Below, in pieces: positions 1 through 64,000 of a DNA stretch of 64,000 bases. Position 1 is the first letter of the stretch, and each line of letters starts with the position of its first letter. The notes beneath the pieces are model-generated. The model was not told the DNA's origin. It worked only from the letters and a program-made list of their open reading frames with translations, and ran no database searches. This DNA comes from Prochlorococcus sp. AG-409-P19 (GTDB taxonomy: Bacteria; Cyanobacteriota; Cyanobacteriia; PCC-6307; Cyanobiaceae). A program made the position numbers and the translations under genes. Location of the stretch: positions 1 through 64,000 of the forward strand of contig QCKO01000001.1 in assembly GCA_003215315.1 (NCBI GenBank), in the 5' to 3' direction.

Positions 1-137
1 GAATTCTTATTTTTCTCTAGTGATAATGCATCATCGATTTCTAAAGTATCTGAATCGTCGATTGTATAAGTCTTTAGATAAGTAAGGTCCTTATATATTG
101 GGAGATTGAAACTATTAACTTCATTTTCTTTTGACAT
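1..137 (-). CDS. Ribonuclease II/R family (RNB domain) exoribonuclease, N-terminal fragment
   Basis: Only the first 45 codons lie in the window; the gene runs off the left edge. It starts at an ATG at base 137. Residues about 24-41 contain TIDDSDTLEIDDALSLE, the aspartate-rich opening motif of the RNB catalytic domain that binds Mg2+ in RNase II/R enzymes. The domain begins almost at once, with no long cold-shock N-terminus, which fits the short RNB protein found beside rpsR in picocyanobacteria. It lies 85 bases downstream of rpsR on the same strand and may be co-transcribed with it. The family call is good; the choice between RNase II and RNase R is not settled by this fragment. Confidence 0.8.
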   Translation of the reverse strand, partial: MSKENEVNSFNLPIYKDLTYLKTYTIDDSDTLEIDDALSLEKNKN

Positions 138-222
138 ATATAATTTCTATATTCAGCTTAAAATTCAATTAAAGAATTATACATTATTGTATATTCTAAT
201 ATTTAACATTTAAATCTTTTAT

Positions 223-444
223 TTATCCCTCAGGATTGACGAATGGTAATAAAGCAATAATCCTTGCTCTTTTTACAGCTGTAGTTAAATCACGTTGTTG
301 TTTGGCTGTTAAACCTGTCAATCTCCTCGGTAAAATCTTCCCTCTGTCAGTAATAAATTTCTTTAATAGCTCCACATCTTTGTAATCTATTGGATCCCCT
401 GGTTTGATAGGAGACAACTTTTGCTTAAATAATGAGTTAGTCAT
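223..444 (-). CDS. rpsR: 30S ribosomal protein S18
   Basis: A protein of 73 residues, the usual size for cyanobacterial S18. It has the S18 core: [22 protein letters not shown] followed by [27 protein letters not shown], the basic helix that binds 16S rRNA next to S6. The C-terminal tail is short. In Prochlorococcus this gene normally follows rpmG (L33) in the same direction. Here the upstream space holds only a decayed rpmG, so rpsR must use a promoter within or upstream of the remnant. The ATG is at base 444. Confidence 0.97.
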
Positions 445-786
445 TTTAGATTAGTTGATGAAATTCAAATAAACTATTATTTAATCTCCTTGTAGGGAGT
501 AGATTTGCAACTATAAGTTCAGAACCTTTTATTTACTAAACGTTCATTTCTGTTTCTTCTGTTATTCGCAGATTTGCACCTAGATAGATACAACAGGAGA
601 ACGCTAGTGGATTGGACCTGAAGCCTGTGTTCTCATAGGTGATCACACCTCTATAGGTCCTTGTTCCTTGCTTATGAAGTAACTCCTTATGAAGGAGTAG
701 TAGCTACAAACTATTATCTTACAAGGTGGTTGCCATTTTTCAAAATTGAATCGCTACTTCAAATTCAAAATTATACCTAAGAAATT
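445..786. other. Spacer between rpsR and pheT with rpmG remnant and hairpins
   Basis: This 342-base spacer separates the divergent rpsR and pheT genes. Besides the rpmG remnant it holds small perfect inverted repeats: ACTCCTT-ATG-AAGGAGT at 682-698 and AGGTG-ATCA-CACCT at about 638-651. GGACCT and AGGTCC flank the second one. The hairpins could belong to a pheT leader on the plus strand, or could be by-products of gene decay. No T-run follows them, so they are not convincing terminators. The pheT promoter should lie here, but I cannot pin down -35/-10 boxes. Confidence 0.4.
477..675 (-). pseudogene. rpmG: Decayed rpmG, 50S ribosomal protein L33
   Basis: Read on the minus strand, three frames together give a degraded L33. 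One frame (about 620-663) reads GTR, four extra codons, then VITYENTGFRSNP, matching the L33 start KGTR-VVVTLECTECRTNP with both cysteines changed. A second frame (about 579-596) reads RSPVVS, matching RSPGVS, and then hits TAG. A third frame (477-567) reads NRRNRNERLVNKRF, stop, TYSCKSTPYKEIK, stop, matching [28 protein letters not shown]. There the third cysteine codon is TGA. No ATG is found at the expected start. The position between pheT and rpsR is the normal rpmG locus in Prochlorococcus. The L33 comparison is from memory of the family. Confidence 0.78.
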
Positions 787-3288
787 ATGAAACTTTCCTT
801 TTCATGGTTACAAGAGCTAGTTCAACTTACCAAGCCAATCACTGAACTTACTGAAAGCCTTTCTATGGCTGGCTTTGAGGTCGAAGAGGTCACTGACCTT
901 TCCGTTCAAGCTCAAGGTGTAGTTGTTGGTTATGTCAAAAAAGTAGAACCACATCCGAATTCTACAAAATTAAATATTTGCTCAGTTGATATAGGAGGCT
1001 CAGATTTACTACAGATAGTCTGTGGTGCAAAAAATGTTAAAGCCAATATCCATGTACTCGTAGCCACAGTAGGTTCGGTTCTTTCGAGCATTCCAGTCAC
1101 AATTAAGGAATCAACTATAAGAGGTATAAAGAGTCAAGGAATGATTTGCGCTTTAAGTGAATTAGGAATAGAAAGTAAAAGTGAAGGTATAGAAAACCTA
1201 GAAAATAGAGGCGATAAATTTCCAAATATAGGAGAATCAGTAATAAAATATCTAAATCTAGATGATTCTATAATTGAATTAGCAATTACCGCCAATAGGC
1301 CAGATGGAATGTCAATAGTTGGAATAGCTAGAGAAATATCAACTATAACAGACTCTAAATTAACAATTCCAGAATTAGACTACAACTCAGATTTTGAATT
1401 GTTTGATTTAGATATATCTAATTCTGATTGTTTATCTGAGAATAGACTTTATAGTTTAACATTAATCAATAATATTGATAATACTAAGTATCATTCAAAC
1501 CAAATAATTAAAAATAGAATTGAGAAGATTGGAATCAATAGCATAAACCCTATTGTTGATATTACAAACTATATAATGCTAGAACAAGGGCAACCATTAC
1601 ATGCTTTTGACAACGGATTGCTAAAAGATTTAATTGGTAGAGATGTTCTGATGAGCGATTTTGGGATTAGGCGTGGAATACAAGGTGAGTCCTTTGAAGC
1701 TTTAAATGACAAGATATATAAACTTAACGAGAACATGCATGTAATTACTTGTTCAAATATACCTATTGCCATAGCAGGCGTAATTGGTGGCAAGTCAACA
1801 GCTGTAACATCAAAAACAACATCAATCTGGCTTGAATGTGCCGTTTTTAGCCCCATAAGTGTACGAAATAACAGTAGAGAAATTGGACTACGAACTGAGT
1901 CAAGCTCACGCTTTGAGAAGGGTATACCAAATCAAAATGTTTTTCCAGTTGCAAACAGAGTTACTAAAATGATTAGTGATATTTTAAGAGGAAAGATAAT
2001 ATCAAAATATGCTAATAAAAAAACAAGAGAAAATACTAACAAAATTAAATTAAGAAGTAATAGAATTCATAAGATTTTAGGTCAAATTAAGGAATATAAA
2101 ATAATACCAAATATTAAGCTGAATGAGCAATGTGTAACGACTACTTCGCCATTAAGATATATAAATGATAATGAAATAGTCGGCTTATTAACTTCTCTTG
2201 GTTGTAATTTAGAAAGGAATAATGAAGGATGGGATGTTGTAATTCCTCCTTATAGGTCATTAGATTTAACAAGGGAAATAGATTTAATAGAAGAATTAGC
2301 AAGGCTTATAGGTTATGACAATTTTGATGCAAAGCTGCCAGAACCTCTACAGCCTGGTGTTCTTAATCCTCATGAAAAGGTAATAAGACGTTTAAGACAT
2401 TCATTTGCATGTCAAGGTTTTCAAGAAGTTGTGACGTCTTCACTAGTATCTCCCCCATCTAAAGAGATTTCGAAATCTATACCTATAGCTAATCCATTGT
2501 TAATAGAAGCAAGCCATTTAAGGAGAAGTATCTGGCCTGAACATGTTGAAATTTTAAAAAGAAATATTTCTTCTGGTTCACACGGTTGCTGGATATATGA
2601 AGTCGGAAAAATATACAATTATATCAATGATAAGTACGAGGAGACATTGCTCTTATCAGGAGCTATAACTGGACAAAGAGCACTAGGGAAATGGCAGAAA
2701 AGAGACAAAAATGATGGTTTAGACTATTATCAGGCACGTGGAAAGCTTACACAAGTTCTTCAAAGTATAAGTATCAATGAAATAGATAAGAAATTAGATA
2801 GATCCAATCATCTACATCCAGGAAGATCTACTTCAATATTTATAGAAGGTAAAAATTGTGGATCGTTTGGTCAAATTCATCCTCAAATTGCTGAAGATAA
2901 TGGTTTGAGTATGGAAACGTATATCTATGAAATAGACCTCGAAAAAGTTATTATGGCATCAACAAGAAGAAATGTTTGGGTTAAATCATTTAAGGAATTT
3001 CCTACTGTACCTTCAATGGAAAGAGATATCGCTCTGGTTCATTCCAAGGAATATTCCTCAAAGGATATTCTTAATTTAATTAAGAAGACAGGTAGTCCTC
3101 TACTTGAAGAAGCTGAATTAATTGACAAGTATGCGGGGGATAATATACCTAAAGGAAGCATTAGTCATGCATTTAGGATTAGATACCGAGATAAAAAAAA
3201 GACGCTAAAAGAGGAAGAAATAAATCCAGTACACGAAAAAATTCGCAAAGCATTAGTTTCAAAGTTCAAAGCAGAACTCAGGAGCTAA
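787..3288 (+). CDS. pheT: Phenylalanyl-tRNA synthetase beta subunit
   Basis: The 833-residue beta chain of the alpha2-beta2 enzyme that charges tRNA-Phe in the cytoplasm. Domains in order are the N-terminal MKLSFSWLQELV segment, an EMAP/tRNA-binding OB fold (about 40-150, with HPNSTKLNICSVDIG and GIKSQGMICALSELG), the B3/4 editing domain (about 215-395), the B5 domain (about 470-540), the catalytic-like core, and a C-terminal ferredoxin-fold anticodon-binding domain (about 740-833). The length is normal for cyanobacteria. pheS is not in the window, as expected since the two genes are unlinked in many cyanobacteria. A long gene-poor spacer follows. Confidence 0.97.
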   Translation: MKLSFSWLQELVQLTKPITELTESLSMAGFEVEEVTDLSVQAQGVVVGYVKKVEPHPNSTKLNICSVDIGGSDLLQIVCGAKNVKANIHVLVATVGSVLSSIPVTIKESTIRGIKSQGMICALSELGIESKSEGIENLENRGDKFPNIGESVIKYLNLDDSIIELAITANRPDGMSIVGIAREISTITDSKLTIPELDYNSDFELFDLDISNSDCLSENRLYSLTLINNIDNTKYHSNQIIKNRIEKIGINSINPIVDITNYIMLEQGQPLHAFDNGLLKDLIGRDVLMSDFGIRRGIQGESFEALNDKIYKLNENMHVITCSNIPIAIAGVIGGKSTAVTSKTTSIWLECAVFSPISVRNNSREIGLRTESSSRFEKGIPNQNVFPVANRVTKMISDILRGKIISKYANKKTRENTNKIKLRSNRIHKILGQIKEYKIIPNIKLNEQCVTTTSPLRYINDNEIVGLLTSLGCNLERNNEGWDVVIPPYRSLDLTREIDLIEELARLIGYDNFDAKLPEPLQPGVLNPHEKVIRRLRHSFACQGFQEVVTSSLVSPPSKEISKSIPIANPLLIEASHLRRSIWPEHVEILKRNISSGSHGCWIYEVGKIYNYINDKYEETLLLSGAITGQRALGKWQKRDKNDGLDYYQARGKLTQVLQSISINEIDKKLDRSNHLHPGRSTSIFIEGKNCGSFGQIHPQIAEDNGLSMETYIYEIDLEKVIMASTRRNVWVKSFKEFPTVPSMERDIALVHSKEYSSKDILNLIKKTGSPLLEEAELIDKYAGDNIPKGSISHAFRIRYRDKKKTLKEEEINPVHEKIRKALVSKFKAELRS

Positions 3289-3640
3289 GTATTATCTGTA
3301 CATAATAAGACTAACAATTGGACTAATATCTAGTCTTACATGAGATAGTGTAGATATATTTTCTTGCAGAATTCTTCTAACATGAATATCTAGATTGCTA
3401 TAAAGGAATTATTCAATGAGTGCACTAGCTGAATATCGATGAAGAATAAAGAAATGGTATTACAAGAGTCTTATAATAGTCCTATAATAGGTCCAAGACT
3501 GAATCTCGAATAAGATTAACTAGAGCGAATATGTGCTTTTTTTTTGAATTTTAATTTGTCCCTGATGACCTAAATATCTCATGATTAAATAATCAAGTTA
3601 CCAAAAGGCTTCATTTAAAGTGACGTGATCCCTTGTTAAT

Positions 3641-3671
3641 TTGCGTAACTGCCTAGTAGACAGTTACGCAA
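3641..3671. repeat. Perfect 11-bp inverted repeat (hairpin)
   Basis: TTGCGTAACTG at 3641-3651 is exactly complementary to CAGTTACGCAA at 3661-3671, with a 9-base loop. It is by far the strongest dyad in the spacer. The plus-strand sequence after it has a short CTTTTTAT tract about 10 bases downstream, so a weak intrinsic terminator is possible. The distance makes a structural element of a small RNA, or a protein-binding dyad, equally likely. Confidence 0.55.
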
Positions 3672-3694
3672 GGCCAAGAAAGCTTTTTATCACT

Positions 3695-3820
3695 ATGATT
3701 TTATTGATATTTTCAACGATGGACAAGTTGCGGACCAAAGTTGTTAATCGTGACGATCCCAAAAGACACGGGAAACAAAGAAAACATAATCAATTCACCT
3801 GTATCAGACAAGTCTCATGA
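3695..3820 (+). CDS. Possible small basic protein, 41 codons
   Basis: An open frame from an ATG at 3695, with an in-frame alternative ATG at 3719, ending at TGA 3818-3820. From the second ATG it reads MDKLRTKVVNRDDPKRHGKQ and continues with more basic residues, a strikingly lysine/arginine-rich composition. No clear Shine-Dalgarno sequence precedes either start. It sits just downstream of the 11-bp hairpin. I do not recognise the family, and chance cannot be excluded for so short a frame. Confidence 0.22.
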   Translation: MILLIFSTMDKLRTKVVNRDDPKRHGKQRKHNQFTCIRQVS

Positions 3821-4023
3821 TAAGTCAAATATTTAGACTTATACGATAATGATGATAATAATCTATTCAGCACTTTTGCTGATTGTTTGAGTCTGTTCTA
3901 CTTTTGTTTTCGAGAAAAATTCTTCTGACAAGTCTTGTATGAGACTATGGATGGGTCTAATGCTGAGTCTTAGGCGAGATAGATGATCTGTTCTTTTTTT
4001 GGCCTTTTTGTTATATTTTCCTA

Positions 4024-5040
4024 TTAGTTCTTTTTTTTATATAAGTCTTTTAGTAATTGATAAGCTTCATTCAACCTACGCATTGATTCTGTAGACCCTC
4101 CAGCATCGGGATGATTTTTTAATGCCATATCTTTATAAGCTTCTCGAATATTTAATAAGCTAAGTGATGAGCCAGAATAAGTTGGTAATCCTAATAATTT
4201 TAATGCACCGTGAACGGTCATTGTAGATTCGAGAGTTTGAAAAGAAGTTACGTTCTGACTTCTTTTGAATTTATTTACAAAGCGTCTAATTAGCGTTGGT
4301 ATTCTCTCTGATAAGTGTTCTGATGAAAATGGATCCTCTAATATCCCAGCAATTACAATCACATTTTCAAATGTGATGGGACTTTTTTTCCAAGCAATAC
4401 AATAGGAATTCACAATTTTATTTGCAGCACTCCACGTAAAGGAAATATTCTCAGTCCCATCTATTTGAGGCCAAATATCTCTAGCCAGCCATGCCATAGC
4501 CGCTTCTATTACATTAGCTGTGGGTTTATTTCCATAAAGAGATTGCCAATGATCTGAGGCACAGTTATGGGCAGATTGGAGATCAGCGAGTTTTATATTT
4601 ATAAAAAATGAATCCTGTGGTGATTTCTCCGTTTTGCTTTTTTCAAGGCTATTTCGAAGGATTTTAGTTTTTCTTCCGATAAAACCTGGCAACTCAATAC
4701 CTTGGTTACTTATATCAATTTTTTGTGTCTCTTCAAATGATTCAGGGATTTGTTCCGTTAGTTCCTTAATTTCTATTTGCTTGTTATTAATTATAACTAG
4801 TGCATTTTCATTATATTTAATGTTTTCAATTGATTCTTCGCTTATTTGAGAATCATTTCTGTCATCTGTTTGGAAAAAATTACTCTCGTCCTTTGCAAGC
4901 AAGGCTTCAAGCAGTCGTTCAAGTACAGCGCCTCTTCTTCTCATGCCCCACTCTTTTCTTAAATCGTCAACAACTTCTATAAGCTCTGTAGGCAAATCAA
5001 CAGATATTCTTCTGACTTCTACCTCCACTTTAGATTTCAC
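4024..5040 (-). CDS. Ribbon-helix-helix plus C-terminal J-domain protein
   Basis: A protein of 338 residues with two recognisable ends. Residues about 8-50 (VRRISVDLPTELIEVVDDLR, then RRRGAVLERLLEALL) look like a ribbon-helix-helix DNA-binding fold of the CopG/Arc type. Residues about 290-338 form a partial J domain with the HPD triad at about 310-312 and the final helix MRRLNEAYQLLKDLYK. The middle (about 130-260) resembles no family I know but has conserved-looking tryptophans. J domains stimulate Hsp70 ATPases, and two DnaK-linked genes lie 30 kb away. Similar proteins annotated as DnaJ-like occur in marine picocyanobacteria. Whether it really binds DNA is inference from the N-terminus only. 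Confidence 0.75.
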   Translation of the reverse strand: MKSKVEVEVRRISVDLPTELIEVVDDLRKEWGMRRRGAVLERLLEALLAKDESNFFQTDDRNDSQISEESIENIKYNENALVIINNKQIEIKELTEQIPESFEETQKIDISNQGIELPGFIGRKTKILRNSLEKSKTEKSPQDSFFINIKLADLQSAHNCASDHWQSLYGNKPTANVIEAAMAWLARDIWPQIDGTENISFTWSAANKIVNSYCIAWKKSPITFENVIVIAGILEDPFSSEHLSERIPTLIRRFVNKFKRSQNVTSFQTLESTMTVHGALKLLGLPTYSGSSLSLLNIREAYKDMALKNHPDAGGSTESMRRLNEAYQLLKDLYKKKN

Positions 5041-5192
5041 AATTTCAAATAAACTATCCTTAGTTTAAGCCATTTCTGACTCTATTTATATTCTATTAAT
5101 TATTGATTCTTGAATCTTATACTTATATAACATAATTCATTTATAGTAACTCATCCACGATATTTAGAATTATGTTTTAAAATTAGAAAAAT

Positions 5193-5387
5193 ATGATAAA
5201 TGTCATGTTCTCAAAGGACAATTGCTCTAATTCAACAAGTTGGGCTGAAAGAAAGCTCAAGTATCAAAATAGAAAACTTCGTATATTGAATTTTATAAAA
5301 GAATCGTATGAAAGAAAGTTAGCTGCAGTAACTGCATCAATATCAAAGCTTGAAGAACAAATTAATAGCAATATTATTCAAGATTAA
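5193..5387 (+). CDS. Conserved small coiled-coil protein of picocyanobacteria
   Basis: A protein of 64 residues with a polar N-terminus and then SWAERKLKYQNRKLRILNFI. The C-terminal half (about 35-60) is a predicted amphipathic helix or coiled coil (RKLAAVTASISKLEEQI). I recall similar short proteins in Prochlorococcus and marine Synechococcus with no known function, but cannot name a family. It is convergent with the Ap4A phosphorylase gene, 26 bases away. The start could be the second methionine, five codons in. Confidence 0.6.
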   Translation: MINVMFSKDNCSNSTSWAERKLKYQNRKLRILNFIKESYERKLAAVTASISKLEEQINSNIIQD

Positions 5388-5413
5388 GAATATAATTAAT
5401 CTTTTGAAGATTG

Positions 5414-6262
5414 TTATCTCTTTAATGGAGATACAACTTTACTTAGCAACTTTTCTGGTCCTTCATTCATTAGCAAAGACAAGTTTGATTTTTGCGTTGC
5501 AAGAAAATAACCAGCAAATCCTAGTGCATTTATACTAAACCCTTCTGTCTTTTCTTTTGATCGTCTTATTAAGCTGATCCACTCAGGGGTAATAAGTAAA
5601 TTATAAGGTGAAATTGGTTTTTCATCATTTTGTGGGGAGCCTATATTCATTTGAAAGCACATTTTTATGTAGCTCTCGTATAATTCTTGGGACTTATCTT
5701 CTGAATATTGTCTCTTTAAAATAATTGTTGATTTTTCTATTAATGTATTATGAATATCTTTATTTTTCAATTTACTCTTAAACCAATATTCTCTAGGACA
5801 TATTCTTTGACCAGTTTTACGTCGTAATAATTGAATGTGCCTATGAGGCTGACTTGCTCCAGCCTCTGCACTGCTATTAAAAAACCATAACCCTTTAGTA
5901 TCATCTTCAACTTCAATTAGAGCAGAAAAGTCCTCAGGCTCTAACCAGCCATTCTGAGCTCGCCATGATTTAGTTAGTAATAACATATGTCCTCTCTGCA
6001 CAGGATATTTATTCAAAATTAAAACGTGCGTTTCTGACAAAGACTTTATTTCCAATCTTGTATCCCAAGGGATGAATGGATTTTGCTTTGGTCCCTGGAT
6101 TAAATAACTGTTTGGGAGCTTGCTATTTAGATATCTTAACTCATAGGGATTAGGATTTATATCAGTTTTAATAGAGCTTGTATTTAATGGTATTAATGCG
6201 CCATTAAGTAATGCTTTATTAGAAACCTTTAATGCTTCTGACCAAAGTAATTCAGTCGTCAA
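5414..6262 (-). CDS. ATP adenylyltransferase (Ap4A phosphorylase)
   Basis: A protein of 282 residues of the Apa1/Apa2 branch of the HIT superfamily. These enzymes cleave diadenosine tetraphosphate with phosphate to give ATP and ADP. The active-site motif is visible at about 135-145 as AEAGASQPHRHIQLL, the HxHxQ nucleotidyl-transfer signature. The upstream segments LNKYPVQRGHMLLLTK and NSSAEAGASQPH match the family. A C-terminal domain (SPYNLLITPEWISLIRRSKE) is also typical. The gene stands alone, with a structured spacer upstream of its start. Confidence 0.88.
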   Translation of the reverse strand: MTTELLWSEALKVSNKALLNGALIPLNTSSIKTDINPNPYELRYLNSKLPNSYLIQGPKQNPFIPWDTRLEIKSLSETHVLILNKYPVQRGHMLLLTKSWRAQNGWLEPEDFSALIEVEDDTKGLWFFNSSAEAGASQPHRHIQLLRRKTGQRICPREYWFKSKLKNKDIHNTLIEKSTIILKRQYSEDKSQELYESYIKMCFQMNIGSPQNDEKPISPYNLLITPEWISLIRRSKEKTEGFSINALGFAGYFLATQKSNLSLLMNEGPEKLLSKVVSPLKR

Positions 6263-6754
6263 GACTTAATTTGAAATAAATCGCATAATTATTATAAATT
6301 TTATTTTATAACCAAATAAATAATCTTAATTATCTTAATATCTGTCCTTCAATTTATTAAAAGATATTGATCATCATCCGAACCTGAAACGAGGAGCCCT
6401 TCAGCGAGGAGGTTTGAAGTCTAAATGTGGTTTTGGGCTCGTATGCGACTTTTAAGCCTTGCAAGGCCCATAAAGTCGCACCTTGAGAGTTGTTTGATGC
6501 CTTAGACGTTTATGTAAATAATAAATTTGCAACAAGAGTAATCAAACTAATTTTAGGTGAATTTAAAAGCACTTTTAAAAGCAAATTAAAGAAAATTTCA
6601 TCTTTTAATCAAAATTCAGTCATAGCAATGCTTTTCGTAGATTGTAGCCACTCATAATTATTGTTAAATTGCGAATTAGTGACACATTCTGCTGAAAAAA
6701 GGTTGACGGAAGCGGGGGGGAAGGGCTTAAACCTCAATCAGTAATATCTCCTCA
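6263..6754. other. Spacer with structured-RNA candidate and 5' leader
   Basis: This 492-base spacer lies between two divergent genes. The left part (6263-6375) is very AT-rich. The middle (about 6378-6490) is clearly more GC-rich and foldable and is listed separately. The right part (about 6690-6754) is the leader of the small acidic protein and contains GACGGAAGCGG followed by a run of G. No ORF of note was seen. Confidence 0.5.
6378..6490. ncRNA. Putative structured small RNA, two hairpins
   Basis: In an AT-rich spacer this block is GC-richer and contains nested complementary segments. Hairpin 1 pairs GAGCCC (6394-6399) with GGGCTC (6435-6440) and encloses TTCA/TGAA (6400-6403/6415-6418). 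Hairpin 2 pairs TGCGACTTT (6444-6452) with AAAGTCGCA (6472-6480) and encloses GCCT-TGCA-AGGC (6456-6467). The paired arms are perfect. I could not match it to 6S RNA, tmRNA, RNase P RNA, SRP RNA, Yfr1 or a riboswitch I know. Strand is undetermined. Confidence 0.4.
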
Positions 6755-6985
6755 ATGGATTGGGAGTTCTCTGAAGACTCAGCCTTTATGGCTCTTTGCG
6801 ATGCCTTTCGAGAGAGTGGCGAAACATCGGCAATGGAATTTTTAGCTAACGGTGAAGGTGCTTTTCACTTTCAAGAACTTACTCAAAACGCAGCTGGTGA
6901 AGGGGTAGATCTTAGCGATTCAGATTCTATGGATCAATTCCAGCAAGACGTAATTGAAAGTATGGAGTCATTATGTAACGACTAA
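6755..6985 (+). CDS. Small acidic protein of unknown function
   Basis: A protein of 76 residues, very rich in Asp, Glu and Ser (DWEFSEDSAFMALCDAFRES; DLSDSDSMDQFQQDVIESME) with few basic residues. No membrane segment or signal peptide is seen. It is predicted soluble and mostly helical. I do not recognise a named domain, although such proteins exist in picocyanobacteria. The start is ATG with no good Shine-Dalgarno sequence; the leader has a GACGGAAGCGG motif and a run of seven G. It is convergent with metH, 32 bases away. Confidence 0.65.
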   Translation: MDWEFSEDSAFMALCDAFRESGETSAMEFLANGEGAFHFQELTQNAAGEGVDLSDSDSMDQFQQDVIESMESLCND

Positions 6986-7017
6986 AATAATTAAATAAAT
7001 ATTCAATCTCCTATTTT

Positions 7018-10000
7018 TTAAGTACCAAAATATTTAGCTTTAGGGTGGAAAGATATTATCGCGGTTGTACTTTGTTCTGGATAAAGTTGTTCGTTATCGT
7101 CCATACTAATACCAACTCTAGATGCTCTTAACCAATCTAATTGTTTTTTACTATCGCCAACATTTGGACATGCTGGGTATCCAAAAGAATATCTACAACC
7201 AAGATATTTAATATCTAATATATCTTTAATGTTATCAGGTTCATGATCCTTAAACCCAGATTCTATTCTAATCAAAGAGTGTATATATTCAGCTAATGCT
7301 TCCGCTAATTGAACAGTTAAACCATGAAAGTAAAGGTAATCAGTATATGAATCTTTTTTGAAAAGATATTCAGAATACTTACTTGCCGAACAACCCATTG
7401 TGACTGCTTGCATAGGCAATAAATCAGTTGGAACAGATTTATCCATATCATTAAAGAAATCAGAAATGCAATATCTATTACCAGATCTTTGACGAGGAAA
7501 AGTAAATGATCCTAACTTTTTGATAGAATGAGGCTCAAATACTTCTATATCATTTCCATTTCGTCCACATGGGAAATATCCATATACAGCCTTTGGAGTT
7601 ACTAAATTATCTTGGATAATTTTATCTAACCATTCTTTCAATATTGGTTCGGCCTTATATTTTATTAAATCCTGATATTCTTCCTTTGACTGATTTCTTG
7701 ATCTTTTTATTTGCCACTGTCCCGAAAATAATGCCTTTTTATCTAGAAATTTAACAATATCTGATATTCTTAAATCATCTTCTAATAGGCATTTAGTACC
7801 TTCAAAAGGAACATTCACTTTAGATATAACTTCTACTTTATCTGATCTACTTGTATCAATTTTTTTATCAGCTTTTATATTAGGCTTGGTTCCTAGGGTT
7901 AAATCTAGTCCTGTGATATCCTTGCCTTTACCTATAAAGATACCTTCTGGAATCTCGTTAAGAAAACCTTTATAATTATCCCAACCATCTGTTTGCTTAG
8001 CTTTCATATAACTATCCATAAATTTAAGGTCTGTAAATGCATCTTTTCCATATATAACCTTGCCTTTATATACGCTTGCACAATCTTTATTTACAAAATT
8101 GGGAGTTAATGCTGCACCTCCAAGGATAACGGGTATTGAAATTTGCTCATCATTAAGAGCTGCTAAATTTTCCATCATAAATGCTGTAGACTTCACTAGT
8201 AGTCCACTCATTGCAATACAATCAGCTTCATATTGTTTTTGTGCCTCAATAATCGCAGATACTTCTTGTTTGATTCCTAAATTGATTACTTCATAACCAT
8301 TATTAGTTAAAATAATATCAACAAGATTTTTACCTATATCATGAACATCTCCCTTGACTGTAGCAATAATAAAACGACCTTTGGATTCTATCTTAGCTCC
8401 CGATTTATCCATATATGGCTCTAGAAAAGATACAGCATATTTCATGGTTTCAGCTGATTGGAGAACGAAAGGTAGCTGCATTTGCCCTGACCCGAATAGA
8501 TCTCCTACAACCTTCATTCCGTCAAGTAGGAATTTATTTATAATTACAAGAGGTTTATACTTTTTTAGTGCCTCAGTTAAATTATTATGTAGATTTTCTT
8601 TTTCTCCATCTATAATATGAGATTTTAATCTCTCTTCAATCGGTACTTTTGTATTAACTAATGAAATTTTTTGATTATTGTTAGTTTTGACATTAGCAAA
8701 TAATGTGGTTAACTCTGTCAAGGGATCATATTGACAAATATTATCTATAAACTTTCTTCTATCATAAATTAAATCATAGCAAACTTGAATATGTTTTTTA
8801 GAAAACTTTGTTAATGGTAGAATTTTAGATGGTGAGACGATTGCGGAGTCCATTCCAGACTTAATAGCTTCATTAAGGAAAACAGAATTTAATGCTATAC
8901 GGGCTGATTGATTTAATCCAAAACTTATATTTGATATCCCTAAAATAATATGAACTAAAGGTAATTTTTCTTTAATTTTCTTTATAGCTTTAATAGTCTC
9001 TTGGCCATTTTTTCTATCTTCTTCTAAACCTGTAGAGATTGGAAGTGCTAGCGGATCATAAAAAATCTCCGTTGGTGATATCCCATATTCAGTAGCTTTA
9101 TTAAAAGCTCTTAAAGCAATTTCTAATTTTTTCTCAGCTGTCCTAGCCATTCCTGATTCATCAATTGTTCCAATAACAATTCCTGCTCCGTAATCTCTAG
9201 CTAATTCAAGGACTTTGAAAAATCGGTCTGGTCCATCTTCAAAATTTGTTGAGTTTAATATACACTTTCCTCCGGCTTGTTTTAATCCACTTTCCATCTT
9301 TTCATAGTCTGTAGAATCAAGCATTAATGGTAAGTTAATATTTTTCACTAGCCTTCTTACTATCTGATTCATATCAGATACACCATCTCTACCAACAAAA
9401 TCGACATTTACATCTAGCACATGCGCATTTTCCCTTAACTGATTCTTAGCAATAGTAATCAAACCATCCCAATCATCAGAGTTGAGAAGTTCTCTTACTT
9501 TTTTAGAACCGCTTGCGTTTAATCTTTCTCCTACGATTAAGAATGATTTATCCTGTTTATATGGTATTGATTCATAAATAGATGAAGCAGATGGCTCGAA
9601 CTCACGTTTAGACTTAACTAGTGAGGGACGATTGGTATCATTATTAAATTCTAAAGCTAAATCAGCAAGATATTTGATATGGTTCGGGGTTGTCCCACAA
9701 CAACCTCCAATTAGCTGAACCCCATAATCATATACAAAATTCATTAATTGCATTTTCATTTCTATTGGTGTTAATTTATAATGTGCAATACCTCCAATAT
9801 TTTCTGGGAGACCAGCATTTGGAATACAACTAATTTTAAAAGGAGAATTTATAGATAAATATTCTATATGTGATTTCATCTGCTCAGGTCCTGTTGCACA
9901 ATTAAGCCCTAAAATATCTAAATCAAATGGCTCAAGAATAGTTAGTACTGTATTAATATCTGTACCGACAAGCATCCTTCCAGTAGTTTCCATGGTAACT

Positions 10001-10572
10001 GAAACCATAATTGGAATTTTATTATTAGGATCTATAGCTTTTTTAACACCCTGTAATGCAGCTTTAATCTGCAAAACATCTTGACATGTTTCAATTAGAA
10101 TAAGATCAACATTACCATCTACTAATCCTTTGGCTTGCTCAAAATAAGTTTCTCTTAATTCATCAAAATTTATATGACCTAAAGTAGGTAATTTAGTGGT
10201 TGGACCTATTGATCCAGCTACAAATCTGGGTTTATCTTTGGAATATAAAGTTGCTTGTTTTTTTGCTATTTGAGCTGCTCGAAAATTAATATCATATGCT
10301 TTATCTTTAATGCCATATTCATCTAATACAATTGATGTAGCTCCAAACGTATTGGTTTCTATTACATCACATCCAACTTCAAGAAATGATTTATGAACAT
10401 ACTCTACTGAATCGGGTGACTCTAAGCATAGATTTTCATTACAACCTTCTAAATGTTCTCCACCAAAATCACAAGCTTTTAGATTAAGATTCTGAAGAGA
10501 AGTCCCTGTCGCACCATCGAATACTATTATCGGTTTTTCAGGAGAATTAATGTACGAGAGAAACTCAGACAT
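7018..10572 (-). CDS. metH: Cobalamin-dependent methionine synthase
   Basis: A protein of 1184 residues, slightly shorter than the E. coli enzyme, carrying all four modules. The homocysteine-binding barrel (about 1-310) has the zinc cysteines in GLNCATG and [11 protein letters not shown] (about 286-297). The pterin-binding domain starts near 340 ([13 protein letters not shown]). The B12 domains include the cap and [10 protein letters not shown] at about 742-751, which carries the histidine that ligates cobalt from below. The C-terminal AdoMet reactivation domain has [15 protein letters not shown] near 1140. It methylates homocysteine using methyltetrahydrofolate. Its corrinoid need fits with cobN 1 kb upstream. 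The spacer to ilvE is only 89 bases, too short for a cobalamin riboswitch plus promoter. Confidence 0.97.
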
Positions 10573-10661
10573 TGCTATATGAACTGGATGTCTTTATTTA
10601 ATATAAGAAAATAATAGATGATTACTTAATCATTCTTTTATATTATTTTATGATATTTAAA

Positions 10662-11576
10662 TTAATTAACATTTATTCTTGATATCCAGTTTTCATATTT
10701 TGAGTTTCTGCCTTCTGTAATATCTATAAGTGTCTTTTTCAAAAGATTCATAATTGGCCTCTCATCTTTTAATTCAGTAGTCTCAATCTTTTTAATAGGT
10801 GTGATTTTTGCGGCTGTCCCTGTAAGAAAGACCTCATCTGATATAAATAATTCGGTTTTATCAATTGGTCTTTCAATTACATCTATATCCATATCCTTAG
10901 CCAATTCGATTACACTCGCCCTTGTTACCCCTTCGAGAATATCTTGATCAACACCAGGGGTTATAAGTTGCTCATTTCTGACAATAAAAATATTCATACC
11001 ACTTGCTTCACTAACTTTTCCCTGAGTATTCATTAGAAGTGCTTCGTCAAATCCACTTAAAACAGCCTCAGTTTTTGCTAATGAGCTAGTAATATATGCA
11101 CCACTTATTTTGCCTCTTAAGGGCAATGAACAGTCTTGTTGCCTAGTCCAACTACTGATCCGACATGTAACACCTGAAGGAGATAAATAATCGCCAAGTT
11201 CAATACCATAAATAAAGAAGTCAGTTTCAATATTGTGAAGTCTAGGGGCTATACCCAGATCACTTGTATAGACAAAAGGCCTTATATAAACAGGAACTGC
11301 AGGTTTGTTTAGGGTTAACATTTTTTGAATACTATTTAATACATAATCTTCAGTTAAGTCTGTAAGTAGAAATTTAGCACTTTGACAAAGTCTTCGAGCA
11401 TGTCTATCAGGCCTAAATAGAATTAAAAAATCTTTGTTGTTTGGATCGGGTATAGCTCGCATGCCACCAAATGCAGCTGTCCCATAATGCAATGCATGAG
11501 TTGCAATAGAAAGAGTTGCTTTCTCGAAAGGAATGCATTCTCCTTTAAACCAGGCAAAGGGAAGGAATTTATGCAT
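10662..11576 (-). CDS. ilvE: Branched-chain amino acid aminotransferase (class IV, PLP)
   Basis: A protein of 304 residues, typical for bacterial IlvE. It opens with the family pattern WFKGECIPFEKATLSIATHALHYGTAAFGGMRA. The PLP lysine is probably in RGKISGAYITSS, and EASGMNIFIV and FLTGTAAKITPIKKI are the downstream class IV motifs. It catalyses the last step of Ile, Leu and Val synthesis with glutamate as amino donor. It is divergent from cobN across 73 bases and lies 89 bases upstream of metH on the same strand, so the two could share a transcript. ilvA for isoleucine synthesis lies at 47.9 kb. Confidence 0.93.
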   Translation of the reverse strand: MHKFLPFAWFKGECIPFEKATLSIATHALHYGTAAFGGMRAIPDPNNKDFLILFRPDRHARRLCQSAKFLLTDLTEDYVLNSIQKMLTLNKPAVPVYIRPFVYTSDLGIAPRLHNIETDFFIYGIELGDYLSPSGVTCRISSWTRQQDCSLPLRGKISGAYITSSLAKTEAVLSGFDEALLMNTQGKVSEASGMNIFIVRNEQLITPGVDQDILEGVTRASVIELAKDMDIDVIERPIDKTELFISDEVFLTGTAAKITPIKKIETTELKDERPIMNLLKKTLIDITEGRNSKYENWISRINVN

Positions 11577-11649
11577 AATAATCTTGGGCCAGAAGGATTT
11601 TCATTTTCTTGGTTCTTCGGTTATAAGCATTAATCTGCATAATAAATGA

Positions 11650-14600
11650 ATGCACAGAATTGCCAGCCTTCCAGGAGATGAAGCTCAAGAAGAAATAACA
11701 CTTGTGGAGCAACCACCTGCTCCAATAATTTTCTTGAGTAGTGCCACCTCTGACATCTCAACATTGGCGTCAGTATTAGAGTTAGAAGAAAATAAGAAAT
11801 TCATTGGAAATGTAAGAGCTCTGCCAATATCATCCATTTCTTCAAATGCCCAAATAGATCACTATATTTACAAGACATGTGAAAAAGCAAATATAATTAT
11901 AGTTAGATTTTTAGGATCTAGAGCTCATTGGTCATATGGTTTTGAACAATTAAAATTATTGCAGGAATCTCATCATAATACAAAATTAATTGTTTTATCT
12001 GGAACATCAGAATTTTCATTTGAACTAAATGAAATTAGTAATATAGATATGAAATTAGTTCAATATCTAGAACAGCTTTTAAATCAAGGTGGTAAGGAAA
12101 ACTTTACTTCATTTATTAGTATTATAGATAAACTTTTAGAAAATCAATATATTGATCTAAAAAAACACCCAATAAGGTTTTATAGAAATATAATTCTATG
12201 GGAACAACATAATTCGTCAAAAACAAAAGTCGCAGTAATTTTCTATAGTTCTCTATTAAAATCTGCTGATACCGATTACGCTTCTTGCATTTCTGACTCT
12301 CTTAAGAGTAAAGATCTTTCACCCTTAATTATATGGGTTAATACTCTTAGAGACAAGGAAAATCAAAGGAAAATTATATCATTATTAAATAAACAAGATA
12401 TTAAATTAGTTATTACTACTACCTCGTTTTCTTCTGGAACAGTTAACGATTATGAAATTGAAAATAGTTTGTGGGATGCCCTTAACATACCAGTTGTCCA
12501 ACTTCTTACAAGTATTCGTTCTAAAAGAAATTGGCTAAAATCATCTATTGGAATGAGTCCGATAGATTTATCCCTACAAGTCGTACTACCAGAGATTGAT
12601 GGTAGGATTATAACGATACCTTGTGCTTTTAAAGAGACAAGAATTGCAGATAATAAACTCTGTACTGTAATACATAGGTTAATTCCAGACAAACAAAATA
12701 TAGACTGGGTAAGCAGTTATGTACAAAACCATTTAAAATTACAATATCATAAGAAAAGTGAACTTAGGGTATGTTTAATCTTAGCCAACTATCCAATTAA
12801 GAATGGAAGAATCGCTAATGGAGTAGGCCTTGATACTCCACAAAGTGTTATACAAATACTTACATGGTTAAAGAAACTAGGTTATTATTGTGGTAGAGAA
12901 CCTTTACCTAAAACTGGCAATCAATTAATTAGTTTATTACTAGAAGGGCGAACTAATAGCCCTGACTCTCATAATAAGGAACCACTTGATTATCTCTCTC
13001 ATAAAGAATATAATAGATTCTGGCAAACAATTGAACAAAGTTCTGCAGAAAAAGTTGTTAACCGGTGGGAGGAACCTGAATTCTCAATTGAAAAAGAGAA
13101 AAAGGGATACGCAATTACAGGTTTACGGTTTGGTAATATTGCTGTTCTAATTCAACCTAGTAGGGGTTACGATCCATTTAATATTGTTGATTTACATTCA
13201 CCAGATCTTCCTCCACCTCACAGATACATTGCACAATATTGCTGGATAAGAAATGTATTTAAAGCTAATAGCTTAATCCATGTTGGTAAACATGGAAGTA
13301 TTGAATGGCTTCCTGGGAAAGGAATAGGTCTAAGTAATTCATGCTTTCCACACATCTTAATACCACCAGTACCGAATATATACCCTTTCATTGTGAATGA
13401 CCCAGGAGAAGGATCACAAGCCAAGAGAAGGACTAATGCAATAATCATAGATCATTTAACTCCACCTTTATCTACATCTGGACTATATAATAATTTAACC
13501 AAAATAGAATATTTGTTAGATGAATATTATGAAGCAAAGCTTCTATCAGATCCCAGGAAAGATTTACTAGTAAAAAAACTGACTAAGCTTATCCTAGAAG
13601 AATCGCTATCAAAAGATCATGACTTAGAGAATTCTTTTGATGAAACAATAGATAATATAGATTCTTATTTGTGTGAAATTAAAGAGTCTCAGATCAAAAC
13701 AGGACTTCATATTTTTGGAAAGCAACCAGACTATTTAGATCTAGTAGAAATGATATTGTCTTTAGCTAAAGTTCCTTCATTTAATTATTATGGTCTAACT
13801 CAAGAGTTATCTAAGCAAATTGGTTTCAAGATAGACCCATGGGCGGATGATGAAGGTGCCACGCTAGAGACTCTTGACTCCAATTTGCTTTTTTCTTTAA
13901 CAAAGAAAAAAGCAAGGAAAAAATCAGATGTTATAAAGTATTTGGATTCACAAGCTAAATTAATAATTGAGCATTATCTTATCAATAGTTTTGGTTTACC
14001 TACTAAGATAAAAAAACAAAAACTTCATCATTCTTTATTCCCACTATTAGATGCTAATAATAATATTCCCGTGATAATTCATTTGGTAGAAAATATTATT
14101 CCACGATTATTATCTTCATCAAAAAAAGAAAAAATATCTCTATTGAAAGCTCTCAATGGTGAAAGAGTTTCTAGTGGACCATCTGGAGCACCCACTAGAG
14201 GTAAGTTAGAAGTATTACCAACTGGGAGAAATTTCTATAGTATTGATATAAGAGGTATTCCGACAGAAACTTCTTGGGACTTAGCAAAGAGAAGTGTCTC
14301 TATTTTACTAGAAAAGTTTTTACTTGAGAATGGTGAAGACCTGACACATTTGGCTATATCAATCTGGGGAACGTCCACGATGAGAAATGGAGGTGAGGAT
14401 ATATGTCAGGTTTTCGCACTTATGGGAATACAACCAGTGTGGGAAGGTAAATCTAGAAGAATAATAGACTTGGAAATTCTTCCACTAACAGTATTAAATC
14501 GACCAAGAGTTGATGTAACTATCCGTATATCAGGTTTATTCAGAGATGCGTTCCCTCAGTTAGTTGATTTAATGCATAAAGCTCAGCAGATGATCGGATC

Positions 14601-15408
14601 ACTAGATGAAGATAAGGAATTAAATCCTTTAGCGGCAACAGTAAGTAAAGGGGGGCAAATTGGGCGTATATATGGCTCTGCGCCAGGATCATATGGAGCT
14701 GGTTTGCAAGAACCTATAAATTCTGGTGTATGGGATGAACAATCGGACCTAGCAAATTCTTTCTTGGAATGGAGCAAATGGCTTTATAGAGGATCCAATA
14801 ATATTCAGCAAAACAAGAAAGGCCTGGAAGAATGTTTATCTAAAATACAAGTAGTTTTACATAGTCAAGATAATAAAGAGCACGACATTTTAGATTCAGA
14901 TGATTATTATCAATTTCAAGGTGGGTTAGTATCTTCTATTAAAATGATATCAGGATTCTCACCGCAAGCGTGGATTGCAGATAACTCTCGATTTTCACGT
15001 CCAAGAGTACATAAACTAGAAAAAGAAATTGATAAGGTGGTTCGCAGCAGATTACTTAATCCAAAATGGATTGAAGGAATGAAAAAACATGGCTATAAAG
15101 GCGCTTTTGAAATGTCCGCGAGCTTGGATTATTTATTTGCATATGATGCAACCACAAATCTTGTTCCTAACTGGTGCTATAAACAAATTCTAAGCGAATG
15201 GCTAATAGATAAAAATACAAAAGAATTTATAAAAGATAATAACCCTTGGGTACTAAAAGATATAGCTGAAAGATTATTAGAAGCAATTAATAGGTCGATG
15301 TGGAATAATGCAAACAAAGAAGATATTAAACTCATTAAAGATATTATACATGAAAGTGATTATTTGGTTGAAAAATATGGAGATAAATTTAAAATAATAA
15401 GTAATTAA
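11650..15408 (+). CDS. cobN: Cobaltochelatase subunit CobN
   Basis: A protein of 1252 residues of the CobN/ChlH large chelatase family, which inserts cobalt into the corrin ring with ATPase partner subunits. The core signature WLPGKGIGLSNSCFPHILIP followed by VNDPGEGSQAKRRTNAIIIDH (about 555-605) is CobN-type. So are the C-terminal motifs GEDICQVFALMGIQPVWEG and RVDVTIRISGLFRDAFPQLVDL. ChlH, the magnesium chelatase paralogue, is longer and differs in these motifs, so I prefer CobN. Prochlorococcus makes its own corrinoid. The product is the cofactor class used by the nearby MetH. Confidence 0.9.
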   Translation: MHRIASLPGDEAQEEITLVEQPPAPIIFLSSATSDISTLASVLELEENKKFIGNVRALPISSISSNAQIDHYIYKTCEKANIIIVRFLGSRAHWSYGFEQLKLLQESHHNTKLIVLSGTSEFSFELNEISNIDMKLVQYLEQLLNQGGKENFTSFISIIDKLLENQYIDLKKHPIRFYRNIILWEQHNSSKTKVAVIFYSSLLKSADTDYASCISDSLKSKDLSPLIIWVNTLRDKENQRKIISLLNKQDIKLVITTTSFSSGTVNDYEIENSLWDALNIPVVQLLTSIRSKRNWLKSSIGMSPIDLSLQVVLPEIDGRIITIPCAFKETRIADNKLCTVIHRLIPDKQNIDWVSSYVQNHLKLQYHKKSELRVCLILANYPIKNGRIANGVGLDTPQSVIQILTWLKKLGYYCGREPLPKTGNQLISLLLEGRTNSPDSHNKEPLDYLSHKEYNRFWQTIEQSSAEKVVNRWEEPEFSIEKEKKGYAITGLRFGNIAVLIQPSRGYDPFNIVDLHSPDLPPPHRYIAQYCWIRNVFKANSLIHVGKHGSIEWLPGKGIGLSNSCFPHILIPPVPNIYPFIVNDPGEGSQAKRRTNAIIIDHLTPPLSTSGLYNNLTKIEYLLDEYYEAKLLSDPRKDLLVKKLTKLILEESLSKDHDLENSFDETIDNIDSYLCEIKESQIKTGLHIFGKQPDYLDLVEMILSLAKVPSFNYYGLTQELSKQIGFKIDPWADDEGATLETLDSNLLFSLTKKKARKKSDVIKYLDSQAKLIIEHYLINSFGLPTKIKKQKLHHSLFPLLDANNNIPVIIHLVENIIPRLLSSSKKEKISLLKALNGERVSSGPSGAPTRGKLEVLPTGRNFYSIDIRGIPTETSWDLAKRSVSILLEKFLLENGEDLTHLAISIWGTSTMRNGGEDICQVFALMGIQPVWEGKSRRIIDLEILPLTVLNRPRVDVTIRISGLFRDAFPQLVDLMHKAQQMIGSLDEDKELNPLAATVSKGGQIGRIYGSAPGSYGAGLQEPINSGVWDEQSDLANSFLEWSKWLYRGSNNIQQNKKGLEECLSKIQVVLHSQDNKEHDILDSDDYYQFQGGLVSSIKMISGFSPQAWIADNSRFSRPRVHKLEKEIDKVVRSRLLNPKWIEGMKKHGYKGAFEMSASLDYLFAYDATTNLVPNWCYKQILSEWLIDKNTKEFIKDNNPWVLKDIAERLLEAINRSMWNNANKEDIKLIKDIIHESDYLVEKYGDKFKIISN

Positions 15409-15411
15409 AAG

Positions 15412-16074
15412 CTACCTTTTAAGTAGAGAAAGACCATGACTATCAGTACCACACGTAGCTAAAAATCCTAATTTATTAGCATACTTATGAATTTCATCAC
15501 AAATAAATTCAGAAGGTTTCCAATATAAAGATCTTTCATAATCATACCAGACTTCTATTGCATCAATATAAAGATTATATGCCTCCTCCAAAAGTTCTTT
15601 ATATGAAAGTCTATATCTCGCTGGATGAGCTAAAACAGCCAAACCATTAGCTTTATGTATTGCTTGTACTACTTCCTTCGCATCTAATGAATAACCAGTC
15701 ACTGATTGTTTCTTATAATATTTAAGCATTGAATTTGATTCTATATCAAAATCCAAGCCAAGTATGTGGACTAAACAACCTTTAAGCAATGATGTAATTT
15801 CTATACCAGACCACAAAAATAAAGGCTCTGTATTAGATTTTTGTTTACTATTAAGCCATTGTTTCATTAATGGATAAGCTTCAATCGTATGATGATCAGT
15901 AACAGCTAGATGTCTTATTTTATGTTGCTGAGCTTGTTTTATTAATTGAATCGGAGTTAAGCTACCATCACTTCTATTAGTATGAGTATGTAGGTTAAAT
16001 ATCAATGGACAACTATTTTTATTTACAAGGTATAGATAATCTACAAGTTTTTTGTCTGATTTCTTTGGATTCAT
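15412..16074 (-). CDS. PHP-domain metal-dependent phosphoesterase
   Basis: A 220-residue protein of the PHP family, related to TrpH/YciV-type phosphatases. Metal-binding motifs are FNLHTHTNRSDGSLTP, AVTDHHT, GIEI, the conserved histidine in VLAHPARY, and CGTDSHG near the C-terminus. I placed the start at the ATG at 16074, which overlaps the hemJ stop as ATGA. The frame extends upstream, but that extension lies wholly inside hemJ. The 3' end is three bases from the end of cobN, with the genes convergent. The likely substrate is a phosphate monoester or a short nucleotide, but the sequence does not say which. Confidence 0.85.
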   Translation of the reverse strand: MNPKKSDKKLVDYLYLVNKNSCPLIFNLHTHTNRSDGSLTPIQLIKQAQQHKIRHLAVTDHHTIEAYPLMKQWLNSKQKSNTEPLFLWSGIEITSLLKGCLVHILGLDFDIESNSMLKYYKKQSVTGYSLDAKEVVQAIHKANGLAVLAHPARYRLSYKELLEEAYNLYIDAIEVWYDYERSLYWKPSEFICDEIHKYANKLGFLATCGTDSHGLSLLKR

Positions 16075-16643
16075 AACTGGCCAGCTAAATCTTTTCTTTT
16101 TCTTCGCCATTTTGCATAAAATTGAATTGTTGCGGCCATGAAAAGTACTAAACCAACTATTAACCAAGTAGCTGTACTTGTGGGGAATTGATTTTTAAAA
16201 ACAACTAGCATAACAACTATCACGAGGAATAGTGTTGGCAATTCATTTAAAGCTCGTAACTGCTGACCTGTGAAATCGAACACCCCTTTTTCTAATTGAT
16301 TCATAATCCTGTAACAGAATAAATGATATAAAAACAAAAGAAAAACGAGGACTAATTTAACCTGCATCCAGCGCTGACTTAACCATTGAGGTTGTGAATA
16401 TAACAAACCTGCCGCCATGAAAAATGTCAATATCATTCCTGGTGTTGTAATGATATTTGCCAAACGTCTTTCCATTAATGAATATTGTTTTTTGAAAGGC
16501 TCCCTTATATCCGGACTTAACTCTTCTGTCTCTACATGGTATATAAATAAACGAACTAAGTAGAATAAACCAGCAAACCATACTACTACCCCAATAATAT
16601 GCAGAGACTTAAACCATAGATAAGCTTCTGGAGGTAGACTCAT
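16071..16643 (-). CDS. hemJ: Protoporphyrinogen IX oxidase HemJ
   Basis: A 190-residue membrane protein with about four hydrophobic helices, formerly UPF0093. The N-terminus YLWFKSLHIIGVVVWFAGLFYLVRLFIYHVE is the family hallmark, with the histidine needed for heme b binding. It oxidises protoporphyrinogen IX to protoporphyrin IX, the branch precursor of heme and chlorophyll, and replaces HemG or HemY in most cyanobacteria. It overlaps the following PHP gene by four bases, suggesting translational coupling. The C-terminus is basic (KWRRKRKD). Confidence 0.93.
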   Translation of the reverse strand: MSLPPEAYLWFKSLHIIGVVVWFAGLFYLVRLFIYHVETEELSPDIREPFKKQYSLMERRLANIITTPGMILTFFMAAGLLYSQPQWLSQRWMQVKLVLVFLLFLYHLFCYRIMNQLEKGVFDFTGQQLRALNELPTLFLVIVVMLVVFKNQFPTSTATWLIVGLVLFMAATIQFYAKWRRKRKDLAGQL

Positions 16644-16745
16644 ATAAGTTTGAATATTATTATTTGTATAATAGAATACTTTCAGTTGTATTGCAATTAA
16701 TCTTGTTTCTACAATTATTATTAAATACTTTAACTAACAATATAA

Positions 16746-18677
16746 TTATTGATTTTCAGAAGGATGAAAATAATTCCAAATGATCTCTGCTGAGTTCATA
16801 CCTAAGCCTGGGGTAGAACATAACTCCTTAACTGATGCCATCTGAATAGCATCTATTGATCTGAAGTGTGACAACAAAAGTTTGATTCGTTTAGGGCCAA
16901 GTCCTGGTATTTCTGATAGTTGTGATCGTTTCATTCTTAAACTTCGTTTTTTTCTATGAAACGTAACAGCAAATCTGTGAGATTCATCACGTAATCTTCT
17001 TAATAAAAACAATCCAGGTTGATTTTTTTCGGTTTCTAATGGAGATTTTAATCCAGGTACAAATATTTCCTCTCTCTTCTTAGCTAGAGCTATTATATTT
17101 ATATCATCCTCGAGATTTAGATCTCTTAAAGTATTTAAAACTGTACTTAATTGACCTTTTCCTCCATCTATAACTACTAAATCAGGCCAATCTTTTGACA
17201 TTGCTGGATCAAAGATAGATTTCTTCTTATCAAGTATTGGTTGAAGACTACCTTGTTGACTTTTAATACGCGACCATCTTCTAAAACGTCTTGAAATAAC
17301 TTCAGACATAGAGAGATAATCATCACTATGTCCCACCTGAATCTGTTCGCTTTTTATATTATATTTTCTATAATGATGCTTAGCTGGAATACCATCAATA
17401 AATACAACTTGAGATGCTACAGGATCACTACCTTGTATGTGGCTAATATCAAAACCTTCAATTCTCCTTGGTATATCCTTTAAATCTAAAATCAAACAAA
17501 GATCTTCTAAAGCTGCTTTTTGCTTGTCATTGCCTATTCGGATTGACTCAAGCTCATAAACTGCATTTTTTTCTACTAGTTTGATTAGTTCTGCTTTTTT
17601 AGATCTTACAGGATTTTTAATTTTTACTGTTACTTTCTTTATTTCAGTTAGCCATTTACAGATTAATTCCTGCTGTGGTAATGAAAACTGGACTAGAATT
17701 TCAGGTGGTATTTCTACAGGTTCAACATTACTATAATGCTCCTCTATAGTTTTCTGAAGTATAGTTGGCGAATCTAATTCATATTTGGGTGAAATATATC
17801 CAAGCTTACCAACTAGTTTTCCTGCTCTCATCTGGAAAATTTGAATTGAACATATAGAGGAATCTGAACTCATAGCAATTACATCTCTACATATTGATGA
17901 ATCAGGAATTATCATTTTTTGAGATTCATATAATCTTGAAATACCTGTAATCTGATCTCTTACCATAGATGCCTGCTCATATTGCATTGAATCTGATAAT
18001 TTAAACATCTGTTCTTCAAGTAATCTTTCAAGTTCAGTTGTTCTTCCTTGGAAGATCATTTCAACTCTTTTTAGAACCTTAATATAATCTTCTGAACTAA
18101 TTATCTTCTGACATACTCCAGGACATCTACCAATCGAGTAATTTAAACAGGTTCTATCTTTATAGAGAGGTATTGACCTTTGACGTAAAGGGAATAACCT
18201 TTTAATAGTGAAAAGTGTTTTTCTTAATAAGTTAACATCAACAAATGGACCATAATAACGATCCTTACGCTTTCTATCCCTACGCCTCCTTGTAATAAAT
18301 ATTCTTGGATATTCCTCACTCCATGTTATACAAACATAGGGATATTTCTTATCATCCTTTAATAAAACATTAAAATAGGGTTGCTGTGATTTAATAAGGT
18401 TAGATTCTAATGTTAACGCTTCACTTTCAGTATCTGTAACAATAAAATCAATTGAATTAATTTGTCTAACCATTAATGAAATACGTGGTGATAAATCTTC
18501 TCCTGAACTAAAGTAACTACGAACTCTTGACTTCAAATTCTTAGATTTCCCTATATATAATAGTCTATCCTCTTTATCCTTCATTAAGTAACATCCTGGT
18601 TCTGATGGAATATTTTTCAACGTAGAGATTAAACTTTGATTAATATTATTTATTTCACTGTACGTTTTTTTAGACAT
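16746..18677 (-). CDS. uvrC: Excinuclease ABC subunit C
   Basis: The nuclease subunit of nucleotide excision repair, which makes both incisions around a lesion. The N-terminal GIY-YIG domain (GCYLMKDKEDRLLYIGKSKN), a UVR segment (about 210-245), the RNase H-like C-terminal nuclease (IEGFDISHIQGSDPVASQVVF, then VVIDGGKGQLS) and two helix-hairpin-helix motifs (IPGLGPKRIKLLLSHF) are all visible. I chose the ATG at 18677 because GGAGG stands about 15 bases before it. An upstream ATG at 18707 would overlap the flavin reductase gene and add ten non-family residues. Length is about 643 residues, normal. Confidence 0.96.
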   Translation of the reverse strand: MSKKTYSEINNINQSLISTLKNIPSEPGCYLMKDKEDRLLYIGKSKNLKSRVRSYFSSGEDLSPRISLMVRQINSIDFIVTDTESEALTLESNLIKSQQPYFNVLLKDDKKYPYVCITWSEEYPRIFITRRRRDRKRKDRYYGPFVDVNLLRKTLFTIKRLFPLRQRSIPLYKDRTCLNYSIGRCPGVCQKIISSEDYIKVLKRVEMIFQGRTTELERLLEEQMFKLSDSMQYEQASMVRDQITGISRLYESQKMIIPDSSICRDVIAMSSDSSICSIQIFQMRAGKLVGKLGYISPKYELDSPTILQKTIEEHYSNVEPVEIPPEILVQFSLPQQELICKWLTEIKKVTVKIKNPVRSKKAELIKLVEKNAVYELESIRIGNDKQKAALEDLCLILDLKDIPRRIEGFDISHIQGSDPVASQVVFIDGIPAKHHYRKYNIKSEQIQVGHSDDYLSMSEVISRRFRRWSRIKSQQGSLQPILDKKKSIFDPAMSKDWPDLVVIDGGKGQLSTVLNTLRDLNLEDDINIIALAKKREEIFVPGLKSPLETEKNQPGLFLLRRLRDESHRFAVTFHRKKRSLRMKRSQLSEIPGLGPKRIKLLLSHFRSIDAIQMASVKELCSTPGLGMNSAEIIWNYFHPSENQ

Positions 18678-18688
18678 TTTTGTGATAA

Positions 18689-19171
18689 TTATCCTCCATA
18701 ATTCCAACCTGTATCAGATAATATTAATGGTTCTCCATCCTTATTTAATTTAGCATTTTTTACCTCTCCAATTACAACCGTATGATCACCATGCTGAACA
18801 TCAGAGATAAGTTCACATTCAACTGCACCTATAGCATCTTCTAAAAGGGGTAATCCTAATTCGCCAAATGTGTATGAACAGGAGTCAAAGCGTCCTCCAA
18901 GACCTTTTTGCGGCTTAAAGAACACTGCAGCAAGATCCTTTTGATCTGATCTCAAAAAATTTAAGGCAAATTTCCTAGTTCGTTGAATCATGCCATGACT
19001 GGATCCATCTGCTCTTACAGCCATTACTACAAGAGGAGGATTAAATGAGCCTTGAGTTACCCAACTGGCAGTAAATCCATTAATCTCATCATCCTCTCTC
19101 ACAGTAGATATAAACAGTCCATGTGGGATCTTCCTCAACAAGATTTTTTTGGCTTCTAGGTTGAGTGACAT
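18689..19171 (-). CDS. Flavin reductase-like FMN-binding protein
   Basis: A 160-residue protein of the flavin reductase domain family. The segment LRKIPHGLFISTV, then GFTASWVTQGSFNPPLVVMAV, FALNFLRSDQ and VECELISDVQHGDHTVVIGEV form the split-barrel FMN-binding fold. In cyanobacteria the same domain is the C-terminal part of flavodiiron proteins, but here it is free-standing. It probably reduces FMN or an FMN-linked partner with NAD(P)H; the partner is unknown. It lies directly upstream of uvrC, probably co-transcribed, and is divergent from coaD across 65 bases. Confidence 0.85.
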   Translation of the reverse strand: MSLNLEAKKILLRKIPHGLFISTVREDDEINGFTASWVTQGSFNPPLVVMAVRADGSSHGMIQRTRKFALNFLRSDQKDLAAVFFKPQKGLGGRFDSCSYTFGELGLPLLEDAIGAVECELISDVQHGDHTVVIGEVKNAKLNKDGEPLILSDTGWNYGG

Positions 19172-19236
19172 ACGATTTGATAGGTTTATACATTAATATT
19201 ATATTCACAAATTTATTTTTCTAATGTTTAAATAGT

Positions 19237-19716
19237 ATGAAGGTACTTTACCCTGGCAGTTTTGACCCGTTGACATTTGGTCATTTGGACCTGATTCAAA
19301 GAGGTTCTAATCTATTTGGGGAGGTATTAATTGCGGTATTGGAAAATCCGCTAAAGAAACCAACTTTTTCAGTAGAAAGGCGACTAAAACAAATAAGAGA
19401 AGCTACGAGTTCAATTAAGGGATGCTCAATAACATCGTTTACAGGATTAACTGTCGATTGTGCTAGAGCAAATCAAGTCAATATGATTTTAAGAGGGTTA
19501 AGAGCCATGAGTGACTTTGAATATGAATTACAAGTTGCACATACAAATAGAACCCTTGATTCAGAGTTTGAAACTATTTTTCTAGCTACTGAGACTCATC
19601 ACAGCTTTCTAAGTAGTTCGGTTGTAAAAGAAGTTGCAAGATTTGGTGGTGAGACAAGGCATATGGTTCCAGAGTTTATATCCAATGATCTAAGACAAAT
19701 ATACAAGGATCTTTAA
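19237..19716 (+). CDS. coaD: Phosphopantetheine adenylyltransferase
   Basis: A 159-residue nucleotidyltransferase that joins phosphopantetheine and ATP to make dephospho-CoA. The start [20 protein letters not shown] holds the TxGH nucleotide-binding motif. [14 protein letters not shown] and the C-terminal [17 protein letters not shown] are further family signatures. Length and motifs are fully normal. It is convergent with the carboxypeptidase gene, with two bases between them. Confidence 0.96.
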
Positions 19717-19718
19717 TA

Positions 19719-20951
19719 TTAACAAGTTTTAGACCGTGAGATTATATCTATTATGTTAATCATATAATTTAATGATCCATCTAATTTATATGAAATTAAA
19801 CTTATATAATATTTCTTAGATTTTAATATACCACTTAGTGATTTAACATCTGATAATGTTCCTGATTTACCGATAAAGTCACCATACAAACTATTGGGAT
19901 AAGTAACTTTAGATAATGTTCCTCTTAAACCTATTATAGATAATGAAGAAAAATAATAATCTGAATATCTATTTATTGACATTCTTCGTAAAACTTTTGT
20001 TAAACTATTAGTTGTAAGTTTGTTCTGCCTAGATAATCCACTACCATCAGAAAAGAAAAGATTAGATGAATCAATCTTGTTAGCTATAAGCCATTTATTA
20101 TATTTTTTATTATTAATATCCTTAGACCAGCTAGAGAGTGATTTTCTAAGTATAACCTCGGATGTAAAGTTATGACTCTCTGAGTTTACGAGATTAAGTA
20201 GAACATATAATGGTGCAGATTTATTTTCATATAAAAGATGAGAAAAATTGATCCATGGATTAATTTGTTCTCTGACATCAATAATAGGATTTAAACCTTC
20301 AAGAGCTAAAAATTTTCTAAGTTGTGTAGCAAAATTATTGATAGGGTTTTTTAGAGCTAAAGTAGAGGAGTTACTTGATAGAGCAAGTTTGCTTATAGGC
20401 GCTCCATATACATTTCGCTTATCAGACCTAGTCCAATAAGAGTTCCACCAGCTACTTATTGGTTCTTCAATTAATAATATCTTAAGAGGTTTGTTAGAGT
20501 TGTTAGACTTATAATGATTAGAAATTACGTAAGAAATATCCCTCAGATTGCTTATATCTAAATCTGGATCACCATTGCCAGAAATAATATAGGGCCCTTT
20601 AAAAATTTTTCTAACATTAGTTTTAAGAGTATATTTAGGACCCAATTTATCAAGAGCATATGCTGTAGTAAATAATTTTTGGTTTGATGCTGGAATTCTT
20701 GGTAAATCAGAATTTATTTGAACTATAAAACGTCCATCTCCATCTAGAACAGAAATACTAATATTTTGATTAAAATCTTTTATATATTGATCAATCCTAG
20801 TTTGAAGTGGTAAACAAATATTATTTTGTTCCAAAACTAATTTATCTATTTTATCTAGTTGAATAGAGTAACTTAGTAATCTATATATTATTGAGTATTT
20901 TATTTCTAAAAATGAAACAAGTACTATCAATAATAGCCATAAGCGTTTCAT
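19719..20951 (-). CDS. dacB: D-alanyl-D-alanine carboxypeptidase, PBP4/DacB family
   Basis: A 410-residue class C penicillin-binding protein with an N-terminal hydrophobic segment (about 4-28) acting as signal or anchor. The SxxK catalytic motif is at S89-K92 (IPASNQKLFTT). The second motif is FSDGSGLSRQN, and the KTG-type motif is GKSGTLSDV. It trims or hydrolyses peptidoglycan cross-bridges in the periplasm. It is shorter than many DacB proteins, mainly in the insert domain. The neighbouring dapF supplies diaminopimelate for the same polymer, although the two are separated by two other genes. Confidence 0.88.
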   Translation of the reverse strand: MKRLWLLLIVLVSFLEIKYSIIYRLLSYSIQLDKIDKLVLEQNNICLPLQTRIDQYIKDFNQNISISVLDGDGRFIVQINSDLPRIPASNQKLFTTAYALDKLGPKYTLKTNVRKIFKGPYIISGNGDPDLDISNLRDISYVISNHYKSNNSNKPLKILLIEEPISSWWNSYWTRSDKRNVYGAPISKLALSSNSSTLALKNPINNFATQLRKFLALEGLNPIIDVREQINPWINFSHLLYENKSAPLYVLLNLVNSESHNFTSEVILRKSLSSWSKDINNKKYNKWLIANKIDSSNLFFSDGSGLSRQNKLTTNSLTKVLRRMSINRYSDYYFSSLSIIGLRGTLSKVTYPNSLYGDFIGKSGTLSDVKSLSGILKSKKYYISLISYKLDGSLNYMINIIDIISRSKTC

Positions 20952-20962
20952 AAGTGTTTAAA

Positions 20963-21592
20963 TTATAAATTCAATAAAATAGTTTCATCATTTGGTTTTA
21001 TGTCAAAGCATTCTTTAAATATATAACCTTGAGTATTATTTTCAAATAAATGCCAATTATTAGGGTAGGCTCTCATCAAAGCGCCTTTTGATAAGGGCTC
21101 AATATAATAAATAGATTGCCATAAATTGTTAAATCTCTTCCGACGTTCTCTACCAACTGTACCTATACCTACAATTGAATCCTCTAACTTGCCATTAATC
21201 ATAATCAATGATGATTTATGGACATTACATATGGGTTCAAATTCGTCAATATCAAAGGCTTGTGGAGAGACTGCTATAAGAAAATGATTTAGATAAAATT
21301 GCTTTTTAAGCAAATATTCCTTATATGTAAAAATATTATTTGATTTATCAGGCATATCTCTTTTTGCTAAGGCTGCTCCTCCAGCATCAGCCCACAAAAG
21401 AATATTTTTATAATTATCTTTACTTAATTTATCCGATAGTCTTGAAACGACTGGATTAAGCCGTAAACCATCAAACTTAAGATTAATATCAATATGTTTC
21501 TTCTCTTGTTCTGAATTAGAAATATAATTAATTAGGGATCTATATAATTGTTTTTCTGCCTCCTCAAGGTCGTAAGGTAATCGATAGTCCAT
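20963..21592 (-). CDS. DUF1995 family protein
   Basis: A 209-residue soluble protein matching the DUF1995 family by its opening (YDLEEAEKQLYRSLINYI), the segment NILLWADAGGAALAKRDMP, and the C-terminal pattern YYIEPLSKGALMRAYPNNWHLF. In plants, relatives include LPA3, a factor for photosystem II accumulation. A photosynthetic role here is inferred from those relatives only. It lies five bases downstream of the cysteine desulfurase gene on the same strand and 11 bases upstream of dacB, so an operon is likely. Confidence 0.8.
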   Translation of the reverse strand: MDYRLPYDLEEAEKQLYRSLINYISNSEQEKKHIDINLKFDGLRLNPVVSRLSDKLSKDNYKNILLWADAGGAALAKRDMPDKSNNIFTYKEYLLKKQFYLNHFLIAVSPQAFDIDEFEPICNVHKSSLIMINGKLEDSIVGIGTVGRERRKRFNNLWQSIYYIEPLSKGALMRAYPNNWHLFENNTQGYIFKECFDIKPNDETILLNL

Positions 21593-21597
21593 AATAG

Positions 21598-22803
21598 TTA
21601 TGCTAAATCAGATCTACTTATATAGTATATAGTATCCTTAATTCTTTTCTTTATTGTATTCAAGTCCCTCTTACTAATCCATGGACCAAGGCTTATTCTC
21701 AATAATGAATTCTGTAAATCATTTTTAATATTAATAGATTGTAAAACTGTCTTATTAATTTCATTAGAAGAACTACAAGCAGTACCACTACTTACATAGA
21801 TTCCTCTTTTAGACAATTCTCGTACTAAAAAACGACCATTTATAGGATTGGAATTATTATCAACTACTATATATGACAAATGATTAGGTATTCGTTCTAA
21901 TAAATGTCCAATCCTGATTAGGTTTGGTAACAATGACAATTCATATCCAAGCTGATCTGTCATTAAACTTACTTTACTACTAGGGAATAAAGTACTAGTA
22001 TCTTTAATTTTAATTTTATCTGTTAGTAACTCTATTGCTTTAGTAAATCCAGCTATTAAATTCACTGGCTCAGTGCCCGACCTTAAAAGATTTTGCTGAT
22101 TACCTCCTTGATTAATAGGTGTAATATCTTTTTGAATATGTGATTTACATATTAGCAAACCTATTCCTTTTGGTCCTTGTATCTTATGAGAGGAAGCACT
22201 TAACAAATCAAAGTTAAAATCCTCACATTCGAAATATCCATGTGGTAATACTTGAGTGGCATCTAGATGAAAAATAATATTCCTATTTCGACATTGTTCA
22301 CCAACTATCTTGACCGGTTGTACAGTACCAATTTCACTCTGCCCCCAAATAAGGGAAACGACCTTGGTTGGGGGACTAAGATACTCCTCTAAAAGATCAA
22401 GACGTATCATACCCTTATTATCTACCTCCCAATATTTAACATCCCATCCTATTGATTTTAGACTTTCAGCGGCTGCGATTGTTGCAGGATGCTCTACATT
22501 ACTTATTACTATCCTACCAGGATTAAGATTTCCAGTTAATCCTTTTATAGCTAAATTAATAGATTCTGTTGCCCCTGAGGTAAATATAATTTCATCTAAT
22601 CCACATTTTAACTTTGCAGACAACTGAAGCCTCGATCTCTCTAATACTTCTGCTGCCTGAATGCCAATAGTATGCAAACTTGATGGATTACCCCAAAAGT
22701 TACTTTGAATATGATTTATTTTTTCTATCACTTGAGGATGGAGTGGAGTAGTTGCACACGCATCCAAATAATAATAATTAACGTAATTATCGTCCTTAGT
22801 CAT
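21598..22803 (-). CDS. Cysteine desulfurase (IscS/NifS-like)
   Basis: A PLP enzyme of about 401 residues that takes sulfur from cysteine for Fe-S clusters and thio-modifications. It begins YYLDACATTPLHPQV, has the PLP lysine in SASSHKIQGPKGIG and the persulfide cysteine in SSGTACSSSNE. The SSGTACSSS loop places it in the IscS/NifS group, not the SufS group. I chose the ATG at 22803, which overlaps the dapF end by eight bases. An upstream ATG at 22818 would extend the overlap. It lies in a run with dapF, the DUF1995 gene and dacB. Confidence 0.93.
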   Translation of the reverse strand: MTKDDNYVNYYYLDACATTPLHPQVIEKINHIQSNFWGNPSSLHTIGIQAAEVLERSRLQLSAKLKCGLDEIIFTSGATESINLAIKGLTGNLNPGRIVISNVEHPATIAAAESLKSIGWDVKYWEVDNKGMIRLDLLEEYLSPPTKVVSLIWGQSEIGTVQPVKIVGEQCRNRNIIFHLDATQVLPHGYFECEDFNFDLLSASSHKIQGPKGIGLLICKSHIQKDITPINQGGNQQNLLRSGTEPVNLIAGFTKAIELLTDKIKIKDTSTLFPSSKVSLMTDQLGYELSLLPNLIRIGHLLERIPNHLSYIVVDNNSNPINGRFLVRELSKRGIYVSSGTACSSSNEINKTVLQSINIKNDLQNSLLRISLGPWISKRDLNTIKKRIKDTIYYISRSDLA

Positions 22804-23662
22804 TATTAATAGATTCAAATGATCCTTTATAAACGAGTTGAGCTGGTCCTTTCATAAAGACAGAATCTGAAACATTTTCCCATTTAATATCTAAATCACC
22901 ACCCGGAAGTTGTACCACTACATTATTATCAGTTAAATCCTGTATAACAGTTGAAACAACGCTAGCACAAGCACCTGTTCCACAAGCTAATGTAGGACCA
23001 CATCCTCTCTCCCATACTAATAGCTTGATAATATTTCTGTTAATAATTTGTAAGAAATGCACATTTGTATTAAGAGGAAAGTTCTCATTAGTCTCTAGAA
23101 GAGGTCCCCACTTATTTAAATTAACTGATTCTAAATTATCTACCAAGATTATTAAATGTGGGTTACCCATACCAACAGCAAATCCTTGAAAAGTTGTGTT
23201 GTCAAGGTTAAATGTGCCTTGAGCTAATTTAGAATTTCCTTTTTCTAAAGTAGTAGGTATATTATTAGGATCCAAAATAGGTAAACCCATATCAACTTCA
23301 ACATTAGATTGATCATCAATGAAACATTTTATATCACCGGCTTTTGTATCTACTATTATATTTTGAAATTTATTGATTATTCTATTATCATATAAATATT
23401 TAATCAAACATCGAATTCCATTACCACACATCTCTGCCTCTGTGCCATCAGAATTAAAAATTTGCATATTAAAATTAGCATTATTAGATGATTCTTTTAT
23501 CAAAACTATTCCATCTGCTCCAATCCCGATCTTTCGGTTGCAAGTATTTCTCACTATTGATTTCCCTTCCTTAAATAGTTTGGATATCTCTTGATTACTC
23601 CGTGTATCAATAACTATAAAGTCATTACCAAGACCTTGATACTTAGAAAAACATATATCCAC
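22796..23662 (-). CDS. dapF: Diaminopimelate epimerase
   Basis: A 288-residue enzyme that converts LL- to meso-diaminopimelate for lysine and peptidoglycan synthesis. The two catalytic cysteines are visible in EMCGNGIRC and ACGTGACA, and YQGLGNDFIVID is the usual N-terminal motif. Length is normal. It is the first gene of a minus-strand run that continues with a cysteine desulfurase, and is divergent from leuS across 120 bases. Confidence 0.96.
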   Translation of the reverse strand: MDICFSKYQGLGNDFIVIDTRSNQEISKLFKEGKSIVRNTCNRKIGIGADGIVLIKESSNNANFNMQIFNSDGTEAEMCGNGIRCLIKYLYDNRIINKFQNIIVDTKAGDIKCFIDDQSNVEVDMGLPILDPNNIPTTLEKGNSKLAQGTFNLDNTTFQGFAVGMGNPHLIILVDNLESVNLNKWGPLLETNENFPLNTNVHFLQIINRNIIKLLVWERGCGPTLACGTGACASVVSTVIQDLTDNNVVVQLPGGDLDIKWENVSDSVFMKGPAQLVYKGSFESINND

Positions 23663-23782
23663 AATTAAAGCCCTAGTGACTAGTTATTATATACCTTGTA
23701 ATAATATACATAACTCCAAATCTAAATTTAAATACATTTATGGCAACAAATATGAGACCATTAAACATGCGGCATATTAAAA

Positions 23783-26383
23783 GTGAAAGAAGATTCCACT
23801 ATTAACACTACCTCTGATGATTCTCAAGACAGGTACTCTCCTAAGGTCATCGAGAATTATTGGCAGGAAATCTGGGAAAACACAGGCCTCAACAAAACCG
23901 TAGATCCAGAAGATAACCAAGAGACCTTTTATGCATTATCAATGTTCCCATACCCATCAGGAACATTACATATGGGACATGTAAGAAATTATGTAATCAC
24001 AGATGTGATCGCAAGATATAAAAAGATGCAAGGTGCTGCTGTCCTTCATCCTATGGGCTGGGATGCTTTTGGGCTACCAGCAGAAAATGCCGCTATAGAA
24101 AGAGGTATTAATCCAGCGGCCTGGACTAAAAATAATATACATGAGATGAAAAGCCAGTTAAAAAAGCTTGGTCTTTCAATTGACTGGGGTAAGGAAATAA
24201 CTACTGCAGACAAAGAATATTATAAATGGACTCAATTTATATTCAATAGACTACATGAAAAGAATTTAGCTTATAGGGAAAAAGCAACTGTCAATTGGGA
24301 TCCAATTGATCAAACTGTTCTAGCTAATGAACAAGTGGATAATGATGGCAGATCATGGAGATCAGGTGCCTTAGTAGAGAAAAAAGATCTAAATCAATGG
24401 TTTTTAAAAATTACTTCTTTTGCAGATGAACTAGACAAGGATTTAGATCAATTAAATCAATGGCCTGAAAGAGTTAAGACAATGCAGAAAAATTGGATAG
24501 GTAAATCTGTTGGAGCAGAAATTAAATTTACAGTTTTACATGATCGTATTAAAAATATCAAAGTATTTACAACTCGAGCAGACACACTTTTTGGAGTTAC
24601 TTATTTAGTTTTAGCAGCAGATAGCAATCTTGTTGACGGACTAATATCAACCGAAAAGCTTAATGAGCTAAAAACGTTCCGAGATGTGTGTTCGAAGTTA
24701 ACACAACAAGAAGTTACAGCGGAAGGAAGAGAAAAGAAAGGTATGTCTTTAGATATAGAAGCAATAAACCCTATTACAGGAGAGAAAATACCTCTCTATG
24801 TTGGAGATTATGTTCTTAATAATTATGGAACAGGCGTAGTAATGGGGGTTCCAGGGCATGATGAAAGAGATTATAAATTTGCCAAGAAATATAATCTACC
24901 AATTAGATTTGTAATATCTAATCCGAATCCAAAAGATAAACAAGAAAATGCTTATACCGAAAATGGGAAATTAATTAATTCTGACATATACAATGGTATT
25001 GATTCAACCAAGGCGAAAAAACTAATCCTAGATAAAGGTATTAATTCTGGATGGGCTAAGTCTTGTACCACTTTTAAACTACGCGATTGGTTAATTTCTC
25101 GGCAAAGATATTGGGGTTGTCCAATACCAATTATTCACTGCGAAAGCTGTGGACAAGTTAGGGTGCCAGATGAAGACTTACCTGTTCAACTACCCTTAGA
25201 TGTCAAACTAACCGGTAAAGGTAAATCACCTCTTTCTAATATTTCGGAATGGATAGATGTTAAATGTCCAAAATGCAATTCAAATGCCAAACGTGAAACA
25301 GATACAATGGATACATTCATCTGTTCCTCTTGGTATTACCTTCGCTATATAGATCCAAGTAACAAACAGAAGCCATTTAAAAGTATAGATATAGATAAAT
25401 GGTTACCAGTTAAGCAATATGTAGGTGGAATTGAGCATGCAATATTACATCTTTTATATTCTAGATTTATTACTAAGGCCTTAAAGTACTCTGGTCTTAT
25501 AAATATAAATGAACCTTTTAAGAATCTTCTAACACAAGGAATGGTTCAATCTACTACTTACAAAAATAAATCGACATCAAGATACTACTCCCTTGAGGAA
25601 ATAAAAGACCTCAATGATCCTAAAGATCCTATTACCGGTGAAAAACTAGAAATAATATATGAGAAGATGTCTAAATCAAAATATAATGGAGTAGATCCAG
25701 GGATAGTTGTAGATAAATATGGTGCTGATACAGCTAGAATGTTTATCTTATTCAAAGCTCCACCTGAAAAGGATCTTGAATGGGAAGACTCAGATGTAGA
25801 AGGTCAATACCGTTTCTTACAAAGATTGTGGAGACTTGTGACTAATAACAGAAAAGATTTAGGAAGTGAATTAAATATTGTTCCTAATAATAACAAAAAA
25901 GAATTAAAAATTCTCAATAGATATATTAATTTAGCTATTAAAGAAGTTACAGGTGACCTGAATAAGAATCAATTCAATACAGCAATATCTGAACTTATGA
26001 AACTGAGCAATTATCTAATTAATTACTTAAGCCTATCAAACACTTTAGTTTATCAAGAAGGTATAAATAATCTTATTAAAATGATCGCACCATTTGCTCC
26101 ACATTTAGCTGAAGAGCTATGGAAGGATATAGGTAACAATCAAAGTATTCATTTACAAGACTGGCCAATATATAATACAAAGGCTATTGAACTTGATGAA
26201 ATAAAAATAATAATTCAGGTAAATGGTAAAGTAAGAGGTTCAACTCTTATTAGCAAAGGAAGTTCTGAAGATGAGATAAAAGAAAAAGTATTAGAGACTG
26301 ATACAGCAAAAAAATGGTTAGCCAATAATAAACCTAAAAGAATAATTGTTGTACCACAAAAGTTAGTGAATATAGTAATTTAG
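23783..26383 (+). CDS. leuS: Leucyl-tRNA synthetase
   Basis: An 866-residue class I synthetase. The HIGH motif is HMGHVRNY and the KMSKS motif is KMSKSKYNGVDP. The CP1 editing domain (about 225-410, with TTRADTLFGVTYLVLA and YGTGVVMGVPGHDERD) and a zinc-type knot (CESCGQ, then CPKCNSN) are present. The start is GTG at 23783. No ATG occurs in frame before the family match begins, so this start is preferred. It is convergent with pgi, with 15 bases between the genes. Confidence 0.97.
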   Translation: MKEDSTINTTSDDSQDRYSPKVIENYWQEIWENTGLNKTVDPEDNQETFYALSMFPYPSGTLHMGHVRNYVITDVIARYKKMQGAAVLHPMGWDAFGLPAENAAIERGINPAAWTKNNIHEMKSQLKKLGLSIDWGKEITTADKEYYKWTQFIFNRLHEKNLAYREKATVNWDPIDQTVLANEQVDNDGRSWRSGALVEKKDLNQWFLKITSFADELDKDLDQLNQWPERVKTMQKNWIGKSVGAEIKFTVLHDRIKNIKVFTTRADTLFGVTYLVLAADSNLVDGLISTEKLNELKTFRDVCSKLTQQEVTAEGREKKGMSLDIEAINPITGEKIPLYVGDYVLNNYGTGVVMGVPGHDERDYKFAKKYNLPIRFVISNPNPKDKQENAYTENGKLINSDIYNGIDSTKAKKLILDKGINSGWAKSCTTFKLRDWLISRQRYWGCPIPIIHCESCGQVRVPDEDLPVQLPLDVKLTGKGKSPLSNISEWIDVKCPKCNSNAKRETDTMDTFICSSWYYLRYIDPSNKQKPFKSIDIDKWLPVKQYVGGIEHAILHLLYSRFITKALKYSGLININEPFKNLLTQGMVQSTTYKNKSTSRYYSLEEIKDLNDPKDPITGEKLEIIYEKMSKSKYNGVDPGIVVDKYGADTARMFILFKAPPEKDLEWEDSDVEGQYRFLQRLWRLVTNNRKDLGSELNIVPNNNKKELKILNRYINLAIKEVTGDLNKNQFNTAISELMKLSNYLINYLSLSNTLVYQEGINNLIKMIAPFAPHLAEELWKDIGNNQSIHLQDWPIYNTKAIELDEIKIIIQVNGKVRGSTLISKGSSEDEIKEKVLETDTAKKWLANNKPKRIIVVPQKLVNIVI

Positions 26384-26398
26384 TAAACAAGGAAAATA

Positions 26399-27997
26399 TT
26401 AGTGTTTTAATATTTGTAGTGAAGTGAGGTTTGTGTATTTGCCAACAGTTACATATTCATCGTAATTACTGCTTAAGTGTCGAACAATCCAGAAAATAGA
26501 TTCTGGAGAGTTTACGTTTAGCTCTTCATTTATTTGGTTAATAGTTCTAGGTTTGCCATCAGATAACAAATTTTCTATTTGAAATTGTAAATCAATAACT
26601 TTAGAAGCTGCTTTTTTACCTGCTTCTACACCAGGTTGATGATATGCATTAATATCAACTAACTCTGCGTACAAACTTACAGATCGCTCAAATAAAGCAA
26701 TTAAGGCTCCTAAACTTTTTTCATTAAATTCCTCAAAAGTAATTGTAAGATTTTGTCTAAGACCATCAGTTAAAGCCGTTCTAGTACCTTGAAGAAACCC
26801 TGATAGATAATCACCAGGTCTTCTATTATTAACAGATTTAATCTCCTTTGGGTTTTGAAGTATCTCTACAAAAGTTACAAAAAAGTTATCAATACCATCA
26901 CGTAGTTGCTGAACGTACGCGTGTTGATCTGTGGAACCTTTATTTCCATATACAGCGATACCCTGATTAACAATTTCTCCTTGGCGGTTATCTTTTTTCC
27001 CAAGAGACTCCATAACTAGTTGTTGAAGATATCGACTAAAAACTTCTAATCTGTCTCTATAGGGTAGAACAACCATATCTCTAATACCTTTTCCGCTTCC
27101 TGATTTAAACCAAGACAGGGATAACAAAATTGCTGGATTGTCTTTTAAAGATTTATTTCTTGTCGCTTCATCCATCAAAGAGGCTCCTAACAAAAAATTA
27201 TCTAAATCTCCTCCAATCAATGCCAGGGGCAATAAACCTACGGCTCCTGTAATACTTGTTCTTCCTCCTACCCAGTCAGGCAAGTCAAATGATTGAAGCC
27301 AATTATTCTTAATTGCTTCATTATGTAGCTTACTATTATTTCCTGTAATAGCTACAGCTTGGCTAGACCATTTCAAGCCTCTACTGTTAACAAAACTCAT
27401 AGATTGTTCCATTCCTATTAATGGCTCAGGTGTACCACCTGATTTACTAACCACAACGAATAGAGTTGTTGGCAATACAGATTCTATTGACGAAAGTTTA
27501 TAACTTAAGCCTTCTGGGTCAACATTATCTAGGAAATGAAAATTTAAACCCTTATTATTTTTTTTAAAAGCTTCTACTATAAGTACAGGACCTAAGCCAC
27601 TTCCTCCGATCCCAATCCAAAAAACATCTGTAAACTTCTTATTGTTAGGTGCTTTAATTACACCAGATAATATATCAGAACTAAATTTATTAATTCTTTC
27701 AGTCTCACTTAAAATTAGTTTTTTGATATTATCACTAGGAGCAATTTCGGGATTCCTTAACCAATAATGACCTACTTGCCTACCTTCATCCTTGTTAGCA
27801 ACACAACCTTTTTCAAGATTCTCTAATGATAACAATGCCTTTTGATATTGAATATCAAAAGATGTTAAATCATTCGTTTTTATATCCATTTTGCTGACAT
27901 CCAACCAAAACCCCAATTCCTCGTGAAAATAAAGAAGTTCACAAAATTTTGACCAGTTATCGCTATTGGTTGCCGGAATGAATTCAGGTAAGGCCAT
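26399..27997 (-). CDS. pgi: Glucose-6-phosphate isomerase
   Basis: A 532-residue enzyme interconverting glucose-6-phosphate and fructose-6-phosphate, used in the oxidative pentose phosphate path, gluconeogenesis and glycogen turnover. Motifs include [55 protein letters not shown] and the C-terminal [16 protein letters not shown]. The length is that of cyanobacterial PGI. A 289-base spacer separates its start from purN. Confidence 0.96.
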
Positions 27998-28286
27998 TTT
28001 TTCTCTAAAGATCTGCCAATGTGATTAATAATGTATCGAGCCCTATCAAGAAAAAAGGTTCTCTTAAATACTATAGAGAATTACTCGAGTTTTATAAAGA
28101 GATGTGTTTAGTAATTAACAAATCATCAATTCAAAAATTCTTAATCGTGAGAAACTAACGAAATCTTAAATAATGGAAGCAAAAGTACTTTTGTATATAG
28201 ATGCATATGTTACTGTTTAATCATATAAATTTGATGGAATTAATAATTAAACTATTATATTTATAGGTATTATTTCTTGATTATCG
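27998..28286. other. Spacer between pgi and purN
   Basis: This 289-base AT-rich spacer between divergent genes should hold both promoters. The only structure I see is a short dyad, TTCTCT/AGAGAA, near 28059-28080. No ORF, tRNA or strong hairpin was recognised. Confidence 0.4.
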
Positions 28287-28961
28287 ATGGATAATAAGAA
28301 TGGTGATAATCTATACTCTTCACGCTGCCAGGATGAATATATTATTAGTCCAGGTACTAAAGTTATAAATAACTCTCCTCGAAAAATTAACTTAGCCATA
28401 TTAGCATCTGGACACGGAAGTAACTTTGAAGCATTAATAAATTCAATTAAACAGAATCACCTAAATGCAGAGATAAAAGTTTTGATAGTAAATGTCCCTG
28501 GATGTGGAGCCATAGAAAAAGCTTTAAAGCACAATATTAAATATGTACTACTAGACAATCATAAGTTCCCAAACAGGAAAGCGCATGAGATAGAAATACT
28601 AAGAATATTAAGCCATTATTCAATTGACTTAATTGTTATGGCTGGTTGGATGCGTATAGTTTCGAATCTATTAATTGAAAATTATACGGAGAGAATAATT
28701 AATATCCACCCGTCTATTCTCCCTAGCTTTAAAGGATCAAAAGCAATTCAGGATGCATTAAACCAGGCCGTAAAGATCACTGGTTGTACTGTACATATAG
28801 TACAAAAGGAAGTAGATTCAGGAGAAATCATAATACAAGGAGCAGTCGCCATAGATAGCAACGACAATATCGATACGCTTACATCTAAGATACATAAAAT
28901 AGAACACATAATATTACCGAAAGCAATAGAAATTATGACTACACGTATAAATAAGTATTAA
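28287..28961 (+). CDS. purN: Phosphoribosylglycinamide formyltransferase
   Basis: A 224-residue folate-dependent enzyme that formylates GAR in purine synthesis. The family core begins at about residue 34 (INLAILASGHGSNFEALINSI). Catalytic motifs are VMAGWMRIVSNLLI, NIHPSILPSFKG and GCTVHIVQKEVDSGEII. The first 30 residues are a polar extension absent from shorter PurN proteins. No better in-frame start follows, so the ATG at 28287 is kept. It is convergent with argC, one base apart. Confidence 0.94.
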   Translation: MDNKNGDNLYSSRCQDEYIISPGTKVINNSPRKINLAILASGHGSNFEALINSIKQNHLNAEIKVLIVNVPGCGAIEKALKHNIKYVLLDNHKFPNRKAHEIEILRILSHYSIDLIVMAGWMRIVSNLLIENYTERIINIHPSILPSFKGSKAIQDALNQAVKITGCTVHIVQKEVDSGEIIIQGAVAIDSNDNIDTLTSKIHKIEHIILPKAIEIMTTRINKY

Positions 28962-28962
28962 T

Positions 28963-30042
28963 TTATGGGTAGAAATTAGTTTTAGGAAGGTAAATATCTT
29001 CATCATATCCTGCCATAATATTTAGGCATTGAACAGCTTGACCAGCTTGACCTTTTAGTAGGTTATCAATTACACACATTATAACAATTCGCCCATTACG
29101 TTTATCTACCTGAACAGATATTAAAGCCTTATTTGTATTTTTAACCCATTTTGTCGAGGGATATGTTCCAACAGGTAAAACATCTATAAATGTTTTATCT
29201 TTAAAAAATGCTTGGAGTACAGTTGTACAATCTTCTGCTGTCAAGCCTGGATCTCTTAATCGTCCATAAACTGTTGTGAGGATTCCTCTCACCATTGGTA
29301 CTAAGTGAGGGGTAAATTGTAAATTAATATTTGCATCAGCAAAAAAGCTTGATAATTCCTCAATTTCTCTAGTATGTCTATGTCCTATAACACCATAAGG
29401 CATAATTGACTCTGAACATTCTGATAATAATAAATGCTCTTTAGGGTTCCTTCCGCCTCCAGAGCTTCCAGACTTAGCATCTATTATAAGCCCATCATTA
29501 TCAATTAATCCTTGTCTTAAAAAAGGAATAAGTGATAAAAGACTGGCAGTTGGGAAACAACCAGGACAAGAGACTAAATTAGATTTAAATATCTCTGATG
29601 CAAAGAATTCAGGTAATCCATATATTGCAGAATTACACAATTGATAATCATCGCGAGCATACTTTTCGGCCTCAGTTGAATAAACTGATTTCCACATGTC
29701 TAAAGATTTAAATCTATAATCTGCTGAAAGATCTATTACCTTAATGTCATTCTTAATTAAGTGTGGTACAAGTTGAGAAGCGACACCATTAGGCAAACTT
29801 AAAAAGGCATAATCTGCTTCTTGTGAAATTCTCTCAGGATTACATGGCTCAATGGTCAAATCATCACTTAGATTTATAAATGGAATTACTTCATTCCATT
29901 TCTTGCCAGCAGTTCTCTCACCTCCTAGAAATGTAATCTTAAATTTAGGATGATCTGTCAGAAGTCTTACTAACTGAAGACCACCGTAGCCTGTAGCTCC
30001 GATGATTGCGACTCTATTACCTTGTGAATTTGCAAAAGCCAT
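28963..30042 (-). CDS. argC: N-acetyl-gamma-glutamyl-phosphate reductase
   Basis: A 359-residue NADPH-dependent enzyme of arginine synthesis. The N-terminal VAIIGATGYGGLQLVRLL is the dinucleotide-binding fold, and the catalytic cysteine is in SCPGCFPTASLLSLIP. Further family motifs are DAKSGSSGGGRNPKEHLL and FTPHLVPMVRGI. Length is normal. It is divergent from ribBA across a very short region (40 to 90 bases, depending on the ribBA start). Confidence 0.96.
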   Translation of the reverse strand: MAFANSQGNRVAIIGATGYGGLQLVRLLTDHPKFKITFLGGERTAGKKWNEVIPFINLSDDLTIEPCNPERISQEADYAFLSLPNGVASQLVPHLIKNDIKVIDLSADYRFKSLDMWKSVYSTEAEKYARDDYQLCNSAIYGLPEFFASEIFKSNLVSCPGCFPTASLLSLIPFLRQGLIDNDGLIIDAKSGSSGGGRNPKEHLLLSECSESIMPYGVIGHRHTREIEELSSFFADANINLQFTPHLVPMVRGILTTVYGRLRDPGLTAEDCTTVLQAFFKDKTFIDVLPVGTYPSTKWVKNTNKALISVQVDKRNGRIVIMCVIDNLLKGQAGQAVQCLNIMAGYDEDIYLPKTNFYP

Positions 30043-30130
30043 AAAAACATCAGCGATTTCTTAGACTGATCAGATAGTACTGTTGAGGTTAATTAAACAA
30101 GATCAGTTCACAACAAATCAGAGGGAAACC

Positions 30131-31831
30131 TTGAAAAAAGACGATTCTAATGAAACCCAATTTGACGACATAGCGGATGCGCTAGCAGCCATCAGGAATG
30201 GCGAATGTATCGTAGTTGTTGATGATGAAAGAAGGGAGAATGAAGGAGACCTTATTTGTTCCGCTCAATTTGCAACCCCTCAACAAATAAACTTCATGGC
30301 CACTCAAGGTCGTGGTCTGATTTGTCTCGCAATGCAGGGTAATAGGTTAGATGAGCTTGATTTACCTTTAATGGTAGACCGCAATACAGATTCCAACCAA
30401 ACGGCTTTTACAGTAAGTATTGACGCAGGTCCTGAATTTGGTGTTACAACAGGGATATCAGCAGAGGACAGAGCAAGAACAATTCAAGTTGCAATTAATA
30501 ATGACACCAATCCTGAAGATCTTAGAAGACCAGGACATATTTTTCCATTACGAGCAAAGGTTGGTGGCGTGTTAAAAAGAGCAGGACATACAGAAGCAGC
30601 TGTTGATTTGTCCCTATTAGCTGGCTTATCTCCTGCAGGGGTTATTTGCGAAATACAAAATAATGATGGATCTATGGCTCGTTTACCTGAATTAAGAAAA
30701 TATTCAAAGGAATGGAATCTGAAACTAATTAGCATCGCAGACTTAATAAGATACAGATTAGAAAATGAAAGGTTTGTTTATAGAAAAGCAGTGGCTAAAT
30801 TACCCAGCTTATTTGGAGACTTTGAAGCTATAGGTTATAAAAACGAACTTGACGGTACAGAGCATGTCGCGATCATAAAAGGCAAACCAGAAGAGCTAAA
30901 AGAACCTGTTTTAGTAAGAATGCATTCAGAATGTCTAACAGGGGATGCTTTTGGATCATTAAGATGTGATTGCAGACCACAATTAGAAGCTGCATTAGCT
31001 AGGATTTCTCAAGAGGGAGAAGGTGTAGTTGTATATCTAAGGCAAGAAGGAAGAGGAATAGGTTTAATAAATAAGTTAAAAGCCTATAACCTTCAGGATG
31101 GAGGGTTAGATACAGTAGAAGCTAATGAAAAACTTGGTTTTCCTGCTGATCTGAGGAATTATGGTGTAGGGGCTCAAATACTTACTGACCTTGGAATACA
31201 TAGATTAAGGCTTTTAACTAATAATCCTAGAAAAATTGCTGGATTAGGTGGATATGGATTAAAAGTAGAAAGTAGAGTTCCTCTAGTGATTTGTCCTGGT
31301 GATCATAATGCAGCATATTTAGAAGTAAAGAGGGAAAAACTAGGTCATTTAATTGATAAAAATCAATTAATAAAAAACGGAGAAAATAATGAGAACGTTT
31401 TAGTATTCTGGGATGGGTTTTTGAACAAATTCTCACTTAATGAACTTAAAGATAAGGCCAATAAATGGTCGAGAAATCATTTTCTAAACTTAACAGCTGA
31501 GAGTTCGAATAGAATAGCTGTATATTTAGAAAATCCTTTGTTTGTATGGAGAGTTACCAAGGGTAAAATAGATATTAAAAATCAAAATAACATAATTTTA
31601 AATAATAAAATTGACAATAGATTATTAGAATCTTTATTGAAGGAATTAAATAATTGGGAAGGTACTAAGAGTATTGGTATAATGGTTACCAAAAAACAAG
31701 ATCAATTATTTCACCCATCACAAAATATCAAAAGATATGAGAACAATATTCAAGAGCTCTCAATAATAGAAAATACACCACTTAAAGAATTAAGCAAAAA
31801 AAATGAAAATTACCTCAGTATCTGGTCGTAA
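30131..31831 (+). CDS. ribBA: RibBA: DHBP synthase / GTP cyclohydrolase II
   Basis: A bifunctional riboflavin enzyme. The RibB half opens with [25 protein letters not shown] and has [15 protein letters not shown]. The RibA half has [23 protein letters not shown], which holds the zinc cysteines, then [16 protein letters not shown] and [10 protein letters not shown] place the start at TTG 30131, preceded by GAGGGA and giving a family-like N-terminus. TTG 30083 is an alternative without a Shine-Dalgarno sequence, adding 16 residues. About 150 residues after the cyclohydrolase core form a C-terminal extension of unknown role. Confidence 0.94.
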
Positions 31832-31836
31832 GTTTG

Positions 31837-32277
31837 TTATTCCTCAATTATAAGTTTATCTATACGAGTTCCATTAACTAAAGATAAAACTATATCCATA
31901 TCATTTGTACTACCAAAAACAGTATGAATACCATCAAGATGAGGCTGAGGTTCATGTACAAGGAAAAACTGACTTCCTCCTGTGTTCTTACCAGCATGTG
32001 CCATCGATAGGGATCCAGCCAGATGCTTATTTTGATTAATTTCACAATCAATTGTATATCCCGGACCTCCTGTACCAACTACGCCACTCGATCCTGCACG
32101 TGAATTTGGGCAACCTCCTTGTGCCATAAATCCCTTAATAACCCTATGAAATGAAAGTCCATCGTAAAAGCCCTCCTTTGATAGCTTTACAAAATTCGCA
32201 ACTGTTTTTGGAGCATCATTAACAAAAAGATCTATTGTGATTTTGCCTAATTCTGTTTCTATAATGGCCTTTGTCAT
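31837..32277 (-). CDS. Cyclophilin-type peptidyl-prolyl cis-trans isomerase
   Basis: A 146-residue single-domain cyclophilin without a signal peptide, so probably cytoplasmic, in the PpiB style. Motifs are [29 protein letters not shown], which includes the active-site arginine, and [20 protein letters not shown], then LDGIHTVFG. It catalyses isomerisation of X-Pro bonds. It is convergent with ribBA, five bases apart, and 89 bases downstream of murQ. Confidence 0.95.
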
Positions 32278-32366
32278 AATGAAATTTTATTTTATACAGT
32301 ATAGCAACTAACAAATAAAGCATTTGATTAATTAGATATGCTAACTGAAATCACTTATTTGCATTA

Positions 32367-33281
32367 TTATATTTTTTTTAATGCCTGTCTTAACTCCTGA
32401 TCACATTCAACCAATAATTCCTTAGCTTTTTCCAAACTAATTTTAGAAACACCTATTAAAAGAGATAGCTTTACGGAACCATTGGTTAATTCTAATAAAT
32501 TAAGAGCGTCATCTCTATTAATCTTGCCAACCTCCTCAAGTATTCTTAAAGCTCTGTCTAGAAGTTTATTGTTAGTAACCGATACATCAATCATATGATT
32601 ACCGTAAACTTTTCCTAATCGAACCATAACAGTTGTAGAAATAATATTAAGAGCCATTTTAGTTGCAGTACCAGCTTTTAATCTAGTTGAACCTGTAAGT
32701 AATTCAGGTCCTGTTAATAATCTAATATCTATATCTGAAGGGATTTCAATATCGCTTTTAGGTACACAGGTAATAGAAATTGTCAGTGCTTTAATCTCTT
32801 TTGAAAAATTCAATCCTGATAAAACATAAGGTGTGGTGCCTCCAGCTGAAATACCTACCAAACAATCATCTTTAGTGAAAGATCTGTCCTTTAAATCTCT
32901 AATAGCTAGTGAAGAGGAATCTTCTAAACCTTCAGAACTCTCTCTTAAGGAATTATTGCCTCCGGCAATGATTCCTTGCACGAGTTGAGGCGATACGCAA
33001 AAAGTTGGAGGAAGCTCAGAAGCATCTAAGACTCCAAGGCGTCCAGAAGTACCGGTTCCTAGATAAAATAATCGTCCTCCTTTATTTATCCTGGCGGAAA
33101 TACAATCTATTGCATTAACAATACTTGGAATAGCCCTAGATATGGCTTTCTGAGGAATCTTATCTTCTTCAGAAAATAACTTAACAATCTCAAGCGTACT
33201 TAATGTATCTAAATCAACTGATTTAGGATTATTTTGTTCAGTTAAGATATTGTCCCGATTAGGAACAGAGGTGAATTTCAT
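32367..33281 (-). CDS. murQ: N-acetylmuramic acid 6-phosphate etherase
   Basis: A 304-residue SIS-domain enzyme that removes the lactyl ether from MurNAc-6-phosphate to give GlcNAc-6-phosphate. The SIS motif GRLFYLGTGTSGRLGVLDASELPPTF and LVGISAGGTTPYVL are diagnostic. The C-terminal helix motif also matches. It works in cell-wall recycling. The phosphotransferase partner that would make its substrate in enterobacteria is not in this window. It ends a minus-strand run that starts with dnaK. Confidence 0.92.
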   Translation of the reverse strand: MKFTSVPNRDNILTEQNNPKSVDLDTLSTLEIVKLFSEEDKIPQKAISRAIPSIVNAIDCISARINKGGRLFYLGTGTSGRLGVLDASELPPTFCVSPQLVQGIIAGGNNSLRESSEGLEDSSSLAIRDLKDRSFTKDDCLVGISAGGTTPYVLSGLNFSKEIKALTISITCVPKSDIEIPSDIDIRLLTGPELLTGSTRLKAGTATKMALNIISTTVMVRLGKVYGNHMIDVSVTNNKLLDRALRILEEVGKINRDDALNLLELTNGSVKLSLLIGVSKISLEKAKELLVECDQELRQALKKI

Positions 33282-33295
33282 TATAATTGCATCTG

Positions 33296-33700
33296 CTAAA
33301 GAAGCTCCTCTAGACGTTTCTTTATATCATCCAATTGATTATCAGAGTTAGTCGATGGATTCTGCAATTTATAATCATTAGTTATATCTTTCCAGGAATT
33401 CAGATCTAGGTTCTCCTGAGGAGGAGATATCATAATTCTTTCTTCATCGTTACTTGGAATAAATCCTTTTTCTACGAACCTCGCTTCATATCCAGCATCT
33501 AAACAGAAGAGCTCAATATCTTTTCTATTTAACTTTTCTATTTCTGGTGTAGGAAAATCTTGAGCCTCAAGTAATCCACAATATCTTTCTGCATCATCTA
33601 TATCCTCAAACATTAAGATTACTGTTGAACCCTTAAGTTCAATAGAATGGATCCCTTCATTCTCTGTATGAGCCTCATATAATAAAACGTGTACAAACAT
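33296..33700 (-). CDS. DUF3110 family protein
   Basis: A protein of 134 residues from the ATG at 33700. The frame is open ten codons further up, but the family begins MFVHVLLYEAHTENEGIHSIEL. The domain continues VILMFEDIDDAERYCGLLEAQDFPTPEIEKL and GYEARFV, which are the DUF3110 hallmarks. The C-terminal 40 residues are polar and probably disordered. Function is unknown; the family is nearly confined to cyanobacteria and plants. It lies between dnaJ and murQ on the same strand. Confidence 0.82.
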   Translation of the reverse strand: MFVHVLLYEAHTENEGIHSIELKGSTVILMFEDIDDAERYCGLLEAQDFPTPEIEKLNRKDIELFCLDAGYEARFVEKGFIPSNDEERIMISPPQENLDLNSWKDITNDYKLQNPSTNSDNQLDDIKKRLEELL

Positions 33701-33751
33701 TAACCTAATAAAACATTCTTTTAATTCCAATTCTAACTTATAATTATTAGT

Positions 33752-34657
33752 TTAGTAGTTCTGATCCGCTATTTCTTGGAGTCTTTGATAAAGAGCTAAT
33801 TCTGATTCGTTGACTTCAGAAGGTAAAACTATAACAATTTCTACAATTTGATCTCCTCGGAATTTCTCATATTCCAAACCTCGACCTCTGAGTCTTAGCA
33901 GTCTGCCACTTGATGAGTTAGGAGGGACTTGAAGCGTAACAGAACCATTCAATGTTGGTATATCCACAGAACAACCTAAAAGCGCCTCAGGGGGGAAAAG
34001 CTCCAGTCGATATAAAACCTTTAAACCATCTATTCTTAGACCATCTTCTGTTTGTACTCTTAACTGAATAAAATGATCCCTACATCCTATAGCAGCACCT
34101 TCAATTCTTAATCTCCAGCCATCTCCAGCGAAAGGTGGTGTAACTAATTCAACAAGGAAACTATTATTAATTTCAATTTCAACAATGGAACCATAAAGTG
34201 CTTGTTCTGGCGTTATATCTACGATTGTTTCTAAATCTTCGTAAACAGGAATAGGAGCGGGGTTAGAAACACTTTGAGTGGGTTTAGATTGTTGCTTAAA
34301 TTCTTCCCTTCCTATATATTCATCTTCTTCGTTATCAACATTAATGACTTCATTATTCTGAATACCAAGAACAGCTTCTAAATATTCATCTAGAGAAGGG
34401 AAACCTTCCTTGAAAATCTCATCTTGATCTGACTGATCATTATTTAGTTCCCATTTTCTTCTTTTAATAGGGTCACTAAGAGTTTCATATGCCTCATTAA
34501 TTAATTTAAAACGTTCTTCTGCTATTGAGTTGTTATTATTTAAATCTGGGTGCCATTTTCTAGCTTCTCGTCTAAATGCTCGTTTTAATTGAGCGGAATC
34601 ACATCCAGGCGAAACCCCTAATAAGGACCAATAATTAGGCTTAACGGTAGTATTCAT
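33752..34657 (-). CDS. dnaJ: DnaJ-family co-chaperone
   Basis: A 301-residue protein with an N-terminal J domain (about 8-70) with HPD at 36-38 and the usual helix RFKLINEAYETLSDPIKRRKW. It has no zinc-finger repeats. The C-terminal DnaJ substrate-binding domains follow (about 130-295, with TVDITPEQALYGSIVEI and VQVPPNSSSGRLLRLRGRG-like segments). It is therefore a class II, CbpA-like co-chaperone. It overlaps the 3' end of dnaK by 17 bases, so the two are coupled and probably form a dedicated pair. Confidence 0.92.
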   Translation of the reverse strand: MNTTVKPNYWSLLGVSPGCDSAQLKRAFRREARKWHPDLNNNNSIAEERFKLINEAYETLSDPIKRRKWELNNDQSDQDEIFKEGFPSLDEYLEAVLGIQNNEVINVDNEEDEYIGREEFKQQSKPTQSVSNPAPIPVYEDLETIVDITPEQALYGSIVEIEINNSFLVELVTPPFAGDGWRLRIEGAAIGCRDHFIQLRVQTEDGLRIDGLKVLYRLELFPPEALLGCSVDIPTLNGSVTLQVPPNSSSGRLLRLRGRGLEYEKFRGDQIVEIVIVLPSEVNESELALYQRLQEIADQNY

Positions 34658-36641
34658 TATCCCAAGGATCTATGTTTCTTTTTTCATAACGACTATCGTT
34701 CATATTCCTTCTCTCTCTTGAAGGATAATCCCATGGATCCTCATCCCAATATTCATCTGAAAAAAGCTCGTCCTTTAAAGAGCCAAAAGTATTGCGAATC
34801 CCTTGAAGTGGATTGTTTTCAACTTTTCTCTCATTATTTAGTCTCCTATTAAGTCCAAAAAGAGCTTCCTGTAGAGAACCAACTGCAAATTCTAGTTCCT
34901 GCAATTCGTTCTGATCCAAAAGGTCCTCAACATCTCTCATTGCAACTTCTACTGCTCTTTGTTGTCTTTCAGCTCCATAAGGTCCTAACTCCAAAGCTGC
35001 ATCACGAAGTCTTCTTTCTGCCTGAGCCACAAGTGTTAATGCACTATTTTTACGATCTATAGAAGCTCTTTTCCTTCTATCTTCATTAGCTTTTTCTTTG
35101 GATTCTTTTATAAGTCTAGAGACCTCATCTTGATTTAGATTTGAACCTCCAGTGATACTTACAGTTTGTTTTCTGCCAGTTGTTCTATCAGTAGCACTAA
35201 CTTCCAATAAACCATTTGCATCGATGTCAAAAGCAACTTGAACCTGGGGGACTCCTCTTGGAGCTGGTGGGATACCAGATAATCTAAATTTACCTAACGA
35301 TTTATTATCAGAAGCCAATTGTCTTTCTCCCTGCCAAATATGTATTTCTACAGAAGATTGATTAGCTTCTGATGTACTAAAAACATCAGATTGTCTAACA
35401 GGGATTGGACTATTTCTTGGAATTAAAACCTTCATTAAACCTCCAACAGTTTCTAATCCTAAGGAAAGTGGCGTCACATCATTTAATAACAAGTCTCTTA
35501 ATTCACCAGAAAGAATGCCTGCTTGCACTGCTGCACCGATAGCAACCACCTCATCAGGGTTGACCGATTGACATGGCGGATTAGGAACTAACGTCTTGAC
35601 TAATTGCTGAACCATAGGCATTCTTGTACTTCCACCTACAAGGACCACTTCATCGATTTCCTCTGGAGACCAACCAGAATCTAAGATCACTGAATTAACT
35701 GGTTCAAGAAGTCTATCTAATAGATCCGAACAAAGTGCTTCATATTTTTGTCTAGTTAAAGAAGTTTCAATATGGAGTGGTCCAGAGGTCCCAGTAGATA
35801 TGAAAGGTAATGAAATAGGTGTACTTTGAACGCCAGATAATTCTTGCTTAGCCTTTTCAGCTGCCTCAGTTAATCTCTGTAGAGACTGTCGATCTCTTCT
35901 TAAATCAATATTATTTGTTTTTTTAAAATCATCTGCAAGCCAATCCACTATTCTTTGATCAAAATCATTTCCTCCTAACTGCGTGTCACCAGAGGTGGCC
36001 TTAACATCAAAAACACCATTTGCGATAACCATAAGAGATACATCAAAGGTTCCTCCGCCCAAATCAAAAACAAGTACGTTTCGTGAGGAACTTTTCTCGA
36101 AGCCATAAGCTAATGCGGCAGAGGTTGGCTCATTCAATATTCTATCTACCTTTACACCTGCTAATACAGCTGCATCTCTAGTAGCTTGTCTTTGAGAGTC
36201 ATTAAAGTAAGCAGGAACTGTTACGACAGCAGAATCTACATTCTCTCCAAGATAAGTCTCAGCATCTTCTATTAATTTACTTATTATATTTCCAATCAAC
36301 TCTTCAGGTGCATATTCTCTCTCAGTTATAGGAGAGGTGATGCGAACATTATTCTGATCATTAGCTCTAATATTGTAAGGAACAGCAAAGCTAGTCTCTT
36401 CAAGTTCTTCCCATGATCTACCTATAAATCTTTTAAGGTTGGAAAAGGTGTTTTTGGGATTTAAAACTAATTGCCTTCTCGCTAGCTGTCCTACTAGTAG
36501 CTCCTTGTCTTTAGTAAACCCTACAACCGATGGTGTCGTTCTGGTGCCCTCAGCATTAGAAATCACTACAGGCCTACCAGCCTCTAAAACCGCAACGACG
36601 GAATTAGTGGTTCCCAAATCAATACCAACAATTCTCCCCAT
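34641..36641 (-). CDS. dnaK: Hsp70 chaperone DnaK
   Basis: A 666-residue Hsp70. The ATPase domain has GIDLGTTNSVVAVLEAGRP, VFDLGGGTFDVS and VVLVGGSTRMPMVQQ; the substrate domain has TPLSLGLETVGG and RQLASDNKSLGKFRLSGIPPAPRG. The lid is followed by an unusual C-terminus rich in Trp, Asp, Arg and Tyr (SDEYWDEDPWDYPSRER and so on) with no classic acidic EEVD-like or AEFTD-like tail. This marks it as one of the extra cyanobacterial DnaK paralogues and not the main heat-shock DnaK2. That subgroup call is from memory. It overlaps dnaJ. Confidence 0.94.
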   Translation of the reverse strand: MGRIVGIDLGTTNSVVAVLEAGRPVVISNAEGTRTTPSVVGFTKDKELLVGQLARRQLVLNPKNTFSNLKRFIGRSWEELEETSFAVPYNIRANDQNNVRITSPITEREYAPEELIGNIISKLIEDAETYLGENVDSAVVTVPAYFNDSQRQATRDAAVLAGVKVDRILNEPTSAALAYGFEKSSSRNVLVFDLGGGTFDVSLMVIANGVFDVKATSGDTQLGGNDFDQRIVDWLADDFKKTNNIDLRRDRQSLQRLTEAAEKAKQELSGVQSTPISLPFISTGTSGPLHIETSLTRQKYEALCSDLLDRLLEPVNSVILDSGWSPEEIDEVVLVGGSTRMPMVQQLVKTLVPNPPCQSVNPDEVVAIGAAVQAGILSGELRDLLLNDVTPLSLGLETVGGLMKVLIPRNSPIPVRQSDVFSTSEANQSSVEIHIWQGERQLASDNKSLGKFRLSGIPPAPRGVPQVQVAFDIDANGLLEVSATDRTTGRKQTVSITGGSNLNQDEVSRLIKESKEKANEDRRKRASIDRKNSALTLVAQAERRLRDAALELGPYGAERQQRAVEVAMRDVEDLLDQNELQELEFAVGSLQEALFGLNRRLNNERKVENNPLQGIRNTFGSLKDELFSDEYWDEDPWDYPSRERRNMNDSRYEKRNIDPWDNEYYR

Positions 36642-36713
36642 AGCAGCTCTTATTTAACCTCCACCGTAACCATCATAAAAATCTAATCAAGATTTTATAT
36701 CTACACATCAACA

Positions 36714-36745
36714 CTTAAATCTAATGTTTAAACCTTTCTTAGTAA
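36714..36745 (+). promoter_or_regulatory. Putative Pho box upstream of pstC
   Basis: Three imperfect copies of an 8-base word precede pstC: CTTAAATC (36714-36721), TTTAAACC (36727-36734) and CTTAGTAA (36738-36745). The last two are three bases apart, the arrangement described for PhoB/SphR binding sites in marine Synechococcus (CTTAAYCW direct repeats). The second and third copies diverge from that consensus, so this is a candidate only. The site lies about 50-80 bases before the pstC start. Confidence 0.35.
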
Positions 36746-36791
36746 AAAAGCGAACTTTTGCTTATAGATTTGATTTATATGGCCTTATAGC

Positions 36792-37742
36792 GTGAACAAA
36801 AGTACATCTCTTAATTTCCATACAAAAAAAAGACCGTATTTTGAGAGGTTTGTGGATAAGGGCTTTAAGAATATGGTCCTAGCACTGGCTTCGGTCGTTG
36901 CTTTAATCCTACTTTCAATCTTTGTTGTTATCTTTTTTGAATCCAGAGAATCAATCTCGCGTTATGGCCTGAATTTTTTAATTACTTCAGCTTGGAATCC
37001 AGTAACAGATGAGTATGGAGCCTTTACAGCTATATATGGAACATTGTTGACATCATTTGCTTCCTTGCTAATTGCTGTTCCACTTGGAGTAGGTACAGCT
37101 ATATTCATTACAGAAGATTTCGTAAATAAAAAAATAAGAAATTTTATTTCTGTAATGGTTGAATTATTAGCAGCTATTCCTTCTGTAGTTTTAGGTCTTT
37201 GGGCCATTTTTATTTTAGAACCATTTCTCAGACCTATTTTCCAGTTAATACATAAATTCCTAGGATGGATTCCTTTCTTCAGTACTTCTCCAATTGGGCC
37301 TGGGATAGCACCAGCAATAATTATTTTAGTTGTAATGATTTTACCTATAATTACTTCAATCTCAAAAGACTCATTAAATCAAGTTCCTCAAAGATTACGC
37401 CAAGCATCATATGGAATTGGAGCAACAAGATGGACAACAATTTTTAATGTAATTATTCCAGCAGCAATCTCAGGCATTACTGGTGGTGTACTACTAGCAC
37501 TTGGAAGAGCAATGGGCGAAACAATGGCTGTAACAATGATAATTGGTAATTCTAATAGTTTTAGTTGGTCAATATTCTCTCCAGGATATACAATATCAGC
37601 AATGCTAGCCAATCAATTTGGAGAAGCTGATGGTACTCAAGTTTCATCCTTAATGTACGCAGCCTTGATTCTTATGATATTAAGCTTATTGGTCAATATA
37701 TTTGCACAATGGGCTGTAAAGAAACTAAGTCTAAAGTATTAG
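36792..37742 (+). CDS. pstC: Phosphate ABC transporter permease PstC
   Basis: A 316-residue inner-membrane permease with about six hydrophobic helices. The EAA-type loop is seen in LRQASYGIGATRWTTIFNVIIPAAISGITGG, followed by LGRAMGETMAVTMIIGN. These are characteristic of PstC. The start is GTG at 36792. With PstA and PstB it moves phosphate delivered by PstS. It is the first gene of the pstCAB run and has a candidate Pho box upstream. Confidence 0.95.
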   Translation: MNKSTSLNFHTKKRPYFERFVDKGFKNMVLALASVVALILLSIFVVIFFESRESISRYGLNFLITSAWNPVTDEYGAFTAIYGTLLTSFASLLIAVPLGVGTAIFITEDFVNKKIRNFISVMVELLAAIPSVVLGLWAIFILEPFLRPIFQLIHKFLGWIPFFSTSPIGPGIAPAIIILVVMILPIITSISKDSLNQVPQRLRQASYGIGATRWTTIFNVIIPAAISGITGGVLLALGRAMGETMAVTMIIGNSNSFSWSIFSPGYTISAMLANQFGEADGTQVSSLMYAALILMILSLLVNIFAQWAVKKLSLKY

Positions 37743-37744
37743 AT

Positions 37745-38647
37745 ATGTATAATAATCACTCATTAATAGTAAATCCAAATTCAAAAAGGAATCTTCTTGA
37801 AAAGATATTTACTTTATTGTCTATTATCTGCGCAATAGTAGCAATAATTCCATTAATGTTAGTAATTAGTTTTGTACTAATTAAAGGCGGATCATATATT
37901 AGCTTGGATCTCCTGATTTTGGAACCAGAACCACCAGGAGATGATCTTTTGTCAGCCGGTGGTATTGGACCTGCAATTGTAGGTACTTTAATAATGTCAT
38001 TAATCGCTGCAATTATATCGATACCGATTGGTGTTGGAGGAGGTATTTTTCTTTCAGAATTCTCTAAAAATGGAAATTTTGCAAAATTCATAAGATTTGG
38101 AACAAACGTATTAGCAGGCGTGCCTTCAATAATTGCTGGTGTTTTTATTTATGCAATTATTGTGTCTACAAAAATTATATTTGGTAGTATGTTTAGTGCT
38201 ATTGCTGGTGGAATGGCCTTATCAATATTGATGTTACCTACTATAATTAAAACTACTGATGAAGGACTAAAGTTAGTTCCAGATGATTTAAGAAAAGGTG
38301 CATTAGGTGTAGGCGCCTCAAAATTTACTATGATAACTAATATCACATTACCTATAGCATTTAGATCAATATCAACAGGTGTTGTTCTCGGCATAGCAAG
38401 AGCTGCTGGAGAAACAGCACCTTTAATTTTTACTGCCTTATTTTCACGTTATTACATAACTGGTTTAGAGGATTTATTTTATGAAATGAGTTCATTATCT
38501 GTACTTATTTACAACTTTGCTTTAGAGCCATATGAAGCACAAAATCAGTTAGCTTGGTCTGCATCTTTTGTATTGATAATAATTCTATTAGGAATGAATA
38601 TCTTATCTAGATGGATAACATCTTCTACAACTGAGAAAAATTTCTAG
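37745..38647 (+). CDS. pstA: Phosphate ABC transporter permease PstA
   Basis: The second permease subunit of the phosphate transporter, about 300 residues. Its transmembrane segments include ICAIVAIIPLMLVISFVLI and GTLIMSLIAAIISIPIGVGGGIFLSEF. The EAA loop LRKGALGVGASKFTMITNITLPIAFRSISTGVVLG and ARAAGETAPLIFTALF are PstA signatures. I chose the ATG at 37745, two bases after the pstC stop, over an upstream ATG at 37709 that would overlap pstC by 34 bases. Both would encode the same core. Confidence 0.94.
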   Translation: MYNNHSLIVNPNSKRNLLEKIFTLLSIICAIVAIIPLMLVISFVLIKGGSYISLDLLILEPEPPGDDLLSAGGIGPAIVGTLIMSLIAAIISIPIGVGGGIFLSEFSKNGNFAKFIRFGTNVLAGVPSIIAGVFIYAIIVSTKIIFGSMFSAIAGGMALSILMLPTIIKTTDEGLKLVPDDLRKGALGVGASKFTMITNITLPIAFRSISTGVVLGIARAAGETAPLIFTALFSRYYITGLEDLFYEMSSLSVLIYNFALEPYEAQNQLAWSASFVLIIILLGMNILSRWITSSTTEKNF

Positions 38648-38678
38648 CTATAATAAGTATTAAGACTATAGTTTAACA

Positions 38679-39500
38679 ATGCTACACAATAAAGACAAAA
38701 TCAAAAATAACCAATCTACTAATAATTGCATATCATTTGAAAATGTCAGCATTAAATATGGTAATTCAGTAGCCATAAGGAATGTCTTTTGCGACATACC
38801 AAGATCTAACGTTACATCATTTATAGGTCCTTCTGGATGTGGCAAATCAACTGCCCTAAGAGCAATTAATAGAATGAATGATCTGATTGATGGGTGTCAG
38901 TTGCTTGGCAGAGTCTTTTTTGAAGGAATTGATCTTTACTCAGTAGATATAGATCCTGTAGAAGTAAGAAGAAAAATTGGAATGGTATTCCAACAACCAA
39001 ACCCTTTTCCTAAGAGTATTTATGAAAATATTGCATTTGGTGCTCGCATAAATGGTTATAAAGGTAATATGGATGATCTGGTAGAAAGTTCATTAAGAAA
39101 AGCAGCTGTATGGGAAGAATGCAAAGATAAATTAAATGAAAGTGGTTATTCGCTTTCTGGAGGACAACAACAAAGATTATGCATAGCAAGAACAATTGCA
39201 ATACAACCAGAAGTTATTTTAATGGATGAACCATGTTCGGCTCTAGACCCCATTTCAACATTAAAAATTGAGGAGACAATTCATGAACTAAAAAAGAATT
39301 TTACTATTATTATTGTCACTCATAATATGCAACAAGCATTAAGGGTTAGTGATTATACAGCTTTTTATAATGCTGAATCAACACAGGAATCAAACTCTGG
39401 TAAAGTTGGATATCTAGTTGAGTTTGACAAAACAAATAAAATATTTAATTCACCCAAACAACAAGCCACTCAAGATTATATTTCAGGTAAATTTGGTTGA
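38679..39500 (+). CDS. pstB: Phosphate ABC transporter ATP-binding protein PstB
   Basis: A 273-residue ABC ATPase. It has Walker [10 protein letters not shown], the PstB-specific segment [27 protein letters not shown], the signature [14 protein letters not shown], Walker [14 protein letters not shown] and the switch histidine in [11 protein letters not shown]. It powers phosphate import through PstC and PstA. It closes the operon. Neither pstS nor phoU is adjacent; in marine picocyanobacteria pstS is often elsewhere. Confidence 0.96.
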
Positions 39501-39539
39501 ACAGTATTGATTAACAAGCCTTCTCCACACAAAAGTAAA

Positions 39540-39626
39540 CGGAGAGAGAGGGATTCGAACCCTCGATAGAGTTGCCCCTATACAGCATTTCCAGTGCTGC
39601 GCCTTAAACCGCTCGGCCATCTCTCC
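39540..39626 (-). tRNA. tRNA-Ser (anticodon GGA)
   Basis: On the minus strand a complete type II tRNA folds. The acceptor stem is GGAGAGA/TCTCTCC (39620-39626 with 39541-39547), and the D arm is TGGCCGAGCGGTTTAAGGC. The anticodon stem-loop is CAGCA-CTGGAAA-TGCTG with anticodon GGA. A long variable arm (TATAGGGGCAACTCTATC) and a T arm with GGGTTCGAATCCC follow. The long variable arm and the discriminator G fit serine. CCA is not encoded. It reads against the pstB strand. Confidence 0.97.
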
Positions 39627-39861
39627 AATACATGAAATTTAATTCATATCTTAATTTTAAGCAATTTAATTGCTGATATGGTAAAAATAATAATTTAAAC
39701 ATTCTATTAACTGTAAATGTTTACATCTCTATAACTAATTTACTTAAATGATATTTTGACTGAGTCTTAAAGGCTTAACATCGTAAAAACAAACAATTAA
39801 TATACGCTGATTTCAAGATATAAAGCATAAAGAGTTATTATTATTATTAGATTATATAAAA

Positions 39862-40731
39862 ATGTCTAAAATATGCACAGCGGGCGCTAATGAGGCAAAT
39901 CTAACTAATAATGATATTAGGATTTTACTGAAAGTAGCTAAAACTGCAGCACTAACAGGTGGCAGATCACTAATGAATAATTATGGCAATCTTCAACTTG
40001 TAAAAAGCAAAAGCAATTCAAGCGATCTAGTAACTAATGCAGATCTAGAAAGTGAAGAACTTATCCTTAATTATTTAAATAAAGAAACGCCTGACATATC
40101 AATACTTGCTGAAGAGAGTGGCGCCACAAACGCTTCGAGTGAAATTACATGGTGCATTGATCCACTAGACGGAACTACTAATTATTCCCACGGATATCCA
40201 CTCTTTGCAACATCTGTTGGATTGATCTATAAAAATCTACCTATTTTGGGCGCAATTTCTGTTCCCTACCTCAATGAAATTTATTATGCAGCTCCATCGT
40301 TAGGGTCTTTCTGCAATGATGTTCCAATACACGTTAATTCAACAAGAGAACTTGAAAAATCCTTATTAGTGACAGGTTTTTCATACGACAGAAAGGAAGT
40401 TGTAGAAAATAATTATGCAGAGTTTTGTTTGATGACTCATCAAACGCATGGAGTTAGAAGAGGAGGAGCTGCTGCTGTGGACATGGCTTTTATTGCTGCT
40501 GGGAAATTAGATGGTTACTGGGAAAGAGGTTTAGCAAAATGGGATCTTGCTGCTGGGGTTCCTATTGTTGAAGAAGCAGGTGGAGTGATTAGTGATTATC
40601 CAAATGGAGAATTTAATCTTGAAAATGGCAGAATACTTGCTTGTACTCCTGCAATAAAAGAAAATTTAGCCTATGAACTTGGTAAAGTTGTACCTATTAA
40701 TCCAAGCAAACTTTTAAGAAAAGATCTTTAA
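39862..40731 (+). CDS. Inositol monophosphatase family protein
   Basis: A 289-residue Mg2+-dependent phosphatase of the SuhB/IMPase family. Metal-site motifs are SILAEESG, WCIDPLDGTTNYSHGYPLF and WDLAAGVPIVEEAGG. The substrate could be inositol-1-phosphate or a related sugar phosphate such as histidinol phosphate. hisZ lies 34 bases downstream, so a role as histidinol-phosphatase is conceivable, but that is inference from position only. Confidence 0.88.
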   Translation: MSKICTAGANEANLTNNDIRILLKVAKTAALTGGRSLMNNYGNLQLVKSKSNSSDLVTNADLESEELILNYLNKETPDISILAEESGATNASSEITWCIDPLDGTTNYSHGYPLFATSVGLIYKNLPILGAISVPYLNEIYYAAPSLGSFCNDVPIHVNSTRELEKSLLVTGFSYDRKEVVENNYAEFCLMTHQTHGVRRGGAAAVDMAFIAAGKLDGYWERGLAKWDLAAGVPIVEEAGGVISDYPNGEFNLENGRILACTPAIKENLAYELGKVVPINPSKLLRKDL

Positions 40732-40765
40732 GTCGAAAGATCATTACTCCGCAAACGAAAAATTA

Positions 40766-41941
40766 ATGCAATTGCAACCTGCTTCAGGTGCACGTGATCT
40801 GAACCCACAACAAGTGGAGACAAATCATTTAATAGCCTCAAGACTTTCAAATATATATAGGTTATGGGGCTATGAACAAATTTCGCCTCCAAATATTGAA
40901 AGATTAGAAACTCTAATGGCCGATGGAGGAATATCAAGTGATGAAATTTTAAAAGTTATAGCTGATGAACCCGTAGGACTTCGTCCTGAATTAACAACAT
41001 CAATTGTTCGTGCAGCGTGCACAAGATTTGCTGAAAAAAAAAGACCTCTAAGATATTGGTCACTTGGTACAGCCTTTAAATGTAGAGAATCAATTGATGG
41101 TGGAAATGATATTGAAGAGAATCTACAATGTGGGGTTGAACTAATAGGGATTAAGGATATAAAAGCAGAAATAGAGATCCTATCAATACTGCTTGATTCC
41201 TTAGAGTCAATTAATTTATCTAAGAAATATAAAACAACACTCTTGATTGGTCATACATCACTAATGAAATTGATAACAAGTACAATGCAAAAAGATGATA
41301 TTGATAAAATAAAAAACATAATTGTAGATTTTAATTTGATAGAGCTAAATAAACTTGACATCGGTAGGCAACAAAAGGAATTACTTGAGAAGGTATTATT
41401 CACTAGAGGCACACCTAGAGAAGTATTGGGTTTACTAGTTAAATATTACGGTAGAAGTACTACAATAGATAAACTAGAGAATTTATTTAAATTTATCTGT
41501 CCAATAGCTAGTAAGCACGATATAAAGATTCAATTAGACCCAACTTTTGAAAGTCATTATGAACTATACAGTGGATTAGTATTTCAACTTGTTTGTGAAT
41601 CAGATGTTGCACCTGTTGTGGTTGCAAAAGGAGGAAGATATGATGATTTAGTATCTAAGTTTAGCAAAAGCAGATCTCAACCATATGGAGCAGGTTTTAG
41701 TTATTCGATTGATAAGATCAGGGAATTAAATATCTCTACAGATAAGGGACTACAAATAAGGAAGAAAGTTCTTATTGCTTTTAAGAATAGCAAGGATCTA
41801 GAAAAACTTATCAACAGACAGCAATATTGGCATAGTCAAAAAATAATGGCTGTAATAGCAAGTGAAAATTCTAAAAACATAGAAGAAGCAACAAGTCTTC
41901 TAAACATTTACAATTGCAATGAAGTCGATTGGATTGAATAG
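40766..41941 (+). CDS. hisZ: ATP phosphoribosyltransferase regulatory subunit HisZ
   Basis: A 391-residue protein that resembles the catalytic core of histidyl-tRNA synthetase (GARDLNPQQVETNHLIASRL, then GLRPELTTSIVRAACTRF) but lacks the tRNA-binding C-terminal domain and a full set of class II motifs. This is the hallmark of HisZ, which makes the short HisG form active and feedback-regulated by histidine. A true HisS is the alternative, but the length and the weak motif 2 favour HisZ. Confidence 0.88.
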   Translation: MQLQPASGARDLNPQQVETNHLIASRLSNIYRLWGYEQISPPNIERLETLMADGGISSDEILKVIADEPVGLRPELTTSIVRAACTRFAEKKRPLRYWSLGTAFKCRESIDGGNDIEENLQCGVELIGIKDIKAEIEILSILLDSLESINLSKKYKTTLLIGHTSLMKLITSTMQKDDIDKIKNIIVDFNLIELNKLDIGRQQKELLEKVLFTRGTPREVLGLLVKYYGRSTTIDKLENLFKFICPIASKHDIKIQLDPTFESHYELYSGLVFQLVCESDVAPVVVAKGGRYDDLVSKFSKSRSQPYGAGFSYSIDKIRELNISTDKGLQIRKKVLIAFKNSKDLEKLINRQQYWHSQKIMAVIASENSKNIEEATSLLNIYNCNEVDWIE

Positions 41942-42038
41942 AGTTAAAAAGATATCAATTAAAAATGACATTTGTACGGTAATACTCCTTATAAAAACTC
42001 TATATTCTCATTAAAATGAAAAAAACTATTCCACTACC

Positions 42039-43949
42039 ATGACTCAACTCGAAGAAGGTAAGATTTTAATACATACTGAAAATATATTTCCAATCATAAA
42101 AAAGGCTGTTTATTCTGATCATGAGATATTTTTAAGAGAATTAGTTAGCAATGGTGTTGATGCAATTAACAAAAGAAGGATGGCTTCAATCGCTGGTGAT
42201 TGTATAGAGGGAGATGAAGGCAAGATAAATGTATCGATAAATAGAGAACTCAAAACCCTAACAATTTCTGATAATGGTATAGGGATGACATCAGGAGAGA
42301 TTAAAAAATATATAAATCAAGTTGCATTTTCGAGTGCAGAAGAATTTCTTGAGAAATACAAACAATCTAATGATGGTTTTATAGGACATTTTGGTCTTGG
42401 ATTCTATTCAAGTTTTATGGTTTCTAAAAATGTAGAGATAATTACTAAATCAGCAGTTAAAGATAGTCAAGCCTACAAGTGGTCATGCGATGGTTCTCCT
42501 AACTTTAAATTGGAAACATGTGAAAAAGAAACAATAGGAACAGATATCGTTTTATACCTTATGGAAGAAGAAGAAGAATACATCGAGGCTAGCAGAATTA
42601 AAACATTAATTAAAAAATATTGTGATTTTATGCCTATAGAAATCAGTGTAGAAGGTGAAACAATTAATCAAAGAAATCCTCTGTGGAAAAAAAATAAGGC
42701 AGATTTAGAAGATAAAGATTATATCGAATTCTATAAGTATTTGTATCCTTTTCAAGGTGACCCATTGATTTGGATTCATTTAAACACAGACTACCCTTAT
42801 AGTTTACAAGGAATATTATTCTTTCCAAAAACTACAGGCAGGGCTGACTGGGAGAAAGGAGAGATAAAATTGTATTGTAATCAAGTTTTTGTTAGCGATT
42901 CAATTAAAGAAGTTGTACCAAGATACTTATTGCCATTACGAGGAGTTATAGACTCTCCAGATATCCCCCTAAATGTAAGTAGAAGTGCACTTCAGACAGA
43001 TAGAAAAGTTAGATCTATAGGTAACTTTATATCTAAAAAAATAGCCGACAGATTAAAGTCAATAAAAAATGAAGACCCTAAGTTCTATTCAGAAATATGG
43101 GATTCTATAGCACCATTTATAAAAATAGGAGCTATGGATGATGATAAATTTGCTGATCAAGTCGAAGATCTGATGTTATATTCAACTACAAGAAATGTAG
43201 AGAAAGATGAAAAAAATAAAGACGATGAAACATTAATCAGTTCGACCAATAATGTCTATACAACAATGAAAGGCTATATTGAGAGACTAGAAAATAATGA
43301 TAACAAGATAATATATTCTACAGACGAAATAGCACAATCGGAGGCACTTAACCTATGGACATCTCAAAACAAAGAAGTCCTAAAGCTAGAAACAGTAATT
43401 GATTCTCAATTCATACCATGGCTAGAGGAAAGGAATAAAGATATAAGGTTCATAAGAGTAGATTCTGAATTAGATGATATCTTGAAGGATGATACTCCAG
43501 AGATTACTAATAAAGATGGAATTAGTGAATCAGATAAACTGAAAAAATTAGTTTCAGAAGCATTAAATAATGAAAAGGTAACTGTTCAGGTTCAATCCTT
43601 AAAGGGAGATAATTCACCAGCAGGATTAATACTTTTGCCCGAGCAAATGCGAAGAATCAATGACATAGGAGCATTGATGGAGCAAAAGATTCCTGGGCTA
43701 CCTGAATATCATGTATTAATTGTAAATAAAAAACATCCTATGGTTGAAGGTATGCTCAGACTTGACACTAGTTCTCTAATTATTGGATCGTCTGAAACAA
43801 CAAAATCAAACAATATCACAAAAGAGTTAGCAATCAATCTTTATGAAATGGCTAAACTCTCGATTGGAGGCTTACAAAGCTCTGAAATAGCAAGATTGCA
43901 AAAAAGTAACGCTGACTTAATTGGCAAATTATTGTTGAAAGTCAAATAG
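42039..43949 (+). CDS. htpG: Hsp90 chaperone HtpG
   Basis: A 636-residue Hsp90. The GHKL ATPase N-terminus has SDHEIFLRELVSNGVDAINKRR, LTISDNGIGMTSGEI and IGHFGLGFYSSFMVS. The middle domain has PLNVSRSALQTDR, and the dimerisation domain follows. In canonical Hsp90 the asparagine in NxxDA binds Mg-ATP; here the motif reads SNGVDA and is intact. It works in protein folding and, in cyanobacteria, phycobilisome and heat tolerance; Prochlorococcus lacks phycobilisomes, so the former is relevant. Confidence 0.96.
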   Translation: MTQLEEGKILIHTENIFPIIKKAVYSDHEIFLRELVSNGVDAINKRRMASIAGDCIEGDEGKINVSINRELKTLTISDNGIGMTSGEIKKYINQVAFSSAEEFLEKYKQSNDGFIGHFGLGFYSSFMVSKNVEIITKSAVKDSQAYKWSCDGSPNFKLETCEKETIGTDIVLYLMEEEEEYIEASRIKTLIKKYCDFMPIEISVEGETINQRNPLWKKNKADLEDKDYIEFYKYLYPFQGDPLIWIHLNTDYPYSLQGILFFPKTTGRADWEKGEIKLYCNQVFVSDSIKEVVPRYLLPLRGVIDSPDIPLNVSRSALQTDRKVRSIGNFISKKIADRLKSIKNEDPKFYSEIWDSIAPFIKIGAMDDDKFADQVEDLMLYSTTRNVEKDEKNKDDETLISSTNNVYTTMKGYIERLENNDNKIIYSTDEIAQSEALNLWTSQNKEVLKLETVIDSQFIPWLEERNKDIRFIRVDSELDDILKDDTPEITNKDGISESDKLKKLVSEALNNEKVTVQVQSLKGDNSPAGLILLPEQMRRINDIGALMEQKIPGLPEYHVLIVNKKHPMVEGMLRLDTSSLIIGSSETTKSNNITKELAINLYEMAKLSIGGLQSSEIARLQKSNADLIGKLLLKVK

Positions 43950-43998
43950 TCATACTTAATTTGCTAATATGTTATAAATATGATTTGAGACTGTAAAA

Positions 43999-44235
43999 AT
44001 GTCTAGAGTATGCCAGCTCACAGGTACAAAAGCTAATAATGGAATGGCTGTTAGCCACTCTCACATCAGAACAAAGAAGTTACAGCAAGCGAATCTCCAG
44101 CAAAGAAAGCTTTGGTGGGCAGAAGAAAAAAAATGGATAAATTTAAAGGTAACCACAAGGGCATTAAAAACAATACAAAAGAAGGGACTTGGCGTTTATG
44201 CTAAATCACTAGGAATTGATTTAAATAAGATATAA
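43999..44235 (+). CDS. rpmB: 50S ribosomal protein L28
   Basis: A 78-residue protein that begins [26 protein letters not shown], the L28 signature, and ends [15 protein letters not shown]. The length is exact for cyanobacteria. The cysteine in VCQLTG is the only obvious zinc-type residue, which is common in this group. It lies between htpG and the peroxiredoxin gene, with 49 and 3 bases of space. Confidence 0.97.
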
Positions 44236-44238
44236 TTA

Positions 44239-44805
44239 ATGATAATGAGAAGAAGAATATTTATAGAAAAATTAATTATATCACTTAGTTTTATAATTTT
44301 ATTTCCTATAATAGCAAAAGCCAATGATACAAAAACACCAGACATAGGAGAAAAAGCACCAGATTTTATTCTTGATGGATATAATAAATACAACCCTAAA
44401 AAAGTTAAATGGTCGTTAGATGATTTTCATGGTAAATGGATAATATTGTATTTCTATCCAAAGGATTTTACTAATGGATGTACTATTGAAGCTAGAGGTT
44501 TCAAAACAATGAAAGATGAATATAAATCGTTGAATACAGAAGTTATAGGCTTAAGTATGGACACTAAAGATGACCATGAATCATTCTGTAATTCTGAAGA
44601 ATTGGGTTTTACACTATTATCCGATTATGGCGGTAAGGTAAGTAAACAATATGGTTCATGGTCACCGCCATTCTCCAGCCGAAATACATTTTTAATCAAC
44701 CCAGATGGGTTGATTTCCTTTAAATGGATTGATGTAAAGCCTATATCGCATGCAAAACAAGTCTTATCCAAAATAAAAGAATTACAGGAGGGATCAAATG
44801 CATGA
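44239..44805 (+). CDS. PrxQ/Bcp-type peroxiredoxin with signal peptide
   Basis: A 188-residue thiol peroxidase. The N-terminus (RRRIFIEKLIISLSFIILFPIIAKA) is a signal peptide with cleavage expected near AKA-ND, so the enzyme is in the lumen or periplasm. The catalytic cysteine is in FYPKDFTNGCTIEA. In classic PrxQ a resolving cysteine follows five residues later; here that position is arginine (GCTIEARGF). Another cysteine is in HESFCNSEELGF and could serve instead. The start may be the second ATG, two codons in. Its last eight bases overlap the next gene. Confidence 0.87.
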   Translation: MIMRRRIFIEKLIISLSFIILFPIIAKANDTKTPDIGEKAPDFILDGYNKYNPKKVKWSLDDFHGKWIILYFYPKDFTNGCTIEARGFKTMKDEYKSLNTEVIGLSMDTKDDHESFCNSEELGFTLLSDYGGKVSKQYGSWSPPFSSRNTFLINPDGLISFKWIDVKPISHAKQVLSKIKELQEGSNA

Positions 44806-45100
44806 ACTTTCACTAACGACGTGGTTTATTCATATAGCAACCTTATTCGAGTGGACCATAGCAATAATCGTGATAAATCTATGCTCTAAAATAAAAGGAT
44901 ATGAATCTTTGAGATGGCTTGCAATAGCGATGATTCCTAATTTGGCAAGTGCTATGGCAGCAATTACATGGCATATTTATGATAACAGTGATGAATTAAA
45001 GGGACTTGTTGTTCTTCAAGCGAGTCTGACAATGATAGGTAATTGCTCAATGGCTATAGCAACATGGAAAATGATGAGAGTTAGGCTTGGTAAAACATGA
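44798..45100 (+). CDS. DUF2499 (Ycf49-like) membrane protein
   Basis: A 100-residue protein with three hydrophobic helices. LTTWFIHIATLFEWTIAIIVI, then GYESLRWLAIAMIPNLASAMAAITWH and LQASLTMIGNCSMAIATW are the DUF2499 pattern. The family is found in cyanobacteria and in plastid-containing eukaryotes. It overlaps the following DUF3593 gene by four bases (ATGA), suggesting coupled translation. Function is unknown; a thylakoid place is likely from distribution. Confidence 0.85.
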   Translation: MHELSLTTWFIHIATLFEWTIAIIVINLCSKIKGYESLRWLAIAMIPNLASAMAAITWHIYDNSDELKGLVVLQASLTMIGNCSMAIATWKMMRVRLGKT

Positions 45101-45438
45101 ATTTCATCGATTTATCTTTTTTTAACTTAGAAAATATTGCTAGAATTGATCCAGGACCTTTTTTTATACTGTCGCTTATTCCATATATATTTTTCCTGAT
45201 ATTTGCTCAAAAATCACAACTGATACCACCATTAGCTTTATGGGGCTTTAGATTTACTCTAGTTTTTGTCGCTGTTACAGTAGTCTTAGCAGTGATAGCA
45301 AAGATATATTTCAGTGATGAATTGACAAATATTGACCCATTACATGGCATCGCTGAATCGTTTTTGACCTTAAGTGATGCATTAATTGCCTATGGCTTTT
45401 TAAGGATGTATCAAAGCAAACAAGTAAAAAACTCTTAA
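45097..45438 (+). CDS. DUF3593 membrane protein
   Basis: A 113-residue protein with three hydrophobic segments. The motif IDPGPFFILSLIPYIFFLIFA, then PPLALWGFRFTLVFVAVTV and DPLHGIAESFLTLSDALIAYG match DUF3593. It is nearly always next to DUF2499 in cyanobacteria, and in plants the two are reported in one polypeptide. The ATGA overlap with the preceding gene supports a joint complex. No enzymatic role is known to me. Confidence 0.83.
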   Translation: MNFIDLSFFNLENIARIDPGPFFILSLIPYIFFLIFAQKSQLIPPLALWGFRFTLVFVAVTVVLAVIAKIYFSDELTNIDPLHGIAESFLTLSDALIAYGFLRMYQSKQVKNS

Positions 45439-45506
45439 GAGGTAGAAAAAAATCCCCTAAAATGCATAATGATCAATAAGAATAGGTTTATAAAAATTAT
45501 GTAATT

Positions 45507-45767
45507 ATGATCACGACTTTACTAGCTGCTGCTGATCCAGTTACTTTTCAATGGTCACCAAAATGTGCCGTGGTGATGATCCTTTGTAATGTCCTAGCTT
45601 ACGGTATAGCTAGAGCAAATATTGAAAAACCTAATGAAGGATTCCCTATGCCAAATTCCCAATTCTATGGTGGATTAAGTCATGGTTCATTTGTGGCAGC
45701 TAATTGTTTAGGTCATGTTTTAGGAATTGGTTCAATATTAGGACTAGCCGCAAGAGGTGTTTTATAA
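45507..45767 (+). CDS. psaK: Photosystem I reaction-centre subunit PsaK
   Basis: An 86-residue protein with two transmembrane helices (VVMILCNVLAYGIARANI and FVAANCLGHVLGIGSILGLA) joined by a polar loop containing EGFPMPNSQF. This is PsaK, a peripheral chlorophyll-binding subunit of photosystem I. A short N-terminal stretch (MITTLLAAADP) is removed in mature cyanobacterial PsaK. A strong terminator follows at once. Confidence 0.94.
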   Translation: MITTLLAAADPVTFQWSPKCAVVMILCNVLAYGIARANIEKPNEGFPMPNSQFYGGLSHGSFVAANCLGHVLGIGSILGLAARGVL

Positions 45768-45784
45768 ATACCTAATAAAAAATT

Positions 45785-45830
45785 AAAAAAAGTACACCTA
45801 GAAATTTAATGCTAGGTGTACTTTTTTTTT
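45785..45830. terminator. Bidirectional intrinsic terminator between psaK and dxs
   Basis: AAGTACACCTAG (45790-45801) pairs perfectly with CTAGGTGTACTT (45812-45823) around a 10-base loop. The plus strand continues with T's to 45830, and A's precede the stem for the minus strand. It ends the convergent psaK and dxs transcripts from both sides. It is the clearest rho-independent terminator in the window. Confidence 0.95.
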
Positions 45831-45841
45831 ACAAATACTGT

Positions 45842-47734
45842 CTAGATAGATTTAAATTTGAATCTATCTTGAATATTATCCGCCATTTGTTCTGGAGTTA
45901 ATCCAAGAGTATGCTTGCTCTGGTCTGGACTTGCATGATCTACTAACCTATCTGGAATACCTATACGTAATACTGGAACTAAAATATTATTATCATTAAA
46001 AGATTCAATAACAGCAGAACCAAATCCACCTAATAAAGTACCTTCCTCCATTGTCACAACCTTACCTATTCTTTTGGCTAATGGATGTATATTTTTTTCA
46101 TCAAATGGTCTAACAAATCTTGCATTTACAATAGTGCATTCTACCCCTGCTCGACTGAGTAGTTCTCCTGTTTTTATTGCTGGATAAACCATTGAACCAT
46201 AAGCAATGATAAGCAAATCTTTACCAGTAGTTAAAGTTTCAGATTGACCTATTTCTATTGACTCCCAACCTTCATCAATAGTAGCTACGCCTTCTCCAGG
46301 ACCTCTAGGAATTCTAAGAGCTGAAGGTCCATTATGGTTTAAACAAGTAGCCATCATTCTTTGAAGTTCGGACTCATCTTTAGGCGCCATTAACACAAAA
46401 TTAGGAACGCATCGTAGATAGCTAATATCATACTGTCCCTGATGAGTAGGACCATCTGCCCCAACAATACCAGCTCTGTCTAAAATAAAATTTACGTTGA
46501 GATTTTGTATACCAATATCATGTATTAACTGATCATATGCTCGTTGTAAAAATGTACTGTAAATAGCAACTACAGGCTTTAATCCTTCACATGCCATACC
46601 TCCAGCAAGAGTTACTGCATGTTGTTCAGCTATTCCTACATCAACATATTGATCTGGAATTGCTTTTTGTAAAAGGTTTAATGCCGTTCCTTCCGCCATT
46701 GCAGCTGTTATGCCAATTATACTTGAATCCTGCTCACACATCTTAACTAATGTCTGACCAAATACCTTACTATAACTTGGTGGTTTAGGTTTTTTAGATG
46801 GAATTGATTTACCAGTAGTTAAATCAAAAGCTGATTGTGCATGATATCCAACTTGGTCGGCCTCTGCATAAGGGTATCCTTTTCCTTTTACCGTAGAAAC
46901 ATGAACTAATACAGGACCTCCTACTCCATGAGCAAATTGGAATGTTTTAACCATTGAATCAATATCATGTCCGTCAACAGGTCCAATATATTTAAAACCA
47001 AGTTCTTCGAATACTGCACCAACTTTTGGAACAGATAGTCTTCTAACACTTCCTGTTAGAGATTTAAAATCCTCTGGTATTTCACCTCCAATAAATGGAA
47101 GATTTTTAACGCTTTCTTGAACGCTGTCAGAGATAAATTGCAATGGAGGACTATGCCTCATGCGATTTAGATATTTAGATAATGCTCCTACTGGAGGAGA
47201 TATAGACATATCGTTATCATTTAAAACTACTAGCAAAGGTGTTTTTGGCAGATGGCCAGCATGATTTATAGCTTCTAAAGCCATTCCTCCTGTTAAGGCC
47301 CCATCGCCTATTATTGCTACACATTTATAATCATCTCCTTTTCTATCACGGGCGATAGCCATTCCTAGCGCTGCCGAGATAGAAGTACTTGCGTGACCAG
47401 CACCAAAATGATCAAATTCATTTTCAGTACGCTTCAAATATCCAGCTACACCTGACTGTTGTCTAAGCGTATCAAATTTATGATATCTCCCAGTAATTAA
47501 TTTATGTGGATAAGCCTGATGTCCAACATCCCAAACAACTTTATCTACATTAAGATCTAATGTTTGATAAAGAGCAAGCGTAAGTTCTACAACACCAAGT
47601 CCTGGTCCTAAGTGTCCGCCACTGGTAGAGACAACTTGGAGATGCCTTTCTCTGATCTGACAAGCAACGTCTTCAAGTTCAGCCGTAGACAAACCATGGA
47701 GATCATTCGGATGAGCTAACTGGCTCAGAAACAT
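45842..47734 (-). CDS. dxs: 1-deoxy-D-xylulose-5-phosphate synthase
   Basis: A 630-residue thiamine-diphosphate enzyme that condenses pyruvate and glyceraldehyde-3-phosphate, the entry step of the MEP isoprenoid pathway used for carotenoids and phytol. Motifs: [33 protein letters not shown], the ThDP site [19 protein letters not shown], and [17 protein letters not shown] in the second domain. Length is normal for cyanobacteria. Its 3' end abuts the terminator shared with psaK. Confidence 0.97.
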
Positions 47735-47851
47735 ATATCTGAGGTTTTATTACAACCAATCTAGAAGATCTTGCCTACATTTTGATAATAGTTGAAAAGA
47801 ACCAATGAAATTCAAAACAATTCATTTTCTAAAAAGTACGAAAAACTAGAC

Positions 47852-49396
47852 ATGGTGGACTATTTACAAAAAATCCTAAGAGCACGCGTATATGACGTTG
47901 CCAAAGAAACGCCCCTTGAGAAAGCAAAAAACTTAAGTAAAAGATTTAAAAACGATATTTGGATAAAGAGAGAAGATCTACAACCTGTTTTTTCATTCAA
48001 ACTAAGAGGCGCCTACAACCGTATGGTCAAATTAACCAAAAATGAATTAAGAAGAGGTGTTATAGCATCCAGTGCAGGTAATCACGCTCAAGGTGTGGCT
48101 CTTAGTGCATCGCATTTGAAATGCAGAGCAGTAATTGTGATGCCATTGACAACTCCATCTGTAAAAGTCAATGCAGTCAAATCATTAAATGCTGAAGTAG
48201 TTTTATTTGGTGAAACATACGATGAGGCATATCAAAAAGCAATTGAAATTTCCGAAAAAGAAGGACTGAGCTTTATTCACCCTTTTGATGATCCTGAAGT
48301 AATTGCTGGTCAAGGAACAATCGGGATAGAAATACTAAGACAAAGTGAAAAGCCACCAGACGCAATCTATATAGCAGTAGGAGGAGGTGGATTAATAGCA
48401 GGTGTATCTTCTTATGTAAAAGCCTTATGGCCTCACACAGAAATTATTGGGGTTGAACCGGAAGATGCTGCAGCGATGACGGAATCATTAAAAAAAGGGG
48501 AAAGAGTTGAGTTATCAAATGTAGGTTTATTTGCTGATGGTGTAGCTGTTAACAAAGTTGGCAAAGAAACATTTGCAATAGCAAGGAAAAATATAGATTT
48601 AATGTTAACGGTGAATACTGATGAGATATGCGCAGCGATTAAAGATGTTTTTGAAGACACAAGATGCATACTTGAACCTGCAGGTGCACTAGCAATTGCT
48701 GGTTTAAAAGCTGATATTTACAAAAGAAAATTAAATAATAAGAATTTAGTAGCTATTGCTTGTGGAGCAAATATGAATTTCGAAAGGCTACGTTTTGTAG
48801 CAGAAAGAGCTGAATTAGGAGAAGAAAAAGAGGTAATGTTAGCTGTAGGGATAGCAGAAGAAGCAGGAAGCCTAAAAAAACTGTGTAAAACAATTGGGAA
48901 AAGAAGTCTTACAGAATTTAGTTATAGAATGTCACATGAAAAGATTGCTCAGATCTTTATGGGAATCGAAGTTAAAGGTATAAATGACAAAGAAAGATTA
49001 ATTGATGAAATAAGAAATGGTGGGTTCCAATGCCATGATCTGAGCCAAGATGAGCTTTCAAAAGTACATTTAAGGCACATGGTAGGTGGAAGACTGCCTA
49101 TATCAGAAAATATTGCATCAAAAAACAAATACAAAGAATTACTGTATAGATTTGAGTTCCCCGAAAGGCCCGGTGCATTAATGAGATTTGTAAACTCAAT
49201 GAGACCAGAATGGACAATCAGTATTTTCCATTACCGTAATCACGGAGCCGATATAGGAAGAATAGTTATTGGTGTATTAGTTCAAGAAAAAAATATAAAT
49301 CAATGGAAAAATTTTGTTAATGAAATTGGATACAAAAACTGGAATGAAACAAATAATCCATCTTATAAATTATTTTTAGGTGCACAGCTCGACTAG
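47852..49396 (+). CDS. ilvA: Threonine ammonia-lyase, biosynthetic
   Basis: A 514-residue PLP enzyme that starts isoleucine synthesis by deaminating threonine to 2-oxobutanoate. The PLP lysine is K50 in FSFKLRGAYNRM, and SAGNHAQGVALSA and the glycine loop IAVGGGGLIAGVS follow. The C-terminal 190 residues form two ACT-like regulatory domains (MLAVGIAEEAGSLKKLCK and FEFPERPGALMRFVNSM), which mark the allosteric biosynthetic form. I chose the ATG at 47852, giving the usual length; a TTG 60 bases upstream is an alternative. Confidence 0.94.
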   Translation: MVDYLQKILRARVYDVAKETPLEKAKNLSKRFKNDIWIKREDLQPVFSFKLRGAYNRMVKLTKNELRRGVIASSAGNHAQGVALSASHLKCRAVIVMPLTTPSVKVNAVKSLNAEVVLFGETYDEAYQKAIEISEKEGLSFIHPFDDPEVIAGQGTIGIEILRQSEKPPDAIYIAVGGGGLIAGVSSYVKALWPHTEIIGVEPEDAAAMTESLKKGERVELSNVGLFADGVAVNKVGKETFAIARKNIDLMLTVNTDEICAAIKDVFEDTRCILEPAGALAIAGLKADIYKRKLNNKNLVAIACGANMNFERLRFVAERAELGEEKEVMLAVGIAEEAGSLKKLCKTIGKRSLTEFSYRMSHEKIAQIFMGIEVKGINDKERLIDEIRNGGFQCHDLSQDELSKVHLRHMVGGRLPISENIASKNKYKELLYRFEFPERPGALMRFVNSMRPEWTISIFHYRNHGADIGRIVIGVLVQEKNINQWKNFVNEIGYKNWNETNNPSYKLFLGAQLD

Positions 49397-49452
49397 ACGC
49401 GGTACTTTGAATCAGAAAGAAATAAGCAAACTCTTACCGACACTATAAAATC

Positions 49453-49959
49453 ATGTCCGAGGTTCCTGAGATCTCTCTGCCTGCCAGGCTTGAAGCAATC
49501 CTTTATTTAAAAGGTAAGCCAACAACCTCAAAAGAAATGGCAGATTTAGTAAAAAAAGACATCGCCGATGTAGAGCAAGCTTTAATTGCATTAATGGCCG
49601 GTTATGCCCAAAGAGACACTGCTTTAGAGATATACGAAAAAAACGGATTATTCAGTCTTCAATTAAGGCCAGGGTTAAGTGAATTAGTACAAGATTTACT
49701 ACCTGCTGACTTATCAATTGCAACTTTAAGAACATTGGCCACTATTGCTCTAAAGAAAAAGCTCTTGCAAGCAGATTTAGTGGAGATAAGGGGTTCTGGA
49801 GCTTATGATCACATAAAAGAGCTAGTCGAAAAAAATTTTATTGAGAGACGAAGGCAAAAAGAAGGGAGATCCTATTGGTTAACTCTCTCAGATAAATTCC
49901 ATCGGACATTTTCAGTTCTTCCTGATACAACTGCACCAGAAAAGTCGGAAGCAGCATAA
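49453..49959 (+). CDS. scpB: Segregation and condensation protein B
   Basis: A 168-residue protein with two winged-helix domains. LPARLEAILYLKGKPTTSKEMADL starts the first, and SIATLRTLATIALKKKLLQADLVEIRGSGAYDHIKELVEKNFIERR is the diagnostic second domain. With ScpA it forms the kleisin complex on SMC that compacts chromosomes. Length is near normal for picocyanobacteria. ScpA is not nearby. Confidence 0.9.
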   Translation: MSEVPEISLPARLEAILYLKGKPTTSKEMADLVKKDIADVEQALIALMAGYAQRDTALEIYEKNGLFSLQLRPGLSELVQDLLPADLSIATLRTLATIALKKKLLQADLVEIRGSGAYDHIKELVEKNFIERRRQKEGRSYWLTLSDKFHRTFSVLPDTTAPEKSEAA

Positions 49960-49984
49960 AATATCCAAGAATAATAAAATCACG

Positions 49985-50272
49985 ATGAGTTCCCAATTTA
50001 TTCCAGAAATTTTCGGAGTTTTGATAACAACTCTTGGAATTTATAAAGGTCTCCTAATCATTCGAGTTCTTCTTACATGGTTTCCGAATATAGACATGAG
50101 CAATCCAATTCTTATAAATCTTACTGCTATTACTGATCCCTATTTGAATTTTTTCAGAGGTATAATTCCAGCAATAGGAGGTATTGATCTATCTCCAATA
50201 CTTGCATTTATACTAATCTCAGTTCTTCAATCTTTATTTGGGAATATTTCTATGGCATTCCTGGCGTATTAA
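49985..50272 (+). CDS. YggT family membrane protein
   Basis: A 95-residue protein with two hydrophobic segments and the family pattern LLIIRVLLTWFPNIDMSNPILINLTAITDPYLNFFRGIIPAIGGIDLSPILAFI. YggT/YlmG proteins are membrane proteins linked to cell division and, in plastids, to nucleoid partition and cytochrome b6 maturation. It lies just after scpB with 25 bases between, which suits a chromosome-related role but does not prove one. Confidence 0.88.
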   Translation: MSSQFIPEIFGVLITTLGIYKGLLIIRVLLTWFPNIDMSNPILINLTAITDPYLNFFRGIIPAIGGIDLSPILAFILISVLQSLFGNISMAFLAY

Positions 50273-50280
50273 AATCATTT

Positions 50281-50610
50281 TTATCTTGAGTCACCACTGC
50301 CAGAGATACATCCCCTTTCTAAGCGACTTCTAAGTTTTAGCAAATTAGCCTCTGCTACGTCTTCGAGATTAAAGCCTAGTTCGCTTGTCAGTTGGGAGAT
50401 ATACCAAAGTACATCCCCTAATTCCAACTTTATAGATTCCTTACTTTTATCATCAAACACACCACCATTATCTCTAAGGATTTTTTTTACTTTATCTGCA
50501 ACCTCTCCTGATTCTCCAACCAAGCCCAATGTTGGATAAATGGGATTATTTCCTAAATCTGGATACAAAGCAGTTTTTCTGCTCTCTTTCTGATAGCTAT
50601 TTAAGTCCAT
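50281..50610 (-). CDS. MazG-like nucleotide pyrophosphohydrolase
   Basis: A single-domain all-alpha NTP-PPase of about 109 residues from the ATG at 50610. The frame is open 14 more codons upstream, but the family starts MDLNSYQKESRKTALYP. Metal-binding acidic motifs are VGESGEVADKVKK and KLELGDVLWYISQL. It hydrolyses a nucleoside triphosphate or a modified one to the monophosphate; the substrate cannot be read from sequence. It is convergent with the YggT gene and divergent from pyk. Confidence 0.85.
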   Translation of the reverse strand: MDLNSYQKESRKTALYPDLGNNPIYPTLGLVGESGEVADKVKKILRDNGGVFDDKSKESIKLELGDVLWYISQLTSELGFNLEDVAEANLLKLRSRLERGCISGSGDSR

Positions 50611-50685
50611 GTTTTTTTTTTGAAGAGCAATGTTGTTACTAGAATGATCCAAGATGTTATTTTTTTATAATGCTAAGTCCTTCCC

Positions 50686-52149
50686 ATGCCAATAATTGAT
50701 CTAAATCGAAGGACAAAAATTGTTGCCACGATTGGTCCTGCAACAGAAAGCGTACATCAGATCACCGAACTAGTGAAAGCTGGTGCCTCAACTTTTAGAC
50801 TTAATTTTAGTCATGGTGATCATTTAGAGCATGCCGAAAGAATAAAAACGATTAGGAAGGTTTCAAAAGACCTTGGAATTCATATTGGCATTCTTCAAGA
50901 CCTGCAAGGTCCCAAAATAAGATTAGGAAGGTTCAAGCAAGGACCGGTTAAAATAGAAAAAGGAAAAAAATTTATACTTACATCCAAAACTATTGACTGT
51001 ACAAACCAGATAGCGAATGTCACCTACGAAAACCTCGCTTTAGAAGTAAATAAAGGAAACAGAATTCTTTTAGATGATGGAAGAGTGGAAATGGTTGTAG
51101 AAAAAGTAGACAAAGAAAAAGAAGAACTGCATTGTCTAATCACAGTTGGTGGAGTCTTATCCAATAACAAAGGAGTAAATTTTCCTGATGTTCAATTATC
51201 AATTAGAGCCTTAACAGAAAAGGATAGAAATGATCTGGCATTTGGACTGAAAGAAGGAGTTGACTGGGTTGCCTTAAGTTTCGTTAGAAATCCTTCAGAC
51301 CTAATTGAAATCAAAGAATTAATAAAAAATCATGGTTTCAACGTACCAGTAATAGCCAAAATTGAAAAATTTGAAGCTATAGATCAAATAGATTCTGTTT
51401 TAAAGCTCTGTGATGGTGTAATGGTCGCGAGGGGAGATTTAGGAGTTGAAATGCCAGCAGAGGAGGTCCCACTTTTACAAAAACAACTAATTAAAAAAGC
51501 AAATAGTTTAGGAATACCAATTATTACCGCAACACAAATGCTTGATTCCATGGCCTCAAGTCCTAGACCCACAAGAGCTGAAGTTAGTGATGTAGCAAAT
51601 GCAATATTAGATGGAACTGATGCGGTAATGCTTTCAAATGAAACTGCAGTAGGGGATTATCCCGTAGAAGCTGTATCTACTATGGCAACAATAGCAAAGA
51701 GAATAGAGCGAGATTATCCTCAAAAAGCTCTTGAGAGTCATCTTCCAAGCACAGTTCCAAATGCAATTAGTGCAGCTGTTAGCTCTATTGCGAGACAAAT
51801 CAATGCCGCTGCCATTTTGCCACTAACAAAAAGCGGAGCTACTGCTAATAATGTAAGTAAATTCAGACCAGCCACACCTGTACTAGCTGTTACTAATGAA
51901 CAATCAGTTGCCAGAAGATTACAATTAGTGTGGGGAGTTACACCTCTTCTAATAGAAAATCAAACAACTACTTCAAAAACATTTGATGACGCAATGAACT
52001 TAGCAAAAGAGATGAATTTGTTAAAACAGGGAGATATTGTTGTTGAAACAGCTGGTACATTATCAGGAGTAAGTGGATCTACAGACCTAGTCAAAGTTGG
52101 AATTGTTGGGAAAGAAAACATAGTGGAGTCTCATTTATATAAAGAATGA
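50686..52149 (+). CDS. pyk: Pyruvate kinase
   Basis: A 487-residue enzyme converting phosphoenolpyruvate and ADP to pyruvate and ATP. Motifs: RTKIVATIGPATES, RLNFSHGDH, the active-site lysine in PVIAKIEKFEAI, VARGDLGVEMPAEEVP and TATQMLDSMASSPRPTRAEVSDVANAI. The C-terminal allosteric domain (AISAAVSSIARQINA) is present. No extra C-terminal PEP-utiliser domain is seen, so this is the shorter cyanobacterial form. It overlaps the next gene by four bases (ATGA). Confidence 0.97.
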   Translation: MPIIDLNRRTKIVATIGPATESVHQITELVKAGASTFRLNFSHGDHLEHAERIKTIRKVSKDLGIHIGILQDLQGPKIRLGRFKQGPVKIEKGKKFILTSKTIDCTNQIANVTYENLALEVNKGNRILLDDGRVEMVVEKVDKEKEELHCLITVGGVLSNNKGVNFPDVQLSIRALTEKDRNDLAFGLKEGVDWVALSFVRNPSDLIEIKELIKNHGFNVPVIAKIEKFEAIDQIDSVLKLCDGVMVARGDLGVEMPAEEVPLLQKQLIKKANSLGIPIITATQMLDSMASSPRPTRAEVSDVANAILDGTDAVMLSNETAVGDYPVEAVSTMATIAKRIERDYPQKALESHLPSTVPNAISAAVSSIARQINAAAILPLTKSGATANNVSKFRPATPVLAVTNEQSVARRLQLVWGVTPLLIENQTTTSKTFDDAMNLAKEMNLLKQGDIVVETAGTLSGVSGSTDLVKVGIVGKENIVESHLYKE

Positions 52150-53375
52150 AAAAGAATCTTCCATTATCAGAAACATCGATAATGGCAATCAAAAACTTGA
52201 AAGCTAATAAATTAAGAAGCTTATTAACAATGCTAGGTATTGTAATAGGAAATGCCTCTGTAATTACACTTGTAGGAGTAGGTAAGGGTGCTCAAAATCT
52301 TGCAGAAAACCAACTAAGTAACCTAGGTGCAAATGTCCTATTTGTAGTGCCAGGAAATAATGATACAAGAAGAAGAGGTGTAGCATTTCCACGTAACTTA
52401 GTTCTTAGTGATGCTGAAGCTATTGCCCAGCAAGTACCTACAGTTAAACAAGTGGCACCACAAATCACCTCTAGTGAAGTTATACAATTTGGTTCCAAAA
52501 GTACATCTAGCTCAATTTCAGGAGTGACACCTGAATTTTTATCAGTACGTAGTTTCGATATCGAAAGAGGTAGATTTATAAGTTTTCAAGATACAAATAG
52601 TGCTAAAAAAGTCGTGGTTATAGGACCAGATTTAGAAGAAAAACTATTTAGCAATGTAGAAAGTCTAGGGAAGAAAATACGTATAAAAGATCAATCATTT
52701 AATGTAATTGGTGTCATGAAGCCAAAAGGAGCTGTATTTGGAAACAACCAAGATAAAAATGCCTATATCCCTTTATCAACAATGGTCAATCGAATAGCAG
52801 GAAAAGACCCTACCTATGGAATAAGCTTAAGTTTTATAAGCGTAGAAGCTATAAACGAAAAAAGTACTGGTGCTGCAAAATTTCAAATCACAAATTTATT
52901 AAGACAAAGACACAAAATTATTAGAGATGATGATTTCGCTGTTCGTTCTCAAAAAGATGCTTTACAAATAGTATCTAGTATTACTGGTGGATTAACCTTA
53001 ATGCTTGGTGCAATTGGAGGTGTTTCTTTGTTAGTTGGAGGAATTGGAATTATGAATATAATGCTAGTTTCAGTAAACGAAAGAACAGAAGAGATTGGGC
53101 TACGTAAAGCATTGGGAGCAAAGCAGAAAGATATTTTAAAGCAATTTCTAATTGAGTCATTAATACTATCCTCAATGGGAGGAGTTGCAGGAACAGGTTT
53201 TGGTCTGGCAACTGTCAAGTTTATAGCTATAATATCTGCATTGCCAGCAACAACTGGATTAAATATTGTTTTTATTACAGTATTAATATCTGGTTCTATT
53301 GGACTAACATTTGGGGTGCTACCTGCAAGAAGAGCTGCATTACTAGATCCAATTAAAGCTCTTAGAAGTTTATAA
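52146..53375 (+). CDS. ABC transporter permease, MacB/FtsX type
   Basis: A 409-residue membrane protein. It has an N-terminal transmembrane helix (LRSLLTMLGIVIGNASVITLVGVG), a long periplasmic MacB-type domain (about 55-270), and a C-terminal FtsX domain with three helices (LGAIGGVSLLVGGIGIMNIMLVSV; ERTEEIGLRKALGA is the coupling segment). No ATPase domain is present, so it needs a separate ABC subunit that is not in this operon. Related permeases export lipoproteins, peptides or antibiotics; the substrate is unknown here. It is coupled to pyk. Confidence 0.88.
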   Translation: MKKNLPLSETSIMAIKNLKANKLRSLLTMLGIVIGNASVITLVGVGKGAQNLAENQLSNLGANVLFVVPGNNDTRRRGVAFPRNLVLSDAEAIAQQVPTVKQVAPQITSSEVIQFGSKSTSSSISGVTPEFLSVRSFDIERGRFISFQDTNSAKKVVVIGPDLEEKLFSNVESLGKKIRIKDQSFNVIGVMKPKGAVFGNNQDKNAYIPLSTMVNRIAGKDPTYGISLSFISVEAINEKSTGAAKFQITNLLRQRHKIIRDDDFAVRSQKDALQIVSSITGGLTLMLGAIGGVSLLVGGIGIMNIMLVSVNERTEEIGLRKALGAKQKDILKQFLIESLILSSMGGVAGTGFGLATVKFIAIISALPATTGLNIVFITVLISGSIGLTFGVLPARRAALLDPIKALRSL

Positions 53376-53437
53376 TAATTAATTAATATCTGAATTATTA
53401 GTTCATAGAAAATCTTCCTTAAATAATATTTTAGGTT

Positions 53438-53454
53438 AAAAAAAAAAAAAAAAA
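53438..53454. repeat. 17-base poly-A tract
   Basis: Seventeen consecutive A residues lie 73 bases upstream of the ftsH start. Such a tract is prone to slippage and also bends DNA; it could act as an upstream promoter element. It could also be a length-uncertain spot in the assembly. Confidence 0.9.
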
Positions 53455-53526
53455 GCATTGATCAATAAGATTAATCCAACAGTTAGGGCTTAAATGCCTT
53501 TACAATCATGGAAATTAGTTAGTTCC

Positions 53527-55443
53527 ATGAATCAGAAGTGGAGAGTATTAGCTCTATGGTTTTTACCTATTGCCTTGGTATTACTTATAAGTTGGCAAAT
53601 CCTTGGTTCTCCAAATAGAACCACAACAAAGGAAGGTCGTGTAACAGTAGCCCCTAGAAATACTGCAGTTGCAAGAATAAGCTACGGAAGATTTCTTGAT
53701 TATATTAAAGCTGGCAGAATAACTTCGGTTGACATATACGAAGGTGGTAGAAATGCTGTCGTTGAAGCAGTTGATCCTGAAATTGACAATAGAGTTCAAC
53801 GTCTAAGAGTTGACTTGCCTGGTCTTGCTCCTGAATTGGTCAATACATTAAAAGACGAAGGAATAAGTTTTGATATCCATCCACCGAAAAAAGCACCAGC
53901 GGGTATTGGTGTTCTTGGAAATCTTCTTTTCCCATTGATTTTAATTGGAGGTTTGATTTTCCTGTCAAGAAGATCTAATTCCATGCCTGGTGGACCAGGT
54001 CAAGCTATGCAATTTGGTAAAACAAAGGCCAGATTTGCAATGGAGGCAGAAACAGGAGTTAAATTCGATGATGTAGCTGGAGTTAACGAAGCTAAACAAG
54101 ACCTCGAAGAGGTCGTAACGTTTCTCAAGCAACCTGAAAGGTTTACATCTGTCGGCGCACAAATACCTAGAGGTGTTCTTCTTGTGGGTCCTCCAGGCAC
54201 AGGTAAAACTCTTCTTGCAAAAGCTATTGCAGGGGAAGCAGGAGTTCCATTTTTCTCTTTATCTGGATCCGAATTTGTTGAAATGTTTGTAGGAGTAGGA
54301 GCTAGTCGCGTAAGAGATTTATTTAAACGAGCCAAAGAAAACAGCCCTTGCCTAATCTTTATTGATGAAATAGATGCCGTAGGTAGACAAAGAGGCGCAG
54401 GAATTGGTGGAGGAAATGATGAGAGAGAGCAGACCTTAAACCAACTCTTAACGGAAATGGATGGTTTTGAAGGTAATAGTGGAATAATTATCATTGCAGC
54501 GACAAACAGACCTGACGTTCTTGACTCAGCTTTAATGAGACCTGGTAGATTTGATAGACAAGTAAGCGTTGAAGCTCCAGATATAACAGGAAGGTTATCA
54601 ATATTAGAAGTTCACTCAAAAAATAAAAAGCTTGAAAAGAATTTAACCCTAGAAAGTATTGCTAGAAGGACACCAGGTTTTACTGGAGCCGATTTAGCAA
54701 ATCTTTTAAATGAAGCAGCTATATTAACTGCAAGAAGAAGAAAAGAATCAATTGGTCTAGCTGAAATAGATGATGCAGTTGACAGAATTATTGCTGGAAT
54801 GGAAGGACAACCACTTATAGATGGAAGAAGTAAAAGGTTAATCGCTTATCACGAAGTTGGTCATGCCTTAATTGGTTCTCTTGTAAAAGATCATGATCCA
54901 GTGCAGAAAGTTACCGTCATTCCAAGAGGACAAGCTAAAGGATTGACATGGTTCTCACCCGATGATGATCAAGCATTAATAAGTCGTGCTCAATTAAAAG
55001 CAAGAATAATGGGAGCCCTTGGAGGCAGAGCGGCTGAAGATGTGATTTTTGGATATTCTGAAGTCACAACCGGCGCTGGTGGAGATGTCCAGCAAGTAGC
55101 TTCAATGGCTAGACAAATGGTGACAAGATTCGGAATGAGCAACCTAGGACCAGTATCACTAGAAGGAGATAACCAAGAAGTTTTTATTGGCAGAGATCTC
55201 ATGACAAGAAGTGACGTTTCAGATGAAATATCTAGGCAAATTGACGAGCAGGTGAGATTTATAGTGAAGGAATGTTATAAAGAGACATTAGAAATAGTCT
55301 CTGAAAACAGGGAAGCAATGGATAAAATAGTTGAAATATTAATTGAGAAAGAAACTCTAAATGGTGATGAGTTTTGCAAAATTTTATCCGATTTTACAAA
55401 TATACCTGAAAAAGAAAGATTTATTCCTGTCCTAGATAACTGA
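53527..55443 (+). CDS. ftsH: ATP-dependent membrane protease FtsH
   Basis: A 638-residue AAA+ zinc metalloprotease. It has an N-terminal membrane helix ([17 protein letters not shown]), a lumenal or periplasmic segment, a second helix ([15 protein letters not shown]), then Walker A GPPGTGKT at about 220-227, Walker B LIFIDEID, and the zinc site HEVGH at about 441-445. Cyanobacterial FtsH of this group removes damaged D1 protein in photosystem II repair. I chose the ATG at 53527 because the family starts [12 protein letters not shown]; an ATG at 53494 adds 11 residues. Confidence 0.96.
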
Positions 55444-55478
55444 AAATAGTTATGAATAAAAGTATTAGTTGAATGTAT

Positions 55479-56069
55479 TTATAAAGATTTTACTGGGGTT
55501 TTATTAAAGACGCTATCTATGATTCCATACTCTTTAGCTTCAATAGGAGACATATAAAAATCTCTATCAGTATCTTCTTTAATACGCTCCAATGGTTGAC
55601 CAGTTCTGTCTGACAATTCCTTATTCAAACGATCCTTAAGATATAAGATCTCATCTGCTTGAATACGAATATCACTAGCTTGTCCTCGTGCACCGCCTAA
55701 GGGTTGGTGAATCATTATTCTTGAGTGCAACAAGCTGCTTCTTTTTCCTTTTGATCCAGAGCAAAGTAGAAACGCTCCCATGCTGGCAGCGAGTCCGACA
55801 CAAACGGTATGAATATCTGGTTTAACGTGCTGCATTGTGTCAAAAATCCCAAGCCCATCGTAAACAGATCCACCTGGAGAATTGATATAAAGATAAATAT
55901 CCTTTTCTGGATCCTCTGCCTCGAGAAACAACAACTGAGCAACAATTCTGTTTGCAGAATCACTTGTAACAGGTTCGCCAAGGAAAACAATTCGCTCCCT
56001 CAATAATCGGGAATAAATATCAAAGGCCCTTTCTCCACGACCAGACTCTTCAATTACAATTGGAATCAT
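55479..56069 (-). CDS. clpP: ATP-dependent Clp protease proteolytic subunit
   Basis: A 196-residue serine protease subunit. The catalytic serine is S96 ([12 protein letters not shown]) and the histidine H121 ([11 protein letters not shown]), with YINSPGGSV before them. Subunits form tetradecameric chambers with ClpC or ClpX. Cyanobacteria carry several clpP paralogues; I cannot say from this window which one it is. It is convergent with ftsH and divergent from thf1 across 79 bases. Confidence 0.95.
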
Positions 56070-56148
56070 TTCAAAATGGACGGTTTTCTTGATCCTAACG
56101 AGGACTTGGGCTGAGCTATGGTCTTTTAAGAATTAAGTTCAATTAGAT

Positions 56149-56751
56149 TTGGGTACTAGAACCACAATCACTGACAGTAAAGAAATTTTTCACAAGGAAT
56201 TTCCTTACGTGATACCTCCTATATACAGAAAATTAGCGGATGAGCTCTTAGTAGAGCTTCATTTATTAAGTCATCAAAAGGATTTCAAAATAAATTGCCT
56301 TTTTGCTGTTGGCCTATCCGAAGTATTCAATACATTCACTCAGGGATACAAACCTGTCGAACATTTATCACAGTTATTTGAAGCATTATGCACGTGTAGC
56401 GGTTTCAATCCAAAAGAAATAAATGCTCTAGCTGAACAAACAATAAAAGATACAAGTAATATTGATCAAAATTCGGTTAAGGATTACCTAATAAACAAAA
56501 CAAGGACATCAAGCAAAGATCCTTATTACACTCGAATGCTAGGAATTGGGCTATACAAGATCATAGAAAATTCTGACATTAAAATTGAGAATGAAAGCAA
56601 CATATCTGAGTATCTAAAAGACTTATCTAGCATTATTGGATTAGATTTCAATAGGCTTGACAAAGATCTGAGCTTATATAAGTCAAATATTGATAAAATG
56701 AAACAGGCATTAGAAATACTCGCACTAGCTACAAAGAAAAATGATAACTAG
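56149..56751 (+). CDS. thf1: Thylakoid formation protein Thf1 (Psb29)
   Basis: A 200-residue protein of the Thf1/Psb29 family. The segment YRKLADELLVELHLLSHQK and FAVGLSEVFNTFTQGY, and HLSQLFEALCTCSGFNP, are family hallmarks. The C-terminus is helical and probably coiled. In cyanobacteria it stabilises FtsH2/FtsH3 complexes and photosystem II repair, so its place beside ftsH and clpP fits. The start is TTG at 56149; an in-frame stop at 56134-56136 lies just upstream and no ATG or GTG falls in between. Confidence 0.9.
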   Translation: MGTRTTITDSKEIFHKEFPYVIPPIYRKLADELLVELHLLSHQKDFKINCLFAVGLSEVFNTFTQGYKPVEHLSQLFEALCTCSGFNPKEINALAEQTIKDTSNIDQNSVKDYLINKTRTSSKDPYYTRMLGIGLYKIIENSDIKIENESNISEYLKDLSSIIGLDFNRLDKDLSLYKSNIDKMKQALEILALATKKNDN

Positions 56752-56918
56752 TTATTACTTGTAGACTTAATTCTTCTTTTATCCTTCCAATTTATAAAGG
56801 TAATATATAATACTCCAATTGTAATAAAAACAAGAAGAGTTATGGTGACTATAGAAAGTATTTGATAAACAGATAATCCAGAAATATATAAAGAAATCTT
56901 AGATGTCAATTGATCCAT
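56748..56918 (-). CDS. Small single-helix membrane protein downstream of petN
   Basis: A protein of 56 residues from the ATG at 56918 (56924 is an alternative). After [14 protein letters not shown] it has one clear transmembrane helix ([21 protein letters not shown]) and a basic tail ([14 protein letters not shown]). It overlaps the last 20 bases of petN in another frame and ends four bases inside the convergent thf1 end. I recall similar short membrane proteins after petN in marine picocyanobacteria but know no function. The frame stays open further upstream, but that part is a shadow of petN. Confidence 0.6.
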
Positions 56919-57000
56919 CTCCATTACGACCCCAAACAACCATAGCGATAGAAAATGTAAAAATGGCAGCAAGAGATGCCCATCCAAGAGTGAACAACAT
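56899..57000 (-). CDS. petN: Cytochrome b6f complex subunit VIII PetN
   Basis: A gene of only 34 codons (33 residues), running from the ATG at 57000 to TAA at 56899. It reads [20 protein letters not shown] and then [13 protein letters not shown], which is almost identical to PetN across cyanobacteria and plastids. The single helix spans the thylakoid membrane at the outside of the b6f complex. It is the first gene of a two-gene minus-strand unit with an overlapping small membrane protein. Confidence 0.95.
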
Positions 57001-57124
57001 GATTTTTTTCTTTTTCTTTATTATAACCTAGATGAGTGCTTATAATATGAAAAATAAAATTTATATGAAACAATGATGTCATGAATTACCTCAGAGAAAT
57101 AAAAAACACAAATAAAATTTAACA

Positions 57125-57406
57125 ATGGGAAGGCTAGTTCAAACTCACAGTACAAATATTGATGGGCTTGTAAAATGGCTAAAAAAGCTAGCAATCAATA
57201 AAAACATACAAACAATAACACCAGGAGTTATAGGACGATCTAAGGGCAGAATAGAAGTGCTAAAAATAAGAGTTTCTAGAAAGACAAATGAAGGATATAA
57301 ACTAATAGCTAGAAAAGGAGCATCTGTTCAGGAGATCTATATAGTAACAAAATTAGAGAAGCAAAATCTTATTAGTGAGATTCACAAGTCTAACCCTTAT
57401 TCCTAA
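57125..57406 (+). CDS. DUF2103 family protein
   Basis: A 93-residue basic protein. GRLVQTHSTNIDGLVKWLKKL, then IQTITPGVIGRSKGRIEVLKIRVSRK and GYKLIARKGASVQEIYIVT match DUF2103, described as a predicted metal-binding family. The family's extra C-terminal cysteines are not present here. Function is unknown. It is convergent with a newly noted 52-residue ORF, and their 3' ends overlap by 17 bases. Confidence 0.75.
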   Translation: MGRLVQTHSTNIDGLVKWLKKLAINKNIQTITPGVIGRSKGRIEVLKIRVSRKTNEGYKLIARKGASVQEIYIVTKLEKQNLISEIHKSNPYS

Positions 57407-57548
57407 GATAAAGATTAATTTTTCCAGGTAAAGGCCTTTTCTTATTTCTGTCCTTAGATAAGTTAGTGACAGATTCAGATAAATCTTCTACTATTTCCTC
57501 TTTTATCATATTCATAGCATGTTCTAATTCAAGTAAATTAAAATCCAT
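57390..57548 (-). CDS. Small hypothetical protein, 52 residues
   Basis: An ORF from ATG 57548 to TAG 57390. It begins MDFNLLELEHAMNMIKEEIV, continues with an acidic amphipathic helix, and ends RPLPGKINLYLRNKG. The charged helix followed by a Pro-Gly-Lys turn and a basic end looks like a real protein; I think similar proteins occur in Prochlorococcus but cannot name one. It overlaps the 3' end of the convergent DUF2103 gene by 17 bases. Confidence 0.5.
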   Translation of the reverse strand: MDFNLLELEHAMNMIKEEIVEDLSESVTNLSKDRNKKRPLPGKINLYLRNKG

Positions 57549-57684
57549 TAAAAATCTGCAATAAATATAGTATTACCCATAAGAACCAAAATTACAACAA
57601 TAGAAGTATTAAAAAGGAAGAAGAAAATATAAAAACAAAATAAAATTTATTGCCTAAAAAAACTCGATACAATATTTTAAATAA

Positions 57685-57909
57685 ATGAGATACATCCTAT
57701 TATTAATTTGTTTAATTTCTCCAGCAATGGCTCAGTATAATCGTCAAGTAGATTCATTATGTGCAACAAGCAATGATAAAGATAAATGCATGAGAAATCT
57801 TATTAATGATCAAGATCTAAAACCTTATGATTACAGTAATCTGCCTAATATAAATCTAGAGAGAACATTAAAAATACCTGTGGTACCATACAAGTCAATT
57901 AAAAACTAA
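57685..57909 (+). CDS. Small secreted protein of unknown function
   Basis: A 74-residue protein. Residues 1-16 (MRYILLLICLISPAMA) are a clear signal peptide ending in AMA, with cleavage expected before QYN. The mature part of about 58 residues has two cysteines (SLCATSNDKDKCMRN) that could form a disulfide in the periplasm or lumen. No family is recognised. It is convergent with another secreted ORF, 15 bases away. Confidence 0.55.
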   Translation: MRYILLLICLISPAMAQYNRQVDSLCATSNDKDKCMRNLINDQDLKPYDYSNLPNINLERTLKIPVVPYKSIKN

Positions 57910-57924
57910 TATTTTGTACTTTAT

Positions 57925-58329
57925 CTAATTACAAATTTGTTGAAATATATCCTTTTCATATTGATATTTAAATGGTAACCAACCGTTCCAAGAACCTATA
58001 TCCTTAACATTAAGTTTTCTTGTTGTACAATTGATAGCCAAGAAAAAAGGCTGTCCTTGATCATTTAAACTCGGCACTATATAAACATCTTTTTTTTGAA
58101 TAATGTTATTTGCATCTATAATTAATGGCCCAAATGGCAGTAATATTGGAGCATAATTAGCAAAAGAATGATCCTGAACAAGATTAAAAAATATGAAGTT
58201 ATTATCCTTAAATTGTTTAGAACTAGTGTAAAGAGGACTTCTAATATGATTTTCTTTACCGACTGCTTTAAATGAAATACATAAAATCAATAATGATGTG
58301 AACAAAAAGAAAGAATTATATTGTTTCAT
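57925..58329 (-). CDS. Hypothetical secreted protein
   Basis: A 134-residue protein with an N-terminal signal peptide (FFLFTSLLILCISFKAVG, cleavage expected near VGKEN). The mature part has IVPSLNDQGQPFFLAINCTTRKLNVKDIGSWNGWLPFKYQYEKDIFQQICN, with two cysteines near the end. This resembles short uncharacterised exported proteins of picocyanobacteria, where a similar conserved W-x-x-W region occurs, but I cannot name a family. Confidence 0.58.
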   Translation of the reverse strand: MKQYNSFFLFTSLLILCISFKAVGKENHIRSPLYTSSKQFKDNNFIFFNLVQDHSFANYAPILLPFGPLIIDANNIIQKKDVYIVPSLNDQGQPFFLAINCTTRKLNVKDIGSWNGWLPFKYQYEKDIFQQICN

Positions 58330-58367
58330 TTAAAATCTATTTATAATAAATTGATAAGCAATAAATT

Positions 58368-58637
58368 CTATACTTCATACTCATTTTTAAACTTAAGCAG
58401 AGCTTCTATATATGTACTATAAATATTTTCTACTTCTTCATTAAAACCAACATCTTTATATGATTGATCAAGTGCCATATATCCTGAAAATACAGGCAAA
58501 AAAGCTTGTTTATATTCTTCTTGTATTTCTTCATCATCTATATCATGGATTATAGCTGTAATTAATTCAATTTCTTTTTTAGCTAACGAGATTTTTTTTT
58601 CTAGATCGGGGCTTAACTTTCTTCTTTTTCTAGTCAT
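58368..58637 (-). CDS. Hypothetical protein, 89 residues
   Basis: A soluble, mostly helical protein with a basic start (TRKRRKLSPDLEKKISLAKKE) and an acidic middle (IIHDIDDEEIQEEYKQAF). It has no signal peptide or membrane helix. I do not recognise it. It is 38 bases upstream of the hypothetical secreted gene on the same strand, so the pair may be co-transcribed. Confidence 0.5.
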   Translation of the reverse strand: MTRKRRKLSPDLEKKISLAKKEIELITAIIHDIDDEEIQEEYKQAFLPVFSGYMALDQSYKDVGFNEEVENIYSTYIEALLKFKNEYEV

Positions 58638-58860
58638 TTTCTATTTTCATTTAATAAAATAGTACACTAGTTATTCTCCAAAAAACAAGCTTGATAAATC
58701 AAAATGTATCATTAAAGCCAATTAAGAATAAATACCCAATGAATAATTTCCCTGATTTAATCAAAATTGAAATATAAACACTTGAATTCATAACATACTT
58801 GCTATGAATGAGAAATGAATGCAAAATAGTAATTATATATACACCAATATTAAAAAAAGG

Positions 58861-59196
58861 ATGTCGGCTCCGACAAACAAAAGCAAACCAGAGCTTCCTT
58901 GGTGGGTAGAATTACTATTTGTCCAAATCGGCTTGCCTGACAGATGGTTATCTGCAATGCTTAAGAAAAAGAAAAAAATTAGTCTGTTCATTTCTGAGAA
59001 CAGATCAAATATTTATTACTCAGTAATAATTATATTCAGTCTTATATATATATATCCAGTCATAAGAAACTCAAGATTAAATAATATCTGCATAAACAAT
59101 GCATCAGAAATAATTCAGGATTCAAAGGAGATTAATGATGATAAAGTCAATATGAAATCAGCATCAGTTGCCTATTGCAACGGAAAAGAATACTAG
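58861..59196 (+). CDS. Membrane-anchored hypothetical protein
   Basis: A protein of about 111 residues from the ATG at 58861 (MSAPTNKSKPELPWWVELLFVQIGLPD...). An ATG at 58819 adds 14 residues that look unlike a natural start. A proline-tryptophan-rich beginning is followed by a basic stretch (MLKKKKKIS) and one transmembrane helix (YYSVIIIFSLIYIYPVI); the C-terminal part with two cysteines would be outside. The PWWVELLFVQIGLPDRWL segment looks conserved in picocyanobacteria as far as I recall. Function unknown. Confidence 0.6.
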   Translation: MSAPTNKSKPELPWWVELLFVQIGLPDRWLSAMLKKKKKISLFISENRSNIYYSVIIIFSLIYIYPVIRNSRLNNICINNASEIIQDSKEINDDKVNMKSASVAYCNGKEY

Positions 59197-59197
59197 A

Positions 59198-59353
59198 TTA
59201 ACTACCTTTTGATTTAGTAGAGGATTTATTAATATCATATGTAGGTTTAGTATCTGGTTTCTTTCCTTCGATAATTAATGAAAACATATTCAGGACTCTA
59301 CCGAATACAGGTACCCATATCACCTCATATAAATGACTAAGTATTTTAAACAT
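59198..59353 (-). CDS. Small hypothetical protein, 51 residues
   Basis: An ORF from ATG 59353 to TAA 59198. It begins MFKILSHLYEVIWVPVFGRV and then LNMFSLIIEGKKPDTKPTYD, with a polar Ser/Lys end. The amphipathic first half could bind membrane. It is convergent with the membrane-anchored ORF, one base apart, and 33 bases downstream of the glycosyltransferase gene on the same strand. No family is recognised. Confidence 0.45.
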   Translation of the reverse strand: MFKILSHLYEVIWVPVFGRVLNMFSLIIEGKKPDTKPTYDINKSSTKSKGS

Positions 59354-59386
59354 TGTTTTTAGAATTTAATTTATTTTATCATAAGA

Positions 59387-61027
59387 TTAATTGTAATTAA
59401 TTCCTATAAAGTAATTATTCTTGTATTTATATATTAAGTAGAATTTAGGGTTTGCTTCCAAAAAGGATTCAGCAAAGGTGATGTTTGTCGTAATAAAATA
59501 GTTTTTTAAATTTAACTCCTCAATTGAATTTACTCTTTTAACATTAGGTAAATAGTAATTCAATAGAGTTTCTGACTTTGATGAAATTTTATAAAGTCCA
59601 ATATCTTCACTGATTAAAAATGACCTAATAGCCTGATTAGAAATAAATCTCTTGAGATCCTTATTAGGATTACCCATCATGCCATTATTGTATAATAAAT
59701 TAATGCAAATATAGTTAGGGAGCATAATAAAGGATAAGATCAAAAATAAATATGAACTATTTTCTCTTGAAGTTATTCTCATATACAATAAAGAGAAAAA
59801 ATGCGACAAGAATAAACTGATAATAATGAGATAAATAACATTTTTATTAATATTATCAAAATTAATTGCGTTAACTAAAAACAAAGAAGATATCATCAAA
59901 ATAAATAAACTGATAGTAGTTAGATAAATTACTATATATCTTTTAAGTAGGGGATTAGATGACTTATAGTAACTACAAAGAGTATGGGAGATTGTAATCG
60001 CAAAGGAGGGAAGAAGAAGTAATAAATAATGAGAATAGTTATGAGACATAAAACATAGTATTAAGAGCATAAATAGTGGATAATAATATAAAACATATGT
60101 GAATTTGGATTTTATTATAAATTTTCTCTGGGATAATGAAATTAAAAAATAAACAATACTGGCAGGGTAAGTAAAGAATAGAATTTTTAAAGGAACAATA
60201 TAAAATCCTTTAAGCGATGTACCCGATAAAGATTTATTTTTAGCGAAATCAAAAAGAATTGATAATGAGGCTATACCAAACTTCTCATAAGAGAGAAATA
60301 GACTATAAATAGATGGGGTTAAACCAATTAAAAAAGATATAATAAATGATAAGAATGCCTTATATCCGTCCTTATAGATACAAACAATAAAGTAAGGAAG
60401 AATTGACAGCAGAGGCAATAAGGCCATATAACTTCGCAAAAAGAAACCAATGGAAATAGATAAGCCTGCTATAGACCAGAAAAAAATATTCTCTGATTGA
60501 TTGACAACTATCTGAGTTTTAATAACAGAAAATAAAAAAAGCAAGCTAAAAAACACAAAAGGCATATCTGGACTTACATATCTTGAATACTGAATCCATA
60601 AAGGCATACATAAAAGTAAAAAAGAGGATAGACCCCCTACTAAAGATGAAGAAACCTCTTTACCTATTAAAAACACCATCCCAAGAGACAAAATTGAGAA
60701 GATTAGGCTTGGAAACCTTAGAGAAACTTCATTAATTCCGATAAATTTATAAGCAAAAGCTGTAACCCAATAACTACCAACTGTCTTATGGTGTGGCTCA
60801 TTGAAAGGGTTAAACCAATTATTATTTTCAATAATTAACTTTGCTCTTCGTGCATATAGTCCTTCATCATGTGCTATTAGATTTTGTGTACTTGAGTCAA
60901 TGCTTAAGAAAGAGATTAATATTATTCCTATGCTTATTGAAATCAGAGTGACTTGTACAGCAGGTCTACTTATAAAGCACAAAAGTAAATTTCTATAATT
61001 ATTATGATCAACTAAATTCCTTCTCAT
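59387..61027 (-). CDS. ArnT/PMT-type (GT39-like) membrane glycosyltransferase
   Basis: A 546-residue multi-spanning membrane protein. After the first helix it has SIDSSTQNLIAHDEGLYARRAKLI, the acidic loop-1 motif of dolichol/undecaprenyl-phosphate-sugar transferases (PMT and ArnT families). KTVGSYWVTAFAYKFIGINEVSLRFPSLIFSILSLGMVFLIGKE then follows the family. It would transfer a sugar from a lipid carrier to a lipid or protein on the outer face of the membrane. The acceptor is unknown. The C-terminal 100 residues are less conserved and partly soluble. Confidence 0.82.
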   Translation of the reverse strand: MRRNLVDHNNYRNLLLCFISRPAVQVTLISISIGIILISFLSIDSSTQNLIAHDEGLYARRAKLIIENNNWFNPFNEPHHKTVGSYWVTAFAYKFIGINEVSLRFPSLIFSILSLGMVFLIGKEVSSSLVGGLSSFLLLCMPLWIQYSRYVSPDMPFVFFSLLFLFSVIKTQIVVNQSENIFFWSIAGLSISIGFFLRSYMALLPLLSILPYFIVCIYKDGYKAFLSFIISFLIGLTPSIYSLFLSYEKFGIASLSILFDFAKNKSLSGTSLKGFYIVPLKILFFTYPASIVYFLISLSQRKFIIKSKFTYVLYYYPLFMLLILCFMSHNYSHYLLLLLPSFAITISHTLCSYYKSSNPLLKRYIVIYLTTISLFILMISSLFLVNAINFDNINKNVIYLIIISLFLSHFFSLLYMRITSRENSSYLFLILSFIMLPNYICINLLYNNGMMGNPNKDLKRFISNQAIRSFLISEDIGLYKISSKSETLLNYYLPNVKRVNSIEELNLKNYFITTNITFAESFLEANPKFYLIYKYKNNYFIGINYN

Positions 61028-61109
61028 ATAACTTCATTACTGTTTCTAGAATTTAAGTACATATCGATAACTAGTCAATAAAAGCTTACTGAGTTATAAA
61101 AAAAAAATA

Positions 61110-61133
61110 TATTATTCAAATATAGTGTATAAT
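61110..61133 (+). promoter_or_regulatory. Possible -10 region upstream of a small ORF
   Basis: TATAAT at 61128-61133 lies 32 bases before the small ORF starting at 61165, within a tandem AT-rich repeat (AGTGTATAATAGTGTATGATA). No good -35 box is seen at the expected spacing. The exact match to the sigma-70 -10 consensus and the distance to the ORF favour a real promoter, but the very AT-rich context makes chance matches common. Confidence 0.33.
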
Positions 61134-61164
61134 AGTGTATGATATAGTCTAAGGTAACTTTAGC

Positions 61165-61359
61165 ATGGCTACAGCTAAAGAAAAAAAACAACAAGTAAAA
61201 GGATCACTTAAGATATTGAGATCTGAATTGCGAAAGATGCACCTTGGTGTAACTGAAGAGTTAACCTTACCAGAACCAAATGATGTCAAAAATTTAATGA
61301 CTCAAATGGAAGAGCTTTTAGCAGTTATAGAGCCAAAATCATCCAGAAAAAAGAAATAG
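61165..61359 (+). CDS. Conserved small basic protein
   Basis: A 64-residue protein: ATAKEKKQQVKGSLKILRSE, then helices ending in VKNLMTQMEELLAVIEPKSSRKKK. It is basic at both ends with an acidic middle. I recall similar short proteins in Prochlorococcus without a function. A consensus -10 box lies upstream, and the gene stands alone between two minus-strand units. Confidence 0.6.
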   Translation: MATAKEKKQQVKGSLKILRSELRKMHLGVTEELTLPEPNDVKNLMTQMEELLAVIEPKSSRKKK

Positions 61360-61397
61360 TACTTTTCTAATTAATTAAATATAAATACAAGATAAAA

Positions 61398-61595
61398 TTA
61401 TAATCTAAATAGATATCTTGAAGAAAGCAATATAAAAACAGCAAGAGGATGATTTATCAACATTGACAAAAATGATGAAAGGGTAAAATGGTCAAGTAAT
61501 ATCCTAATTTCTACCCTTAAATCAAATATTGCTAGTATTACTAAGGCAATAGAAAAGTAATTAGAAATAAATATCTGTTTATAAGATTTTGGCAA
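61398..61595 (-). CDS. Small membrane protein downstream of secF
   Basis: A 65-residue protein with two hydrophobic stretches: ISNYFSIALVILAIFDLRVEI and SFLSMLINHPLAVFILLSSRYLF. The DHFTLSSFLSMLINHPLAV segment is one I recall from short proteins beside secF in picocyanobacteria. It lies 19 bases after secF on the same strand, so it is probably in the secDF operon. Function unknown. Confidence 0.62.
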   Translation of the reverse strand: MPKSYKQIFISNYFSIALVILAIFDLRVEIRILLDHFTLSSFLSMLINHPLAVFILLSSRYLFRL

Positions 61596-61614
61596 TTTAG
61601 AATAATCGTTAGAT

Positions 61615-62595
61615 TTAAAATGGCTTTTTCTTATATATACTTAATAATGATGGAGCGAGAGCAATACTAGACCAAGCCCCTATAATAACCCCTAGACTTA
61701 ATGCAACAGAAAACCATTTAAGTGTTGATCCTCCCCATAATAATATACATACTAATGGCATAAGTGTAGTTCCACTTGTATATATAGTTCTTGTTAAAGT
61801 AACACTTACAGCATTATCAATTTGCTGGTTAAAATTAAGCTCATTATCTAATCTACTTCTTTCTCTTATACGGTCAAAAACAACAACAGTATTATTTACA
61901 GAGTAACCGGCTATAGTAAGTAATGCTACTGCAAATAAGCTATCGACTTCGATTCCATAAAACAGACCTAGCCATGAAAATATTCCACATACGATCAGCT
62001 CGTCATGAGCTAGAGCAAATAAAGCTAAAATTGAATACCTCAAATCATATCTAAAATTTATATATAATGCTATACAGAAAAAGGCTACAAAAAGAGAAAC
62101 CAAACTACTTTTGAGTAATTTCTTACCTAATGTAGGTCCTATTGTATCTATTGAAGTCTTAGATAAAGTAAAAGGACCAATATTGCTATCAAGATTCTGA
62201 ATTACATAATCTGATTGTGCTGCTGATAGAAATGGTAGCCTAAGTAAAATTGAAGAGGAATTATCTAAAATTTGAATTTTGGCTCCATTTAAATTTGGGA
62301 GTGAAAGATTACCTTTCTCATTAGAAGTATTAATTTTTTGAAGACTTAAATTAATATTGTTAGATGTGATCTCAGTACAATTACCATTGCACGATCTCTG
62401 AAGAGTTAACTGTGTTCCACCCGTAAAATCCAATCCAGGTCTTAAAGGAGCTTTAATGCCTGGGTTAAATGAACTTGTAACCATCCCAATAATACTTAAT
62501 ACAGATAAGAGTAAAGAAAAAATCCAAACCTTCTCTCTGTTTCTTGTAAGTTCAAGCCTTGTAGATTGAGTCAAAGTTTTTGTTGGTTCAGTCAA
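61615..62595 (-). CDS. secF: Protein translocase subunit SecF
   Basis: A 326-residue membrane protein of the RND-type SecDF family. The motifs GLDFTGGTQLTLQ and the six-helix core (VALLTIAGYSVNNTVVVFDRIRER) are diagnostic. SecDF uses the proton gradient to draw secreted proteins across the membrane after SecA. It has a soluble loop of about 100 residues between the first two helices. It follows secD by five bases, so the two are coupled. Confidence 0.95.
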   Translation of the reverse strand: MTEPTKTLTQSTRLELTRNREKVWIFSLLLSVLSIIGMVTSSFNPGIKAPLRPGLDFTGGTQLTLQRSCNGNCTEITSNNINLSLQKINTSNEKGNLSLPNLNGAKIQILDNSSSILLRLPFLSAAQSDYVIQNLDSNIGPFTLSKTSIDTIGPTLGKKLLKSSLVSLFVAFFCIALYINFRYDLRYSILALFALAHDELIVCGIFSWLGLFYGIEVDSLFAVALLTIAGYSVNNTVVVFDRIRERSRLDNELNFNQQIDNAVSVTLTRTIYTSGTTLMPLVCILLWGGSTLKWFSVALSLGVIIGAWSSIALAPSLLSIYKKKPF

Positions 62596-62600
62596 TTTTA

Positions 62601-64000
62601 TTATGTAGTTTTATTGGAAAGAATGTTTTTAGAAGGAAGCTGATTAATTGGGACAAAAAAAGTTAAACGTCTTAAACTCTGATAAGTCATTAAAAATCTC
62701 AAAATAACCTTAGTACAGCTTAGTGAAGTGAAAAGGCTTAATACAACACCTATCCCTAATGTAGCTGCAAAACCCTTTACAAAGCCTGTACCCAAATAAA
62801 ATAAAGCCGTACAGCTAATTAAAGTTGTCAAATGTCCATCTATGATTGAAGAAAAGGCCTCAGAAAAACTAGCTTCTATGGAACGAATTAAAGTGTTACC
62901 TCTTCTAAGTTCTTCTTTTAGCCTTTCAAATATCAAAACATTTGCATCTACTGCCATACCAATACTTAATATAAAACCAGCAATACCAGGCAAAGTTAAC
63001 GTTACTGGAATAATCAAATAAACAGCCAAATTAAACAATGAATAAATAGATAAAGCAATTACTGAAACTAATCCTGCCAATCTATAAATTATCACCATAA
63101 ATATTGCTACTAATAATAATCCGGAAAGAGCTGATATTAAACTGATTTGAATATTTTGAGCACCAAGAGTAGGCCCAATAGTTCGAATCTGAATAATTTT
63201 AACTGGGAAAGGAAGAGAGCCTCCCCTAAGTTGAACTTCTAATTCTCGAGCCTCTTCAGCTGAAAAATTACCACTTATTGATGCAGATCCACCTGTAATA
63301 CCTGCTACTTTGAATTGATCACCTACACTAGCTTCGCTAATTGATTCGCCATCTATTACTATTCCAAGCAATCTATTTGTACCCGCTATAGATTTAGTTA
63401 TATTTGCAAAACTATCAGCACCTTCCTTATTAAAAGATAAAGTTACTTCCCAATCTGATATATTTTGCTGCTGCCTTCTACCCGCTGATATCAAATCCTT
63501 TCCAGTTAATGGAGTTGATTCAAATAGATTAACAATTTTCTCATTCAAAACCCTATTTATATATTCTATCTTTTCCAATCCAGTATATGAATCTAACTGT
63601 ATATTATTTTGTTTTAAGACTTGATTAAAGTCTTTATCGTTCAGAAGGACTTCTTCTAGTTGAGTTGATTCTTTGCGGGAGTTTATAACCTTTAGAAGAC
63701 TTGAAACCTGAGATCTAGCTTTCTGTAAGTTTCTAAATGATTGTTCTGTGCCACTTTTCTGAATTCTAAATTCCAATAGAGCGGTTTTACCTAAAACCCT
63801 TGCTGCACTAGTTGGATCTTGTTCTCCTGGTAACTCTAAAAGCAATTGATCAGTACCAATAGTCTGCAAAGTAGATTCCGCAACTCCTAAGCCATTAACT
63901 CTTCGTTCTAATACGGATTTAACAGCTTCAAGTTGATCCTTATTGATTTTATTAATATCTTTAGTAGGTTGAACTTCTAAAGTTAATTGACTACCACCAC
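62601..64000 (-). CDS. secD: Protein translocase subunit SecD (5' end outside window)
   Basis: The frame is open through the right edge, so the N-terminus is missing. The visible part starts GGSQLTLEVQPTKDINKINK and continues with the first periplasmic domain (AVKSVLERRVNGLGVAES, then LLLELPGEQDPTSAARVLG). Its membrane half has the SecD motif FILSIGMAVDANVLIFERLKEELRRGN. An internal ATG at 63869 is not the true start. SecD forms a complex with SecF, encoded next. Confidence 0.95.
   Translation of the reverse strand, partial: GGSQLTLEVQPTKDINKINKDQLEAVKSVLERRVNGLGVAESTLQTIGTDQLLLELPGEQDPTSAARVLGKTALLEFRIQKSGTEQSFRNLQKARSQVSSLLKVINSRKESTQLEEVLLNDKDFNQVLKQNNIQLDSYTGLEKIEYINRVLNEKIVNLFESTPLTGKDLISAGRRQQQNISDWEVTLSFNKEGADSFANITKSIAGTNRLLGIVIDGESISEASVGDQFKVAGITGGSASISGNFSAEEARELEVQLRGGSLPFPVKIIQIRTIGPTLGAQNIQISLISALSGLLLVAIFMVIIYRLAGLVSVIALSIYSLFNLAVYLIIPVTLTLPGIAGFILSIGMAVDANVLIFERLKEELRRGNTLIRSIEASFSEAFSSIIDGHLTTLISCTALFYLGTGFVKGFAATLGIGVVLSLFTSLSCTKVILRFLMTYQSLRRLTFFVPINQLPSKNILSNKTT

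Follow-up and report, generated by a model that had tools for sequence, protein, structure and literature searches.

The 492-nt spacer (6263–6754) that separates the Ap4A phosphorylase gene from the gene for a 76-aa acidic protein in Prochlorococcus sp. AG-409-P19 contains a GC-rich block (6378–6512), which is tentatively interpreted here as an independent, lineage-specific small RNA, probably encoded on the minus strand and carrying two CUCCUCG stretches. Among the readings considered, this one is the most likely, and it is favoured by the GC island itself, the hairpin within it, the fold of the minus strand, the position between conserved zones and the recurrence of an island in related spacers. 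The stretch of DNA analysed, referred to below as the window, comprises 64,000 nucleotides of a 1.16-Mb assembly that is 67% complete. The Ap4A phosphorylase gene occupies 5414–6262 on the minus strand (matches to PF19327 and PF09830), and the acidic protein is encoded by an open reading frame at 6755–6985 on the plus strand, for which neither Pfam nor NCBIfam returned a family; both neighbours are thus as the sequence-only reading had described them. Beyond the acidic gene lies a frame at 7018–10572, which we take to be metH. The closest relatives of the acidic protein are found in loci named Prochlorococcus, and 172 relatives, spread widely across Prochlorococcus, Synechococcus and Cyanobium records, were confirmed in genome contigs.

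The distinct composition that had been noted for the block is borne out by counting. GC content is 0.49 at 6375–6474 against 0.15–0.27 just upstream and 0.22–0.23 just downstream, and the richest 100 nt of the spacer core (6263–6660), at 0.51, is reached by 2 of 2000 dinucleotide shuffles. This spacer is the second GC-richest of the 17 with at least 110 nt in the window, the first being a tRNA-bearing spacer, and it ranks 12th by GC and 9th by best 45-nt hairpin among the 138 spacers counted over 384 kb of this genome; spacers in both rankings were defined by a simple longest-ORF mask, so that some of them contain small genes. Eight of the 11 GC-richer spacers in those 384 kb contain rRNA or tRNA according to an Rfam scan covering the window and 14 of 16 extra stretches of the genome (L156 and L157 omitted), and a GC content of 0.50 is reached by 8 of the 52 spacers of 300–800 nt. 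By these ranks the block is uncommon, not unique. Another GC-rich spacer of the window (445–786; maximum 0.47 over 100 nt) precedes an 833-aa frame starting at 787 and contains several short inverted repeats recognised by eye.

Two hairpins with outer stems of 6 and 9 bp had been described in the block; both are present in the sequence, and the second exceeds chance. Its arms, TGCGACTTT and AAAGTCGCA, lie at 6444–6452 and 6472–6480 with a nested GC stem within, and on the minus strand it is predicted to form a long hairpin (6443–6481) with stems of 10 and 7 bp and one bulged base. Its energy is −22.5 kcal/mol on the minus strand and −17.1 kcal/mol on the plus strand (z −5.42 and −4.77, respectively, for the hairpin alone). 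The former stability was attained by 3 of 1000 block shuffles with both strands and every position counted, and the latter by 102 of 1000 on either strand. Among 3197 minus-strand 60-nt windows, the long hairpin ranks second by energy and fourth by z. Three 60-mers of the real window are as stable as −22.5 kcal/mol, and 0–2 such 60-mers occur in each of 12 shuffled windows, eight in total; bare stems with 9 bp or more, no fewer than four of them GC, number four in the real window and one to four in each of five shuffled windows. A bare 9-bp stem like that of the second hairpin is not rare; the hairpin as a whole exceeds chance at the block level. The first hairpin (6394–6440), with the arms GAGCCC at 6394–6399 and GGGCTC at 6435–6440 and an inner TTCA/TGAA pairing, is weak (z −1.18 on the plus and −1.90 on the minus strand), and the predicted plus-strand fold of the region leaves it unused. 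Elsewhere in the window, two perfect stems, one with 11 bp (3641–3671) and one with 17 bp (45785–45828), are among the strongest hairpins, and the longer of the two looks terminator-like by eye.

Comparison of the strands points to the minus strand as the better folded. The stretch 6415–6512, whose ends were picked after the fold had been seen, has a z score of −4.83 on the minus strand (0 of 200 shuffles) against −2.46 on the plus strand (3 of 200); the corresponding values are −2.55 and −0.80 for 6360–6510, and −3.02 and −1.58 for 6378–6490. The z score favours the minus strand in every comparison made with equal ends, and the minus-strand G-U pairs that turn into A-C on the plus strand point in this direction too. 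Raw fold energies are similar between the strands, and that of the plus strand is lower for some stretches (−40.2 vs −39.7; −34.5 vs −32.4). The block had been delimited at 6378–6490, and the better minus-strand structure extends past this end, to 6507: an outer 7-bp stem is predicted between 6507–6501 (GUCUAAG) and 6425–6419 (UUUAGAC). In the preferred model, the candidate minus-strand RNA would be about 95–135 nt long and start near 6511. Its 5′ part would form the long hairpin (6481–6443) closed by the 7-bp stem, and its 3′ part would expose the two CUCCUCG copies. C-rich regulatory RNAs bind their target mRNAs at G-rich stretches, and the two copies may be the sites of such pairing. The RNA gene would sit in a spacer with a rapidly evolving middle.

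The putative pairing sites lie on the minus strand at 6405–6411, recognised by motif count, and at 6390–6396, recognised as a direct repeat. They are located downstream of the long hairpin on this strand, and such a pair was found once in the available sequence of this genome. The block contains the direct repeat CCTGAAACGAGGAG/CCTTCAGCGAGGAG, the copies of which are 79% alike. By itself, CTCCTC is common: in the window as a whole, it occurs 30 times on the two strands against 18.45 expected, a count reached by none of 100 shuffles. A weak promoter-like site on the minus strand, TTGATT-16-TATTAT (6518–6545), matches at 9 of 12 positions and would place the start of the RNA near 6511; six promoter-like sites occur in 601 bases against 2.3 (sd 1.6) in shuffles. 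No terminator-like site was found in the 601 bases. The strong hairpin in a spacer resembles intrinsic terminators but differs from them in that no T run follows the GC stem on either strand, and an intrinsic terminator was ruled out for this reason.

The statement that the block fits no known RNA holds against Rfam 15, in which scanning of the whole window at the gathering threshold gave no match to the block, and a lax search gave five unrelated matches, each below its own cut-off. The same library detects known RNAs elsewhere in this genome; among the matches are three glutamine-II riboswitches (L145:18241-18303, L147:13547-13604 and L147:14924-14985) and a 5′ ureB sRNA (L146:17677-17963). 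With blastn at E 0.01 against 40 relatives, the own genome alone contains a match to the block; at E 0.1, 80 loci around related acidic genes contain none. At an E value of 1 or below, 174 of 400 genomes of the family, the own genome included, were matched, and the matches listed outside the block itself are fragments, none longer than 38 nt. A covariance model (R1) derived from the window sequence alone detects solely the window in 58 sources and in 41 same-genus genomes. Phage records gave eight short matches to the block (best E 2e-2), and a 24-mer of the hairpin has no match in viral contigs. As no relative was found, there is no covariation for the block, and even the nearest genomes with the same gene order have diverged too far for an alignment. 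Comparison with syntenic relatives shows the Ap4A phosphorylase to be 43–56% identical and MetH mostly 55–70%; with neighbouring proteins diverged this far, a real RNA gene could also have become unrecognisable, and the failure to find relatives is weak evidence. A hidden small protein was considered and rejected: five overlapping frames encode 24–55 aa, and Pfam gives no match to the one of 55 aa. Stops in all three plus frames are found in 27 of 29 same-genus blocks, and the two open ones (L028 and L031) diverge in their second half; a search of 201 genomes, run without a positive control, yielded nothing for a 38-aa frame in L004. A literature search, beyond the reach of which lay most subscription papers, found no published account of this spacer.

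The spacer was compared in two sets of genomes. In the same-genus set, 33 of 41 genomes were matched and gave 30 loci including the window, that is, 29 others. In the genome-contig set, 80 of the 172 acidic-protein relatives were kept, and 21 entered the island and core comparisons, the remainder having no Ap4A gene on the expected side or a spacer outside 300–900 nt; L131, which is among the 21, coincides with the same-genus locus L004. All 29 same-genus spacers have a richest 100 nt with GC of 0.39–0.52 starting at 164–190 nt from the beginning of the piece examined (140 in the window), these positions being determined with no shuffle control and with the final 120 nt of each piece excluded. 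Among the 21 further spacers, the island is reached by at most 7 of 300 shuffles in 12, and nine have no island beyond shuffles. The 22 spacer cores show no mutual match at E 1e-3, and a profile of the same-genus block fails to recover the block of the window. Within the 29 same-genus spacers, identity beside the Ap4A gene is 0.87, 0.73, 0.78, 0.55 and 0.80 in five 20-nt bins and is 0.83–0.95 beside the acidic gene, and a separate peak of 0.75 lies within the GC block against 0.45–0.68 in the flanking spacer. The same-genus blocks (L004–L032) keep a direct repeat, with two copies of TCTAGAGACG at a spacing of about 25 nt. There is no consensus fold over all 29 blocks (energy 0) and no conserved fold in three groups of 8–10 (z −1.07 to 0.52); in a further group, of four, the consensus-fold z is −2.93 on the plus and −2.21 on the minus strand. 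In these genomes the evidence points to conservation of the sequence rather than of a fold, a pattern that fits DNA sites no less than an RNA.

The conserved zones at the two ends of the spacer are promoter-like. On the Ap4A side, TATAAT at 6291–6296 on the minus strand, within a zone conserved in same-genus spacers, is a candidate −10 box of the phosphorylase gene. On the other side, a plus-strand zone at 6703–6754 (TTGACG, a G-run and TAAA) was recognised in 87 sequences, in which GGTTGACG, GGGG and TAAA are each at least 90% conserved upstream of the acidic gene; from its sequence, this zone may be read as a promoter. The same zone (GGTTGACG, G-run, TAAA) preceding the acidic start codon has next to no consensus fold over the 87 sequences. 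Since the promoter-like zones of both neighbours are conserved outside the block, the block probably belongs to neither leader.

The nearest known counterparts are cyanobacterial Yfr1 (RF01116) and Yfr10-like RNAs, which are small spacer RNAs exposing a CUCCUC-containing motif, aCUCCUcACACAC (PMC2518516, PMC6778093). Yfr10-like RNAs conserve neither synteny nor sequence beyond the motif (PMC6778093). The block resembles them as a spacer element with CUCCUC-containing stretches, but has CUCCUCG twice and without ACAC after it. The motif ACUCCUCACACAC with up to one mismatch is absent from the 67%-complete genome, and the Yfr1 model has no match there, with the Synechococcus elongatus control being detected. 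The 6S and Cyano-1 models are likewise unmatched in this genome; given the 67% completeness, Yfr1, Cyano-1 and 6S may simply be missing from the assembly. As it lacks their motif, the block is not a member of the Yfr1 or Yfr10 RNAs; if functional, it would act by C-rich pairing, as they do. Published small RNAs of Prochlorococcus are often clade-specific, and Yfr28 and Yfr106-108 were detected on northern blots (PMC7368042). The block shares with them its location in a spacer and its narrow distribution (PMC7368042).

The interpretation of the block as a small RNA is weakened by the promoter-like site, which matches at just 9 of 12 positions, by the absence of a terminator, by the lack of a relative and hence of covariation, by the lack of a conserved fold in three of four same-genus groups, by the nine of 21 spacers that have no island beyond shuffles and by the hairpin being one of three 60-mers of this stability in the 64 kb. 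A close rival, itself a real possibility, is that this is a non-functional, fast-drifting spacer between two conserved promoters, with chance GC richness and one strong hairpin. Such drift would agree with the lack of any relative of the block by DNA, profile or covariance model, with the 22 unmatched cores and with the GC rank of the spacer (12th of 138). Equally stable hairpins arise by chance about once per window, as the eight in 12 shuffled windows indicate, and the first hairpin and the entire plus-strand block are close to shuffles. It accounts less well for the island and the hairpin each beating their own block-level controls, and for the island recurring at a similar place with a same-genus core more conserved than its flanks.

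It is unlikely that the block is instead a DNA control region between divergent promoters, in which repeated protein-binding sites matter and the hairpin is incidental. The same-genus islands keep a direct repeat but, in three of four groups, no conserved fold; the block in the window also has a direct repeat, and its position fits divergent control; however, the repeat of the window and that of the same-genus islands do not match each other, short two-copy repeats often arise by chance, and 23 islands share no k-mer beyond 40 shuffle sets except a T run. Less likely still is a leader, the block then belonging to an extended 5′ end of the mRNA for Ap4A phosphorylase on the minus strand or of that for the acidic protein on the plus strand, both of which the sequence-only reading had entertained. 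The better fold is on the strand of the Ap4A gene, and in the plus version the block contains GAGGAG, which could base-pair with the CUCCUC immediately preceding the acidic start codon: the plus block and the acidic start pair with −33.7 kcal/mol, as good a value being found in 11 of 500 block shuffles, and rank 45th among 2554 50-mers. This pairing was rejected, as it stands at about the 2% level here and is absent in relatives, only one of 28 other loci pairing at a level of at most 2 of 100 shuffles. No leader or riboswitch family in Rfam matches the block, and the conserved promoter-like zones stand between it and each gene.

A broader version of the small-RNA reading, which is considered very improbable, is that the spacer in low-light Prochlorococcus contains a small RNA gene of lasting place and GC richness but with an almost complete turnover of sequence and fold, represented here by a two-site CUCCUCG RNA that may replace Yfr1. 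If the block is not transcribed, it would serve as a useful warning that an RNA gene cannot be deduced from nothing more than a GC island and a single strong hairpin within an AT-rich spacer. If it is transcribed, it would be a lineage-specific addition to the regulatory RNAs of a group poor in protein regulators, and a case in which an RNA gene keeps its location and composition for longer than its sequence.
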